DNA of 64,000 bases from Methylocapsa palsarum (GTDB lineage: Bacteria; Pseudomonadota; Alphaproteobacteria; Rhizobiales; Beijerinckiaceae). Under the pieces are notes generated by a model that had not been told where the DNA came from, searched no databases, and worked only from the letters and a program-made list of their open reading frames with translations. How positions within the stretch are numbered: the stretch's first letter is position 1; every line of letters begins with the position of its first letter. Positions 1 to 64,000 of the stretch are shown in pieces. The translations under genes were made by a program, and so were the position numbers. The stretch lies in the NCBI RefSeq assembly GCF_900114285.1, contig NZ_FOSN01000014.1, positions 1 through 64,000 of the forward strand. Reading direction: 5' to 3'.

Positions 1-73
1 CACGACGCCGTTCGACGTCGGCACGAGGTCGTCCCAGCTCACCTTCGGCGGCGACATCGTCGTCAAGTTCTGA
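1..73 (+). CDS. 3' end of an unidentified protein (partial)
   Basis: An open frame enters from the left edge (codons from base 2) and stops at TGA 71-73. Only about 23 residues are visible, ending in GGDIVVKF. That is too little to name a family. A strong hairpin terminator follows within 50 bases, which supports this being the true end of a plus-strand gene. Confidence 0.5.
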   Translation, partial: TTPFDVGTRSSQLTFGGDIVVKF

Positions 74-111
74 GCGCGCCGGACAGGACCGGGCCATACC
101 GCCCGCAGAAC

Positions 112-152
112 CAAAAGGGGGCGCCGCTTCGCAATCGAAGCGGCGCCTTTTC
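112..152 (+). terminator. Rho-independent terminator
   Basis: A 12-bp perfect stem (GGCGCCGCTTCG at 120-131, complement at 136-147) closes a 4-base loop. It is followed by TTTT and preceded by AAAA, so it could act in both directions. It sits just after the partial gene at the left edge and about 125 bases beyond the stop of the minus-strand LysR gene. Confidence 0.85.
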
Positions 153-276
153 CATTCGATCCAGCGTCAGCTTCGACACCACCGGCGCGAGAGGGATATC
201 GGCGGCCTCACTAACTCCTCGAACTCCGATCGAAGATCGCGATCCTGATCGCCGTGTCCGCCAAAAAACGTAAATC

Positions 277-1197
277 CTAGAGTTCCGCCAGATCTCCAAG
301 CCAGGCCTTTAATCTCGGCGCGGCGAAATCGAGGAAGGCCCTTGATTTGAGCGGCAGAGGCGAGGGCGCCGCATAGATCAGGCTCACTGGCGCGGGCGCC
401 GGCTCGAAGCCCCGCAAAATCGTCGTCAGTCGCCCGGCCTTGATGGCGGCCGCGACCTGGTACGACAGAACGCGCGTGACGCCCATGGCGGCGATCGCGG
501 CGTCAATGGCGGCCTCAGCCGTGTTGATGGTCAGCCGCGAGCAAACCGGAAACCCGGTGATTGTTTTCCCGGTCTGGAACGGCCAGGCGTCAGACGCGTA
601 AAGGCCTTCGAACGTGATGCATGCGTGCGAGCGAAGATCGCCCGGCGTCTGCGGCGTTCCCTTTTTTGCAAAATAGGCGGGAGCGCCGCAGACGACCCGC
701 CTGATCGCTCCGATACGCTTGGCCGTTACGCTGCTGTCGGGAAGTTCGCCGACGCGGATCGCGAGATCGACATGCTCCTCCAACAGGTTCACGACGCGAT
801 CCGCCAACACCAGCCGGACGTTGATGTCCGGATAGGCTTTCAGGAACTCCATCGTCACCGGAAGGACAAGCAACCGTCCCATGACAATTGGAGCGGCGAT
901 GGTCAAATCGCCTTTGGGAGTGCTGTATTCGCCTGACGCGGCGCGTTCAGCTTCCCTGATCTCGTCAAGAATTCGTTTGCAAGCGACGACATAGGCGCGG
1001 CCGGCCTCGGTCAATTCGAGGCGCCGGCTGGTTCGGGTGACGAGCCGCGCGGAGAGATGCGCCTCAAGGTCGGACACCTTGCGGCTGACGGTCGCCAGTG
1101 GAACGCCGAGTTTGCGGGAAGCCGCCGAGAGGCTGCCGGTTTCGACGGCCGTCAAAAGGGTCGCCATGGATTCGAGACGATCCATCATTCCTCTCAT
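277..1197 (-). CDS. LysR-family transcriptional regulator
   Basis: A 306-residue protein of the usual LysR length. The N-terminal winged helix-turn-helix lies at about residues 8-66 (AASRKLGVPLATVSRKVSDLE, with the family's acidic and basic linker after it). A substrate-binding domain with the common ITIAAP/GRLLVLP and HVDLAIRVG segments fills about 95-300. It is divergent from the AhpD-like peroxidase gene at 1304, with 106 bases between the start codons. The classic LysR arrangement suggests it controls that gene and perhaps the DUF1348 gene after it. The inducer cannot be read from the sequence. An upstream ATG pair (MRGMMDRLE) leaves the exact start uncertain by four codons. Confidence 0.93.
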   Translation of the reverse strand: MRGMMDRLESMATLLTAVETGSLSAASRKLGVPLATVSRKVSDLEAHLSARLVTRTSRRLELTEAGRAYVVACKRILDEIREAERAASGEYSTPKGDLTIAAPIVMGRLLVLPVTMEFLKAYPDINVRLVLADRVVNLLEEHVDLAIRVGELPDSSVTAKRIGAIRRVVCGAPAYFAKKGTPQTPGDLRSHACITFEGLYASDAWPFQTGKTITGFPVCSRLTINTAEAAIDAAIAAMGVTRVLSYQVAAAIKAGRLTTILRGFEPAPAPVSLIYAAPSPLPLKSRAFLDFAAPRLKAWLGDLAEL

Positions 1198-1303
1198 ATT
1201 ATGGAAGGATACATTTAAAATATAAAGGATACCACGAATCTGCGGAAGCCTCTATTGATTGGCCATCGGTTGAGCCCAACCGCAACGCGAAAGGAAACCC
1301 GCC

Positions 1304-1855
1304 ATGTCACGTCTCCCGACCCCCGCGACGATCGACGCCGCCCCGGCCGCCTCCCGTCCGTTTCTGGAGGCCGTCAAGAAGCAATTCGGCGTCGTGCCCA
1401 ACCTGTTCCGTCTCGTCTCCAACAGCCCGGCCGCACTGGAAGGCTATCTTGGACTCTCATCCGCGTTGGACAAGGGCGCGTTGCCCGCGCCGACCCGCGA
1501 GCGGATCGCGCTGGCCGTCGCCGAGATCAACGGCTGTGACTATTGTCTCTCGGCGCACACGTTTCTTGGCAAGCGCCTGGCGAAACTCGACGACGCCGAG
1601 ATCGCCGCCAACCGCAGCGGCGCCTCGAACGACCCGAAAGCGGATGCTGCGGTGCGCTTCGCCGCTAAAGTTGCGCGCGAGCGCGGCCATGTCAGCGAAG
1701 ACGATGTCCGCGCCGTCAAGCTTGCCGGGTATGACGACGCCGAAGTGATCGAAATCGTGCAGCACGTCGCGCTGAACACCTGGACGAACTACATCAACGA
1801 AGTGGCCAAGACCGACATTGATTTTCCGGTCGTCAGCGTCCGCAGCGCAGCCTGA
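1304..1855 (+). CDS. Carboxymuconolactone decarboxylase-family peroxidase-related protein (AhpD-like)
   Basis: A 183-residue protein with the AhpD-type redox motif Cys-Asp-Tyr-Cys followed three residues on by His (NGCDYCLSAHTFLG, near residue 77). The Glu expected upstream of it is present (AEINGC). Members of this family are thiol-based alkylhydroperoxidase-like enzymes, and many lack a known substrate. The N-terminal FLEAVKKQFGVVPNLFR segment is typical of the peroxidase-related subgroup. The gene is transcribed away from the adjacent LysR regulator and toward a DUF1348 gene 118 bases downstream, so the two may be co-regulated. A role in peroxide or organic-hydroperoxide detoxification is an inference from the family. 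Confidence 0.92.
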   Translation: MSRLPTPATIDAAPAASRPFLEAVKKQFGVVPNLFRLVSNSPAALEGYLGLSSALDKGALPAPTRERIALAVAEINGCDYCLSAHTFLGKRLAKLDDAEIAANRSGASNDPKADAAVRFAAKVARERGHVSEDDVRAVKLAGYDDAEVIEIVQHVALNTWTNYINEVAKTDIDFPVVSVRSAA

Positions 1856-1973
1856 ATCGACCTGCCGACTCCGCCGGGCGGGCGAGTTTCCGCTCCGCCC
1901 GGCCGGGAAAACCGCTAAAGAGACGCGACGAATCCGCCGTCGACAAATCGCCGAAATCTGAACGGAGTCAAAA

Positions 1974-2438
1974 ATGTCTCGTCCGCCGATTCCTCCCTTC
2001 ACCGCCGAGACCGCAGCGCAAAAGGCCCGCCTGGCGGAGGATGCGTGGAACAGCCGCGATCCGGCGCGGGTCGCTCTCGCTTATACGGAAGACAGCCGCT
2101 GGCGCAACCGCGCCCAGTTTCTGCAGGGCCGTGCTGAAATCGAGGCGTTCCTGACCGCCAAATGGGAGCGGGAGCTGGACTACCGCCTGATCAAGGAGGT
2201 GTGGGCGTTCCGCGAGGCTCGCATCGCCGTGCGCTTTGCGTATGAATGGCGCGACGAGTCCGGCAACTGGTTCCGCGCCTACGGCAACGAGAACTGGGAA
2301 TTTGACGAGCATGGCCTCATGCGCGTGCGGATCGCCAGCATCAACGATCTGCCGATCAGGGAGGGCGAGCGCAAATACCACTGGCCGCAGGGGCGTCGTC
2401 CCGACGATCACCCAGGTCTTAGCGAATTGGGGCTTTAG
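1974..2438 (+). CDS. DUF1348 (SnoaL/NTF2-like fold) protein
   Basis: A 154-residue protein that matches the DUF1348 family in length and wording: [22 protein letters not shown] near residue 26, then [13 protein letters not shown], and a C-terminal [23 protein letters not shown]. The fold is the small NTF2/SnoaL cone with a hydrophobic pocket. The biochemical function of the family is not established. Position behind the AhpD-like gene suggests a shared LysR-controlled unit. The ATG is preceded by GGAG (GAACGGAGTCAAAA), which fixes the start. Confidence 0.9.
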
Positions 2439-2902
2439 GCGCGATTGCGCATGGCGCTTGATCACGGACGTGACGATTCGTCCGAACAGGGGCTCGTAAC
2501 GGCTTCGCCCGCGGCGGCGAATGAGGGATCGCAGGCGAGGCAGACAATATGGGGCGCCGCGCAAAAAAGTTTTTCTACGGAGGTAACGAAAGCGACGTCG
2601 GCACCGTATAAGCAATCAGATAGGATCGCGCTTCCGCAGTGCGATGCGAAAATTTGTTGCGACGCAGGTCCAGTCTTGACCGTTGGCATTGCTTCGCGAG
2701 CGCTGTCAGTCGCCGAGTGACTGGATGTAGCATTCGCTCAAACCTTAAGGAACCGAGCCTTAGATCTTCGGCCTTTGTTGAAGCTTTGGAAACCTGGCCC
2801 GGCGGTGAGAGCTGGATGTCAGGAGCCAAGACGGCGCCCGAGCAGTCTGGCGGGCGGCGAAACCAGGTGCGCCTCCGGCGTCCATCATCAGGAGTAAATG
2901 CC
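2439..2902. other. Intergenic stretch, no gene supported
   Basis: About 460 bases between the DUF1348 gene and the repeat-protein gene. Open frames run through it on both strands, but none shows a recognisable domain, a good ribosome-binding site or coding-like composition. No clear terminator or promoter was seen. The long plus-strand frame entering the repeat gene from 2639 is open only by chance. Confidence 0.5.
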
Positions 2903-3163
2903 ATGTTTTCCAAATGCGCCAAGACCTCTGCGGCGGCTCTTGCGGCTTTGATCGCCGCCTCGACGCTCGTTTTGCCTGCGTCGGCGCAGGACAAGATGAC
3001 GCCCGACGCCATGAAGGGCGATGCGATGAAGGGCGATCATATGAAAGGCGACGCCATGAAAGGCGATGCCATGAAAGGCGATCATATGAAAGGCGACGCC
3101 ATGAAGGGGGACGCCATGAAAGGCGATCATATGAAGGGCGACGCCATGAAGGGCGACAAATAG
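2903..3163 (+). CDS. Secreted pentapeptide MxKDx-type repeat protein
   Basis: The 86-residue product begins with a signal peptide of about 29 residues (basic start, Ala/Leu-rich core, likely cut at ASA-Q). It then consists almost only of ten xMKGD pentapeptides, with x following the order Ala-Ala-His three times and then Ala. It resembles the small periplasmic pentapeptide MXKDX proteins known from several proteobacteria, whose role is unknown. The ATG at 2903 follows GGAG, and an in-frame upstream extension from 2639 lacks such a site. It lies 61 bases before a cytochrome b / molybdoenzyme pair. A metal- or redox-related periplasmic role would be a guess from the regularly spaced Met and His. 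Confidence 0.85.
   Translation: MFSKCAKTSAAALAALIAASTLVLPASAQDKMTPDAMKGDAMKGDHMKGDAMKGDAMKGDHMKGDAMKGDAMKGDHMKGDAMKGDK
3008..3157 (+). repeat. Ten 15-bp tandem units coding xMKGD
   Basis: Ten consecutive 15-base units each encode Ala/His-Met-Lys-Gly-Asp. Third-position changes (GGC/GGG, AAG/AAA, GAT/GAC) differ between units, and the CAT/GCC alternation gives a 45-base higher-order period. The repeat is kept at the protein level, which argues for coding selection rather than a very recent slippage event. Confidence 0.9.
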
Positions 3164-3224
3164 ATCTGATTACAGCCCGCTCTGATAGAAGAGGAGCGGG
3201 CTCCCCCATAAGGGCCGGGATACG

Positions 3225-4088
3225 ATGGAAACACGCGCTGAAGCCCATGGATCAGTTGGAATCCCGGTAGCGGTCTCCATTTACAGGCACGCCCTTGTGA
3301 CCCGGCTGACGCATTGGATCAACGTGCTTTGCGTCACCGTTCTGCTGTTCAGCGGCCTTCAGATCTTCAACGCGCATCCGGCGCTTTACTGGGGCCATTT
3401 TGGCGCCGACGCCGATCATCCCGTCTTTGAGATCGGCGCCGACGAGCCGGAGAATGGGCCGCCCGTCGGCTTCGCCAGAATAGGCTCCACAACGTTTGCG
3501 ACCACAGGGGTTCTGGGCGTTTCGAACAACGCCGCCGGAGAAGCCGTTGAACGCGGCTTTCCAAGGTGGTTGACCCTTCCCGGCTGGCGCGAGTTGTCGT
3601 TGGGGCGCAGATGGCATTTCTTCTTCGCCTGGCTGTTCGTCGCCAATCTTCTCGTCTACTTCGCGGCCGGCCTCGGCAATGGGCATTTGCGGCGCGATCT
3701 CCTGCCCAGTGGTCAAGAGCTGCGGCCTCGTTCGCTTCTGCGCGACATCGCCGGCCACATCAAGCTGAAGTTTCCGCGCGGCGAAGAGGCGCGCCGCTAC
3801 AATCCGCTGCAAAAACTCGCCTATCTCGCCGTCATCGGCGTGTTGTTGCCGGTCATGGTGTTGACCGGGCTTACAATGTCGCCCGGAATGGATGCGATCC
3901 TGCCCTGGCTGGTCGATCTCTTTGGCGGGCGGCAATCGGCGCGAACGATCCATTTCATCGCGGCTTTCCTTATCGTTCTGTTTGTTGTCGTTCACGTCGC
4001 GATGGTTTTCCTGGCGGGGCCGATCAATGAACTGCGCTCCATGATAACGGGACGATTTCGTATATCTGTCGAGGATCAACATGAGTAG
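3225..4088 (+). CDS. Cytochrome b561/b6-type membrane subunit
   Basis: A 287-residue membrane protein with the Ni/Fe-hydrogenase-type cytochrome b pattern. An N-terminal RHALVTRLTHWINVL helix carries a His, WHFFFAWLFVANLLVYF follows near 130, then two further helices near 200 and 240 containing HFIAAF and VVHVAMV. The His residues in these helices are the expected heme b ligands. Its stop overlaps the start of the molybdopterin oxidoreductase by 8 bases, so the two are translated together. By analogy with similar pairs it would pass electrons between the quinone pool and the periplasmic molybdoenzyme. Confidence 0.88.
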   Translation: METRAEAHGSVGIPVAVSIYRHALVTRLTHWINVLCVTVLLFSGLQIFNAHPALYWGHFGADADHPVFEIGADEPENGPPVGFARIGSTTFATTGVLGVSNNAAGEAVERGFPRWLTLPGWRELSLGRRWHFFFAWLFVANLLVYFAAGLGNGHLRRDLLPSGQELRPRSLLRDIAGHIKLKFPRGEEARRYNPLQKLAYLAVIGVLLPVMVLTGLTMSPGMDAILPWLVDLFGGRQSARTIHFIAAFLIVLFVVVHVAMVFLAGPINELRSMITGRFRISVEDQHE

Positions 4089-4860
4089 CATCCAGATTCC
4101 GCGGCGCCGGTTTCTGGCCCTCGGAGCGGCGGGCTTCGGCGCAAGTCTTCTTGCGGGTTGCGACCGGCTTTCCGAATCGCCCGAGGTCGGCGAGTTCTTG
4201 TCCTCGGCGGAGGGGCTGACCTACCGCGCCCAGCGCCTGCTCGGCGGCAGCCATTCGCTGGCGCGCGAGTATGCCGAGGCGGATCTGTCTCCGGTGTTCA
4301 AGGTGAACGGCACCCATATGCCCGAAGGCGACGACTATGCCGAATTGGTCGAGAGCAATTTCGCCAGGTGGCGGCTCCGAATCGATGGGCTGGTCGCCAA
4401 TCCGCTGGACCTGTCGCTGCAGGACCTGCGGAACCTGCCGCAACGAACCCAGATCACGCGGCATGATTGCGTCGAAGGATGGAGCGCCATCGGCAAATGG
4501 CAGGGCGTTCCGTTGTCCATCGTGCTGAAGCGCGCCTCGCCGCTTCCGGAAGCCCGCTTCGCGGTCTTTCACTGCGCCGACATGTACGAACACGCCCTCG
4601 ATGGGACCGGGCAATATTACGAGAGCATCGACCTTATCGACGCCTTTCATCCGCAGACCATTCTGGCGCATCGGCTCAACGACGGGCCGCTGTCGGTTGG
4701 CCATGGCGCGCCGCTGCGGCTGCGAGTGGAGCGGCAGCTTGGCTATAAGCAGGCAAAATATGTCATGCGCGTCGAACTTGCCGCCAGCCTCGAGGGCTTC
4801 GGCCGCGGCAAGGGCGGGTTTTGGCCGGATCGCGGTTACGAGTGGTACGCGGGAATATAG
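4081..4860 (+). CDS. Tat-exported molybdopterin-dependent oxidoreductase (sulfite oxidase/MsrP-like fold)
   Basis: A 259-residue protein starting with a twin-arginine signal (RRRFLALGAAGFG). This is followed by a lipobox-like LLAGC at 23-27, so it may be a lipoprotein. The molybdenum-liganding Cys is near residue 130 in TRHDCVEGWSAIGKWQGVPL, the hallmark of the sulfite-oxidase family. The protein is shorter than sulfite oxidases and lacks their dimerisation domain, which is closer to MsrP/YedY. The partner upstream is a b-type cytochrome, as MsrQ is for MsrP, though not homologous in an obvious way. The substrate is not known; sulfoxides or sulfite are possible. Cofactor genes are not in the window. 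Confidence 0.88.
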   Translation: MSSIQIPRRRFLALGAAGFGASLLAGCDRLSESPEVGEFLSSAEGLTYRAQRLLGGSHSLAREYAEADLSPVFKVNGTHMPEGDDYAELVESNFARWRLRIDGLVANPLDLSLQDLRNLPQRTQITRHDCVEGWSAIGKWQGVPLSIVLKRASPLPEARFAVFHCADMYEHALDGTGQYYESIDLIDAFHPQTILAHRLNDGPLSVGHGAPLRLRVERQLGYKQAKYVMRVELAASLEGFGRGKGGFWPDRGYEWYAGI

Positions 4861-5041
4861 CTCGTCCGAAGCGGCTGATCGGGATCAACCAGCGTAAGCG
4901 TCGCCTTGACAGGCCGGACGGCTTTCGATCAGACTCCTTTCACATCGACTGCTTGCAATAAGGAGGCGGCGGCTGTCGCGAAGGCCTCTCCGCGTGGCGA
5001 AGTCTCAATGCTCGGCGACCGGCCCTTTTACGGACTTTCTC

Positions 5042-6238
5042 ATGACGACGATCGCGACTCCCGGCTTCCTGACTTTCACCATTTCGATCATGGTCTATTT
5101 TGGCGGGGCGGGCCTCAATTATCTGATCGCTCCGCTGCGCCGCTGGAATATCCCCGAGGCCGTCACAGGCGGCTTGATCGCCGCGCTCGCGACGCTCGCC
5201 ATACACGAGAAGCTTGGGCTCGAGATTGTTTTCGACCTGAACGCCCGGGACATGCTGCTGCTCTATTTTTTCACCGGGATCGGACTCAACGCCAAACTCG
5301 CCGATCTGATCGCGGGGGGCCGTCCGTTGCTCGTCCTTTTGGGGATCACCCTCATTTATCTCGTGCTCCAGAATCTGATCGCGGCGACGAGCGCCGCGGC
5401 GTTGCATTTGCCAAAGGGAATCACTGCACTGATTGGATCGGCGTCCCTGATCGGCGGGCACGGGACCGCCATCGCCTGGGCGCCTGCAATCACGGCGCGC
5501 TTCGGTCTGCCGAACGCCATGGAGATCGGAGTGGCTGCCGCGACGCTCGGACTCGTGATCGCCAGCCTCGTCGGGGGCCCGGTCGCCCGGTTTCTGATCT
5601 CGCGCAATAAATTGTCCGGCCCGCTCGATTCGCCGCCGATGATCGGCCTCGCGGACGAGGGGCGCAAGGACGACATCAATCACGTCGGCCTGCTGCAGAC
5701 GATCCTGGTGCTCAATGTCGCGATCCTGATCGGCGCCGGACTCCATGAAGCGCTGGTCGAGGCCGGACTTAAACTGCCGCTGTTCGTCGCGTGTCTTCTG
5801 TCGGCCATTGCGCTCACCAACACGCTTCCGCGTTTTTTTCCGAAATTGCCATGGCCGTCGCGCACGCGCTCGCTCGCGCTAATCTCCGATCTGTCGCTGA
5901 ATGTTTTTCTCTCGATGTCGCTGATGAGCATGCAGCTCTGGACGCTGGGAGGGCTCGGGCCCGCGCTCGTCGCGGTGTTGGCGATCCAGACCATCGCCGC
6001 CGTTCTCTACATGTTGCTGGTCGTATTTCCGGCGATGGGCCGAACCTATGAAGCAGCGGTCATAGCGGCGGGATTTGGCGGCATCAGTCTTGGCGCGACG
6101 CCGACCGCCATCGCAAATATGACGGCGATTGCGAAGGCTCATGGCGCGGCGCCCATGGCTTTCATCATTCTACCTTTGGTCTCCGCCTTTTTCATCGACA
6201 TCGCGAACGCCGCCGCGATAGCTTTTCTCGTCAGATGA
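5042..6238 (+). CDS. gltS: Sodium/glutamate symporter family protein (GltS-like)
   Basis: About 398 residues, strongly hydrophobic, with around ten membrane helices. Hallmarks of the GltS family are an early FGGAGLNYL, an EAVTGGLIAAL segment, and two inverted half-repeats each with a glycine-rich re-entrant loop (SLIGGHGTAIAWAP near 150 and GFGGISLGATPTAIANM near 345). The family carries glutamate with sodium. I chose ATG 5042, which begins right before the first helix. A GTG at 4994 would add 16 polar residues. Neither has a strong ribosome-binding site. The gene converges on the transglutaminase gene with 15 bases between. Confidence 0.88.
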   Translation: MTTIATPGFLTFTISIMVYFGGAGLNYLIAPLRRWNIPEAVTGGLIAALATLAIHEKLGLEIVFDLNARDMLLLYFFTGIGLNAKLADLIAGGRPLLVLLGITLIYLVLQNLIAATSAAALHLPKGITALIGSASLIGGHGTAIAWAPAITARFGLPNAMEIGVAAATLGLVIASLVGGPVARFLISRNKLSGPLDSPPMIGLADEGRKDDINHVGLLQTILVLNVAILIGAGLHEALVEAGLKLPLFVACLLSAIALTNTLPRFFPKLPWPSRTRSLALISDLSLNVFLSMSLMSMQLWTLGGLGPALVAVLAIQTIAAVLYMLLVVFPAMGRTYEAAVIAAGFGGISLGATPTAIANMTAIAKAHGAAPMAFIILPLVSAFFIDIANAAAIAFLVR

Positions 6239-6253
6239 GATCTGGCGTCGCTG

Positions 6254-7165
6254 TTATTCAGCGGCGGCTGAAGCGTCTTGCGTGATCGGCACGGCGCTGA
6301 CCGCGACGCAAACGTCGAGCCCGAGCGGATCGTCAGACCCGCCGATAAACCCGCCAGAAATCGGGACCGCCTGTTCGGCCGTGCGGGTCATGCCGACGCG
6401 CACCAGGTTCGCGCCCGCGACCAGCCCGTTCGTCGGATCATATTCCACCCAGCCCGCGCCCGGCAAATACACGCCGCACCAGGCGTGCGTGCTGCCGCCC
6501 CCGCGCGTCGTTCCAGAGGTGTCGTCGTAGAGGTACCCCGTCACGAACCGCGCGGCGAGGCCGAGGCTGCGCAGCGCCTCCATCATCAGAACCGCGAAAT
6601 CCCGGCACGTGCCTGATCCGAGCGCCAGCGTCTGCGCCGGGGTCTGGGTGCCTTGCTCATGGCGCGCGCCGTAGCGGAACTCGGCCTTGATCGCATGGGT
6701 CATCGTCTCGAGCATGTCCATCGTGCGGGTGTCGCCCCGGCCCGAGACGAAACGGCGCGCGAAGACGTCAACCGCGCCGTCAGGATCAGGCAGTTGACGT
6801 TCGGCGAGGCGGGCGACGTCGGGCATTTCCTGACTCGCGTAGGAAAATGGAAGCACCTCGGCCGCCGGGTCAAGGCTGCAGGCTGGCAGGGTCGGGCCCG
6901 CGGGATGGTGCGTCAGATCAAGCGTTGAGACGATCCGCAGACGATCCGTCCGTAACGACTGAGGCCATTCGACGAAACAAATGGAATTGTCGAAGACGTC
7001 ATGCGCCCAGCGAATCTTCGCCGCCGGAGGATCAATTGAGAGATCGGCGCCGTGCAAACGCAGATCGTGGCTGTCGTCCGGCCTGATCATCATGCGGTGA
7101 CGGGTCAACCCGACGGGGTTGCGGTAGGTATATTCGGTCGAATGCGTGATCGTGATGCGGGCCAT
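6254..7165 (-). CDS. Transglutaminase-like domain protein
   Basis: A 303-residue protein of the bacterial transglutaminase-like group with an N-terminal beta-rich domain (YTYRNPVGLTRHRMMIRP). The catalytic triad is visible: Cys in GSGTCRDFAVL near 188, His in GGGSTHAWCGVYLP near 226, and Asp in WVEYDPTNG near 244. It has no signal peptide, so it is probably cytoplasmic. Such proteins are often proteases or amidases rather than cross-linkers. The usual partner genes (alpha-E domain and circularly permuted ATP-grasp proteins) are not next to it. The start fits an ATG with GGAGG upstream on the minus strand. Confidence 0.9.
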   Translation of the reverse strand: MARITITHSTEYTYRNPVGLTRHRMMIRPDDSHDLRLHGADLSIDPPAAKIRWAHDVFDNSICFVEWPQSLRTDRLRIVSTLDLTHHPAGPTLPACSLDPAAEVLPFSYASQEMPDVARLAERQLPDPDGAVDVFARRFVSGRGDTRTMDMLETMTHAIKAEFRYGARHEQGTQTPAQTLALGSGTCRDFAVLMMEALRSLGLAARFVTGYLYDDTSGTTRGGGSTHAWCGVYLPGAGWVEYDPTNGLVAGANLVRVGMTRTAEQAVPISGGFIGGSDDPLGLDVCVAVSAVPITQDASAAAE

Positions 7166-7288
7166 TTATCCTCCTTCAAGCGCTTCTTGCGTCGCAGCAG
7201 GGTCAAATTGCTTCCGGCCAGAGGCCTTTTTATCATAATTGAATGACCGGAGCGCGTTGTATCGTCAGCGAAAAATGCGCCTCTTGAA

Positions 7289-7552
7289 TTGCGCTTGCTT
7301 GACGAAAGCCGGAGCAGATCCGCTCTCGCGGCGGCTGCGGTCATCGCAGGCTCATGCGCGCCCAGCGTCGTCGCCGCGCAAGATGCGGAAAGCGATGTTG
7401 AGGACGCCCGCCTTGACGCCGTCGTTGCGACGCCAGGCGCATCGTCGCCGCAGGCGAACAGCGACAACATAGGCGGATCTCTCCGGTTGCAATATGTCGA
7501 CCTCAACAACGATCAAAGCTTCCGCCGCAACATGGAAACGATCGGCCGATGA
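7289..7552 (+). CDS. Small hypothetical, possibly exported or a gene remnant
   Basis: An 87-codon frame with a TTG start. The first about 30 residues look like a signal peptide (SALAAAAVIAGSCAPSVVAA, then QD), followed by a polar acidic region with no known domain. There is no clear ribosome-binding site. It sits in a 407-base gap between two minus-strand genes. It may be a genuine small exported protein, or the surviving 5' part of a longer one. I would not lean on it. Confidence 0.3.
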   Translation: MRLLDESRSRSALAAAAVIAGSCAPSVVAAQDAESDVEDARLDAVVATPGASSPQANSDNIGGSLRLQYVDLNNDQSFRRNMETIGR

Positions 7553-7572
7553 AGAGACCAGCGGCTGGCCGA

Positions 7573-8556
7573 TCACGGCACAAGCACGGCAGCTCCCTCG
7601 AAGGCTCCGGCGCGAAGGTCGGCGAGCGCCTTGTTGGCCTGATCGAGAGGGTAAGCCGTGGTTTGGGTGACGATGCCGATTTGAGGCGCAAGCCCGAGAA
7701 AATCAATTCCGTCCTGCCGTGTGAGATTGGCGACGGACGCGAGTTCGCGCTCTTCCCAGAGGATGCTGTAGGGGAAACTTGGGATGTCGCTCATGTGGAT
7801 TCCCGCGCAGACGACACGCCCGCCTTTGCGGACCGCCTTAAGGGCGAGCGGGACGAGATCGCCGGGGGTTGCGTAGATGATCGCCGCGTCCAGACGATCG
7901 GGAGGCGTTTCGTCGGATCGGCCGGCCCACACCGCGCCGAGGCTTCTGGCGAACGCCTGTGTGGCGAGATCTCCCGGCCGGGTAAAAGCAAAAACATCTC
8001 TGCCTTGCCATTTGGCGACCTGGGCCACGATATGACCGGCGGCGCCGAAGCCGTAAAGGCCCAGCTTCTTGCCGGCGCCGGCGATCTTCAGTGAGCGCCA
8101 GCCAATCAGGCCCGCGCAAAGGAGCGGCGCGAGCGAAACGTCGCTTCCCTCCTCTCCGAGGGGGAAAGCAAAGCGCGCATCCGCGATCGTCGCGCTGGCG
8201 AAACCTCCGTCTCGGGTGTAGCCGGTGAACAAAGGCGAGTCGCACAGGTTTTCGCGGTTTTCCTCGCAATAGGGGCAGGTTCCGCAGGTATGCCCGAGCC
8301 AGGGGACGCCGACCCGCTGATCGATGCTGAGGCCGGTGACGCCCGGCCCGATGGCGTCGATTCGTCCGACGATCTCGTGGCCGGGGATGATCGGCGATTT
8401 CGGATCGGGCAGTTCGCCGTCGAGCACGTGCAGGTCGGTGCGGCAGACGCCGCAGGCGAGAACTTTGACCCGGATCTCCCCCGTTCCGGGCTGCCGGTCG
8501 GGCAGTTCCGTCCAGGTCAGGGGGGTATGCGGCCTCTCGAGCACCATCGCCTGCAT
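7573..8556 (-). CDS. Zinc-dependent alcohol dehydrogenase family protein
   Basis: A 327-residue medium-chain dehydrogenase. Catalytic zinc ligands are Cys in ACGVCRTDLH and the GHE motif (PGHEIVG). The four-Cys structural zinc lobe is CGTCPYCEENRENLC near 91-105. The NAD(P) Rossmann motif is LYGFGAAGHIVAQ near 168. The sequence style (LFTGYTRDGGFA) matches the AdhP/AdhA-like bacterial alcohol dehydrogenases with broad primary-alcohol and aldehyde substrates. It stands alone: the repeat module lies upstream of its start and the transglutaminase region downstream. The substrate is not deducible. Confidence 0.93.
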   Translation of the reverse strand: MQAMVLERPHTPLTWTELPDRQPGTGEIRVKVLACGVCRTDLHVLDGELPDPKSPIIPGHEIVGRIDAIGPGVTGLSIDQRVGVPWLGHTCGTCPYCEENRENLCDSPLFTGYTRDGGFASATIADARFAFPLGEEGSDVSLAPLLCAGLIGWRSLKIAGAGKKLGLYGFGAAGHIVAQVAKWQGRDVFAFTRPGDLATQAFARSLGAVWAGRSDETPPDRLDAAIIYATPGDLVPLALKAVRKGGRVVCAGIHMSDIPSFPYSILWEERELASVANLTRQDGIDFLGLAPQIGIVTQTTAYPLDQANKALADLRAGAFEGAAVLVP

Positions 8557-8590
8557 TGCTTGTCCCTCGCCAGCGCGAAAGCCCGCCGCC

Positions 8591-8775
8591 AGAGCATATT
8601 CCGATTGGATTGAATCAATCCAATCGACAAGAATATGCTCAAGCTTTTGACTCTGGAGCGATTTCTGATCGATCGCATGATTTCATGCGATCGGAAAGCG
8701 CTCGAGCATATTCCGATTGGATTGAATCCATCCAATCGAGAAGACTATGCTCAAGCCTTTGACTCTGGAGCGATT
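8591..8775. repeat. Dispersed palindromic repeat module, copy 1 (A-B-A-partial B)
   Basis: Palindrome A (8592-8640) has arms GAGCATATTC and GAATATGCTC around CGATTGGATT/AATCCAATCG. After AAGCTTTTGACTCTG comes palindrome B (8656-8703) with arms GATCGCATGA and TCATGCGATC. Palindrome A then repeats (8703-8751), followed by the same linker and a cut-off B. The same A-linker-B module occurs at 53551-53665. It resembles REP-type intergenic elements. The 362-base gap between the dehydrogenase and crtB contains nothing else that I recognise. Confidence 0.9.
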
Positions 8776-8918
8776 AGCGGACCGACACTCTGGGATAGCA
8801 TAACTCAAAGGCCGAAGGTGACGCCGCCGGACGCCGCCGATGGCGAAGCAAACACGGCCGCGGCGCGGATTTGACGCAGGTCGGTCGGACTCATCGGCGC
8901 GACGCCTTTCGCGTGTCG

Positions 8919-9896
8919 TCAGTTCAGCCAAAGATGCGACGGCGTCCAGAGTCCAATGCGTGGCTTTGGCCGACGCCGGCCGTTCATCGCGATGAGGGCG
9001 GCCGCTTCGGCGCTGGCGATGGCGAGAGCGGCGAGATGGCTGGCTCGCGAGGCGCTGGCCCGGCAATCCCAGGCGGCTTCGCCTCGTTCGCGGATAATTG
9101 AGCCGATGCCCCAATAGACGCGCCGCGCCGCCGCGACCGCCCAAGCGGCGCGGTAGGGCAGGCGGCCGACGCCGCCCGCCGCAGACACATAATATTCGTC
9201 CGCCACCGCGAGAAGACGCTCGGTTGTCTTGAAGACGGCCGGACGATGGCGCGCCAGGGCCGTTTCCGAAACAGGCACGCGTTCGTTCGCGAGCCAATCG
9301 GCCGGCAGATAGACGCGGCCCCGGACCGCGTCAGGCACCACATCGCGGGCGATATTCGTCAATTGAAACGCGATCCCCAGATCGCAGGCCCGCTCCAGCG
9401 TAGCGCGATCGCGCACGCCCATGATTCCGGCCATCATCAATCCGACGACGCCGGCGACATGGTAGGCGTAGTTCAACGTATCGTCGAGGCACGCGTAGGT
9501 TCGGCCGCGCACGTCCATCGCCATTCCTTCGATGAGGTCGAGCGGATAGCGTTCGCAGATCCCATGCGCCTTCACGACGCGCTGAAGTCCAATGAAGACC
9601 GGATCTCGCGCCTCTCCGGCGAGCGCCGCCATTGTTTTTTCGCGCAAGACCGCGAGCCGTTCTTCTTGAGGCGCCGGTCCCTCCTCTCGTGGATTGCGCG
9701 CGCCGGCGCCATCCGGAAGCGGACTTGCGTGACCCAGAATCTGCCCATCGATTTCGTCGTCGCAATGACGGCACCAGGCATAGAGAAGATAGGCGCTTTC
9801 GCGGAGGTCGGTCGGGAAGAGGCGCGCCGCCCGGAAGAAACTCATCGAGCCATTCTCGATGCGTTCGCGCGACAGGGCGACGATGGCGTCCATCAC
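8919..9896 (-). CDS. crtB: 15-cis-phytoene synthase
   Basis: A 325-residue squalene/phytoene synthase family protein. The two Asp-rich substrate-Mg motifs are present: CRHCDDEIDG near 42-51 and NIARDVVPDAVRGRVYLP near 182. The product joins two geranylgeranyl diphosphates into phytoene, the first carotenoid step. It is normally found beside crtI in purple bacteria, but here crtI lies about 42 kb away. It is transcribed divergently from bchI across a 179-base AT-rich region with two PpsR-like sites. The C-terminal tail after about 300 is rich in basic residues and not conserved. Confidence 0.96.
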   Translation of the reverse strand: MMDAIVALSRERIENGSMSFFRAARLFPTDLRESAYLLYAWCRHCDDEIDGQILGHASPLPDGAGARNPREEGPAPQEERLAVLREKTMAALAGEARDPVFIGLQRVVKAHGICERYPLDLIEGMAMDVRGRTYACLDDTLNYAYHVAGVVGLMMAGIMGVRDRATLERACDLGIAFQLTNIARDVVPDAVRGRVYLPADWLANERVPVSETALARHRPAVFKTTERLLAVADEYYVSAAGGVGRLPYRAAWAVAAARRVYWGIGSIIRERGEAAWDCRASASRASHLAALAIASAEAAALIAMNGRRRPKPRIGLWTPSHLWLN

Positions 9897-9948
9897 TGTC
9901 CTACTTTCGCCAGCTGGCGCGAACGCCTCTTGAGAGAGGCGACTCTAG

Positions 9949-9992
9949 TGTACATTTTATCAGACGGTCAATAGTGTACTATTAATTTGACG
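9949..9992. promoter_or_regulatory. Two near-consensus PpsR/CrtJ sites between crtB and bchI
   Basis: Two elements of the form TGT-N12-ACG start at 9949 and 9975, 26 bases apart, in the AT-rich divergent region. The PpsR/CrtJ consensus is TGT-N12-ACA, so each misses by one base. An inverted repeat (8-bp arms, 10007-10014 and 10021-10028) lies in the bchI leader. Regulation of crtB and bchI by PpsR is known in Rhodobacter. Binding here is inferred. Confidence 0.45.
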
Positions 9993-10075
9993 AGCGCGTA
10001 TCAAATCGCCAAGATGATGTTCTTGGCGGTCGGCCGGAGCTGGAACTGGCTGTATCTCGACGAGGCGGTCGGCTC

Positions 10076-11101
10076 ATGTCGGTTTCCTTCCCATTCTCGG
10101 CGATTGCAGGTCAGGGCGAGATGAAACTCGCGATCTTGATCTCCGCCGTCGATCCGGCCCTTGGCGGCGTGCTTGTCTTTGGCGACAGAGGCACGGGAAA
10201 ATCCACCGCCGTACGGGCTCTCGCGGCGCTCCTGCCTGCGATGCGGGCAGTGGAAGGCTGCCGATTTGGCTGCGATCCCGCCGCGATCGCCGCCGCTTGC
10301 GAGGACTGCCGGAAGCGCCGTGGTCAGGGACCGTTGAAGTGGCGTCGCATTCCGGTTCCGGTTGTCGATCTGCCGCTGGGGGCGACCGAGGATCGTGTTG
10401 TTGGAGCTCTCGATCTCGAACGGGCGCTGACGAACGGGGTAAAGGCGTTCGAACCGGGCCTACTCGCACGGGCAAATCGCGGATTCCTCTATATCGATGA
10501 GGTCAATCTGCTGGAGGACCATCTCGTCGATCTCCTGATCGATGTGGCCGCGTCCGGGGAAAACGTGGTCGAGCGGGAGGGCCTCAGCGTGCGCCATCCC
10601 GCGCGGTTCGTTCTGATCGGGAGCGGCAATCCGGAGGAGGGCGAACTGCGGCCGCAGCTCCTCGACCGGTTTGGGCTTTCGGTCGAGGTCAAGACCCCGC
10701 AAGACATCAAGACCCGGATCGAGGTGGTGCGGCGGCGCGACCATTTCGATCGTGACCCTGCCGGCTTCGCGGCCAAATGGCGCGGCGAGGACCGGAAGAT
10801 TTCGAAGCAGGTGGCGTTGGGACAAAAGCGCCTGGCGTCGATCGAGATCCCCGACGGCGTCCTTGAAACTGCGGCGCGGCTTTGCACAATTCTTGGCGTC
10901 GACGGGTTGCGCGGAGAACTGACGATGATGCGCGCGGCGCGGGCGCTTGCGAGCCTTGAAGGCGATGAGGTCGTGACCGGCCAGCATCTGCGTAAAATCG
11001 CCGCTCCCGCCTTGCGGCATCGATTGCGACGCAATCCTTTGGACGAGTCCGGCTCAACCGTGCGAATCGAGCGCGCTGTCGCGGAAGTTTTCGGCGAATG
11101 A
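10076..11101 (+). CDS. bchI: Magnesium chelatase ATPase subunit I
   Basis: A 341-residue AAA+ protein. Walker A is GDRGTGKST near 36-44, Walker B is GFLYIDEVNLL near 138, and the IGSGNPEEGELRPQLLDRFG segment carries sensor 1 and the arginine finger. With BchD and BchH it inserts Mg2+ into protoporphyrin IX, the committed step to bacteriochlorophyll. Its stop overlaps the bchD start as ATGA, so the two are translationally coupled. It is divergent from crtB. Confidence 0.97.
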   Translation: MSVSFPFSAIAGQGEMKLAILISAVDPALGGVLVFGDRGTGKSTAVRALAALLPAMRAVEGCRFGCDPAAIAAACEDCRKRRGQGPLKWRRIPVPVVDLPLGATEDRVVGALDLERALTNGVKAFEPGLLARANRGFLYIDEVNLLEDHLVDLLIDVAASGENVVEREGLSVRHPARFVLIGSGNPEEGELRPQLLDRFGLSVEVKTPQDIKTRIEVVRRRDHFDRDPAGFAAKWRGEDRKISKQVALGQKRLASIEIPDGVLETAARLCTILGVDGLRGELTMMRAARALASLEGDEVVTGQHLRKIAAPALRHRLRRNPLDESGSTVRIERAVAEVFGE

Positions 11102-12903
11102 ACGAGCCGCAGGACGGCATTGCGTGCTCTGCCTGCTGGGACGACGCGCTTCTTGCCGCCGCGCTCTTCGCTGTCGATCCGGCCGGCGCAGCAGGAATCG
11201 TCCTGCGCTGCCGCGCCGGTCCCGCGCGGGATCTTTGGCTGCAAGCGTTACGCGGACTTCTTCCCGACCCCACGCCTTTGCGCCGCATCCCGATCAACAT
11301 CGCCGACAGCCGGCTGCTGGGCGGGCTCGATCTCACCGCCTCGCTGCGGGCCGGAAAACCGGTGGCGGACCGCGGCGTTCTCGTGGAGTCGAATGGCGGC
11401 GTCGTTTATCTCTCAATGACGGAACGCATGAGCGCCGCCGTCGCCGGGCGGATCGCCAATGTTCTCGATACCGGAATCGTGGCGATGGAGCGCGACGGCC
11501 TGACGCTCCGCAGCGATGTCAGGCTAGGAATCGTCGCGCTCGACGAGGGGATCGAGGAAAACGAACGATGTCCGGACGCTCTTTCGGATCGTCTGGCGTT
11601 TCTCGTCGATCTGTCGGGAGATTTGACCGTTGCGTCCGGCCCTCCGGCCTATGACGCGTGCGCAGTGGCGGCGGCGCGGCGTCTTTTGCCAAAGGTCGCA
11701 TTAGGCGACGAGGCGCTCCACGCGCTTTGCGTCGGCGCATCGGCGCTCGGCGTCGCTTCGCTCCGGGCTCCGCTCCTGGCCGTCCGTGCGGCGCGCGCCT
11801 CGGCGGCGCTCAGGGGACGAAACGAGGTTGTGGAAGAAGACGTCGTCGTTGCGGCTCGGCTCGTTCTGGCCCCGAGGGCCATGGCGCTTCCTTCTTCTGA
11901 ACGGGAGGCGCCGGACGCTTCCCCGCCTGAAGCGCCGCAGGCAGAGGAATCAGAGGGCGCCAAACAGGAAAGCTTCCAGGACGACGACCGCGAAATTCAT
12001 GCAGACGCCTCGCTCGACGAAATTGTTCTCGAGGCGGCCGCCGCCGCGATCCCCGCTGGCCTGCTGACGCAACTGCAGCTTGCCGGGGAAGCCGCGATCC
12101 GGACCAAGGCGACCGGCAAATCGGGCGCTCTCAAAGGCTCCGGTCTGCGCGGACGGCCGGCGGGAGCGCGTTGTGGAAAGCCTGGAGGCGCCGTGCGGCT
12201 CAATCTCGTCGAAACATTGCGGGCCGCGGCGCCGTGGCAGAAGATGCGGCGGATGGATGGCGGCCGGGAGATTGAGACGACGACGGCCCGACGCATCATA
12301 ATCCGCCCCGAGGATTTCCGCGTCACCCGTTACAAGCAGCGGACGGAGACGTTGACGATCTTTGCGGTCGACGCGTCCGGTTCGTCGGCGCTCAACCGGC
12401 TCGCGGAGGCCAAAGGCGCTGTGGAGCTGTTGTTGGCGGATTGTTATGTGCGTCGCGATCAAGTTGCTGTTCTGGCGTTTCGCGGCGCCGGTCCGACCTT
12501 GCTACTCGCGCCCACGCGTTCCCTCGCGCGTGCGAAGCGAAGCCTTGCCGGCCTTCCGGGTGGAGGCGGCACGCCGCTCGCCGGCGGAATCGACGCGGCG
12601 CTGAAGTTGGCCGAAGACGCGCGACGGAAGGGTCAAACTCCGATTATCGTGCTGTTGACGGATGGCGCCGCGAATATCGCCCGGGATGGCAGGCCGGGGC
12701 GCGCCAAAGCGCAGGACGACGCGCTGGGCTCTGCTCGGTTTGCTCGATCGCGGGGATTTACGATGCTGCTCGTCGACACCGCGCCGCGCCCGCAGCCATT
12801 CGCGCAGCGGCTCGCGGCGGACATGAAAGCGCGCTACCTGGCGCTTCCCTCTGCGGATCCGGTCGTGCTTTCAGGCGCGGTGCGGTCTGCGGCGGCGAGA
12901 TGA
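11098..12903 (+). CDS. bchD: Magnesium chelatase subunit D
   Basis: A 601-residue protein with a degenerate AAA+ domain at the N-terminus (no Walker A) and an acidic Pro/Glu-rich linker near 260-300. A C-terminal von Willebrand A domain from about 405 carries the MIDAS motif DASGSS, with supporting T and D in GGGGTPLAGG and LLTDGAAN. BchD forms the stacked hexamer with BchI and contacts BchH. Length and order fit the family. Its end lies 7 bases from the convergent hydrolase gene. Confidence 0.97.
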   Translation: MNEPQDGIACSACWDDALLAAALFAVDPAGAAGIVLRCRAGPARDLWLQALRGLLPDPTPLRRIPINIADSRLLGGLDLTASLRAGKPVADRGVLVESNGGVVYLSMTERMSAAVAGRIANVLDTGIVAMERDGLTLRSDVRLGIVALDEGIEENERCPDALSDRLAFLVDLSGDLTVASGPPAYDACAVAAARRLLPKVALGDEALHALCVGASALGVASLRAPLLAVRAARASAALRGRNEVVEEDVVVAARLVLAPRAMALPSSEREAPDASPPEAPQAEESEGAKQESFQDDDREIHADASLDEIVLEAAAAAIPAGLLTQLQLAGEAAIRTKATGKSGALKGSGLRGRPAGARCGKPGGAVRLNLVETLRAAAPWQKMRRMDGGREIETTTARRIIIRPEDFRVTRYKQRTETLTIFAVDASGSSALNRLAEAKGAVELLLADCYVRRDQVAVLAFRGAGPTLLLAPTRSLARAKRSLAGLPGGGGTPLAGGIDAALKLAEDARRKGQTPIIVLLTDGAANIARDGRPGRAKAQDDALGSARFARSRGFTMLLVDTAPRPQPFAQRLAADMKARYLALPSADPVVLSGAVRSAAAR

Positions 12904-12910
12904 TAGGCCG

Positions 12911-14455
12911 TCACGGCGAAACCGTTGGAAACGTCACCGCGATCGACCACGCCATCGCGATCGCGATCCCCAGCGCAGCAACGAGCGGGTGATTGGTGCG
13001 GCGGTAAACCCAGCCGCTGAACAATCCATAGACAGTGAAGAAAATCAAAATCACGGGCACGATAATGATCAGGAAGAAAAGCCTGTGCAGGTTTAGCGCG
13101 ATCGCGATCGCGAGCGAGGCCAGAAAGCAGATTTTGGTGAAGGCGTAGTTTCCTCGCGGCGCGGCTTCGCCCCGTGTCAGCCATTCGTCGGCCATGAAGT
13201 AAGGCGCGGTGCCGCAAAGGACGATGAGGATCAGTGGAAGCCGTTCGGCAATGGGCATGAAGGACGTCACGAAACGGTCGATCGGCAACCCGATCACGAA
13301 AATCGCGTAGCTCGCCACGGCGGCCACGCCAATTCCAAACGCCCGGCGCGAAATGCTGAACGACGCCGCGCGTTTAGAACCGTCCTCGAAATAATAAAGC
13401 CCCGCCGCGCTCAAAAATCCATAAACGCCAAAGTGGAGAGTCAAATAATCTCCAAGCAGAATCGGCATGAAGTCCGTCGGCAATTTCCACAGGACCAAAG
13501 GCGTGATGACGGCGGGCGCGAGCGCGACAGGAATGAGGCGCGGCCAAGGCAATGCTTGCCCGAGCGGAACGCTTGACGCTTGTGGGAGAAGCCCGCTCAG
13601 CGGCCGGGCGAGGGCGACCAGACCAGCGAAAAGCAGCCCGAGCCAGGGCCCCCGCGCGTCGATGAATCCGGATCGGTTGCGTCCAAAGGCTTCGTTAAGC
13701 CACGCCAAGGCCTCAGACAGGCTCTCCCGCGCGTAAAGCACCCCGATATGTTCGACGCCGGCTGACAGCGAGACGCGGCGCGCAGTTCCAAGTTTGAAAT
13801 CGCCATAGGTGACGCGTTCCCGCGCCGTCCCGTTGTTGGCCATGGCGGCGATCTTGAACGCTTCGTCCGTCAGCATCGAGGGTTCGAGCGCGCCGTCGAT
13901 CACGAGGAGGTTACGCGGCGCGTCCGCCGTGATCCCCCGCGAAAACAGGGACACGGCGATCGTGGTCTCGATATCTGGATGGTCCTCGGCGTAGCGAACC
14001 ACGATGTCGGACGCCATCGAATGGCCGATCAGCGCGATCTTTCCGTCGCCGAATTGTAGATGTCGCGCATAGGCGACAACGTCGCCAAGTTCGCCGATCA
14101 AGGCTTTGCCGCTCGCCTCGGGGTCCGCGATGCCGCCGGGGAGCGGCGCGGGATTTTGACCGTGGCCGAGAAAATCGAATGTCGCCACGATATAGCCGTT
14201 TCTTGCAAGCGTCAGCGCAAACGGCTGCATCAATTGTTGCGACCCCGCGAAGCCATGGGCGATGACGACGACGGGCGCAGCCTTGTCCGAAGGCTCCCTG
14301 TAGATCGTGATCGGGGTCGCGCCGACAGAGGCGGACGTGATCGAAAGTTCGCTTCTGGCGGCGAACAGATGCCAAAATCCCGCAACAACGCAACACACTG
14401 CGATTATCGCGACCAGCGGCGAAACAAACGGCCTGAGACGATCGGCGAGCGCCAA
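12911..14455 (-). CDS. Alpha/beta hydrolase fused to a polytopic membrane domain
   Basis: About 514 residues. After one N-terminal helix (VAIIAVCCVVAGFW) comes an alpha/beta-hydrolase domain with an oxyanion-hole HGFAGS and the nucleophile elbow GHSMAS. From about residue 270 the protein is mostly membrane helices, roughly seven to eight (for example WLGLLFAGLVALA and LPLILIVLCGTAPYF). I chose the TTG at 14455, which has GGAG five bases upstream. An ATG at 14575 would overlap the start of bchO. The gene interrupts bchD and bchO on the opposite strand. Function unknown; the hydrolase half may act on a lipid or ester at the membrane. I do not know a named homologue in other clusters. Confidence 0.72.
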   Translation of the reverse strand: MALADRLRPFVSPLVAIIAVCCVVAGFWHLFAARSELSITSASVGATPITIYREPSDKAAPVVVIAHGFAGSQQLMQPFALTLARNGYIVATFDFLGHGQNPAPLPGGIADPEASGKALIGELGDVVAYARHLQFGDGKIALIGHSMASDIVVRYAEDHPDIETTIAVSLFSRGITADAPRNLLVIDGALEPSMLTDEAFKIAAMANNGTARERVTYGDFKLGTARRVSLSAGVEHIGVLYARESLSEALAWLNEAFGRNRSGFIDARGPWLGLLFAGLVALARPLSGLLPQASSVPLGQALPWPRLIPVALAPAVITPLVLWKLPTDFMPILLGDYLTLHFGVYGFLSAAGLYYFEDGSKRAASFSISRRAFGIGVAAVASYAIFVIGLPIDRFVTSFMPIAERLPLILIVLCGTAPYFMADEWLTRGEAAPRGNYAFTKICFLASLAIAIALNLHRLFFLIIIVPVILIFFTVYGLFSGWVYRRTNHPLVAALGIAIAMAWSIAVTFPTVSP

Positions 14456-14529
14456 GGGAACTCCAGTTGTAAGGTGTTGCGCGGGCGGATAGGACAATAT
14501 TGCGGCGAGCTTGGAAAGCCATTTGCGAG

Positions 14530-15408
14530 ATGACCAAACGGCTCTTATGGAACGAGGACGGAGGCGACTGGCCAAACAGGGACCATAGCCGTTTTGTCAG
14601 CGCCGCGGGTTTTCAATGGCATGTGCAGCTCATGGGCGCTGGTCCCGTCGTCCTGCTGGCTCACGGGCTCGGCGCTTCGACGCATTCCTGGCGGCGACTC
14701 GCCCCGATGCTCGCCCGCAGATTTACTGTCATTGGCATGGACTTGCCTGGACATGGATTTACCGACTTGCCCGCCGCAAGGCGCATGTCGATGTCCGGCA
14801 TGGCCGAGGCGCTTGGCGATCTGCTTCGCGAACTTGACGCTGATCCCGCCCATGCGGTCGGGCACTCAGCCGGGGCGTCTCTTCTTGTCCGCATGTGTCT
14901 TGATGAACGGATCGCGCCGAAAACCCTGGTGAGCCTCAACGGGGCGCTGCTTCCGTTCGGAGGCGTCGGACAGATGTTCTCGCCGTTGGCCAAACTGCTG
15001 TTCGGCGCGCCGTTCATCCCGAAATTGTTCGCCCGAATGGGCGAGGATCGAAGGGCGATCGTGAATATGCTGCGCTCCACCGGATCGGCGGCGGACGACG
15101 AGGGCGTCGAACTCTATGCGCGGTTGTTCGGAAACGCTGGCCATGTCGAAGGAGTCCTCGCGATGATGGCGAACTGGGATCTTCGCGCGCTCCAGCGCGA
15201 TCTCCCGCAGCTGAAAACGCCGCTTGTCATGGTGACGGGCGGAAAGGATCATACGGTTCCGGCCGAGGAAGCTTTTCGCATCCGCGAACTGGCGCGCGGG
15301 TCGAGGGTCGTTTGTCTTCGCCATCTTGGTCATCTTGCTCATGAAGAGGCGCCCCGCGACGTAGCAGATCTCATCATCAAACTGTTGGACGATCCCAGCG
15401 CATTGTGA
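14530..15408 (+). CDS. bchO: BchO, alpha/beta-fold protein of magnesium chelation
   Basis: About 292 residues. Alpha/beta-hydrolase fold with the oxyanion loop LLAHGLGASTHSW and the nucleophile elbow VGHSAGASL near 113, and a late His in RHLGHLAHEEAP. In purple bacteria bchO follows bchI-bchD and is linked to the chelatase step, with the exact reaction unproven. Here it is separated from bchD by an opposite-strand gene. ATG 14530 (MTKRLLWNEDG) matches the usual N-terminus better than the upstream frame start at 14500. Confidence 0.9.
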   Translation: MTKRLLWNEDGGDWPNRDHSRFVSAAGFQWHVQLMGAGPVVLLAHGLGASTHSWRRLAPMLARRFTVIGMDLPGHGFTDLPAARRMSMSGMAEALGDLLRELDADPAHAVGHSAGASLLVRMCLDERIAPKTLVSLNGALLPFGGVGQMFSPLAKLLFGAPFIPKLFARMGEDRRAIVNMLRSTGSAADDEGVELYARLFGNAGHVEGVLAMMANWDLRALQRDLPQLKTPLVMVTGGKDHTVPAEEAFRIRELARGSRVVCLRHLGHLAHEEAPRDVADLIIKLLDDPSAL

Positions 15409-15652
15409 GATCAAACGCGTGAGCGAGACCCGCTATGGCGAGGCTGGCGCCGATCCAGGCCCACCCCGCGCCGGCAAGGGCGCCGCGCAGGGCAAGGACC
15501 AGGCAGAAGCCGGATAATAGGTTCAGCAAGAAACCAGAGGCGGGGATGCCCCTCTTCGTTAATCTCCGGTAAGCGATCAGGACGACGCATTCCAGCGCCA
15601 TGATCACAAGAATGAGATCGGCGATATGGCCGGTCGCGAAGAAATTCGTCAT
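15377..15652 (-). CDS. Small membrane protein, function unknown
   Basis: A 91-residue protein with about three hydrophobic helices (HIADLILVIMALECVVLIAYRR, LLNLLSGFCLVLALRG and WIGASLAIAGLAHAFDL). It lies downstream of bchP on the same strand and overlaps the 3' end of the convergent bchO by 32 bases. The start at ATG 15652 (MTNFFATGH) is preferred over a longer frame. A link to photosynthesis is suggested only by position. Confidence 0.65.
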   Translation of the reverse strand: MTNFFATGHIADLILVIMALECVVLIAYRRLTKRGIPASGFLLNLLSGFCLVLALRGALAGAGWAWIGASLAIAGLAHAFDLTMRWDRPTV

Positions 15653-15782
15653 CGCGAATCCTTTCCCAATTGAATCGAACGACGCCATTTATCGACGCCG
15701 TAAAGGACGCCGAGATAAGGCGACAAAAGTCGCCATCAATGGCGCCCTCACAGCGCAGAGCCTGCGGGGTTGTTTCATTCCG

Positions 15783-16982
15783 TCAGGCGCGTACGAAGCC
15801 GAACAGATGCCCGAGATCCTTGAAGAAGATGCGCACATGAGCCATCGGCCTGGCGCGGACGAGCTCCTTGTTCATGTAGGCGTCGAACGTCAACCGCTGG
15901 ACATCCCGATCGGCGCAGATCTTGACGAAGCTCTCGCGTCTCTTGTCGTTCCGGTACCAGAAATGCTGCAGAATTCCGAGAATCCAGAACACGCGGCCGT
16001 GCGCCTTCATGAATCTCTTGCGCGCGCTCGCCAGCGCGCGCGCGTCGCCGGTTTGAAGCAGCATCTCGACGGCGTCGGCGGCGAACCGCCCGCCGATCAT
16101 GGCGTAATAGATTCCCTCGCCCGAGGCGGGAGCGACAACTCCGGCGGCGTCTCCCGCCAGCACGACATCGCGGCCGTTGTCCCATTTCCGCAAGGGCCGC
16201 AGGGGAATTGGGGCGCCTTCTCGCCGGATCGTCTCGGCGCCGGCGAGGCCGCTCTCTTCCCGGAGACGGCTGACAGCGCCCTTGAGCGAAAACCCTTTAT
16301 GCGCGCTCCCCGCGCCGACGCTGGCCGTCTCGCCGTGAGGAAATACCCACGAATAAAAATCGGGTGAGATCGCGCCTCGATAGATGACGTCGCAACGCTT
16401 AGGATCGAAGTCCGCCTGCGCGTCGTTCGGGGAGCGGATAATTTCGTGGTAGGCGAAGACGAACTTCGCGCCGCGGACGTTGGGGAGGGCCTGACGCGCG
16501 ACGGCGGAATTCGCGCCGTCGGCGCCGATCACGACCTTCGCGCGCACGCGGTTGGTCGGCTTTGACCCGTCAGGACCGCAAGATGCGTATTCGACAATGG
16601 CGGCGCCGTCGCCGCTGCGCGAAATGCGCTCGAATGTCCCCGTGCGCCGCTCCGCGCCTTCACGCGCCGCGCGTTGCCGGAGCCATTCGTCGAACGCCTC
16701 GCGATCGACCATTCCGACGAAGCCGCCCTCAATCGGAATATCGACGCGCTTGTCGCTCGGCGACACCATGCGGGCCGACGTCACGCGGGCGACAAGCAAC
16801 TCGTCCGGAATCGCAAAATCGCGGATGAGCCGTGGCGGAATTGCGCCGCCGCAGGGCTTGATCCGGCCGGCCCGGTCGAGCAGCAGAACCTTGCGTCCTC
16901 GCCTGGCGAGGTCGCAGGCGGCGGTCGCCCCGGCCGGGCCTCCGCCGACGATCACGGCGTCATAGATTGCAGGTTCAGTCAT
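15783..16982 (-). CDS. bchP: Geranylgeranyl diphosphate/bacteriochlorophyllide reductase
   Basis: A 399-residue flavoprotein of the geranylgeranyl reductase family. The FAD dinucleotide motif is VIVGGGPAGATAACDLARRG near 8-27, followed by the family signature KPCGGAIPPRL near 42. The second FAD motif is VVLAGDAAGVVAPASGEGIYYAM near 275. It reduces the geranylgeranyl tail of bacteriochlorophyll to phytyl. It overlaps the end of the preceding BCD-family MFS frame and follows bchG, the classical bchG-orf428-bchP order. Confidence 0.97.
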   Translation of the reverse strand: MTEPAIYDAVIVGGGPAGATAACDLARRGRKVLLLDRAGRIKPCGGAIPPRLIRDFAIPDELLVARVTSARMVSPSDKRVDIPIEGGFVGMVDREAFDEWLRQRAAREGAERRTGTFERISRSGDGAAIVEYASCGPDGSKPTNRVRAKVVIGADGANSAVARQALPNVRGAKFVFAYHEIIRSPNDAQADFDPKRCDVIYRGAISPDFYSWVFPHGETASVGAGSAHKGFSLKGAVSRLREESGLAGAETIRREGAPIPLRPLRKWDNGRDVVLAGDAAGVVAPASGEGIYYAMIGGRFAADAVEMLLQTGDARALASARKRFMKAHGRVFWILGILQHFWYRNDKRRESFVKICADRDVQRLTFDAYMNKELVRARPMAHVRIFFKDLGHLFGFVRA

Positions 16983-16986
16983 CGCA

Positions 16987-18352
16987 TCACCCCGTCAGCG
17001 GCTGAGAGCGCGCCTTTCGCAGGCGCCGGAACATTTGACCGGGAGCGCCTGCATCGAGCCTTTTCATCAGGCGCTCCGATTCGGTCAGCCGCAGAGCGGC
17101 GAACGCCGCCGCGATAAAGAGCAACGCCTCGCCGGAGAACACCGCCGCATAGGCCTCGCCCTGCGACGCCAGGAGACGGCGGGCGAGGTCGCTGGCCAGC
17201 GCGCCCAAGAGGCCCGCCGGCGCCAAAGGCGATCCCCTGCGCAGCCCCCCAAAGTCCCATGCGCACGCCTTCGCGCGGTTTGGCCTCCGCTCCGGCGAAA
17301 CTCATCATCAGGCTGATCGCGGCAATGGAGAATGCGCCGTTGGCGAGGCCAAGCGCGAACACGGTGGGGCGCAACGGCCAGCCCGGCCCCGTGAAACCGG
17401 CAAGCGTCAGGCTGCCCAGCATCAACGCTGACGCGAGACAGCCTCCAGCGGCCCATCCGCGCAAAGACCCGATGCTCCGGCCGCCAAAGCCGCTCGCCGC
17501 GATCGCGACAAGGATCATCCCGGCGAGAACGCCGCCGTGCAATACGCCCGAGAGCCTCGTCGATTCCCCCGGCGTATACCCGAAAACGGCGCCTGAAAAT
17601 GGATCGAGGATCAGCTCTTCCGCGCTGTAGGCGAGCATTGAGAGAAAAACGAATACGGTGAAAAGCCGGGCCTGCGGCTCCGCACAAACCTCACCAAGCG
17701 CGGTCCAAAACGAAGGCCGCGAGGGGCCTATAGCGGGAATAATCTCTACATCGGGGTCTTCGATCTTCCACATTGCGACTATCGTGATGGCCGCTGAGAT
17801 CAGCGCGACCGACGACGTGACAGCCACGAGCCGTGCGGGAGAAAACGGGTCGAGCAGATGGCCGGCGAGCATTGTCGTCGCGACAAACCCGGCGATCATC
17901 ATGATCCACACAATCGTCGCGGCCGCCGCACGCCGCTGAGGCTCCACTTGCTTCGCAAGAAGCACCAGTAGGGACGTGCCGCACGCGCCAACGCCGACGC
18001 CAATCAATGAAAATGAAATCACGGCGAGCGCGAGGCCGCCAAGCGCGCTGACTTTCATGAGCGCGATGGAGAGCGCGGCCCCGATCGTTCCAAGGGCGAG
18101 AATCAAATTGCCGCCAATGATCCACGGCGTCCTCCTGCCGCCTATATCGGAGCCGTATCCCCAGCGCGGCCGTAAAGCCTGCAATGCATAGTGTAGCGCG
18201 ACGAGCGCGCCGGGCAGCGTCGCCGGAAGAGCAAGCTCGACGACCATGACGCGGTTCATGGTCGAGGTTGTCAAAACGACCATGGAGCCCAGCGACGCCT
18301 GGACGAGACCTAGCCGCATGATCCCAGAAAGGCCGAGCGGCGATGTTGTCAT
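16987..18352 (-). CDS. BCD-family MFS protein (PucC/LhaA-like, orf428 type), frameshifted near 17219
   Basis: Twelve-helix PucC/LhaA-type protein starting at ATG 18352 (MTTSPLGLSGIMRLGLVQ). These proteins help deliver bacteriochlorophyll or assemble light-harvesting complexes. Near 17218-17222 a GGG run appears to have one extra G. Before it the frame reads GLWGAAQGIAFG, as in the family. After it the frame turns into Arg/Gly-rich nonsense that ends at 16979. One frame over, the expected ending continues (LLGALASDLARRL, then a last helix and RLTESERLMKRL) to a stop at 16987. Corrected, the protein has 454 residues, the normal length. It is either a real mutation or a homopolymer sequencing error. 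The start overlaps the bchG stop as ATGA. Confidence 0.85.
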
Positions 18353-19269
18353 GACGTCTCCAGCAAAATCGAATGGACTGCGAGCGCGCTGACAAGCATC
18401 CCGAGGACGTAGAGCGGAATTCCAGCGCCGCTGTACCAGGTCGCCTTCTCGCGGGGGGCCTTCAAAAATCGCGACATCATCATCGCTTGCGCAGCCAGCG
18501 CGAGCACGATGAGGCCGGCATGGACGGGGCGTCCCCAGACCAGAAGCAATCCGGCGACGGCGATCTGGGGGAGGGCCATCACGATGCAGGCGACACGCGC
18601 CGCGTTGTTGACGCCGAGCCGCACGGGAAGCGAACCTAATCCCATCTGCCGGTCGCCCTCGATCGATTTGAAATCGTTCAGCGTCATGATGCCATGCGCG
18701 CCGAAGCTGTAGAGGCCGGCGAGCGTCAGCGAGCGCCAGTCCGGAAGGACCCCGCCGGCCATGACAGCGCCGCCCGTGATCCACGCCAGTCCTTCATAAC
18801 ATAAGCCGCAGGCTGCGTTGCCCCACCAGCCATTGCGTTTCAGCCGCAGCGGCGGCGCGCTGTAGGCCCAGGCCAGCGCAAGCCCGATGGCGGCCGCCGC
18901 GAAGACCCACACGCCGAGCATCGCGGCGACAAGCAGCGACAAGGCAGTCCAGGCGGAGGCGATGTAAAGCCCCCAGGCTCCAGGGATCCGCCCGGAGGGG
19001 ATCGGACGGTCCGGCTCGTTGATGGCGTCAACGCCCCTGTCGAACCAGTCGTTCACCGCCTGGCTCGTCGCGCAGACAAGCGGACCCGCCAGAATCAGTC
19101 CGGCGATGATGGTCGGCCAGCGTCCCTCGGTCGGTTGGGGCGACGCGGCGACGCCGCAGCCGAACGCCCACATCGGCGGGAACCAGGTGATTGGCTTGAG
19201 CAATTCCACAATCGCCCTGGGCGCCGGAAGTCTCGTCCGTTCATCAAGGGTGGCTATAAGGCGGGGCAA
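18349..19269 (-). CDS. bchG: Bacteriochlorophyll synthase (geranylgeranyl transferase)
   Basis: A 306-residue UbiA-family prenyltransferase. The first Asp-rich site is NDWFDRGVDAINEPDRPIPSGR near 71-92, and the second conserved loop is NDFKSIEGDRQMGLGSLPV near 195. Several membrane helices surround them. It attaches the geranylgeranyl tail to bacteriochlorophyllide a. It heads the bchG - BCD MFS - bchP unit, with ATGA coupling to the next gene. It is separated from pufC upstream by 130 bases that contain a terminator. Confidence 0.97.
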   Translation of the reverse strand: MPRLIATLDERTRLPAPRAIVELLKPITWFPPMWAFGCGVAASPQPTEGRWPTIIAGLILAGPLVCATSQAVNDWFDRGVDAINEPDRPIPSGRIPGAWGLYIASAWTALSLLVAAMLGVWVFAAAAIGLALAWAYSAPPLRLKRNGWWGNAACGLCYEGLAWITGGAVMAGGVLPDWRSLTLAGLYSFGAHGIMTLNDFKSIEGDRQMGLGSLPVRLGVNNAARVACIVMALPQIAVAGLLLVWGRPVHAGLIVLALAAQAMMMSRFLKAPREKATWYSGAGIPLYVLGMLVSALAVHSILLETS

Positions 19270-19334
19270 GCTCGGGAACTCCGTTACGAAGCCTGTCGCT
19301 CTCTCCGAACGCCAGGCGGGTTGCTTGCTTTACG

Positions 19335-19368
19335 AAAAAGTGGCGGGAGCGATCGGCGAGCCCCCGCC
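19335..19368 (-). terminator. Rho-independent terminator after the puf operon
   Basis: On the minus strand a 9-bp stem, GGCGGGGGC (19368-19360) with GCTCCCGCC (19350-19342; one G-T pair), closes a 9-base loop. It is followed closely by TTTTT (19339-19335). It lies 30 bases past the pufC stop and before bchG, so it likely separates the puf transcript from bchG. Confidence 0.8.
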
Positions 19369-19398
19369 CGTTCTTTCACTGATTACTTCCTGCGCCGG

Positions 19399-20415
19399 TT
19401 ACTTCCTGGCGGTTTGGGCCAGTTCCGGATAATCCTTGATCATGTTCAGCCCGAGGAGCGGCTTTGGCGCCCCCTGATGGCAGGTCGCGCAATTGATCTT
19501 CGGGACGTCTCCGTTAGGGCCGAGGCGGTTTTCCGGAAACGACGCTTTGAGCTTTTCCAGATAGTGATTGTTGAGGTCGCGCACCATCCTGATGCCGTAC
19601 CAGGCCGTAGCGCGCTGGGGAGTGCTTTGATCCCAGGCGGTAAACGACCGGCTGTTGTGGCAATGAGTGCAGTTGACCCCAAGCCCCTGGGACATGCTCA
19701 TCATGAGACCATAGGTCAATTCCGCCTGCTTCACAGACGCTCCCTGTTTATCCTCCTCGGGGAGAGCGGTCTTCGAAACGACGCGAATCTCGTTTGCGTA
19801 AGACAACAGCGGCGTATACGGATCGTTGGGAAGCGACGTTAGGCCGACGTTCGCCGCTGGCGCGTTTTGTCCGGCGCGATTGCCGAGGCTTCCCTGCGCC
19901 GTTTCGGGACTTGTGAACCAGATGTTCGCAGGGACCGGCTGGCCACGATGACATGTGTAACATGTAACGCCGGTCGTCGTGACATGGGTCTTCCAGTCGG
20001 CATTGATATGCTGGGTCATCTGGATCATAGTCCGGGCGATCACTTTGGGGTAGAGCGCGTCGGAAGCGAGGTTTTCGGGGTTGTGGCAATAGGCGCAGCC
20101 CTGTTCCGGCGACACCCATTGCGTGATTGCGGTCATCAGGCGAATGAACTCGTTTTCGTCGAGATTGCCCAGAACCTGAACGTTTTGATAAACTTGCGAC
20201 GCCGGTTGCCCGCTGGGGGCGACTGGGTCGACTTCGTCCGGCGGCTTGTTCGCCTCCGCCAGCGCAGCCAAGGTCTTTGGACTGTCGACCTGCTCCATGC
20301 CGAGGCCGCGATAGCCGATCTGTTTGGTCTGCGTCTGCGATTCGTAGCAACCTGCGAGCAGCAGGGAGGGGCAAAGCGCCAACGCCAAGAGTGAAGGTCG
20401 GATGATGCGTTTCAC
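19399..20415 (-). CDS. pufC: Photosynthetic reaction centre tetraheme cytochrome c subunit
   Basis: About 338 residues from the GTG at 20415 (VKRIIRPSLLALALC). The signal peptide carries the lipobox LLLAGC, so the protein is a periplasmic lipoprotein, as known for this subunit. Four heme c sites are present: CAYCH, CYTCH, CTHCH and CATCH, three with an upstream Met ligand region typical of the family. It re-reduces the special pair. It follows pufM by 8 bases and closes the puf operon. A longer frame from 20511 overlaps pufM and is not supported. Confidence 0.97.
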   Translation of the reverse strand: MKRIIRPSLLALALCPSLLLAGCYESQTQTKQIGYRGLGMEQVDSPKTLAALAEANKPPDEVDPVAPSGQPASQVYQNVQVLGNLDENEFIRLMTAITQWVSPEQGCAYCHNPENLASDALYPKVIARTMIQMTQHINADWKTHVTTTGVTCYTCHRGQPVPANIWFTSPETAQGSLGNRAGQNAPAANVGLTSLPNDPYTPLLSYANEIRVVSKTALPEEDKQGASVKQAELTYGLMMSMSQGLGVNCTHCHNSRSFTAWDQSTPQRATAWYGIRMVRDLNNHYLEKLKASFPENRLGPNGDVPKINCATCHQGAPKPLLGLNMIKDYPELAQTARK

Positions 20416-20423
20416 GAGAGCAC

Positions 20424-21392
20424 CTATTGCGACAAGGCGGGATCCAGGATCGGAGGATAGACTGACGGGTAGGATGGCGCGACGCCGTGCTTCACCGCCC
20501 AGAGATACCAATTATCGACGACAGTTCCGGTCAGCAGAATTCCGATGCCGCCGACGAGGGGGCACAGAACGGCGAACCACCACGCCCAGCGATGGATCGA
20601 TTCCATCGTCGCGTTGAAGCCCATGGTCCAGCGCCAGAACAGCGCCGCGCGCTCGGCGGCCGTGCCGCGATCAGCGGATTGTTCGATTTCACGTTCTCCG
20701 CCGAATCGGCTGACCGCCAAAATGGTCGCCGCATGCATGGCGAAGAGCAATGTCGATCCATAGAGAAACACGATCGAGAGCATGTGGAACGGATTGTAAA
20801 ACAGGTTGCCGTAGCGGATCGAGAGCGCCGCGGTCCAGTCGAGATGGGGGAATATTCCAAACGGCACACCTTCACCGAAGTTTCCCATCAGGAGCGGACG
20901 GATGAAGCCAAGGACGAGATAGAGCCAGATGGCGGCGGCGAAGGCCCACGCCACATGGGTGCCCATGCCGAGCGCGATGGCCCGGCGGTAGACCCTGACC
21001 CACCAGATGAGGATCGAGGTCGTGAGGAAGAAGCCGGCCATTAGCCACCATCCGCCTTCGTTGAGCGGCGGAAAAATGCTGATGCCGTATTTCGGATTCG
21101 GCGGCTCAAGCGCGAGCCAGAAGAACTGCCGGACGAACTGGACGGGATCCCAGTTCACCGACGCAAACATATTGAGCCCGATGATCTCGATTGCGATGAA
21201 CCCGCACATCAAGGCGGCGATGCCGCTCCAGCCAAGATAGATCGGTCCGATCTGCGCGTCGCCGATCTTTCCGATCCAATACGAGAAAAACGGCTTGCCT
21301 TCGCGCTCTCTGGCGCTTTCGGCGGTGGCGACGCCGAGTTCCGGCGCCGAGCGAACCTGAATCTGGGTGAAAATATTCTGGTAATCTGACAT
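20424..21392 (-). CDS. pufM: Photosynthetic reaction centre M subunit
   Basis: A 322-residue five-helix type-II reaction-centre protein. The typical start ([15 protein letters not shown]) and the bacteriochlorophyll/iron-binding His segments are present: [26 protein letters not shown] near 200, then [23 protein letters not shown] near 264. The C-terminal part ([12 protein letters not shown]) is also normal, and length is as expected. It pairs with PufL to hold the special pair, accessory pigments and quinones. It lies between pufL and pufC on one transcript. Confidence 0.98.
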
Positions 21393-21410
21393 TTCGTTCG
21401 CCTGCTGCTT

Positions 21411-22235
21411 CTAGCGCCAAATGGGGAGGTTCAGCCACCAGCCCCACCACTCCGGCCAGCCGCGTGTCCAGAGAGGGCCGCTGATGATGATGCAGACGGC
21501 GCTCCAGAATGAGGCCGAGAGCGCAAGGAAAAGCCCCAGCCGATGAATGCCGAGCGTCCCGATGGAATAGCCGATGATGTCACGAAAATAGGTGTTCTCG
21601 TGCTCCGCGGTCTTTGCGGACTCGCCCCTCTGGGGATTGATCGCGGAGAGAACAAGGCCTCCGTGCAGCGCCAGGGCGAAAGTCGTGGTGAAGAAGAACG
21701 ACACCGCGATCATGTGCGCGGGATTGTAGTGGAAATGTAGATATTGATAGCCGACGTTCGACACCCAATCGAGATGACTTATGATTCCGTAGGGAAAGCC
21801 ATGTCCCCAGGCTCCGAGCCACAGCGGACGGATCACGACCAGGGATATGTACGCGAGAATCGCGAATCCGTAGGCGAAGGGAACGTGGTAGCCTATGCCG
21901 AGCTTCCGGCAGATCTCGACCTCGCGGAGCGCCCACGAAATGAAAGATCCGATGGCGCATACGGTGATGATCTGCCACAGACCGCCTTCCTTGAGGGGCG
22001 CCAGGGCCAAGCCGTAGGAAAGATCCGGTGGCGCGATGTTGATTTGCCACAAGTTCCATGTCGGCCCGATTGCGGCTCCATAGACGATCAGCGCCGTGCC
22101 AAGAGCCGCGAAAAAGATCGTTGTGACCCCGAAAAAGCCGACGAAGAATGGCCCGACCCAGAAGTCGAACAGGTCGCCTCCGATCAAAGTCCCGCCGCGA
22201 ACGCGATATTTTCTTTCGAAATCCAGCATCGCCAT
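21411..22235 (-). CDS. pufL: Photosynthetic reaction centre L subunit
   Basis: A 274-residue five-helix reaction-centre protein starting [33 protein letters not shown], the standard N-terminus. Pigment and iron ligands are visible: [22 protein letters not shown] near 168-190 and [10 protein letters not shown] near 226. It is 126 bases downstream of pufA, across a hairpin-rich spacer. The pufM start follows 18 bases after its stop. Confidence 0.98.
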
Positions 22236-22302
22236 ATCGAATTCTCCTGCACGAATGCGTAGCGCCGACCTTCGGGAATAAGGAATTCCGCTGCGCCTCA
22301 GG

Positions 22303-22347
22303 GGCGGCGGAAGGCCATCGGGCGTCCGCCTCCGGTCTCCCGCCGCC
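22303..22347 (-). promoter_or_regulatory. Strong hairpin in the pufA-pufL spacer (mRNA processing/stability element)
   Basis: Reading the minus strand, an 11-bp stem (GGCGGCGGGAG at 22347-22337 with CTTCCGCCGCC at 22313-22303, one G-T pair) closes a 23-base loop, just after the pufA stop. There is no T tract. In Rhodobacter a hairpin in this spacer protects pufBA mRNA from 3' decay, giving more LH1 than reaction centre. The same role is inferred here. Confidence 0.65.
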
Positions 22348-22361
22348 GGATGTGGGCGTCA

Positions 22362-22574
22362 TTAACCCAGTCGGCTGAAGTCCGGAGCGGGGAGCACAGG
22401 CAGAATCAGGCTCGTGGTCTTGACGCGTGAGTGTTTGCCGCCTTCCAGCCAGTTAAAGCGGTCGGTGCTGAGCAGGATGAAGTGAATCACCAGCGCCAGG
22501 ATAAACAGGAAGGTGAACAGGGCGACCAGCGCCCTGCGCGGATCGAAGATGAGCCAAATTTTGTAAAATTCCAT
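22362..22574 (-). CDS. pufA: Light-harvesting 1 alpha subunit
   Basis: A 70-residue LH1 alpha polypeptide with one membrane helix. The family core [42 protein letters not shown] has the bacteriochlorophyll-ligating His at about 31. The tail after residue 45 is longer than in Rhodobacter and ends in a hydrophobic [11 protein letters not shown] stretch, perhaps removed after translation. It follows pufB by 9 bases. Confidence 0.97.
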
Positions 22575-22583
22575 AGCGGCCTC

Positions 22584-22814
22584 CTAAACCACGAAGTTTA
22601 AGACGTTCATCGCAACGTCGTGAGCGTTGTCGAGGAGCGATGAATAGCCGTTTGGTCCTGGAATCCACGGACGCCACATCCAAACGAGAATGTGCGCCAC
22701 AACGGCGATCGCGGTGAAAATTAGGAAGCTCGTCACGAATATTTTGTGAAACTCTCGAGCTTCCCCGTCTGTCAGCCCCGAGAGGGAGCTTCCGGGATCT
22801 CTTTCTAAAGCCAT
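22584..22814 (-). CDS. pufB: Light-harvesting 1 beta subunit
   Basis: A 76-residue LH1 beta polypeptide. The family pattern is [17 protein letters not shown] followed by one helix ending [17 protein letters not shown], in which the His ligates bacteriochlorophyll. The C-terminal extension after WRPWIPG (about 25 residues) is longer than in model species and includes a second weakly hydrophobic end. GGAG precedes the ATG. Confidence 0.96.
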
Positions 22815-22945
22815 GTCCTTTTCTCCATCGAAATGGGCTATCGCCCGTTGCTCCCGCAGCGATTGCTGATCGGGACTATCCGCCGTGATAGCCGTCCACG
22901 ACGGACACTACAGTCTGATCGGTCCTATTTTGAACGCGAGCGGAC

Positions 22946-23182
22946 TCAGTAGCCCATCAATCCGAAAGCCGCCGCCGAATGAGCCGCCGCCTTCGCTTGA
23001 CCGAAGATCGACCTGTTGACGTCAGGGTCTTGCGGTAGCAATCGCCATTTGCGCGGCAGGAAAGCGTCCATGATCGCCGGGAAAAGGCAGATCGCGAACG
23101 CCGCAAAGCAGATCAGACTAAATTGCTTTCTGTCGTTGCGAAGGGCTCTGACGTTCGCCCCAAGATTAAGTTCAGCGCTCAT
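22946..23182 (-). CDS. pufQ: PufQ-family protein
   Basis: A 78-residue protein with one membrane helix (FSLICFAAFAICLFPAIMDAFL). It lies in the standard pufQ place between bchZ and pufB. PufQ promotes bacteriochlorophyll formation or delivery in Rhodobacter; sequence conservation in the family is low. The ATG at 23182 has an excellent GGAGG nine bases upstream. The longer open frame reaching 23419 only overlaps the end of bchZ. pufB begins 131 bases downstream. Confidence 0.85.
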   Translation of the reverse strand: MSAELNLGANVRALRNDRKQFSLICFAAFAICLFPAIMDAFLPRKWRLLPQDPDVNRSIFGQAKAAAHSAAAFGLMGY

Positions 23183-23255
23183 GGAAATATCCTCCGAAAA
23201 TAGCGTTCCTGCATCGTGGCGAATATCCAGACCGCCGGCGACAATTGTGACCGTC

Positions 23256-24707
23256 TCATGCTGCTTCGCCTTCAAACAGCGTCGCGCGCGTGCGAGCGAC
23301 ACGCGCGGCCGTGACGCGGGTCTCGCCGGCCCGTCGAGCGTCGCGTTCGACGCGGTCTCGGAGTTTTTTCGCCGCTGAAATCCTGACCAGCACGGGTTCT
23401 GCTTCGATGAATTGTTCAAGAAGACGGTGCGCTTCGAGATCCCAATCCGGCACCGTCGACAACCGCGAAGGAGTGGCCTCGACGCGGTCGATATCGCTAG
23501 CGAGAGGGATGATGTTGAACAACGCGTCGAACAGGGCGTTGCAGACCTCCTGTATCAGATAGGTCGCGCCGGCGTATCCCATGAACGGCGTGCCGGTGTG
23601 GCGACGTATAACGGCGCCTGGAAACGAAGCGGGAATGTAAATGCACCGAGAGCAATTTTCAGAAAGATACATCCGCTCGTTGTAGCTGCCAAACATGACG
23701 AGCGGGGTTTTTTGACGGACCGCTTCGCGTACAGCGGCGTTGTCAGGCTTCACCCCGGCGCGGCGCGAGAACGAAAATGCGCAGGGGAGTCCCATCTCGC
23801 CTTCAAGAAAGCTTCGTATCCCGCGAGCGTAGGTTTCATTGGCGACGACGGCGAAGCTCGCCGTCGAGAAGAAATCCTGCGTCACAGACCTCCAAAGATC
23901 CCACATTGGCTTTATGGTGGTGTGCTTTTCCCGTTCGATGAAGGTTTCCGCATCGAGATCAAGAAGTTCGGCGAGTGTCCGCAAAAATTTTGTGGTCGAA
24001 TGCAGCCCAATTGGCGCCTGCAGATAGGGACGATCGAGAGCTTCGCAAAGCATTCGACCGAATTCTCGATACATGCAGATATTGACGTCGGCGTCGCTCA
24101 GTCTGGCGACGTCGGCGAGATGGGCGCCGAGAGGGAACGTCATATTGATTTCAGCGCCGAGGCTTTCCACCAGACGCCGGATTTCAGCCAGATCGCTGGG
24201 ACCGTTGAAGGTTCCGTAGATAGGACCGATGATATTGACTCGCGGCTTAGAGCCGGGCTTGCGCACACGAGGCTTCGGCGCCTTTTTCGGCCCATACTGC
24301 GTCCAAAGCCAATAGAGCGCGCGGTCGGCGCACTGCCATTGGTCTTCGTCGATCGTCCGCGGCAAAAAGCGCTGAATGTTCGTGCCTTCTGGAGTTACGC
24401 CTCCGCCGATCATTTCGGCGATCGAACCCGTAACGACAACGCTCGGAAGATCTGGGTCGAGGGTGCGATGAGCGCGCTTCATCGCTTGTTCCGTTCCGGT
24501 TTGGCCGAGCTCTTCTTCTCCAAGGCCGGTCACCACGATCGGCAGTTCGTGTGGGGGCAGCGCGTCGGTGTAATGCAACACCGAAGTGACCGGCAGGTTT
24601 TCGCATCCGACCGGACCGTCAATGATGACCTGAAGTCCCTTGATCGCGGTGAACGCATAGACCGCGCCCCAATAGCCGCCAGCGCGGTCATGATCCAGCA
24701 CGAGCAT
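23256..24707 (-). CDS. bchZ: Chlorophyllide a reductase subunit Z
   Basis: A 483-residue nitrogenase-like beta subunit. It starts [19 protein letters not shown] and contains the cluster-binding Cys in [10 protein letters not shown] near 35, followed by [21 protein letters not shown]. BchY-BchZ, fed by BchX, reduces the B ring of chlorophyllide a to the bacteriochlorin level. It begins on the last base of bchY and continues the C-X-Y-Z order. Confidence 0.97.
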
Positions 24708-26236
24708 CAGATCGGCTCCTCGATCGCGGAGGTCTTGATCTGGGCTCCGATGCGGCGTTTGTAGGCTTCGCGATAATCGGGGCGATCCTGCGGAAGATCG
24801 TCCCAGATGCCAGCGGCGTAGCCCTCGCCGACGCCTCCAAAAAAGGATTTCATCTCGCGGAATCTTTCCTTGTTTCCGAGAGAGGCGTTGACGACTTCCG
24901 CAAGAGATCCGGCGCCGGCTGGCCCCATCAGAGGCCTCGCCGAGATGAGGTTTGTGAAATAGAGCGCGGGGACGCCTTTCGATTTGGCCTTCTGCACGAC
25001 CGGCGTGGTGCCGATGACGAGATCGGGCTCAAATTCCTCCATCGCCGCAAGATCATGTTCGAGAGAGGCGCGGAATCGTACATCGACGCCTTTGGCTTCA
25101 AGCCATTCGCGATCATGATCCGACCATTGCGTCCTCGGGCAGGCGCTTCCGACATAGCGAACGTCGGCGCCGCTTTCCACGAGCAGCCTCGCCACGAGCA
25201 GTTCCGACCCCTCATAGCCCGAGAGCGTAATCCGGCCCTTCACAGGTTTCTCCGCGAGCGCGCCGGTTATGCCTGGCAACACTGCGCTCTTGGCCGATGC
25301 GATCTTCGCTTGCGCGATTCCGCAAGCGTCCCCGATGCGATCCAGCCAGGACGCAGTTCCATCGCGGCCGACCGGCGCCGACCCCACAATGTTGCGGCCC
25401 GCGGCTTCAAATTCGCGGAAGGCGGACGAATAAAAGGGATGGATCGCCGCGACGACGGCGCAGTCGAGAGCCGCGTAAAGCTCACGCCATTCCCTTGTCG
25501 GCACGACTGGACCCGCCGCAAGTCCCAGAGGCTCGAGCATCATCCCGATCCCGACGGGGTCCGCCGGAAACATTTCACCGATGAGTGTCACTGTAGGTTT
25601 GTCGCTCCGGCCAGAGCGCGGCGCCTGAACGGCGCCCCGCTCGACTTCGGCGCGCGCATATTTCAGCATGGCGCCGCTGAGGACGTCCTTTGCTTCGGCA
25701 TGGGTCGGGACGCCAAATCCAGGGACGTCAATTCCGATGATCCGGACCCCGTTGATTTCCTTAGGAAGAATCTGAAGCGGCACGCCGGAGGCCGTCGGAA
25801 CGCAGAGATTGGTCACAATGATCGTGTCGTATTTTTCGGGATCCGCCAGCTCAAAGACCGCGTCGCGGATGTCCTCGAACAGCTTTCCGCTGACGAGCGA
25901 TTCAGAATTGAACGGCACATAGCCCACGGTGCGCCGGGCGCCGTAAAAGTGAGAGGTGAAGGTAAGGCCATAGACACAACAGGCGGAGCCCGAAAGAATC
26001 GTCGCCGTGCGGCGCATTCGCAAGCCGACCCTCAGCGATCCGAAAGCCGGACACATGCTTTGGGGCTGATCATGCGGTCCAACGGGATAATCCGCGGCGT
26101 AGCGCTCCAGAGTCTCGCTTTTTCCAGCCGCCGACGCCGCCCGGCGGAGTTCATCCTTTCCCGCGTGACAATCGACTCCAGTCCCGGCGTTTGCGGGGAC
26201 GATGTGCGCTTTGTTGGGGGGAGGGGTGAAGTTCAT
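24707..26236 (-). CDS. bchY: Chlorophyllide a reductase subunit Y
   Basis: A 509-residue nitrogenase-like alpha subunit. Cys residues for the shared iron-sulfur cluster occur in [13 protein letters not shown] near 61, [15 protein letters not shown] near 87 and [13 protein letters not shown] near 149. It is partner of BchZ. It starts 36 bases after bchX. The N-terminal 30 residues are variable, so an internal start is possible. Confidence 0.97.
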
Positions 26237-26271
26237 GAATCTCGCCCGGAAACAAGGATGCGTGGAGCAAA

Positions 26272-27291
26272 TCAGACGTTGTCGTAGACGACTTCAAGCG
26301 ACTTCTTTTCCAACTCTGTTTTTCCGGTCATGTCGGCGACGGTCGCGGGTTCGAGGATGATTCCGCGGCCGACGGCCTCTCCCTTGAAAAGCGCAAGCAG
26401 GCCATCTTGCGTGAGCGGCGTCGGACGCAGGGGAGGCGAGGTGGCGACATTCGTCGCGAGTTCCTCGAACACAGACGCCCATTGACCGCCAGGCCGGCCG
26501 ACGATCTCGTAATTCGCGCTCATCCTTCTGATATCGTCGTTGGCGGGAATCGCGGCCAGAATCGGGATGCCGACACTGGCCGCGAAGGCCTGGGCTTCGC
26601 CAGTGTGGTCGTCCTTGTTGATAACAAGTCCCGCTACGCCAACATTGCCCCCAAGCTTGCGGAAATATTCCACCGCGGAGCAAACATTGTTGGCGACGTA
26701 GAGGGATTGGAGATCGTTCGAACCTACGACTATGACCTTTTGGCACATGTCTCGGGCGATGGGCAGGCCGAAGCCGCCGCACACGACGTCGCCCAGAAAG
26801 TCGAGCAGGACGTAATCAAAGCCCCATTCGTGGAAGCCGAGCTTCTCCAGGAGTTCGAAACCGTGAATGATGCCGCGTCCGCCACAGCCGCGGCCGACCT
26901 CCGGGCCGCCAAGCTCCATGGCGAAAACACCGTCGCGCTTGAAGCAGACGTCGCCGATCTCCACATCCTCGCCAGCGAGCTTCTTCTTCGAGGATGTTTC
27001 AAGAATGGTCGGGCAGGCGCGCCCGCCGAACAAAAGCGAGGTCGTATCGCTCTTCGGATCGCAGCCGATCAGCAAGACTTTTTTGCCTTGCTGCGCCATC
27101 ATGTAGGAAAGGTTCGCCAGGGTGAAGCTTTTTCCGATGCCGCCCTTGCCGTAGATCGCTATGATCTGGGTAGACTTCGAGGGCGGCTCTGTCGCGACCG
27201 GTGCGGGTTCGATCGCCGCCTCCGCCCGGAGCTGATCCCTCATCGCATCGGCGGGCTGAGCGGGCATGGCGTGATTGACAGGAGCGTTCAT
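26272..27291 (-). CDS. bchX: Chlorophyllide a reductase iron protein X
   Basis: About 339 residues of the NifH/BchL type. The P-loop is [15 protein letters not shown] near 47-61, and the two Cys ligands of the bridging 4Fe-4S cluster are in VGRGCGGRG and [11 protein letters not shown]. It donates electrons to BchYZ using ATP. I prefer ATG 27291 (MNAPVNHAM), which has GGAGA upstream and overlaps the bchC stop as ATGA. The frame also offers ATG 27306. Confidence 0.97.
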   Translation of the reverse strand: MNAPVNHAMPAQPADAMRDQLRAEAAIEPAPVATEPPSKSTQIIAIYGKGGIGKSFTLANLSYMMAQQGKKVLLIGCDPKSDTTSLLFGGRACPTILETSSKKKLAGEDVEIGDVCFKRDGVFAMELGGPEVGRGCGGRGIIHGFELLEKLGFHEWGFDYVLLDFLGDVVCGGFGLPIARDMCQKVIVVGSNDLQSLYVANNVCSAVEYFRKLGGNVGVAGLVINKDDHTGEAQAFAASVGIPILAAIPANDDIRRMSANYEIVGRPGGQWASVFEELATNVATSPPLRPTPLTQDGLLALFKGEAVGRGIILEPATVADMTGKTELEKKSLEVVYDNV

Positions 27292-28229
27292 TGGCAGGCT
27301 CTCCAATCCAGAATCATTTTCAGGCAGGATGGCTCCTGGAAGGCGGTCATGTAGGCGTTTTGCGCCTGGTCAGCCTTCTCGCCATGAGTGATCAATCCAT
27401 CGAGGGAAAGACGTCCGGATTGGACAAGATCCCTCACAGCAACAAGGTCAAAGGGTCGCCATTGCGCGGCGACGCGGATGCAGGCCTCGCGCATGAAGGC
27501 GGGCGCAAAGTCGAACGAAAGCCTTTGGTCATAGAATCCCGCCAGCACGATCTCGCCGCCGGGCGAGAGGCGGCTGACCAGATTGTCAAGAAGAAAGGGC
27601 GCGCCGCTCACATCGCAAATGCAGCGATAATCGGAGCGATCGTCATCCGCGGGATCAATGACTTTATAGCCGGTTGCGCCTTGGCGACGCACGGGGTCGA
27701 TTTCATGGACGACGGGCGGTTCGGCGCCTGCCGCTAATGCGATGCGGGCGATCAGGCGTCCCAGGACGCCGTGGCCGACGACGAGATCCGGCTGGCGCCG
27801 GTTGGAACCCGAATGCGCATGATAGGCGGTGGCCGCCAAGGCGAAAAGAACGCCGCGCTCGCCGAGACTTTCGCTGATCGGCAAAATACGCGCGCCTGGC
27901 GCCACCACCCGCGAAGCCGCGCCGCCAAAAAGACAGCGCACATCCGCAAAGGAATGAGAACCCGGAACAAATACGAATGCGCCGATTTCCGCGCCCGAGC
28001 GCGACCCGGCCATCGTGACGCGGCCTACCGCCTCATAGCCGGGAACGAGCGGATATCCCATGCCGGGAAAGTGAGGCATTCGGCCAGACCACAGCAGACG
28101 CTCGGTCCCGGCGCTGACGCCGCTCCATTCAACATCGACAACCACATCGTCGGCGCCGGGAGCAACGAGGTCGAGCCGGTTGATGGCGAGGCGTTCAGGT
28201 TTTTCAAGAACAACAGCGAGGGCGTCCAT
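27288..28229 (-). CDS. bchC: 3-hydroxyethyl bacteriochlorophyllide a dehydrogenase
   Basis: A 313-residue medium-chain dehydrogenase-like protein with the BchC start (MDALAVVLEKPERLAINRLDL), the WSGVSAGTERLLWSGRMPHFPGMGYPLVPGYEAVG core and the nucleotide-binding VVGHGVLGRLIAR near 150. It oxidises the C3 hydroxyethyl group to acetyl. It heads bchCXYZ-pufQBALMC, the known superoperon. A PpsR-type site overlaps the promoter upstream (28275-28306). Confidence 0.97.
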   Translation of the reverse strand: MDALAVVLEKPERLAINRLDLVAPGADDVVVDVEWSGVSAGTERLLWSGRMPHFPGMGYPLVPGYEAVGRVTMAGSRSGAEIGAFVFVPGSHSFADVRCLFGGAASRVVAPGARILPISESLGERGVLFALAATAYHAHSGSNRRQPDLVVGHGVLGRLIARIALAAGAEPPVVHEIDPVRRQGATGYKVIDPADDDRSDYRCICDVSGAPFLLDNLVSRLSPGGEIVLAGFYDQRLSFDFAPAFMREACIRVAAQWRPFDLVAVRDLVQSGRLSLDGLITHGEKADQAQNAYMTAFQEPSCLKMILDWRACQ

Positions 28230-28274
28230 GAGAGATCCGTTTTGCCGTTAAGCCGCCGTGCGAAAGCGCCTGAG

Positions 28275-28306
28275 TGTCAGAATAAAATGACAAGTATAAA
28301 TGTCAA
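28275..28306 (-). promoter_or_regulatory. bchC promoter with PpsR/CrtJ operator
   Basis: On the minus strand TTGACA (28306-28301) is followed 8 bases later by TGT-N12-ACA (28292-28275), an exact PpsR/CrtJ consensus. A plausible -10 (TATTCT, 28284-28279) lies 16 bases from the TTGACA, inside the operator. Binding would therefore block RNA polymerase, as shown for bchC in Rhodobacter. The same arrangement recurs at crtE/crtD. Confidence 0.75.
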
Positions 28307-28313
28307 TAGAAAG

Positions 28314-29537
28314 TTACGATCGAGACCCGCCTTTTCGTGGCCGGGCGACCAGAAGTCCCGTCATCAAAGGACGCCGCGTCGGGACTTTGCGAACGGCGTC
28401 GAAGCCGGCCATCTTGAGTAAATGCGTCAATTGCTCGGCCGTGCGAGGCCGCCCCGATCCCATTGCGAGCAGATAGAAGCCGAAATAAGCGGCGCCCACC
28501 GGCTCCGCCCCCGGCGCATCGGCCATGGGCTCGGCGACGAGGAGCGCGCCATCCGGCGGCAGGATGTCTCGAACGGCGCGCAGGAGAACGAGAACGCGAG
28601 CGTCGTCATGATCATGAAGAATTCTGTTGAGGGACACCACGTCGGCGCCTTGCGGCAAGGGGTCTTTGAAAAAATCGCCGCCCACGGCGTCGGCGCGCGC
28701 GCTAAGACCTACGGCGTCGAACTTTATTCGCGCCTTGACGGCGATCGGCGGCAAATCGAAAAGCGTCAGCCGCAGATGAGGCGCAGCGGCCGCGACCGTG
28801 GCGAGGAAGGCGCCTTCGCCGCCGCCGACGTCGAGGAGATGACGATGCTGCTTAAACCGCCAGGCGGCCAGAATGTCATGGGCGACGAACGCCTGCGACG
28901 CCGCCATGAGGGCGCTGTAGGGACCGACTTCATCGGATTTCAGGGCGGCGGCGGATTCAGCGCGAGGATAAGCCCAGAAGCGGGAAAGCTTCGTCTCGTT
29001 CAGCTCCCCGCGCAAGAGCGCCGCCGGATCTGCGAGGTCGGCATAGAGCAGCGCGTGGTGCTCGACCATCTCGGCGACGCCGGGATTGCCGAGAATGGCG
29101 GCGCCCGACACGCCTAGCCCATAGCGGCTTTTTCCTCGCCGCGCGGCGAGGCCAAGGGATACGGCGGCTTCGAGAAGCCGCTCCGTCGCCGCCGGCGAAA
29201 GCGCAAGGCGGATCGACAAGTCCTCGATGGTCTTCGGGCCATCGGACAAGATCTCGAACAGCCGCAGCTGGACGCAGGCGAACAGGATTTGCGAATAGAC
29301 AAATCCGGCGCAGACGTCGAACAAGGCTCGCGCCTGCGTGCGGGCGATCGGACGCGTGAGCGGGAAAGCGCTCGCCCATCGCTGGAACCGTGGGCTTCCA
29401 AGCAGGCCGTCGCGCCATGCGAAAAGCTGGTCCGCGATCGTTCCACACGCGTCGCTGCGTTTTGGCGATAGCGCGCTCCGGGCTGACGATCCGGCGGGAT
29501 CCCTTCCGCTCTGCGCGCTTCCCTCGAAAATTTTCAC
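28314..29537 (-). CDS. crtF: Demethylspheroidene/hydroxycarotenoid O-methyltransferase
   Basis: About 407 residues from the GTG at 29537, which overlaps the crtE stop as GTGA. A winged-helix dimerisation region (FEILSDGPKTIEDLSIRLALS) precedes the class I methyltransferase domain with the SAM motif LLDVGGGEGAFL near 237. LNRILHDHDDARV carries the catalytic His. It methylates the C1-hydroxyl of carotenoids, giving the methoxy groups of spirilloxanthin or spheroidene. The longer open frame to 29774 lies inside crtE. Confidence 0.95.
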   Translation of the reverse strand: MKIFEGSAQSGRDPAGSSARSALSPKRSDACGTIADQLFAWRDGLLGSPRFQRWASAFPLTRPIARTQARALFDVCAGFVYSQILFACVQLRLFEILSDGPKTIEDLSIRLALSPAATERLLEAAVSLGLAARRGKSRYGLGVSGAAILGNPGVAEMVEHHALLYADLADPAALLRGELNETKLSRFWAYPRAESAAALKSDEVGPYSALMAASQAFVAHDILAAWRFKQHRHLLDVGGGEGAFLATVAAAAPHLRLTLFDLPPIAVKARIKFDAVGLSARADAVGGDFFKDPLPQGADVVSLNRILHDHDDARVLVLLRAVRDILPPDGALLVAEPMADAPGAEPVGAAYFGFYLLAMGSGRPRTAEQLTHLLKMAGFDAVRKVPTRRPLMTGLLVARPRKGGSRS

Positions 29538-30400
29538 GCGGCCCTTTGCAGAAGTTCTTTTGGCAGAACCATAAGGGTCTCCAGCATGACGAGGCTCCGC
29601 AGCGCGTCGGCGCCTGGACAGACGGGGATCGATTCTCCGGCTTGCTCCACGAGGTTTTTGAGCAGTGAGACCGCTCCGCCGATCCCGAGTTGCGCCGCCG
29701 CGTTCGGGCGCCCGAGCGCCGCATCCTGGCCGACCGGCTTGCCGAGTTCGGCCTCGCTGTAGGCGACGTCGCAAATATCATCCGCGATCTGATAGGCTTC
29801 CCCGATCCGCTCGCCGAGAAGGCGCCACGATTCGGGATCTGCGCCGGCCGCCGCGGCGCCGGCCATCGTCGCCGCAACGAAAAGGGATCCGGTTTTTGCG
29901 CGCTGGTAGGCGACGAGGTCGGCATGGGGTTCGCTCTCCCAGCCTTGTCCGGCCACGATGCCAAGGGGCATTCCAACGGAGCGGCTGAGGGTCGTCAGCA
30001 AGGCTGGAAGTCGTTGCGGCATAGACGCAAGACTCATCGCCAGCGCCTCGAAGGCGAGGACAATGAGCGCGTCCCCCGTCAGAACGGCGAGAGGTTCGCC
30101 GAAGGCCGAATGAACCGAAGGTTTTCCTCGCCTTGTCGCCGCATCGTCGAAACACGGCAGATCGTCATGCACCAGGGAGGCGCAATGCAGAAGTTCGATT
30201 GAGGCCGCGGCGGCGGCGGCTGTAGAATCCTCAGCGCCGCAGGCGGAGGCCACAGCAAGACAGAGCTTCGGCCTCACGCGGGCGCCCCCGGGAAAGACCG
30301 CATACCGCATCGCCGCCGCGAGTTTGGGAGGCGCCTTGGGCGTTTCGATTTGCGCCATGGCCCGTTCCAGCGAAAGTTCGATCCGCGTTTTTGCGTCCAT
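29534..30400 (-). CDS. crtE: Geranylgeranyl diphosphate synthase
   Basis: A 288-residue trans-prenyltransferase. The first Asp-rich motif is LVHDDLPCFDDAATRRGKPSVH near 79, and the second is YQIADDICD near 215. The Ala-rich early chain-length region and VFPGGARVRPKL are typical of the CrtE/IspA group. It supplies GGPP to both carotenoids and the bacteriochlorophyll tail. It is divergent from crtD across a 115-base regulatory gap, and coupled to crtF. Confidence 0.96.
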   Translation of the reverse strand: MDAKTRIELSLERAMAQIETPKAPPKLAAAMRYAVFPGGARVRPKLCLAVASACGAEDSTAAAAAASIELLHCASLVHDDLPCFDDAATRRGKPSVHSAFGEPLAVLTGDALIVLAFEALAMSLASMPQRLPALLTTLSRSVGMPLGIVAGQGWESEPHADLVAYQRAKTGSLFVAATMAGAAAAGADPESWRLLGERIGEAYQIADDICDVAYSEAELGKPVGQDAALGRPNAAAQLGIGGAVSLLKNLVEQAGESIPVCPGADALRSLVMLETLMVLPKELLQRAA

Positions 30401-30438
30401 GTTTCAACTCCTGCGTAATCCTCCGAGGTCAATTTACA

Positions 30439-30470
30439 TTGACATTTTTAAGTGTAATAAAATACTGACA
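30439..30470. promoter_or_regulatory. Divergent crtE/crtD control region with PpsR/CrtJ operator
   Basis: TTGACA (30439-30444) is followed 8 bases later by an exact TGT-N12-ACA (30453-30470). A possible -10 (AATACT, 30461-30466) for crtD lies inside the operator. The palindromic operator could also serve crtE on the other strand. Spacing and orientation match the bchC promoter exactly. Confidence 0.72.
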
Positions 30471-30515
30471 GATGGGAACGGCTAAATCAACGGCTTTATT
30501 CGGAAAGCGGGCCCA

Positions 30516-32060
30516 ATGTTGAGCAGAACCCGTGTCGTGGTGATCGGAGCGGGGGTTGGCGGACTTGCTGCGGCGTCAGACCTTGCAGCGCAGGGGCTCG
30601 ACGTTCTCGTCATCGACAAGGCTCTGGCGCCTGGCGGCAAGATGAGACAGGTTTCCGCCGGAGGAGCGCAAATCGACGCCGGCCCGACCGTTCTGACGAT
30701 GCGCTGGGTTTTCGAGGAGCTTTTCGCCGCCGCGGGGCAAGCGCTCAACGATCACGTGACCTTGCGGCCGCTCGACATTCTGGCGCGGCATGCATGGAGC
30801 GATCAGGAAAGGCTTGATCTATTCTCGAGCATTGCGCGCACGCAGGAGGCCATTGGGGCGTTTGCGGGAGCGGCGGAGGCCCGTCGGTATGGCGCTTTCT
30901 GCGCCGAGGCCCGGCGGATCTATGAGGCTCTGGAGCAGCCTTTCATCCGGTCTTCGAGCACAAATCCGATCGGGCTCGTCGCGCGGTGCGGACTAAGCGG
31001 CATCGGCGGATTGTCCCGCATCAATCCCTTCACGACCATGTGGGGACGGCTGAGCCAGCATTTCCAGGATCGGCGGCTTCGACAATTGTTCGGGCGCTAC
31101 GCGACCTATTGCGGTTCGTCGCCATTCCTGGCTCCAGCGACCCTGATGCTCGTCGCTCACGTGGAGCGGGAGGGCGTCTGGATCGTTGAAGGGGGGATGC
31201 ACAAGATTGCGGCCGCGCTCGCGGAAATGGCGTCGAGGCGGGGAGTTTCATTTCAGTATGGGCGACGGGCCGAAGAAATCATTGTATCGGGAGGCCGCGT
31301 GGCCGGCCTGCGTCTCGCCGACGGGGATCTGATCGAGGCCGGCGCCGTGGTCGTGAACGCCGACGTCAACGCGCTCGCGGGCGGGCATTTCGGCGAAGGC
31401 GTCCGCACGGCCGCGGCGGGCGCTCCTTGTCCGGCGCGCTCCTTGTCCGCGGTGACCTGGGCGATCTGCGCGAAGCCGGAAGGGTTTCCCCTTGTCCGGC
31501 ACAATGTCTTTTTCTCGACCGATTACGAGGCTGAATTCGACGATATCTTCCGGCGTAAACTCCTTCCGTCCGAGCCCACCGTCTATGTCTGCGCGCAGGA
31601 TCGCGCGGACGGCGGGCCTTCCGGGCCTCGTCGGGAAGAGCGCCTGTTGTGCCTCGTCAACGCTCCCCCCACCGGCGATTCCCACACGTTCACCAGAGCG
31701 GAGATCGAGCAATGCGAGAAGCGCGCCTTTGGCCGCCTGGAGCGCTGCGGCCTTGTCGTACGGATGCGCCCGGAGATGAGCGTCGTCACGGACCCGAACG
31801 AGTTCGAACGCCTGTTTCCGGCGACCGGAGGAGCGCTCTATGGCCGGGCGTCGCATGGATGGCGGGCGTCGTTCCAGCGGCCGGGGGCAAGGACGAGGAT
31901 TCCAGGCCTGTATCTCGCCGGGGGGAGCACGCACCCGGGGCCGGGCGTGCCGATGGCGGCTTTGTCCGGCCGGACGGCGGCGGCGAGCCTGCTGGCGGAC
32001 CTTGCTTCGACGCGCCGGTTCCACCCGGCGGCTACGCCTGGTGGTATGTCGACGCGCTGA
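30516..32060 (+). CDS. crtD: 1-hydroxy/methoxyneurosporene 3,4-desaturase
   Basis: A 514-residue CrtI-like flavoprotein. The FAD motif VVVIGAGVGGLAAASDLAAQG is near residue 6, and the CrtD-type ending GLYLAGGSTHPGPGVPMAALSGRTAA is near 470. In this position, beside crtC, it is the C3-C4 desaturase of the spirilloxanthin branch rather than phytoene desaturase; a separate crtI lies at 50.6 kb. Its 3' end overlaps the crtC frame by about 200 bases. Confidence 0.93.
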   Translation: MLSRTRVVVIGAGVGGLAAASDLAAQGLDVLVIDKALAPGGKMRQVSAGGAQIDAGPTVLTMRWVFEELFAAAGQALNDHVTLRPLDILARHAWSDQERLDLFSSIARTQEAIGAFAGAAEARRYGAFCAEARRIYEALEQPFIRSSSTNPIGLVARCGLSGIGGLSRINPFTTMWGRLSQHFQDRRLRQLFGRYATYCGSSPFLAPATLMLVAHVEREGVWIVEGGMHKIAAALAEMASRRGVSFQYGRRAEEIIVSGGRVAGLRLADGDLIEAGAVVVNADVNALAGGHFGEGVRTAAAGAPCPARSLSAVTWAICAKPEGFPLVRHNVFFSTDYEAEFDDIFRRKLLPSEPTVYVCAQDRADGGPSGPRREERLLCLVNAPPTGDSHTFTRAEIEQCEKRAFGRLERCGLVVRMRPEMSVVTDPNEFERLFPATGGALYGRASHGWRASFQRPGARTRIPGLYLAGGSTHPGPGVPMAALSGRTAAASLLADLASTRRFHPAATPGGMSTR

Positions 32061-32920
32061 GCGACAATGGCGAGCAGGGCCTCGCGATCATCGCCCTCAT
32101 CGGCAGCGTCTTTTCTCCCTACTACGCATGGTCGAAACGATTTGACCCCCTCAATCATTGCGCGCTCAATGTCGCGCTCTATGGCCAACGCGGCAGCCGA
32201 TGGGCGATGACCGAGCGCGGCCGGAACGCAATTGCGCGCTCCGAAAAAAGGCTCGAAATCGGCCCCAGCTCGCTCGAATGGGACGGCGGCGTCCTGACAA
32301 TCAGAATTGACGAATGGACGGCGCCGCTTCCTTCGCGAATCCGCGGCGTTGTGCGGGTCCGGCCAGACGCTCTCACTGAAGCCGAGTTTCCGCTCGACAG
32401 CGCGTCCCGGCACTGGTGGCGCCCAATCGCGCCGAGGGCGAGGATCGAAGTTGACATCGAATATCCACGGCTCCGCTGGCGTGGAGAAGCCTATCTAGAT
32501 TGCAACCATGGGGTCGAACCCCTCGAAGACGCCTTCACGCGATGGGACTGGTCGAGAGCCAATCTGCGCGAAGGCGCGGCGGTTCTCTATGACGTCACAT
32601 GCCGCAACGGCGAAGAGCGTGGACTGGCTTTGCAATTCGATCCGTCTGGCGTGGCGCGGCCTTTTGCTCCTCCGCCGCGAACCAGTCTGCCGCCGGTCGG
32701 CTGGGGCGTCGCCCGTTCGACGCGCTCGGAACACAAAGACGGGCGCGCGGAGGTGCTTCGAACGCTCGAAAACGCGCCTTTTTACGCCCGTTCCGTTGTT
32801 TCGACCGAGCTGCTCGGCGAAAAAGTCGTCGCGATGCACGAAAGCCTTTCGTTGGATCGCTTTCGCACGCGCTGGGTCAAGCTGCTGCTGCCGTTTCGTA
32901 TGCCGCGCGCTGTGCTGTAA
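31859..32920 (+). CDS. crtC: Carotenoid 1,2-hydratase
   Basis: CrtC core begins at PGGYAWWYVDALSDNGEQG and runs through FIGSVFSPYYAWS-like and WWRPIAPRARIEVD segments to the stop. It adds water to the psi end group of neurosporene or lycopene. The start is uncertain: between the core and ATG 31859 the frame has no ATG, GTG or TTG, so 31859 is the nearest usable start. That gives 353 residues and a 202-base overlap with crtD. Family members with the extra FDxPVxPGGY segment before the core are known, which supports an upstream start. Confidence 0.85.
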   Translation: MAGVVPAAGGKDEDSRPVSRRGEHAPGAGRADGGFVRPDGGGEPAGGPCFDAPVPPGGYAWWYVDALSDNGEQGLAIIALIGSVFSPYYAWSKRFDPLNHCALNVALYGQRGSRWAMTERGRNAIARSEKRLEIGPSSLEWDGGVLTIRIDEWTAPLPSRIRGVVRVRPDALTEAEFPLDSASRHWWRPIAPRARIEVDIEYPRLRWRGEAYLDCNHGVEPLEDAFTRWDWSRANLREGAAVLYDVTCRNGEERGLALQFDPSGVARPFAPPPRTSLPPVGWGVARSTRSEHKDGRAEVLRTLENAPFYARSVVSTELLGEKVVAMHESLSLDRFRTRWVKLLLPFRMPRAVL

Positions 32921-32942
32921 GCCGCCGGCGCACAAGGATGGC

Positions 32943-33080
32943 TCACGCTGCTTCGTCGATTCCTGGAGGCGCTTTGCGTTTTTCAGCGCGCGCCAGGCAA
33001 TGAAGCTGCCAGAGTCCAAGCGCCAGGACGACCCCGAAACTCAGACCCAACTCAAAAAGAGCGTAAAGCGCAGGGGTCAT
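32943..33080 (-). CDS. 45-residue single-helix membrane peptide coupled to ppsR
   Basis: A short frame not usually called. Its ATG (33080-33078) overlaps the ppsR stop as ATGA, so it would be translated by coupling. The peptide begins MTPALYALFELGLSFGVVLA, has one membrane helix of about 22 residues continuing to LGLWQLHCLARAEKR, and ends in a basic then polar tail. This is the topology of a small regulatory or subunit peptide. I recall similar unnamed small proteins in related bacteria, but cannot verify it. The TGA stop is at 32945-32943. Confidence 0.6.
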   Translation of the reverse strand: MTPALYALFELGLSFGVVLALGLWQLHCLARAEKRKAPPGIDEAA

Positions 33081-34495
33081 CCGTCGAGTTCGCCGAGCCC
33101 GTGGCGGCGCATCTTCACGTAAAGACTCTGACGGCTGACGCCGAGCATGTCGGCCGCCGAGGCGCGGTTGTCCCTGGTGAGTTCAAGAGCGGCCTTGATC
33201 GCGAGCCGTTCGACGATATCGGTCGATTCGCGAACGAGATCCTTGAGCGGAACCCGGCCGACAAGTTCGGTCAATTGTTCGACGGATCGAGGCGTCGGAC
33301 GCTCGGCCGGGTTGATCGCCTGGGGACGTCCGCCGCGCCGGATCGTGAAACCGAAGCACGGCTGATCGCCGTCCGGGGCCGCAACCGCCGTTATTTCCAC
33401 AGACTCCGCCGCCCCATGGAGGCTCCGCAGGGTTGTTGCGAAATTGCGCACCGATCCATGTTCACGAAGGTGCGATGTCAATACGCTGAAGGCGGCCCCG
33501 TCAGGCTCGACGAATTGATCGAGAGAGAGGGCGCGAGCGTGTTCTTCTGTCGCGAGATCAGCCATATCGATGAAGGCGGGATTCGAACAAAGGATCCGCC
33601 AGTCCGCGTCCGTCACAACAAAACCGTCGGGAAGCTTCTCGACCATACGCAGCAGCGCGGACTTCGTCGAGGACAGATCCGGCTCCCGGATCTCGGCGCG
33701 AAGAGGCGCGAGGCGAATCAAGAAATGCGAAGAATTTTCCTGGCGGAAAAGCGAGGCGGAAATCATGCATTCCGCGGAGCCGTCCGTCAGCCGCGCCTGA
33801 ACATTCTCGCCCTGTCCCGCGACGCTGACCGCCGTCAGGAGCGAATGAATCGCAGGTGCGTCGCCGGAGACGAACAGATCAGAAAACAATCGACCCACGA
33901 TCCGCCGAACGCTCCTGCCGGCGAGCCGGACAGCGGCGGGATTGGCCTCTACGACCTTAAGGCTCGCCGCATCCACGATCAAAACAGCTTCCGAGGAGAT
34001 TTCGAAGAGCAGCCGATACCGCGTCTCGGCCGCTCGCAGGCGCCAGGTTTCGCGCTCCAACGCCACCTGGGCGTCCATCAATTTCTGTTGCGGTTTGACC
34101 TGCGCGCGCAAATCGCGGCCGACCGCGATGACGCGGCCGTTCTTGCCGACCTGCATCGCGAAATAGCGAATCGGAAGATCTTCGCCGCTCGTCGAAGAAT
34201 AGTGATTGACATGACGCCATCTTGGCGGGTTTTTCGCGGCGGCGTCGCGCAGCATCTCAGCGATCTTGGGGCGGCTCTCAACGGTAACGGTGTCAATCCA
34301 GGACCGGCCTCGCCATCCCTCTATCGCATCTTCAGAAGAAACGTCATTTCCGAATGCGACGTCGCGGATAAGCCCCTTGCTGTCCATCACAAGAGCCACA
34401 TCGGCTATCGCCGCGATCAGCTTGGACGAATCCACCGCATCGAGGGCTCCAAGTGAGTCCTTCAGTGGTTCCCGCGTAGCGGCCATAATCTCCAT
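33077..34495 (-). CDS. ppsR: PpsR/CrtJ photosynthesis repressor
   Basis: A 472-residue protein with an N-terminal domain, a Q-linker (about 140-170), two PAS domains (about 155-265 and 275-385) and a C-terminal Fis-type helix-turn-helix (NRASAADMLGVSRQSLYVKMRRHGL near 440). PpsR represses bch, crt and puc genes under oxygen through TGT-N12-ACA sites, several of which are seen in this window. Cys residues occur in WRILCSNPAF and QPCFGF, but none in the helix-turn-helix. Redox control as in Rhodobacter therefore needs an alignment. It lies 48 bases downstream of the aerR/ppaA gene on one transcript. Confidence 0.96.
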   Translation of the reverse strand: MEIMAATREPLKDSLGALDAVDSSKLIAAIADVALVMDSKGLIRDVAFGNDVSSEDAIEGWRGRSWIDTVTVESRPKIAEMLRDAAAKNPPRWRHVNHYSSTSGEDLPIRYFAMQVGKNGRVIAVGRDLRAQVKPQQKLMDAQVALERETWRLRAAETRYRLLFEISSEAVLIVDAASLKVVEANPAAVRLAGRSVRRIVGRLFSDLFVSGDAPAIHSLLTAVSVAGQGENVQARLTDGSAECMISASLFRQENSSHFLIRLAPLRAEIREPDLSSTKSALLRMVEKLPDGFVVTDADWRILCSNPAFIDMADLATEEHARALSLDQFVEPDGAAFSVLTSHLREHGSVRNFATTLRSLHGAAESVEITAVAAPDGDQPCFGFTIRRGGRPQAINPAERPTPRSVEQLTELVGRVPLKDLVRESTDIVERLAIKAALELTRDNRASAADMLGVSRQSLYVKMRRHGLGELDG

Positions 34496-34543
34496 CGCTG
34501 TTCAGGAATCCCTTCATCAAGCGCGATTTAAGCCTCTCACTTA

Positions 34544-35437
34544 TCATTGATGGGCCAACTGCGCCACGAGATTTTCGGCTCTCTCGACCGCCTGAAGTCC
34601 GTGTTCCCCCGATCCGTCCGCGCCGATTTGCCGGACGAATTCAGGATGATCGTTGAAAACCCGGCCGCCCACCATGACCACGATCATACGATTGCGCGAG
34701 GCCCGGCGAACCGCTTCGATGACGGTTTTGGCGAGGTCAAGCTGCCTTTCCGCGCTGATCGAAAGCCCGACCAAATCAAACGCGTCGCAACGGACGGTTT
34801 CCTCGATCCTGTCACCCGTGGCCAGCGGCCAACCGATGACGTCCCAGCCGGCGCGCCGAAAGAAATCGGCCGCCATGACGATTCCGAACGTGTGCTGATC
34901 GCCCGGCAGCGTCGACATGACCGCCCTGTGCTTCTGCCCCAAGGTCTCGCCTTCGCCGACGAAGCTTGGACTTAGTCTGCTGAGGATATGATGCAACCGG
35001 CTGAGGCCGACGGCTACATCGGCGCAGGCGCAAAGATCATCATCCCATAATTTACCAAGGCGCCGGGCGGCGGGCGACAGAAGATCGAGGTAGATGGCGT
35101 CCAGGCAGGCGCCGTTCTCACAAAGCGCGTCAACAAAGGCGTCGGACTCGTCGGCATTTTTTGCGATGATGAGACGGGCGAATTTTTCGATATCAATTCT
35201 GGCGCCGAAATGTTCCGCCGCATCGGGTAGGGTTAAGGAACGCATCGAGCGCAGCTTGTGCGCCAACATCAAACGCGGGAGTATCTCTGTCTCTATGGTA
35301 TGTTCGAGATCCGCCCTCGAGCCTTGTCGTGACCCCTTATGTTGGCGCCGGTTGATGATTCTCCGGCTTTGAGATTGGCCGCCGCAGATTTGCGCGTCAA
35401 ATTGGGTCGTCAACAAATTGGGATCGTAACACGCCAT
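34544..35437 (-). CDS. aerR: B12-binding antirepressor of PpsR/CrtJ (AerR/PpaA)
   Basis: A 297-residue protein. After a variable N-terminus, TIETEILPRLMLAH near 49 begins a helical region. The cobalamin-binding Rossmann domain follows from about 165 (LPGDQHTFGIVMAADFFRRAGWDVIGWPL, then LVGLSISAERQLDLAKTVI and VMVGGRVFNDHPEFVRQIGADG). AerR/PpaA senses light through adenosylcobalamin and modulates PpsR/CrtJ. It is transcribed with ppsR and diverges from bchF, across a region with two PpsR-like sites, the normal arrangement. Confidence 0.92.
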   Translation of the reverse strand: MACYDPNLLTTQFDAQICGGQSQSRRIINRRQHKGSRQGSRADLEHTIETEILPRLMLAHKLRSMRSLTLPDAAEHFGARIDIEKFARLIIAKNADESDAFVDALCENGACLDAIYLDLLSPAARRLGKLWDDDLCACADVAVGLSRLHHILSRLSPSFVGEGETLGQKHRAVMSTLPGDQHTFGIVMAADFFRRAGWDVIGWPLATGDRIEETVRCDAFDLVGLSISAERQLDLAKTVIEAVRRASRNRMIVVMVGGRVFNDHPEFVRQIGADGSGEHGLQAVERAENLVAQLAHQ

Positions 35438-35615
35438 CCCCGCCCCCCAACGATTTGGCGCCTTAGGCGCGAACTCTGATGAGTTTCTTTAGTTTATGCC
35501 GTGATCTATGCGCATTTGGCGGCAGGACGTAAGAGACGCTCGCAGCCCTCAAGGCGTGGAAATGCCTGAACCGAAATTAAAGTTTCGTCCGGAAAGGATT
35601 TTTGTCAAGACCCTG

Positions 35616-35649
35616 TGTAAATAAAAATAGACGTAAGAAATTATTGACA
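35616..35649. promoter_or_regulatory. Paired near-consensus PpsR sites upstream of bchF
   Basis: TGT-N12-ACG at 35616-35633 abuts CGT-N12-ACA at 35632-35649, which is the same half-degenerate motif on the other strand. TTGACA (35644-35649) forms the right half of the second site and may be a -35 for bchF. The region lies between divergent aerR and bchF and is AT-rich. Confidence 0.5.
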
Positions 35650-35706
35650 GTCGCGGGAATGTCGATTTAGCCTCAACCAACTCAGACGCATGAGCGGAGG
35701 GTTCGG

Positions 35707-37541
<1,835 letters not shown>

Positions 37542-37545
37542 CGCC

Positions 37546-39109
37546 ATGCAGCTCACGGTCTGGACATATGAAGGCCCTCCCCACGTTGGCGCAATGCGGG
37601 TCGCCACGGCCATGGAAGGCGTGCATTACGTGCTCCATGCGCCTCAGGGCGATACCTACGCGGATCTGTTGTTCACGATGATCGAGCGCCGCGATAGGCG
37701 GCCCCCGGTCACCTACACGACGTTTCAGGCGCGCGACCTTGGCGGCGATACCGCCGAGCTGTTCAAGACGGCGGCGCGGGACGCCTATCGTCGGTTCAAG
37801 CCGGAAGCCATGATCGTCGGCGCATCCTGCACGGCCGAACTCATTCAGGATGACCCGGGCGGTCTGGCGCGCGCTCTTCATTTGCCCATTCCGGTCATTC
37901 CGCTGGATCTTCCCTCGTACCAGCGCAAGGAAAACTGGGGCGCGTCCGAGACATTTTATCAATTGGCGCGCGCCCTTGCCGGCGCCTCGGCGCCGGCTCC
38001 CGGAACCGCCCGGCCGGAACGCGCCGAGGGGGTCAAGCCGAGTTGCAATCTGCTCGGGCCGACCGCCCTTGGATTTCGTCATCGCGACGACGTGCGCGAA
38101 GTGACGGCGCTTCTGGCGGCCCTTGGGATCGAGGTCAAGGTCGTCGCGCCACTCGGCGCGAGGCCGAAAGACCTGGCCCGTCTGGGCGAAGCTGATTTCA
38201 ATGTCGTGCTTTATCCTGAGACCGGCTTGCAGGCGGCGGAATGGCTGAAGCGCACATTCCGGCAGCCGCTGGTGAAAACCTCTCCGATCGGCGTGATCGG
38301 CGTGCGGGCTTTCATCGAGGAAGCCGCGCTCATAGCAGGCGTCGATCCCGGTCCGACGCTGAAAGCGTTGGCTGCAAGGTCGCCGTGGTATTCGCGCTCG
38401 GTCGATTCGACATACCTCACCGGCAAACGCGTGTTCATCTTCGGCGACGCCACGCATGTCGTCGCCGCCGCGCAAGTGGCGCGCGACGAACTGGGCTTCA
38501 CTGTCGCCGGAATGGGAACCTACTCGCGCGAATTCGCGCGGGACGTGCGCGTCGCGGCGGCCACGCACAACATCGAGGCGCTCATTACCGAGGATTATCT
38601 CGAGGTCGAGGCCGAGATTGCAAAACTCAATCCCGACCTCGTGCTTGGCACCCAGATGGAGCGTCATATCGCCAAGCGCCTGCGGTTGCCTTGCGCGGTG
38701 ATTTCGGCGCCGGTCCATGTGCAGGATTTTCCCGCCCGCTATTCGCCGCAGATGGGTTTTGAAGGCGCTAACGTCATCTTCGATTCGTGGGTGCACCCGC
38801 TGATGATGGGGCTCGAAGAACATCTGCTCTCGATGTTTCGTGAGGACTTCGAATTTTCCGCCGCGGCGGCGCCTTCGCATCTTGGAGCGCATTCTGGGAA
38901 TGAGCCGGCCGCATCTGGAATCGACGCGGCGAAAACGGAAGAGACACATTCATCTCAAGCGTCGGCCGCAGCTCCCGCAGTCTGGGCGATCGACGCCGAA
39001 AAGGAACTCGGCAAGATCCCGTTTTTTGTGCGCGGCAGGGCGCGGCGCAACGCCGAACGTTTCGCCGCCGATCGCGGGATCGCAACGATCACGATGGAGA
39101 CTTTGTACG

Positions 39110-39135
<26 letters not shown>
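37546..39135 (+). CDS. bchB: Light-independent protochlorophyllide reductase subunit B
   Basis: A 529-residue BchB. It starts [20 protein letters not shown] and has Asp36 in [12 protein letters not shown], known as the unusual aspartate ligand of the NB-cluster. Cys appears in [16 protein letters not shown]. The C-terminal light-independent reductase tail ([17 protein letters not shown]) follows a low-complexity Ala/Ser linker near 440-480. Its last 26 bases overlap the bchH start. Confidence 0.97.
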
Positions 39136-43781
<4,646 letters not shown>

Positions 43782-43782
<1 letters not shown>

Positions 43783-44480
43783 TGTCAAATCTTTCCTATC
43801 TGCAACGGCGCAGCCAGATTGAGACCTATTTCGACCGCACGGCGGTTGAGGCATGGGCCCGCCTGACCTCCGATGTTCCCGTCGGGCGGATCCGCGCAAC
43901 CGTGCGGGCGGGGCGGGAAGACATGCGCCAAACGATCCTGAACTGGCTTCCATCAGACCTCCGCGGCTGCCGCCTGCTCGACGCCGGATGTGGGACCGGA
44001 GCGCTCGCCGTGGCGGCCGCCGAACGCGGCGCCGATGTTGTTGCGGCGGACCTTTCGCCTCAACTCATTGCATTGGCGCGCGGGCGGGCGCCGCGCGAGT
44101 TCTCCTGCGGCCGGATCGAATTTCGTTCCGGCGACATGCTGGATCCCTCGCTCGGTCATTTCGACCACATCGTCTGTATGGATTCGCTCATCCACTATCG
44201 TGTCGACGATATGGTGGAAAGTCTTTCCAAGCTCGCGGTCCGCGCAAGGCGATCTATCGTTTTCACTTTCGCTCCGAGGACGCCGATGTTGTCTCTGATG
44301 CATGGCGTCGGTCGTCTTTTCCCGCGCGCCGATCGCGCGCCGGCCATCGAGCCGGTGGGCGAAGCCGCCTTGGCGAAAGCGCTTGATGCATCGCCCGGGC
44401 TCAAAAGCTGGAAGCCGGCGCGCGAAAGACGGGTCGTCAGCGGCTTTTACATGTCTCAGGCGTTAGAGCTCCGTCCATGA
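43782..44480 (+). CDS. bchM: Magnesium protoporphyrin IX methyltransferase
   Basis: A 232-residue SAM-dependent methyltransferase. It starts at GTG 43782 overlapping the bchL stop. The SAM motif is LLDAGCGTGALAVAAAERGADV near 66, then a characteristic MDSLIHYRVDDM near 135. It esterifies the ring-C propionate of Mg-protoporphyrin, making the substrate for AcsF. Its stop overlaps the lhaA start. Confidence 0.97.
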
Positions 44481-45910
44481 TCAGGATCAACGAAAAACTG
44501 GCGCAGGGCTGGACCCGTCTGGGTCCGAGATTCCTCCCCTTTGCAGACGCGGCGACAATCGAACTGCCTCTGACAAGACTGCTGCGACTTTCGCTATTCC
44601 AGGTCACCGTCGGCATGTCTCTGGTGCTGCTGATCGGAACGCTCAACCGGGTCATGATCGTAGAGCTCGGGGTTTCCGCGTGGCTGGTCGCGCTCATGGT
44701 TTCGCTGCCGCTCGTCTTTGCGCCCTTCCGGGCGTTGATCGGTTTTCGTTCGGACAACCACCGTTCTGTGCTCGGTTGGCGGCGTGCGCCCTATATCTGG
44801 TTCGGGACGCTGATCCAGTTCGGCGGTCTGGCGATCATGCCCTTCGCCCTGATTATCCTGTCGGGAGACACCAACGGCCCGCTTTGGGTCGGTGATGCGG
44901 CCGCGGCCTTGTCTTTTCTGCTGATAGGCGCGGGGCTTCATACGACGCAGACGGTGGGGCTTGCCCTCGCGACGGATCTGGCTCCGGAACATGCGCGCCC
45001 GCGCGTTGTCGCGCTTTTGTGCATGATGCTGCTGGCCGGTATGGTGACGAGCGCATTGGCGTTTGGATTTCTGCTCGCTAATTTCAGCGAATTACGATTG
45101 ATCCAGGTTATCCAGGGCTCGGCTGTCATCACCGTGGCGCTGAACGTCGTCGCGCTCTGGAAACAGGAGCCTCGAAATCCATCGCGGACCCTAGCTCAGG
45201 CGTCCGAACCGACGTTTAGGGGCGCGTGGCGGGATTATCTGAACCAGGGCGAACGCTCCAGGCGCCGGCTTGTCCTTATTGGCGTTGGAACCGCCGCGTT
45301 CAGCATGGAGGATATTCTCCTCGAACCCTATGGCGGCCAGATCCTGCACCTTTCCGTGGGCGCCACCACGGCTTTGACGGCCACGCTGGCGCTCGGCAGC
45401 ATCGCCGGATTGAGCCTTGCGGCCCGCAGGCTCAATCGCGGCGCGGACCCCTATCGCGTATCGGCGTTCGGGGCTTTGGTGGGGATCGCCGCTTTTACGT
45501 CTCTCATATTCGCCGCGCCGCTGGAATCGGGTTTGCTTTTTGGCCTCGGAACCGGCCTGATCGGTTTTGGCGCCGGGCTTTTCGCTCATGGCACGCTCAC
45601 GGCCTCAATGAACGAGACCCGGAGAGGCGACGCAGGGATCGCGATTGGCGCCTGGGGGGCTGTGCAGGCGTCGGCGGCAGGCCTCTCGATCGCTCTTGGA
45701 GGCGCCATCAGCGACGGCGCGTCCGCGCTTGCGACACAGGGCCTTCTCGGACCCGGGCTGAATGGTCCGGCCACAGGTTATGTCATCGTCTACATGCTTG
45801 AAATTGCGTTGCTGTTCGTCACCCTCGCGGTGGCGGGGCCTCTCGTGCGCCAGTTGAGCGCCGATTGGACCGGACCGATCACGAAACAGGAATTCGAAAC
45901 AGCGCACTAA
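44477..45910 (+). CDS. lhaA: LH1 assembly protein LhaA (BCD-family MFS)
   Basis: A 477-residue, about 12-helix protein of the PucC/LhaA family. Signature segments are LLRLSLFQVTVGMSLVLLIGTLNRVMIVELGV, FRALIGFRSDNHRSVLGWRRAPYIWFGTLIQFGG and LAGMVTSALAFGFLL. It supports LH1 assembly, perhaps by delivering pigment. It is intact, unlike its paralogue at 17-18 kb. puhA normally follows directly; here puhB does, after 25 bases. Confidence 0.95.
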   Translation: MIRINEKLAQGWTRLGPRFLPFADAATIELPLTRLLRLSLFQVTVGMSLVLLIGTLNRVMIVELGVSAWLVALMVSLPLVFAPFRALIGFRSDNHRSVLGWRRAPYIWFGTLIQFGGLAIMPFALIILSGDTNGPLWVGDAAAALSFLLIGAGLHTTQTVGLALATDLAPEHARPRVVALLCMMLLAGMVTSALAFGFLLANFSELRLIQVIQGSAVITVALNVVALWKQEPRNPSRTLAQASEPTFRGAWRDYLNQGERSRRRLVLIGVGTAAFSMEDILLEPYGGQILHLSVGATTALTATLALGSIAGLSLAARRLNRGADPYRVSAFGALVGIAAFTSLIFAAPLESGLLFGLGTGLIGFGAGLFAHGTLTASMNETRRGDAGIAIGAWGAVQASAAGLSIALGGAISDGASALATQGLLGPGLNGPATGYVIVYMLEIALLFVTLAVAGPLVRQLSADWTGPITKQEFETAH

Positions 45911-45935
45911 CTGGACTATCAGGGAGGCTACAGCT

Positions 45936-46631
45936 GTGATTGCCGAAGATTTCGATTTCGAACCAGTTCGCGGCCTTCCCGGCCATCTGCCGCCCGGAGA
46001 AACCCTGCTGTGGCAGGGTTCGCCCTCCTGGCGCGCCGTCGCCCGCACGGTTTACCGCCTCCCGATGGTTGCGGGATATTTCGGAGTTCTGATCGCTTTC
46101 GGAACTCTCTCGGCGCTGCTGGAAGGACAAAGCATCCGGTCAGCGGTCCAACCGGCCCTGTGGCTCGCGCCGCTCGGCATGCTGTCCATCGGCATATTGA
46201 CGCTCATGGCCTGGCTCACCGAACGCACCACGATCTACTCTCTCACCAGCCGCCGCGTCATCATGCGGTTTGGGCTCGCCCTGCCCATCACGCTTAATCT
46301 GCCGTTTTCGCAAATTGGCGGGGCGGCGCTGAAGATTCATCGGGACGGCTCCGGCGATATTCCGCTGGACCTCGCGTCAAAGGATCATCTCGCCTACCTG
46401 GTGCTCTGGCCACATGCAAGGCCGTGGCGCTTTTCGAGGCCCCAGCCGATGCTCCGGTGCATTCCGGACGCGGACAAGGCCGCGCAAATTCTCGCGGAAG
46501 CGATGACATTGGCGTTCCCCGCGTCCGCCGCGAACGCACGGAGAGTCACAGATGTCGCGCCCCAGCCCGCTGCGCAACATAGCGCCGCCGCCGGCAAGGA
46601 GCGCAGACCCAGCATGGCCGCGGCGTCGTAG
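45936..46631 (+). CDS. puhB: Photosynthetic complex assembly protein PuhB
   Basis: A 231-residue PH-like membrane protein. The opening FEPVRGLPGHLPPGETLLWQGSPSWRAVARTVYR, two helices near 50 and 80, then ERTTIYSLTSRRVIMRFGLALP are typical of PuhB. It helps reaction-centre assembly. The GTG start at 45936 follows AGGGAGG. The C-terminal about 30 residues are Ala-rich and variable. It directly follows lhaA, without puhA. Confidence 0.95.
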   Translation: MIAEDFDFEPVRGLPGHLPPGETLLWQGSPSWRAVARTVYRLPMVAGYFGVLIAFGTLSALLEGQSIRSAVQPALWLAPLGMLSIGILTLMAWLTERTTIYSLTSRRVIMRFGLALPITLNLPFSQIGGAALKIHRDGSGDIPLDLASKDHLAYLVLWPHARPWRFSRPQPMLRCIPDADKAAQILAEAMTLAFPASAANARRVTDVAPQPAAQHSAAAGKERRPSMAAAS

Positions 46632-46642
46632 GGAGCAGGCGG

Positions 46643-47107
46643 ATGAGCCATCAATTGGTTGCGAGGTCGTTTCCACGGACGCCCCTTATCGGCGCCGCTC
46701 TTCTTGTCGCCTCGTCGTTGTGTCTGGTCGCCTTTGCGCGCCTGACCGATATCGGCGTCATGCATACGGCCCTCGAGCGTCCGGCGGCCGCGCGCGATCT
46801 TCGATTCGAGGACAGTCCGAACGGTGCCGTGATCGTGTATGACGCCAGTACAGGCCTTGAGATTGACCGGCTCGAGCCCGGTTCTGGCGGTTTCGTCCGG
46901 GGCATCCTGCGGAGCTTCGCCCGCGGTCGTCGCGCGATCCAGCAATCGGCGGGCGTTCAGGCGCCCTTCCGGTTGAGTCTGAGCGCAAATGGCAGGCTGG
47001 CCATTCAGGACATCATGACCCGAACGATTATTGAACTTGATGCGTTCGGACCGACCAACGCCGAGGCGTTCGCTCGCTTCTTGACCGCGCAGGAGTCTGC
47101 GAAATGA
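46643..47107 (+). CDS. puhC: Photosynthetic complex assembly protein PuhC
   Basis: A 154-residue protein with one N-terminal membrane helix (PLIGAALLVASSLCLVAFARL). The periplasmic domain carries the family pattern RDLRFEDSPNGAVIVYDASTG and a late LSLSANGRLAIQDIMTRTIIELDAFGPTNAEAFARFL. PuhC is needed for reaction-centre/LH1 organisation in Rhodobacter. Its stop overlaps the next start as ATGA. Confidence 0.93.
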   Translation: MSHQLVARSFPRTPLIGAALLVASSLCLVAFARLTDIGVMHTALERPAAARDLRFEDSPNGAVIVYDASTGLEIDRLEPGSGGFVRGILRSFARGRRAIQQSAGVQAPFRLSLSANGRLAIQDIMTRTIIELDAFGPTNAEAFARFLTAQESAK

Positions 47108-47409
47108 ACGTCATCAGTCTGTTGAGCGCCGGCCAGATCGAAGTACCCTGCACCGTGGACGTGGAGCACACTTCCGACAGTCTTCACGCCCATGTAGAGC
47201 TGGCGTTCGATCTTGAACTACGGCCGGGAGACGAGGTGACCGTCCAAGGCGATTCCATCGACGTCCCGTTCGGCGAAAAGGCGCTGCTAAGCCGCCGGGC
47301 CATCATCACGCGCGCCGGCTGGCTGAAGCGCGTGTGGATCCGATTGAGTTCGAGGCTGGAACTGACCGAACTCTATGAAGTGAGTTTTTCCTCGGGGAGG
47401 AAATTATGA
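47104..47409 (+). CDS. Conserved small photosynthesis-cluster protein of unknown function
   Basis: A 101-residue soluble protein lying between puhC and acsF with ATGA-type overlaps on both sides, so it is locked into the operon. No helix for the membrane is seen. A beta-rich middle ([29 protein letters not shown]) precedes a basic stretch ([34 protein letters not shown]). An unnamed gene of similar size occupies this place in some other alphaproteobacterial clusters. A role linked to AcsF or reaction-centre assembly is inferred from position only. Confidence 0.8.
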
Positions 47410-48467
47410 GCGCCGTGCGAGCCGCCGAACCGAATCTGACGACCCAAATGGCGCAAGCCAACACTGTCCTCAGTCCCCGATTCTATACTACTAATTTCGC
47501 GGAGATCGATCGGATCGACGTCGGCCCCGTGCGCGCCGAGTGGGATGAGTTGATGGCCGAAATGCGACGCGATCCCAACAAGGGGCATTTTGTGCGGACC
47601 GACGAGTTCAAATCGGATCTTTCACATCTTCCGGAGGCGCTCCGCAAGGAGTTCATCGATTTCCTCGTAAGCTCGGTGACGGCTGAGTTTTCGGGCTGCG
47701 TTCTCTATTCAGAACTCAAAAAGCGGGCGAAAACTCAGGACATGCGCGATCTGTTCGGCTACATGAGTCGTGATGAGGCGCGCCATGCCGGATTTATCAA
47801 CGATACGTTGAAGGATTTTGGAATCGGCGTGGACCTCGGATTTCTCACCAAGACCAAGAAATACACTTTTTTCAAGCCGAAATTCATTTTCTACGCCACT
47901 TATCTGTCCGAGAAGATCGGCTATGCGCGCTACATCACGATCTATCGAGAACTCGAAAGGCATCCGGAGCGTCGCATCCATCCGATCTTCAAATGGTTCC
48001 ACGAATGGTGCAACGATGAATTCCGTCACGGCGAAGCCTTCGCGCTGCTGATGCGGGCAAATCCTCGATTGCTCAGCGGCATCAATCGATATTGGGTGAA
48101 ATTCTTCCTGATCGCCGTTTACGCGACAATGTTTGTGCGTGACCATGCGCGACCCGAGTTTCATAAGGCGCTCGGCGTGAGCCCAACGGATTATGATTTC
48201 ACCGTGTTCCGGATCACGTCGGAAATCTCCAGACAGGTCTTTCCCCTGACGCTCGATATCGATCATCCGGGATTTGTCGCGGGACTTGAACGGTTGCGCA
48301 TCAATGCCGGGCGGATTGCGGAGGCCGAGAGTCAGGGTGGAATTTCAGGCCGCTTGAAGAAAGCGGCCTGGGTCTTTGCGTCCGCGCTTGCTTTCGCCCG
48401 ACTTTATATGATCCCGGCGAAGCGGAACGAAGCGCCAAAGCAGATTCGTCTGTCGCCGGCCTGGTAG
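47406..48467 (+). CDS. acsF: Mg-protoporphyrin IX monomethyl ester oxidative cyclase (aerobic)
   Basis: A 353-residue diiron enzyme. Iron ligands are in [27 protein letters not shown] and [12 protein letters not shown]. It forms ring E using oxygen. No bchE (the oxygen-independent cyclase) is present in the window, which fits aerobic or microaerobic pigment synthesis. It has a strong GGAGG before the ATG and follows the small unknown gene by coupling. Confidence 0.97.
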
Positions 48468-48483
48468 ATTGGAGCAAGCGTTG

Positions 48484-49332
48484 ATGTTGTTGCTTTATGG
48501 TCCGCCCATCGGTTACGCCCTGTTCCTGTGGTGGTTCAGCACGGGGGTTATTATAGTCCTTGATGGTTTGCCGAGGCGGACCTATTCGTGGACTATGGGC
48601 GGCGCGACGTTGGTCATGTTGGGATCGCTCTATGGTCTTTTTATGAGCAGCACAGACACCAGCGTAACCGGGGCCTACATCGCCTTCACGTGCGCCCTGT
48701 TGGTCTGGGGCTGGAATGAAATCAGTTTTCTCATGGGCTTCATCAGCGGGCCTCGGCGCGCGCCTTGTCCCGCCGGGGCCTCAGGGTGGCGACGGTTCCG
48801 CTACGCCGCGCAGACCCTCCTTTATCACGAGCTCGTCATAGCAAGCATTGCGGCCCTGATTATCGCGATTACAGCGAATGGCGCAAACCAGTTCGGAACC
48901 TGGACCTTCATCATTCTTTGGTTTATGCGTCTTAGCGCAAAACTGAACGTGTTTTTTGGCGTGCCTAATTTGACGGAAGAACTCCTTCCCGACCACATGA
49001 AATATCTGGAGAGCTATTTCCGCAGACGACCGATGAACCTCTTCTTTCCGGTCTCGATCAGTGTGTCGATGGTCATTGTCGTCGGGATCGTGCGGTCCGC
49101 CGCGGCGTCTGCGTCTCTATTTCAGGCGTCGGGGCACGCCTTTCTCGCCACGCTGATGTTTCTGGCGATCCTTGAACACTGGTTCCTGGTTCTGCCGCTT
49201 TCTTCGATCCGTCTCTGGAGCTGGAGTCTTCGAACTGATCGGTCTGGCCGCCGCGTGAAGGCGATCTCCGCAAATGAAAAAATCCCCGGCGGATTGCCCG
49301 CCGACATCATGGATGCGAATGCGAGTACGTGA
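48484..49332 (+). CDS. puhE: Photosynthetic complex assembly protein PuhE (DUF3623)
   Basis: About 282 residues with roughly seven helices. The family pattern [23 protein letters not shown] starts near 18, with [15 protein letters not shown] and [32 protein letters not shown] further on. It occupies the standard place between acsF and hemA. I prefer ATG 48484, with GGAG nine bases upstream. The frame also allows TTG 48469. Loss of PuhE alters pigment and complex levels in Rhodobacter. Confidence 0.93.
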
Positions 49333-49381
49333 CATCCAGGCAAAGACACCCGAAATCGATGAATTTTCGCGGGAGGCGGGA

Positions 49382-50614
49382 ATGTATTATGAAGCATTGT
49401 TTCAGCGCCAGATTGATGTCCTGCATCAAGAAGGACGCTATCGCGTTTTCGCCAATTTGAAGCGCCGGCGCGGCGATTTTCCTAACGCGAGAATTCATCG
49501 CGGCGAGTCGTCCCGTGAGGTGACGGTCTGGTGTTCCAACGATTACTTGGGCATGGGCCAGCATCGGGATGTGCTGGCGGCGATGCACGAGGCGATCGAC
49601 GCCGTTGGAGCCGGTTCCGGCGGCACGCGGAATATCGCCGGTACGACACAATACCATGTTGATCTGGAGGAGGAGCTCGCGGATCTCCATGGCAAGGAAT
49701 CCGCGCTGCTTTTCACGTCGGCCTACGTCGCCAACGACGCCACATTGTCGACGCTGGTCAAACTGATGCCAGGGTGTGTGATATTTTCGGACGCCGACAA
49801 CCATGCGTCAATGGTGGAGGGGATCCGCCGAGGCGGCGGCGCCAAGGAAATCTGGCGTCACAATGACGTCAACGACCTCGAGCGCGCGCTGCGGAAATAT
49901 CCACGGGGGACGCCAAAAATTATCGCGTTTGAAAGCGTCTATTCGATGGATGGCCATATTTCGCCGATCGCGAAAATATGCGACCTCGCTGATAAATATA
50001 ATGCGCTGACCTATCTCGACTGCGTGCATGGAGTCGGACTCTATGGACATCGTGGCGGCGGCGTCGCGGAGCGCGACAATGTCATGCATCGGATTCACAT
50101 CATCAATGGCACCCTGGCCAAGGGCTTTGGCGTTATGGGCGGTTACATTGCAGCGAGCGCTTCCTGTTGCGACGCCATACGCTCCTACGCCTCGGGGTTC
50201 ATTTTCACGACTTCGATCGCTCCCGCGATCGCCGCTGGCGCGCTCGCGAGCATTCGGCATTTGAAGTCGAGCAACGTCGAACGTGAACTCCATCAGGAAC
50301 GGGCGATGACGCTCAAGCTGCGTCTGGCGGAGGCGGGGCTTCCCGTTATGAAGAGCCCGAGTCACATTGTTCCGGTGATGGTCGGGAATCCGGTTCACTG
50401 CAAAGCGGTGACGGACGTGCTTCTCGACCAATTCAACATCTATGTGCAACCGATCAATTATCCGACCGTTCCGAAGGGGACGGAGCGTCTTCGGCTGACG
50501 CCGTCCCCCGTTCACACCGATGCGCAGATGGATCGTCTCGTCGACGTCCTTTCCGGACTTTGGCGGAAATGCCCTGTCGCCAACGGACATTACGTCAGGA
50601 TCGCGGCGGAATAG
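49382..50614 (+). CDS. hemA: 5-aminolevulinate synthase (cluster copy with unusual active-site residues)
   Basis: 410 residues from ATG 49382, behind GGAGG. The family start ([24 protein letters not shown]), [18 protein letters not shown]-like [12 protein letters not shown] and the PLP Lys segment are present. It condenses glycine and succinyl-CoA to feed tetrapyrrole synthesis. Two near-invariant motifs differ: DEVHAVGLYG reads [10 protein letters not shown], and TLAKAFG reads TLAKGFG. The PLP Lys and the Asp and His remain, so it may be active with altered kinetics. A second, standard hemA elsewhere is likely. The upstream open frame to 49274 lies in puhE. Confidence 0.93.
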
Positions 50615-50627
50615 GCAGTCTGTAGGG

Positions 50628-52127
50628 TTAGAGGACGAAGGCGGACGCGTCGGGAACGAGGCGATCGACGACTTTGGCCGAACAGAGGACGCCGGGAATT
50701 CCTGCGCCCGGATGGGTACCGGCGCCGGTCAGGTAAAGATTTCGGAGGCCTTCGGCGCGATTGTGGAATCGGAACCACGCCGATTGCGTGAAATAGGGCG
50801 CAATTGAAAAGCCCGCCCCGGCATAACTCAGATATCGGTTTTCGAAATCGCGGGGGGTCATAAAAAAGTCGGCGGTTATGCTTCCTTTCAGTCCGGGCAG
50901 GATGGTCCGGTCTAGCGCGTCCACAATGCGGGACTGAAGACGGGGGCCTTCCTCCGTCCAGTCGATCGGAGCAAGCAAGTTGGGCGTCGGGCACAGTACA
51001 TAAAAGCTATCGCAGCCTTCCGGCGCAAAACTGGCGTCCGTAGCCGTCGGCCGATGCAAATAAAGAGAAAAATCCTCGGGAAGGCTCCGCCGCGTGAAAA
51101 TGTCCTTTAGCAGCTCCTTGTAGCGTGCGCCCATCCAGATGGTGTGATGTGCAACATCCGGATATTTTCTGCGCGTTCCGAAATAAAGAACAAAAAGACC
51201 CATTGAAAGGCGTGATCTCTTTTTGATCTTCGTCATAATCGGCTGAACTTGCGTCGGTATCATTTCACGATACAGAAACATCGGGTCCACGTCGGAGACG
51301 ACGATATCGGCGGCGATGGTCTCTCCGCTCTCGAGGGAAACGCCCTTGGCGGATCGGTTTTCGATCAGGATCTTGCTGACGGTTTCACCGAGGCGGATCT
51401 TGACGCCTTCGTCAAGCATCAACTTCTGTAGTGCTGCGACGATCGCGCCGGTTCCGCCCATAGCAAAATGCACGCCCCACTGGCGTTCGAGGTAGTGGAT
51501 CAAGGTGTAGATGCTGGTCGTGTCAAAGGGATTTCCGCCAAGCAAAAGCGGCTGGATCGAAAAGGCCTGCCGCAGATTGGAATTGGTCAAATAGGCGGAT
51601 ACAAACTGCCAGACGGTGCGGTTGGCGCGGAGCCTCATCAGCGAGAGGGTCTGGCGCAGCATGGTCTTGGGTTCGTGAAAAGGCTGATCAGCCAATTCGG
51701 TGAACGCCTTTTCGTACATGAGTCGCGAGTGTTTGAGCATCGCGAGATATCCATTGACGTCTTGCGGTTCTATTCGCCTGATTTCCGCCAATGTGTCGTC
51801 GACGCCGCCGCCATAATCGAACGTCGTTCCGTCGTGGAAACGAAATCGGTACCACGGCGTGAGAGGGACGAACGTGACGAAATCGCGTCGGTCCTTGCCG
51901 AACAGCGCGAACAATTCGTCGAAAAGGAATGGAGCTGTAATGACGGTCGGACCCGCGTCATGTCGAAATCCATCCTTCTCGAAGACCTGAGCGCGGCCGC
52001 CTGGCCTGGGAGCGCGATCAATGAGCGTTACGCGCCAGCCCTTGGCTTTGAGGCGAAGCGCCGCCGCCATTCCGCCGAAACCAGCTCCGACCACAATTGC
52101 GCTTGGACCCGATTTTTCTTCCAACAT
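50628..52127 (-). CDS. crtI: Phytoene desaturase
   Basis: About 499 residues. The FAD motif AIVVGAGFGGMAAALRLKAKGWRVTLIDRAPRPGGRAQVF begins near residue 9. The CrtI-type ending LRNLYLTGAGTHPGAGIPGVLCSAKVV distinguishes it from CrtD. It desaturates phytoene to neurosporene or lycopene. I chose ATG 52127 (MLEEKSG); the frame continues to 52202 without better support. It converges on hemA (13 bases) and sits apart from crtB, which is rare for purple bacteria. Confidence 0.95.
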   Translation of the reverse strand: MLEEKSGPSAIVVGAGFGGMAAALRLKAKGWRVTLIDRAPRPGGRAQVFEKDGFRHDAGPTVITAPFLFDELFALFGKDRRDFVTFVPLTPWYRFRFHDGTTFDYGGGVDDTLAEIRRIEPQDVNGYLAMLKHSRLMYEKAFTELADQPFHEPKTMLRQTLSLMRLRANRTVWQFVSAYLTNSNLRQAFSIQPLLLGGNPFDTTSIYTLIHYLERQWGVHFAMGGTGAIVAALQKLMLDEGVKIRLGETVSKILIENRSAKGVSLESGETIAADIVVSDVDPMFLYREMIPTQVQPIMTKIKKRSRLSMGLFVLYFGTRRKYPDVAHHTIWMGARYKELLKDIFTRRSLPEDFSLYLHRPTATDASFAPEGCDSFYVLCPTPNLLAPIDWTEEGPRLQSRIVDALDRTILPGLKGSITADFFMTPRDFENRYLSYAGAGFSIAPYFTQSAWFRFHNRAEGLRNLYLTGAGTHPGAGIPGVLCSAKVVDRLVPDASAFVL

Positions 52128-52287
52128 GCGTCTGGTTGCTCCCAGATTTTTCAAGTCGCGGGGTCGAGGAACGAAATCTACAGCAAACCCTGGCCAATCC
52201 AATACGTGCGCAGTGCCGATCCCGGGCTTCCGAATTCAGCGAATTCACAACAAAGCATTCGAAGGGAGTGCGAGGCGGGAGCCGGCC

Positions 52288-52998
52288 TCAAAGACTGGCG
52301 CGGTTCCGTCCGAACCGGAACATGCTGTGCCAGCCGAATCGGGCGAGTTCCGCGACGTCGGTGAACCCTGCCGAGCGAGCCTGCTCCTCCAGTCTAGACC
52401 GCGTTTCCGGGTGGTCATAGTGAGTGAGGTGATCGCAGACAGCGTCACATTCCTGCGTGCTTAGCTCCGACCAATCGCGGCGAAGCCAATCGCAATAGCG
52501 TTGATAGTAGACCGGCAGGCTTTCATCTTCCTCTCTGACGACGTCGGTCAGCAATAGAATTCCCCTGTCCGATAGCCTGTTTGCCGCGGCGGCAAAAAAC
52601 TCCCTCTTTAAATCTGTCGTCAAGTGATGAACGGCGAAGCTCGACTGAATGACGTCGAACTGGCGATCTCCATCATTCAACGCCGCTAGCAGGTCGCGAT
52701 GCTTCAGGAGGACCGGGCAGGAAAGGATTTTGAGATTTTGGGCGGCGAGTTCGAGGGCGGTTTCGGACAAATCCACGCCCTCGTAATAGCTGACCGCAGC
52801 CGCGGCCAGGACAGGCGCAAGTATTGCTGCGTCACCGCATCCAAGATCAAGCAAAGAAAAGGGATGGTCGCTAAATTCAGAAAGCAGAAGGGCCTCGATC
52901 TGCGATCTGAATTGCGCATGATACATGTAATTTGCATCAACCACTTTACGGTAGGTGCGCCAAGAGTCGAAAAAATCGGAAGATTGTTGCTTGCTCAT
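52288..52998 (-). CDS. Class I SAM-dependent methyltransferase
   Basis: A 236-residue methyltransferase. The SAM-binding motif is FSLLDLGCGDAAILAPVLAAA near 47, and the acidic end of strand 2 is YEGVDLSETALELA. The substrate is unknown. It is upstream of crtI on the same strand (160 bases between), so it might be co-transcribed. No carotenoid or bacteriochlorophyll methyltransferase of known type fits it. A hairpin-like GCCGGCGAGGCCGGC lies just upstream of its start. Confidence 0.85.
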   Translation of the reverse strand: MSKQQSSDFFDSWRTYRKVVDANYMYHAQFRSQIEALLLSEFSDHPFSLLDLGCGDAAILAPVLAAAAVSYYEGVDLSETALELAAQNLKILSCPVLLKHRDLLAALNDGDRQFDVIQSSFAVHHLTTDLKREFFAAAANRLSDRGILLLTDVVREEDESLPVYYQRYCDWLRRDWSELSTQECDAVCDHLTHYDHPETRSRLEEQARSAGFTDVAELARFGWHSMFRFGRNRASL

Positions 52999-53220
52999 GA
53001 GACTCTTACTTGCGCCGAAAGGAAGCCGGCGAGGCCGGCGGCGGCAATCTCTGGTTATCCCTTAAGGATTTATAACCGTGAGGATTTCGATTCGAATTTG
53101 CCAAGGACAGCACAATCATGCCATTTTGAAATAATGCAATCTCTACCGACCAGAACCTGAGGTCGGATAAGCCGTTGAATAAGGAAGACGCGATCGGACA
53201 CGGCCAAGGGGGCGGCGCGC

Positions 53221-53505
53221 ATGAGGGGGTTGAAGTCCAGCTTCATTTCACCAGACAAGGCGCCGGCTCATCACGGGATCCGTTCCGATTCCAAAAGTCG
53301 CGACGCCGCCGAGACGCAGCCGCCCGTTCAGACGATTGATCGAACAGACCGGCTGAGAGTGATGATCGAATGCGAGATTATACCTCGCCTGATGATGGCT
53401 CATATCGAGCCGGACGCAAGCGAATTTTCTTCTTCGATCAAACGGCGAAATGCAAAATCCCTGAGTGTGGCGATCGATCACAACCCCCGGTTGACCAGGA
53501 ATTAA
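53221..53505 (+). pseudogene. Truncated AerR/PpaA-like N-terminal fragment
   Basis: A 94-codon frame whose middle, RTDRLRVMIECEIIPRLMMAH, closely parallels RADLEHTIETEILPRLMLAH of the AerR/PpaA protein at 34.5 kb. The following 28 residues are not alike and the frame then stops. The cobalamin-binding domain is absent. The repeat module begins 46 bases downstream. It is most simply a broken second copy of the B12-domain regulator, though a short functional protein cannot be excluded. Confidence 0.55.
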
Positions 53506-53550
53506 AGGGATCGACGGAAGAATTCGGGAGCATGCGTTCACATCCCCGTC

Positions 53551-53665
53551 TGGAGCATATTCCGATCGGATTGAATCCATCCAATCGAGAAGACAATACT
53601 CAAGCTTTTGACTCTGGAGCGATTTCTGATCGATCGCATGAAGTCATGCGATCGGAAAGCGCTCC
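53551..53665. repeat. Dispersed palindromic repeat module, copy 2 (A-B)
   Basis: Palindrome A (53552-53600), the linker AAGCTTTTGACTCTG and palindrome B (53616-53663) match the module at 8591-8703 with only a few base changes, mostly in the loops and one arm of A. The order and orientation are the same. The two copies flank the photosynthesis genes. Confidence 0.9.
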
Positions 53666-53728
53666 AAGGCTCGACATGCCTGACTCGACATGACTGATAT
53701 GAGTCGCTGCGATCAATTTTTGGCTAAA

Positions 53729-54019
53729 TCAATTGACGACGTCGAATTGTCCGAGTTCGCCGCTGTGCAGGTACGCCGCAAGCTTTTGAAGCGCGACGAT
53801 GCCAAGGAGCAGGTAATCCGTTTCTCCGGCGCGCGCGGCTTCGAAGATGGACTCGGCCACGTAGCTTCTGAGAGACGCGACTTCAGCTTCGCTGAATGAC
53901 GCCAATTCAGGCTGCAACAGTCCCCAGGCAAGTTCAAAGGCCGCTTTTTGGGGAATTGGCTCCCGGGTCTTGAATTGCTCCTGCGACGGCTGTTCGTTTT
54001 GAGCGACGCTTTGCGACAT
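53729..54019 (-). CDS. Small soluble protein of unknown function
   Basis: A 96-residue, acidic, largely helical protein (FELAWGLLQPELASFSEAEVASLRSYVAESIFEAARAGETDYLLLGIVALQKLAAYL). It has no signal peptide or known motif. The ATG is placed by frame; the upstream region on the minus strand has GGAGACC. It lies between the repeat module and the phytochrome operon, on the operon's strand but 206 bases beyond its end. The coding-like composition makes it a credible gene. Confidence 0.6.
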   Translation of the reverse strand: MSQSVAQNEQPSQEQFKTREPIPQKAAFELAWGLLQPELASFSEAEVASLRSYVAESIFEAARAGETDYLLLGIVALQKLAAYLHSGELGQFDVVN

Positions 54020-54225
54020 GGCGGTCTCCAGGCGCCGGCGAAGGCCGCCGAATACCAGGGCAATTGTCTTCTGAGTCAGCTATAGTATTGAAACAGCTTA
54101 AAGTTTGCCTTGAAAAAGAGCCTCTTCTCATGTCCGGAAGAATCCGGATCGATAAGGGAAATACCTGACATAAAATGAATTGAAATCGTTCGGTTTTCGC
54201 GGCGCTCGGACCAGAGCAAATGAGA

Positions 54226-54894
54226 TCAATAATCGTCCAGCCATCCTTTGTTCAGAGCGTAGCGAAGGAGCTGCACCCGGCTTTCGAAGCCAAGCTTATC
54301 CATGCCGCGCGCCTTATAGGTTTCGACTGTCTTTACGCCCAGACGAAGTTCCGCGGCGACCGCCTTTTGACTGTGCCCCGCCGCGGTCAATCTGAGCACC
54401 TCAACCTCGCGTTCGCTGAGGTCAGCTTCGAGGAAGGGTCCGTCCGCCTTCAGCGGACCGCCGCCGACAACTTTCCCGGCGATCGCGGGGTCTAGGTAAA
54501 CGCCTCCGGCGGCGACGGCTCGAATGGCCCGCACCAGCTCTTCGCTCGCCGAACGTTTCAGGACATAGCCCGCGATCCCCAACACCAGCAGCTGGCGCAG
54601 ATATCCTTTGTCTTCGTGGACAGTCAGCGCGAGAATCTTGGTCTCGGGGCTATTGTCCCGAAGTTGCTCGGCGACTTTCGTGCCATTCAGGCCCGGCATC
54701 GAAATGTCCAAGATAACAATGTCCGGCTTCAGTTCGGTCGCCAGTTTCAGGGCGTTGCGCCCGTCGCAGGCGTCGCCGACGATCGTCATCCCCTCCGCCG
54801 CGCCGATGATCGCCTTGACCCCGGCGAGAACGATCGGATGATCGTCCGCGAGGAATACGCGAAGGGGCTTTGGAAGAGCGCAAGACTCACTCAT
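54226..54894 (-). CDS. NarL/FixJ-type response regulator
   Basis: A 222-residue protein. The receiver domain carries the phospho-Asp in DIVILDISMPG near 56, acidic residues in FLADDHP, and Thr/Lys at TVHED and GYVLKRSA. The LuxR-type DNA-binding domain (LSEREVEVLRLTAAGHSQKAVAAELRLGVKTVETYKARGMDKLG) is at about 157-205. Its start overlaps the bacteriophytochrome stop by four bases, so it is surely the cognate regulator. Its targets are not shown; photosynthesis genes are one reasonable guess. Confidence 0.95.
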   Translation of the reverse strand: MSESCALPKPLRVFLADDHPIVLAGVKAIIGAAEGMTIVGDACDGRNALKLATELKPDIVILDISMPGLNGTKVAEQLRDNSPETKILALTVHEDKGYLRQLLVLGIAGYVLKRSASEELVRAIRAVAAGGVYLDPAIAGKVVGGGPLKADGPFLEADLSEREVEVLRLTAAGHSQKAVAAELRLGVKTVETYKARGMDKLGFESRVQLLRYALNKGWLDDY

Positions 54895-57203
54895 CGTAGC
54901 GGAACGTGGATGATGAGCGTGGTGCCGAAGCCCGGGGCGGCCTCAATTTCCAGCTTGCCGCCGACAAGCGCAAGGCGCTCACGCATCCCAAGCAGTCCGA
55001 GGCGGGACGAAGGAGCCAGTTTTTCGTCGACCTCATCGGATCGGAATCCTTTTCCATCGTCTTCTACGATCAATATGACCTCGTCGAGAGTCGCCTCCAG
55101 GATCACGCCGACCTTCTTCGCCCCGGCATGTCTGGCGACATTTGTAATAGCTTCCTGAAGAATCCTGTACAATGTCGTTTCGATGATGGGAGGCAATCGC
55201 CGGTCGCTCAAGGCCAAATGCAGATCGAATTGCAAATTTGAGCTCTGGGCGCACTCGTCGATAAATTGCTGGACAGCCGTTTGGAGGCCAAGGTCGTCGA
55301 GCGAGGTCGGGCGAATTTCCCAAGCGAGACGATTTACTTCTTGTCCCACGTCGGCGGTCAAACTTTTCAATTGGTCGACCCGGCGCTTCAGATCCGAAGG
55401 CGCGTCGTTGCGCCCCAGGCCGTCGAGATTCCACTGCATGATGGTCAGATATTGCCCAAGGCTGTCGTGTAATTCGCGTGCGATTCTCTGACGTTCAGCT
55501 TCCTGGTTGATGACGGTGCTGCGCAGAACCTGAGACAGTTCCGCTTCCAGAACCGCGCGGCGGTCCGATTCAATCTCGAGCTGACGCCCGGTCACCTCCC
55601 ATTGCCGGATTCGCTCGTCCAGGGCTGCGAGAAGCGCTTCCTGGCGCAATTTTGCCGCCTCCCGCTCACGGGCGAGCTGATCGACCCGGCGAAGTACGAT
55701 TTCGAGCAGAGAGACACGCAAGGTTTGGGCGATCTGGATCGCGACTTTTTCCCATGGCTTGGAGCGCAGCCGCACCTCCTGCCTCCAGGCCTCGAAGCTT
55801 TTTCGTGGTGAGAGGCGTACGCCGTCCGGTTCGCATTCCACCGACTTGTCCGGATTTCCCGCCCAGGTCACGGTGTCTATAATCTCGCGGCGAAACCAGA
55901 TGACATAATCTCGCGGTGATTTTGAAACCGAAAGAGCGATTATCCCGCTTGCGACGTCGGCGAAATCGACGGCCGGCCGATAGATGAGAGGGAGCGCGTC
56001 TGTATGAAAAACGCCTTCGGCGGCCGTTTCATTCAGCCAATCGACGAGTCCTCCCGCTTGCGTCGCATTGGGGGTGCGGCCGAGGCTCGTAAAATTGCCG
56101 TCAAGCCAGAGCCCAAGACCGTCTGCGTCGATGATCTCCAGGAGATTCGGCCGCAACCGAGCCAGGCTGTCGGCGAGTTCCTCCTCGCCGGAAAGCTGGG
56201 TCAACAAATCGTCCTGAATGGCTTTCGAACGGGTTCGATCCTGAAGTTCGTCCGCCGTGATTTTGGTTTCAAGCAGAAAGGACGCCATCTGACTGAACAA
56301 TTCGAGGGCGACTCTCAGGCGATGGGGCACATAGCGCGGCCTTCTTGAATGACAGGCGATCAGGCCCCATAGTTTGCCATCCAGAATGATCGAGAGCGAC
56401 ATCGTCGCGGCGACGCTCATATTGGCCAGATATTCGAGGTGGATCGGGGACACGCTCCGCAGCATGCTCTGGCTGAGATCGAGCGGGCGCTCAAGGCGCG
56501 CGATGGGCGGCGACAGCGGAGCAGGCTGGTAGGTGGTGTCCGCGATCAGGCGAATCCAATTGCGCATGTAGAGTTCGCGCGCCTGTTTCGGGATGTCGGA
56601 CGCCGGATAATGCAGACCAAGAAAAGGCGAGAGGTCGGAATCTTTCGCTTCGGCGTCGACAGCGCCGCTGCCGTCAGGCAAAAATCGATAGACCATCACC
56701 CGGTCAAATTTTGAGGCGGCGCGAACCTCCTCCGCCACCAACTTGCAGAATTTTTCTACAGACGCCGCCTGCTGAATGTTGCGCACCATCGTTTGAACAA
56801 GCGCGAGGGGATCATCGAGGCAATCTTCCCAGATCGGCTCCAGTTCAAGAATCAGCAGCCCGTCGCTGAGATGTATGGTCGCGTCGACGTCGCCGTTGCC
56901 GCCCTTCGCCTTCATATGGAAAGCGTGAAGCGGACGGAGCATGGAGCTTTCCGTCGCGACGAGTTCGCGAAGGCGGTCAGCATGAGTCTGGGGCAACCAA
57001 TCCGCCGCCGCCCGGCCGATCAACTCGCCCGGCGCCAGCCCGAGCAATTGATCCGTTGCGCCGCCGGCCTGGACCACGTCGAGTTTTTCGGGATCGAGCG
57101 CCAGCAGGGCGCCATGCGGCTGGATTGACCCAGGAATGTGGATCGGCTCACGGTCGCAATTGGTCAGATCTGCGGCGCCGAACGCAGGAACCTCGCCGCT
57201 CAT
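54891..57203 (-). CDS. bphP: Bacteriophytochrome sensor histidine kinase (NarL-partner type)
   Basis: 770 residues: PAS (about 1-120) with the biliverdin Cys16 in LTNCDREPIHIPGSIQPHG, and GAF (about 140-320) with SPFLGLHYPASDIPKQAR. PHY (about 330-510) has the tongue motif SPRKSFEAW. A coiled linker follows, then HisKA_3 with QRIARELHDSLGQ near 580 and HATPase with DDGKGF near 725. It should be a red/far-red switch. The output is a DesK/NarX-type kinase rather than the common HisKA type, or the PpsR-binding output of Bradyrhizobium BphP. It is operonic with its regulator; heme oxygenase lies 119 bases upstream. Confidence 0.96.
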   Translation of the reverse strand: MSGEVPAFGAADLTNCDREPIHIPGSIQPHGALLALDPEKLDVVQAGGATDQLLGLAPGELIGRAAADWLPQTHADRLRELVATESSMLRPLHAFHMKAKGGNGDVDATIHLSDGLLILELEPIWEDCLDDPLALVQTMVRNIQQAASVEKFCKLVAEEVRAASKFDRVMVYRFLPDGSGAVDAEAKDSDLSPFLGLHYPASDIPKQARELYMRNWIRLIADTTYQPAPLSPPIARLERPLDLSQSMLRSVSPIHLEYLANMSVAATMSLSIILDGKLWGLIACHSRRPRYVPHRLRVALELFSQMASFLLETKITADELQDRTRSKAIQDDLLTQLSGEEELADSLARLRPNLLEIIDADGLGLWLDGNFTSLGRTPNATQAGGLVDWLNETAAEGVFHTDALPLIYRPAVDFADVASGIIALSVSKSPRDYVIWFRREIIDTVTWAGNPDKSVECEPDGVRLSPRKSFEAWRQEVRLRSKPWEKVAIQIAQTLRVSLLEIVLRRVDQLAREREAAKLRQEALLAALDERIRQWEVTGRQLEIESDRRAVLEAELSQVLRSTVINQEAERQRIARELHDSLGQYLTIMQWNLDGLGRNDAPSDLKRRVDQLKSLTADVGQEVNRLAWEIRPTSLDDLGLQTAVQQFIDECAQSSNLQFDLHLALSDRRLPPIIETTLYRILQEAITNVARHAGAKKVGVILEATLDEVILIVEDDGKGFRSDEVDEKLAPSSRLGLLGMRERLALVGGKLEIEAAPGFGTTLIIHVPLR

Positions 57204-57322
57204 TCCCGCTCCTCTGCTGGGCTCCCGGACGAAGGGGCGCGCCGATGGTCATCATACCATTGAGAATACATGCTGTCTTGCCGCTCAGAACGCCGCCTCG
57301 CGGGCGCTGCGCGCCACGAGGT

Positions 57323-57979
57323 TCAAGGCGTCGCGAAACATCTGAATGCGGCGCAAGCCGCGGCGCAGGCGTCGGCTATCGCGCTCTCGTCATTGTCAAT
57401 CTGGGAGAGCGCGGCTTTAAAGCTTCCCCAGAAATTTTCGTCCCGGCCGTGCCGCAGGAAGCGCGTGGCGATGCGGACCTCAGGATCTTTCGCCGATTCC
57501 ATCGTCTTGAGAATGAGCCCCGCTCCGAGGCGGCTGCCTTCAAGAACATAGGCCCAGCCGAGAATCGCGCCCGCTCCGGCGTCGATCCGCTGGCCGCCGG
57601 CCGCGAGATAGGGCGCAACTGGCGCGCTCAAGCCCGCGAACGCATCCAGATCCTCCATGTCCCGGGCGAGGGCGAAACGCCGCCGCCGCTGGTCCCAATC
57701 CGGCAAAAGCCGTTGCACGCCCGCAGTCTCCAGCGCCGATTCGATCGCGGCGCAAGGCCAGTTCATCCGCAGATACCGGACGTAGCATGCCCGCTCCAGA
57801 AGAGCAGAAGGGCTCAGGTTCGAATCCAAAGCTTTGTGCAGGAGTCGCGTCTCGCTCCGAAGACGGGCATGGGCCAAGCCCCGCGCTGAAGGATGACCCG
57901 GCGTATCGCCTGCGTGTGCGGCCGACGAAAAATTCGGCCCGATGTCACGATGTCCCGAAAGATCTTCCTTTGGCGGCAT
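57323..57979 (-). CDS. bphO: Biliverdin-producing heme oxygenase
   Basis: About 218 residues from ATG 57979. The heme-ligand His is in the ARLRSETRLLHKALD segment near 37, the family pattern. IDAGAGAILGWAYVLEGSRLGAGLI near 130 forms the distal helix region. It opens heme to biliverdin, the chromophore of the adjacent bacteriophytochrome, and precedes it on the same strand. The open frame extends to 58141 but overlaps the DUF2177 gene and has an unlikely basic N-terminus. Confidence 0.9.
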   Translation of the reverse strand: MPPKEDLSGHRDIGPNFSSAAHAGDTPGHPSARGLAHARLRSETRLLHKALDSNLSPSALLERACYVRYLRMNWPCAAIESALETAGVQRLLPDWDQRRRRFALARDMEDLDAFAGLSAPVAPYLAAGGQRIDAGAGAILGWAYVLEGSRLGAGLILKTMESAKDPEVRIATRFLRHGRDENFWGSFKAALSQIDNDESAIADACAAACAAFRCFATP

Positions 57980-58073
57980 AAGCGTTCGCTGTAATTCGAC
58001 GTTGCGATCTCCAGCGAATATGCCCTGCTTCCTCCCGGCGCGCCAGAGCGGTCGAAAAAGCCTCAGCGATCGC

Positions 58074-58472
58074 CTAAAACCTGCTGGCGACGAGGAAGCC
58101 CGCCGTCGCGGCGACAGCCGTCGCGCAGACTCCCCAGGCAAGGTCTATGACGCTGATCAGCGCCGGCCAATTGGTCAGCGTCGCGAGATTCGTGAAATCA
58201 TACGTGCCGTAGGCGACCAGCCCGAGCAATGCTCCAAGTCCGAGCGCTGTCGCCCATGAACCGCTCGAAAGGGCGGGGATGAGGACCAACACAACCACTC
58301 CGGCGACATAGACAAGATAAAAGACGGCCGCCACAGCGAGCTTCGGTTCAGGGGCAAGAAGTTCGCCGAGCATGGGACGGTAGAGGCGGGGAGCCGCGAT
58401 CGAGAGCCAGATGAAATCGAGGACGAAAAACGCCGCGGCCGTGGCGATGTAGCCGATCAGAATTCTTGCCAT
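58074..58472 (-). CDS. DUF2177 family membrane protein
   Basis: A 132-residue protein with about four helices. The family pattern has FFVLDFIWLSIAAPRLYRPMLGELL at the start, then GTYDFTNLATLTNWPALISVIDLAWG near 90. Function unknown. DUF2177 proteins are often encoded beside the FAD-oxidoreductase/DUF1365/CFA-synthase genes that occur here on the other strand, within 165 bases. It may belong to the same response. Confidence 0.88.
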   Translation of the reverse strand: MARILIGYIATAAAFFVLDFIWLSIAAPRLYRPMLGELLAPEPKLAVAAVFYLVYVAGVVVLVLIPALSSGSWATALGLGALLGLVAYGTYDFTNLATLTNWPALISVIDLAWGVCATAVAATAGFLVASRF

Positions 58473-58515
58473 GCCGCTCTCTTGCTACGCTAGGAAGAAC
58501 TTCGTTAAGCATGGA

Positions 58516-58544
58516 ATCTACGCTTCGCATCGCCGTTTGGATCA
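58516..58544 (-). promoter_or_regulatory. Possible sigma-E (ChrR-type) promoter for the DUF2177 gene
   Basis: Minus strand TGATCC (58544-58539) is followed after 18 bases by TAGAT (58520-58516), close to the TGATCC / TAAGA elements of Rhodobacter RpoE promoters. It lies about 45-70 bases upstream of the DUF2177 start. No equally good match was found before the plus-strand FAD gene. Based on two short elements only. Confidence 0.3.
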
Positions 58545-58635
58545 TGAGCGCCGATTTTTTTTGACGCGCCGTCATCCGATGGCTGATCGCCGCCGTAGAT
58601 ATGGCTTGAGCGATCAGAACCGGGTGAATTGAAAT

Positions 58636-59985
58636 ATGGCGTCTCCCTCCGCGTCGCCGAACGATGAAGTCGCTGTGATTGGAAGTGGAATCGCGGGGCT
58701 TTCGGCGGCCTGGCTCTTGAGCCGCAGCCGCCGGGTCGCGCTGTTCGAAAAAGAGCAGCGGCCCGGCGGCCACTCCAATACAATCGAGATTGTGGGGCGG
58801 GGCGGTTTACTTCCGGTCGACACCGGATTTATGGTTTTCAACGAAGTGAATTACCCGAACCTCACGGCCCTTTTTCGTCATCTGGGCGTGACGACGAAAG
58901 CATCCGACATGTCTTTCGCGGCCTCTCTCGATGGCGGAAGCTTCGAATATTCGTCGCTCGATTTCGACGGCGTGCCCCGAATCTCCGGCAATATGATCCG
59001 GCCTCGATTTTGGTCGATGATAAGCGGAATATTGAGGTTCTATCGCGAAGCGCCGCTGCTGCTGGATAGTTCCGCAATCGACGGCGTGAGTCTTGGCGAT
59101 TACCTCGACCGGGCCGGCTATTCTCGGGCCCTCATCCAGGACCATATCCTTCCCATGAGCGCGGCGATCTGGTCGGCCTCAGCGACGGACATCGCGAATT
59201 ATCCGCTCAACACGTTCCTTCGCTTTTTTGTCAGCCATAGGCTCATGTCGATCCGTGATCGCCTGCAATGGCTCACAGTCGAAGGAGGCAGCCGGGATTA
59301 TGTGCGCCGCATGACGGGAGCGATGGGCGCATCGATGCGTCTTGGACTCGCTGTGAAGCGAATATACAGAAAAGACGGTTGCGTCATCGTCCAGGACGTC
59401 TCGGGTGGCGAGCGGCGGTTTTCGCATGTTGTGATCGCGACGCATGCCGATCAGGCGCTTGGATTGCTTGGCGACGCGGATCCCGACGAGCGGCGCCTCC
59501 TCGGCGCATTCAAATATGCGACAAACAGAACTCTCCTGCATTCGGATCCATCCTTGATGCCGCGCCGACGGCGGGTCTGGTCAAGCTGGAATTTTCTGCA
59601 ACCGAAAGGCCCAGACGACAGGCCTGCGCCTTGCGTCACCTATTGGATGAACAAGCTGCAAAGTCTTGATCCATCTGTTCCATTGTTTGTGACTCTCAAT
59701 CCTGCGCACGAGCCGGATCCGAAGAAAATCGTCAGAGAACTCACTTACGAACACCCTCAATTCGACCAGGCAGCACTCCGAGCGCAATCGGATCTGTGGA
59801 CGTTGCAGGGTCGACGCAACACCTGGTTTTGCGGCAGCTATTTCGGTTATGGATTTCACGAGGACGCGCTCCAGGCAGGACTTGCGGCGGCGGAAGAGAT
59901 TGGGGAGGCGAGGCGCCCCTGGACGGTCCCGAATGAAAGCGGCCGGATCGCGATCCGGTCGCGCGCTCTGGCGCCCGCCGCATGA
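58636..59985 (+). CDS. FAD/NAD(P)-binding oxidoreductase (amine-oxidase fold)
   Basis: A 449-residue flavoprotein. The FAD motif is VAVIGSGIAGLSAAWLLSRSRRVALFEKEQRPGGHSNT near 12, and PVDTGFMVFNEVNYPNLTALF near 60 is typical of this group. The C-terminal FAD segment is NTWFCGSYFGYGFHEDALQAGLAAAEEI near 395. It is coupled to DUF1365 (four-base overlap) and followed by a CFA-synthase-like gene. In Rhodobacter the equivalent trio is induced by singlet oxygen and tied to fatty-acid modification. Confidence 0.9.
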   Translation: MASPSASPNDEVAVIGSGIAGLSAAWLLSRSRRVALFEKEQRPGGHSNTIEIVGRGGLLPVDTGFMVFNEVNYPNLTALFRHLGVTTKASDMSFAASLDGGSFEYSSLDFDGVPRISGNMIRPRFWSMISGILRFYREAPLLLDSSAIDGVSLGDYLDRAGYSRALIQDHILPMSAAIWSASATDIANYPLNTFLRFFVSHRLMSIRDRLQWLTVEGGSRDYVRRMTGAMGASMRLGLAVKRIYRKDGCVIVQDVSGGERRFSHVVIATHADQALGLLGDADPDERRLLGAFKYATNRTLLHSDPSLMPRRRRVWSSWNFLQPKGPDDRPAPCVTYWMNKLQSLDPSVPLFVTLNPAHEPDPKKIVRELTYEHPQFDQAALRAQSDLWTLQGRRNTWFCGSYFGYGFHEDALQAGLAAAEEIGEARRPWTVPNESGRIAIRSRALAPAA

Positions 59986-60773
59986 GCCTGCAGTCCGCAC
60001 TTTACGCCGGGCATGTTGTCCACCGAAGGTTTCGACCGCGGAGTCACGGCTTGCGCTATAGCGTGTTTTCTTTATTGCTCGACCTCGACGAGCTGCCCGA
60101 CCTCGATCGCAAGCTTCGACTCTTCGCCTACAACGGCTGGGGACTGTTCAGCTTTCGCGACTCGGACCATGGCGAGGGTATTGGATCTCTTCGGCATTGG
60201 GTTGAGCGCTGCCTCGCAAAAGCCGATATAAACCTCGACGGCGGCGCCATCCGCGTGCTCTGTTATCCGCGTATTCTCGGATATGCGTTCAATCCGCTGA
60301 CGGTCATTTTTTGTCACTCCCGGGACAGCGCCCTCAAGGCGATCTTGTATGAGGTGAGCAATACGCATGGCGAGCGACATACTTACGTGATGCCGGTCGG
60401 AGCAGGAGACGCGCCGATCGTCCGCCAATCCTGCCGCAAGGAATTCTTTGTCTCGCCATTCATCCCGATGAACTGCGTTTACGATTTCAAGGTTCTGCCG
60501 CCTTGCGAACGCGCTTCGATTCTGATCGAGGAACAGGATGAGGGAGGACCTCTGCTCGTCGCGGCATTCTCTGGCGTTCGCCGCCCGCTTACCGACGCGG
60601 CCTTGCTCCGCGCGTTTTTCACCTACCCTCTGATGACGATCAAAGTCGTCGCCGCTATCCATTTCGAAGCGTTGCGTCTGCTCTTCAAGAAAACCCCTGC
60701 GTATTCTCATACGCGCGCGAAGCAACGGTTCGCCGTCAGCGTCGGCTCGCCTTCAACTTCCAACAAGGCGTAG
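59982..60773 (+). CDS. DUF1365 family protein
   Basis: A 263-residue protein. Family markers are YAGHVVHRRFRPRSHGLRYSVFSLLLDLDEL at the start, then VLCYPRILGYAFNPLTVIFCHSR near 92 and HTYVMPVGAGDAP near 128, with KEFFVSPFIPMNCVYDF. Function unknown. It is always found with the neighbouring flavoprotein and CFA-like methyltransferase, with which it forms a three-gene unit (overlap before, 7-base gap after). Confidence 0.92.
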   Translation: MSLQSALYAGHVVHRRFRPRSHGLRYSVFSLLLDLDELPDLDRKLRLFAYNGWGLFSFRDSDHGEGIGSLRHWVERCLAKADINLDGGAIRVLCYPRILGYAFNPLTVIFCHSRDSALKAILYEVSNTHGERHTYVMPVGAGDAPIVRQSCRKEFFVSPFIPMNCVYDFKVLPPCERASILIEEQDEGGPLLVAAFSGVRRPLTDAALLRAFFTYPLMTIKVVAAIHFEALRLLFKKTPAYSHTRAKQRFAVSVGSPSTSNKA

Positions 60774-60780
60774 ACTCATA

Positions 60781-61998
60781 ATGAACGAACTCAATCGCCC
60801 CGACGCGTTTCGTCTCCCTAAAAAGCGTTCCGCCTGGGCGAAGGCGTTGCTTTCCCCGATGGAACGGCGTCTGCCCGGAGACCTCACGCTTATTTTGCCG
60901 GGGGAGAGGCGCCTCACTCTGAGGGCCGAGCGGCCCGGCCCGCCGGTGACGCTGGAGATACGCCGAACCAAGGCCTTGTGGCGCTCGATTTTCGGGGGTG
61001 AACTCGGGCTCGCCGAATCTTACATGGAGGCGGACTGGGACGCCTCCGACCTCGTCGCATTGATGCAAATGGCTCTCAAGGCCAAAGCAAAACTCGAACA
61101 CGTCGTCCGGGCTTATGCCCACGTCGATTTCTTGAATCGCGCGCGCTCGCCGCGCCGGCCAAATACAAAGGCGCAAGCGCCTGAAAATATTTCCTATCAT
61201 TATGATCTCGGCAATTCATTTTATGAAAAATGGCTTGACGAGACGATGACCTATTCCTCGGCGCTGTTTACGCGTCCGGAGCTTTCGCTCGCCGAAGCCC
61301 AAAGGGAAAAATATCGCCGCATCGCCGCCAGCATTGATCTTCAGCCGAATGATCGCGTGCTGGAAATCGGATGCGGTTGGGGCGGCTTCCTGGAATACGC
61401 CGCCGGGGATATTGGCTGCAGGGTGACCGGGATAACTCTTTCGGCGGAGCAGGCCCGGTTCGCGCAGGCCCGCATCGAAAGAGCCGGGTTGTCGGAGCGC
61501 GCCGCAATCCGCCTCGTGGATTACCGCGACGTCGAGGGAACCTATGACAAGATCGTTTCGATCGAGATGTTCGAAGCCGTCGGTGAGGAATATTGGCCGA
61601 CGTTTTTCGACGTCGTCCGTAATCGTCTTTCTCCCGGTGGGCGCGCGGCGCTGCAGGTGATCACGATCTCGGAGCGCCTGTTCGAGCGCTACCGGAGGCG
61701 AATCGACTTCATACAACGATATATTTTTCCCGGCGGCGTGTTGCCTTCGCCGAACGCCCTGAGCGCGGCCATCGCAACCGCGGGTCTTCGTCTCGAAGAC
61801 GGCTTTTTCTTCGGTGAAAGTTACGCCGCCACGCTGCGGTTGTGGGACGGCGCATTTCGCAAGGCCTGGTCCGAAATTGCGCGTGAGGGGTTCGATGAGC
61901 GCTTTTTTCGGATGTGGACCTATTATCTCGCGTATTGCGAGGCGGGATTTCGCATGAACCTCGTTGATGTCGGGCAATTCGTCATCGCGCGAGATTGA
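60781..61998 (+). CDS. Cyclopropane-fatty-acyl-phospholipid synthase family methyltransferase
   Basis: A 405-residue SAM-dependent enzyme. The region before the catalytic domain matches the CFA N-domain (GELGLAESYMEADWDASDLVALM). NISYHYDLGNSFYEKWLDETMTYSSALF near 139 and the SAM motif VLEIGCGWGGFLEYAA near 195 follow. The C-terminal YLAYCEAGFRMNLVDVGQFV is typical. It modifies unsaturated membrane acyl chains by adding a methylene or methyl group. Position suggests the singlet-oxygen-linked group rather than the housekeeping cfa. Confidence 0.93.
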   Translation: MNELNRPDAFRLPKKRSAWAKALLSPMERRLPGDLTLILPGERRLTLRAERPGPPVTLEIRRTKALWRSIFGGELGLAESYMEADWDASDLVALMQMALKAKAKLEHVVRAYAHVDFLNRARSPRRPNTKAQAPENISYHYDLGNSFYEKWLDETMTYSSALFTRPELSLAEAQREKYRRIAASIDLQPNDRVLEIGCGWGGFLEYAAGDIGCRVTGITLSAEQARFAQARIERAGLSERAAIRLVDYRDVEGTYDKIVSIEMFEAVGEEYWPTFFDVVRNRLSPGGRAALQVITISERLFERYRRRIDFIQRYIFPGGVLPSPNALSAAIATAGLRLEDGFFFGESYAATLRLWDGAFRKAWSEIAREGFDERFFRMWTYYLAYCEAGFRMNLVDVGQFVIARD

Positions 61999-62025
61999 TA
62001 CAGGGGTTAACGGCCTTCCGCTACG

Positions 62026-62826
62026 CTAACCTTCTTGCGCTGGCAGCATTCGCCGGCTCAGGGCGAAATAAGCAGAATATGGCATGAGTCGCAGCAGCTT
62101 CATCGCTAGCGCCATGCGCCAGGGGAAAACAATCTCGAATGCGCCGCGATCAAGACCACGCATGATATGATCGGCGGCTTCCTCGCTTGAAATGAGGAAT
62201 GGCATCGGGAAATCGTTGCGGCGCGTCAGAGGCGTATCGACGAATCCGGGGTTGATCAACGCGAGACGAACGCCCGCCTGATCGAGTTCGGGCTTCAGCG
62301 CTTCGCACATGTTGATGAGGGCCGCCTTGGTGGCGCCGTACGCCGCCGCGGTCGGCAGGCCGCGATATCCCGCGACGGACGAAACGACAGCGATCGTGCC
62401 GGCGCGGCGTCCGATAAAGCCCGGAAGAATTTCCGCGAGACAATGGACGGTCCCCATCAGATTGACATCGATCAGCGACCTGAAGACGCTGACATCGAAG
62501 TCTTTGGCCGATAAAGGCTGATGCGTCCCCGCGTTCAGAATCGCGAGATCCAGCGGTCCGATGGCCTGTTCGATCCGGTCAATTGCGGCTTTCACTGATG
62601 CGGCGTCCGCGACGTCGAGCGTCACGGGGAAGATTGAGCCGGGCAGGCCCTCAGCTTCAGCCGCGAGCGACTCCAGATCCGTTCCGGTGCGTGCGCTCGC
62701 GGCCACCGTATGGCCTCTCGCCGCGAGGCGCAGCGCGAGCGCGCGCCCGATTCCTTTTCCGGCTCCGGTCACCCATACGGCGCCAGGCTTCGTTGGGGTG
62801 TGGGATAAGGGGTCACGCTTCGCCAT
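62026..62826 (-). CDS. Short-chain dehydrogenase/reductase
   Basis: A 266-residue SDR. The nucleotide motif is VTGAGKGIGRALALRLAARG near 19, then LAILNAGTH, SSVAGYRGLPTAAAYGATKAALI with the YxxxK pair near 156, and NPGFVDTPLT. The substrate is unknown. It converges on the CFA-like gene. An SDR gene accompanies the same set in Rhodobacter, so it may be part of the same response. Confidence 0.92.
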   Translation of the reverse strand: MAKRDPLSHTPTKPGAVWVTGAGKGIGRALALRLAARGHTVAASARTGTDLESLAAEAEGLPGSIFPVTLDVADAASVKAAIDRIEQAIGPLDLAILNAGTHQPLSAKDFDVSVFRSLIDVNLMGTVHCLAEILPGFIGRRAGTIAVVSSVAGYRGLPTAAAYGATKAALINMCEALKPELDQAGVRLALINPGFVDTPLTRRNDFPMPFLISSEEAADHIMRGLDRGAFEIVFPWRMALAMKLLRLMPYSAYFALSRRMLPAQEG

Positions 62827-63029
62827 GAACTCTCACGCATCGCCTTCTTCGCATTGGGGCCGCTCTCGCCCCATCGCGTCCGGGTTGGTCTCCGGACGAA
62901 GGTGATATGGGCTGGTTGAGGCTATTGCGCCAGAACCATTCCACAGATTTCGCTCACGACTAAGAACGGGATGCGTTTGATGCAGGTCAGCGAGCGCCCG
63001 CCTCGCGGATGGCGGCCGCGATATCGCGA

Positions 63030-63560
63030 CTACGAGATCCGCTTCAGGCCGTCGTCATAGGTGATCTTTTCATAGGCCGTATCGAATTTCGCTGCGCCGT
63101 CGGCGATTGAGTCGAGCTTTTCGGCCGTGCTGAATTTTTTCATCCTTGTCTTGTCGAGGTAGAGAGAGTCGATCAGTTCATTATAGACGCTCGTGCCGTC
63201 GATCGGCAGAACATAATAGCTGACGTCCGCGAAACTGACCTGATAGCGTGACGCCCTGTCGAGATCGCCGACGAAAATGAAATATTTTCCGTCCGGTTTC
63301 ACGTTTGCGCCCAGCGTTTCCACGAGAGCGGGAAGCTGAGTGTAGTTTGCGAGCGAACCGGCCAGGAACGAAAGCGCTGGATCATCCCCTTCGGACGTGG
63401 CGAAGGTCGCCTCCAGCGTGACGGGCGGATCGAGCGCGAGGGCGATTTCTCCGCGAAAGCCGAAGCGTCCCGCATGTTGTGTCGGTGCCTTGAGCGTGGG
63501 CTTCAACAGGCGGCCTTCGGCTTCGAGACGCTGAAAGGCGGTTGTTTCGATGGCGGTCAT
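63030..63560 (-). CDS. Hypothetical protein, no family recognised
   Basis: A 176-residue soluble protein from ATG 63560. It has alternating strand-like stretches (GRFGFRGEIALALDPPVTLEATFATSEGDDPALSF, KYFIFVGDLDRASRYQVSFADVSYYVLPIDG) and no signal peptide or Cys pattern. Composition and third-position bias look coding. It stands alone, 203 bases upstream of the SDR gene on the same strand. I cannot assign a function. Confidence 0.65.
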   Translation of the reverse strand: MTAIETTAFQRLEAEGRLLKPTLKAPTQHAGRFGFRGEIALALDPPVTLEATFATSEGDDPALSFLAGSLANYTQLPALVETLGANVKPDGKYFIFVGDLDRASRYQVSFADVSYYVLPIDGTSVYNELIDSLYLDKTRMKKFSTAEKLDSIADGAAKFDTAYEKITYDDGLKRIS

Positions 63561-63852
63561 ATTGAAGTCTTTCAATTCCGCTCATTCCTGAACCATTCAT
63601 GAATGTCACGGCCGATCGGATCACGCGAGTGGGCTTTGGCGCGATTGTAGAGATGCCGACAAAACAAAATGTCGGTAGAGCCGCGCATGCGGAAAATGTA
63701 GACGTGTTTGGAAGGCCCCGCGAAAACAGGACGCTGGCCCGGATCAGGCTGCGGTCAAATCCGACAATGGCTTAATTAGCCGGAGCAGGACGCAGCGATC
63801 GCGTCCCTCGGAGCATTTATCGTGCCTCGACTCCGATTGCGCGGTTCGAGCC

Positions 63853-64000
63853 TCAATCGCAGTCGGAGCAGACGCCGTTGCCGAAGTCGTCGCACCAGCA
63901 TTCGCAGGTCCCGCCGGCCGCAGGGCAGTCATTCGACGCTTCGCTCTCGCAGCCTATGCTGCGGCAGGAGCCTGCCTTCGCGACAGGGTCGGGCAGACCC
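63853..64000 (-). CDS. 3' end of a cysteine-rich protein (partial)
   Basis: On the minus strand a frame enters from the right edge and stops at TGA 63855-63853. The visible 48 residues carry eight Cys in the last 38: SCRSIGCESEASNDCPAAGG, then TCECWCDDFGNGVCSDCD at the very end. This density suggests a disulfide-bonded exported protein or a metal-binding one. It is seen only in part, so the family is unknown. About 290 bases between it and the hypothetical gene hold no other gene I can support. Confidence 0.5.
   Translation of the reverse strand, partial: GLPDPVAKAGSCRSIGCESEASNDCPAAGGTCECWCDDFGNGVCSDCD

Follow-up and report, generated by a model that had tools for sequence, protein, structure and literature searches.

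The H subunit of the photosynthetic reaction center caps the cytoplasmic side of the complex, stabilizes the quinone sites, and supplies a proton path to QB. In purple bacteria it is reported to be essential for a functional reaction center, with work on Rsp. rubrum cited to the effect that H is essential for the reaction center and not for LH1 (PMC10432797), and reaction center assembly is assumed to begin with H (PMC10214105). The gene for H, puhA, is reported to be conditionally essential when Rba. sphaeroides grows by photosynthesis (PMC5513736). Departures from the usual subunit have nevertheless been described. In Gemmatimonas, puhA is split into puhA1 and puhA2, and the structures contain RC-Ht and RC-Hc (PMC10214105, PMC12817894). 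Roseiflexus castenholzii is described as having no puhA at all, with protein h replacing the H helix, which makes the globular H domain less than universal (PMC10432797).

The gene order around puhA has also been surveyed. All of ten AAP clusters compared show bchFNBHLM-lhaA-puhABC, and one has photosynthesis genes outside the cluster as well (PMC3176799). Loktanella vestfoldensis SKA53 (PMC3176799) and Rhodovulum sulfidophilum W4 (PMC3738892) have photosynthesis genes outside one cluster, with no statement seen there that puhA alone had moved. M. silvestris is named in a review as a pufLM carrier (PMC7660913). For Methylocapsa palsarum NE2T, the genome announcement lists puhA among photosynthesis genes that are mostly clustered, describes the cells as nonpigmented and leaves expression of these genes open; it mentions neither a gap between lhaA and puhB nor a shortened puhA (PMC5473262).

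Here, we compare the photosynthesis genes of M. palsarum with those of its relatives, starting from a window of 64,000 nucleotides (contig NZ_FOSN01000014.1, positions 1 to 64,000). Identities are to the genes in the same place in two other genomes of the genus, G003 and G004, given where needed by their loci L006 and L007. The names bchM, acsF, and puhE are presumptive and assigned by position.

19399..20511, minus strand: pufC (PF02276, 474.9 bits)
20424..21392, minus strand: pufM (PF00124, 356.7 bits)
21411..22235, minus strand: pufL (PF00124, 327 bits)
22362..22574, minus strand: LH1 alpha, recognized by eye from the translation only
22584..22814, minus strand: LH1 beta, recognized by eye from the translation only
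43782..44480, plus strand: upstream neighbor, presumably bchM (66% identity at L006, 69% at L007)
44477..45910, plus strand: lhaA, 477 amino acids (PF03209 PUCC, 462.6 bits; 74 to 75% identity to lhaA of G003 and G004)
45911..45935, plus strand: lhaA-puhB gap, 25 bp, the slot of puhA in relatives, containing the puhB ribosome-binding site
45936..46631, plus strand: puhB (NF040894 puhB_PGC, 240.7 bits, cut-off 110)
46643..47107, plus strand: puhC (TIGR03054, 149.8 bits, cut-off 55)
47104..47409, plus strand: short conserved ORF of 101 amino acids between puhC and acsF (49% identity at L006, 50% at L007; without a match in Pfam or NCBIfam at E values up to 0.001)
47406..48467, plus strand: presumably acsF, collinear with G003 and G004 (77 to 78% identity)
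48469..49332, plus strand: presumably puhE, collinear with G003 and G004 (55 to 57% identity)

Elsewhere in the window, a bacteriophytochrome-like histidine kinase (54891-57203; PAS_2, GAF, PHY, HisKA_3, and HATPase_c) adjoins an ORF at 54226-54894 that resembles a response regulator by eye.

We observe that lhaA ends at 45910 and that puhB starts at 45936 with a GTG, preceded within the 25-base gap by AGGGAGG, as part of a good ribosome-binding site. Coordinates and family models thus agree with the first-pass annotation, which had noted this short gap with a normal ribosome-binding site and had further described PuhA as absent from the window and pufL, pufM, and pufC as complete. Both of these descriptions hold: neither PF03967 from Pfam nor A1, an alignment built from 16 PuhA sequences and searched at E values up to 10, gave a match in the window, and the three puf genes are complete, with the family matches listed above. 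A remnant of puhA in the gap was also considered and rejected, the 25 bp showing nothing on inspection beyond the ribosome-binding site.

Elsewhere, the order lhaA-puhA-puhB is the usual one. In a set of 110 PuhA loci from other genomes, gathered through PuhA and with a few genomes present twice, puhB lies directly 3' of puhA in 109, overlapping it by a few bases in 4 of these (L028, L029, L050, and L123), and the remaining locus (L097) is cut by a contig edge. Directly 5' of puhA we find lhaA in 104 of the 110; two loci reach a contig edge, and in four (L058, L115, L116, and L123) no lhaA was found upstream. Phototrophy is patchy within the genus itself, where 3 of 15 genomes (G000 to G014) encode PuhA and 12 give no PuhA match. 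G003 and G004, the other two PuhA-bearing members, share the arrangement bchM-lhaA-puhA-puhB-puhC-ORF-acsF-puhE with a full-length puhA. In their clusters, as in those of Methylocystis L43 and H62, the genes flanking lhaA and puhB are the same as in M. palsarum, yet a full-length puhA sits between the two, where the M. palsarum slot has none. A relocation common to relatives, raised earlier as the case in which close relatives would always carry puhA at another locus, is therefore rejected, since both G003 and G004, like the wider set of loci, keep the canonical order. The loss of puhA from the lhaA-puhB slot is lineage-specific, a designation that follows from both other PuhA-bearing genomes of the genus having retained lhaA-puhA-puhB.

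The first-pass annotation had proposed that puhA had either moved elsewhere or that the reaction center works without it. A PuhA profile search of the whole M. palsarum genome (4,105,299 bases in 78 contigs) supports the first half of this alternative and leaves the second without support, as the genome carries a single puhA on another contig, at C40:201536-202213 on the plus strand. PF03967 matches this one gene, in two pieces, and nothing else in the genome, in agreement with the A1 alignment search. Its open frame, 230 codons without a stop, begins with a GTG at C40:201521 and ends at 202213 (L005:11522-12214). We place the start at the ATG of position 201536, which has GTGGAG upstream at a normal spacing and lies close to where relatives begin; this gives a protein of 225 residues. 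Residue numbers below are nonetheless counted from the GTG. Judged by eye, the genes next to puhA on C40 encode a phasin-like coiled-coil protein and an HU-like protein, and those farther out include lipase-like genes and genes for metal efflux and phosphate transport; none of them was recognized as a photosynthesis gene.

A search for the corresponding empty site compared 16 genes (puhA and 15 neighbors) with five regions of 13 to 20 kb from other genus members, and only the HU-like gene, by which those regions had been picked, was matched in them. Next to puhA lies a dispersed repeat, roughly 116 bp long (L005:12289-12407), whose 22-nt inverted arms are 77% complementary. The same repeat occurs in the window at 8592-8775 and 53550-53664, and at least 47 matches were found in the genome (40 of 306 candidates scored; the window copies are not among the matches listed). 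No Rfam match was obtained in L005 or in the window, the repeat included. Since the repeat is dispersed through the genome, its presence beside puhA says little about how the gene moved. Among plasmid records, we found 10 with a PuhA resembling that of M. palsarum, at below 60% identity over 94 to 100% of its length, with matched spans of 717 to 771 bases.

The protein encoded on C40 is a PuhA by its family matches, and an unusually short one. It scores 299.7 bits against TIGR01150, the puhA equivalog (cut-off 200), in two stretches, and PF03967 (PRCH, 134 positions) matches it in two pieces, positions 2-47 and 90-134, that lie only eight residues apart and leave positions 48-89 unmatched. The first piece (residues 10-55) and the alignment place the N-terminal membrane helix and the REGYPL anchor, and PF05239 identifies the PRC-barrel globular domain (40.2 bits, cut-off 21.2), so that the protein shares with the PuhA family helix, anchor, and barrel above curated cut-offs. 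In comparison with the usual PuhA, about 32 residues are absent from the linker between the membrane helix and the globular domain, and the gene lies outside the lhaA-puhB slot. From REGYP to GVGP the linker comprises 33 residues, against 62 to 70 in 100 other measurable proteins; a further 10 proteins fell outside the pattern, and a full linker is visible in their sequences. A looser count had given 46 for one row, and under the stricter pattern no value falls between 33 and 62. Counted from the aligned start, the other 110 PuhA proteins are 246 to 303 residues long.

The missing stretch is normally conserved. A full linker with a PK segment, which is a usual feature of the family and is not demanded by the PuhA family models, is absent from M. 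palsarum PuhA. Of 111 proteins, 102 carry the loose motif P.{1,3}K.[FYL] in this stretch, and the nine misses consist of M. palsarum, four proteins with a proline-lysine pair visible by eye, and four variants. We further matched PF03967 in four samples, with hits in 43 of 149 genomes of the family, 75 of 397 of the order, 28 of 385 of the class, and 32 of 398 of the phylum. Together these are 153 different genomes: M. palsarum, 150 others above the cut-off, and two partial matches below it (G796 and G1041). In all 150 other above-cut-off genomes the match is in one piece, from position 10 or earlier to position 132 or later, and as the samples were drawn evenly from larger groups, the short form may still occur elsewhere. 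No mention of a short PuhA linker was found in the open-licence literature searched. Our main finding is this short-linker PuhA, a variant form of an already described subunit that we observe in a single genome.

The split H of Gemmatimonas (PDB 7o0u) is interrupted in the same linker, with M. palsarum residues 14-54 corresponding to Ht 4-44 and residues 66-229 to Hc 13-180. There, however, two genes encode two chains and linker residues are kept (23 after the Ht match and 12 before the Hc match), whereas in M. palsarum one gene with one uninterrupted frame encodes one chain from which linker residues are deleted. Aligned to chain 8wdu_H, M. palsarum residues 54 and 59 correspond to residues 48 and 88, so that about 5 to 8 residues, reaching up to roughly 28 Å, would have to bridge the distance between those two positions. 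Unlike the reaction center of Roseiflexus castenholzii, M. palsarum keeps both the helix and the globular domain.

Outside the deletion, the alignment has 42 columns with at least 95% conservation across the other 53 rows, and M. palsarum PuhA keeps every one of them. Of the 54 PuhA rows, 31 have lost no conserved column, 15 have lost one, 6 two, and 2 three. Residues W142, D144, E147, and R151 are retained, the last three being invariant in the A1 alignment of 16 PuhAs. We take D144, E147, and R151 to be the equivalents of D170, E173, and R177 of Rba. sphaeroides H, and presume that these D, E, and R residues of the globular domain serve the proton path. The partner subunits look ordinary by their sequences: among the relatives compared, PufL keeps 124 and PufM 123 of 125 invariant columns, counted over 18 and 19 other rows that were chosen from 28 fetched non-window loci by length and an identity cut, with copies removed.

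We consider it probable that M. palsarum has a reaction center whose H has a short linker and is encoded apart from the cluster. In this lineage, puhA is gone from the lhaA-puhB slot, and the sole copy, standing alone on C40, encodes an H of about 225 residues with its membrane helix, REGYPL anchor, whole PRC-barrel domain, and a linker of half the usual length. Most likely, this H would complete an ordinary L-M-C-H reaction center in which the short linker would cross the cytoplasmic face more directly, with the quinone sites still covered, and protons still led to QB, by the globular domain. Since H in Gemmatimonas is split into membrane and cytoplasmic parts, an unbroken linker is not needed there; with the chain broken in the linker in that case and residues gone from it in ours, the simplest model would be an ordinary reaction center with a shortcut linker. 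Judged from the gene and its partners, the short H may be expressed, assembled, and functional. We put at a little short of an even chance the further claim that a natural H lacking the conserved linker segment, the product of a lone gene away from the puh operon, forms a working reaction center of the purple-bacterial type.

How the gene came to C40 is a matter of origin. A foreign H gene could have replaced the native puhA, with the cluster copy lost afterward, a history that we consider unlikely, though compatible with the short-linker model. In a tree of LhaA plus PuhB, M. palsarum groups with G003 and G004 (SH-aLRT 99), and the corresponding PuhA grouping appears in 0% of 200 bootstrap trees (54 rows, with the columns missing in M. 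palsarum PuhA excluded and 5 of the remaining 230 dropped). Against eight outgroups, PuhA identity to G003 is 0.55 and to the outgroups 0.50 to 0.59; most of these outgroups, however, had been found through their likeness to M. palsarum PuhA, a source of bias. With 28 loci of the family selected independently of such likeness, the PuhA of G003 comes out closest, at 0.543, the loci averaging 0.493 and reaching at most 0.540. PuhA is also not alone in its behavior, as BchL from several of the eight outgroups is at least as close as that of G003. PuhB alone recovers the genus grouping with support of only 9, and a 224-column part of LhaA does so with 59. In an AU test, a common origin was not rejected (P = 0.171). 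A control group with support in the core tree was neither recovered nor rejected (P = 0.162), and a second control group was recovered. We lean tentatively towards a move of the native puhA.

Early gene decay is a rather unlikely reading, in which an obligate methanotroph is losing phototrophy and the deletion has already inactivated H. It would fit the description of the strain as nonpigmented (PMC5473262), the 12 of 15 genus genomes without a PuhA match, and the removal of a normally conserved stretch. It would also fit a somewhat greater divergence of PuhA, which is not shared by LhaA and PuhB. Against 28 family loci picked with the Pfam profile, mean PuhA identity is 0.493 for M. palsarum and 0.527 for G003, and M. 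palsarum PuhA is equal or closer than that of G003 in 8 of the 28, compared with 20 of 26 for LhaA and 22 of 28 for PuhB. Against the eight outgroups it is equal or closer in six, a count biased by most of them having been found with M. palsarum PuhA as the query. Decay is opposed, however, by the intact frame, by the full retention of the conserved columns outside the deletion, and by the intact L, M, and C. PuhA thus looks to be under constraint and evolving somewhat faster, and a recent loss of function may have occurred.

A working reaction center without H, as in Roseiflexus, would agree with a cluster that lacks puhA but is very improbable and is rejected here, because puhA is present on C40, because in Roseiflexus puhA is reported to be missing altogether and a protein h to take the position of the H helix (PMC10432797), and because of the conditional essentiality of puhA in Rba. 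sphaeroides (PMC5513736). An assembly artifact, in which the draft is wrong and the true puhA lies elsewhere or is full length, could be suspected in a genome of 78 contigs, yet it is highly unlikely given that the junction and the C40 gene lie far from the ends of their contigs, which measure at least 64 kb and 239,211 bp, respectively, that the shortened gene is in frame, and that coverage is given as 339.9x (PMC5473262).

The regulatory setting of the gene counts against the reaction center with a short-linker H, as do the nonpigmented cells, the normal conservation of the lost stretch, and the somewhat greater divergence of PuhA. Usual cluster neighbors would supply cotranscription, whereas puhA on C40 has a stretch of about 400 bp upstream. 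No sigma-70-type match was found ahead of puhA on its strand. The motif TGTN12ACA, which we take to be a PpsR/CrtJ-type site, does not occur close to the gene either, the only site in the 19.9 kb around it lying nearly 8 kb upstream. In the window, three such sites are present, at 14061, 28275, and 30453.

The case of M. palsarum illustrates that the very stable order lhaA-puhA-puhB can break while the remaining cluster stays in place. Being known from one genome, the short-linker PuhA has a limited reach. Even so, a natural H without the normally conserved linker stretch, next to ordinary L and M subunits, offers a ready-made test of the role of that stretch. If the short H works, the linker segment would be dispensable, and the production of H would be decoupled from the operon.
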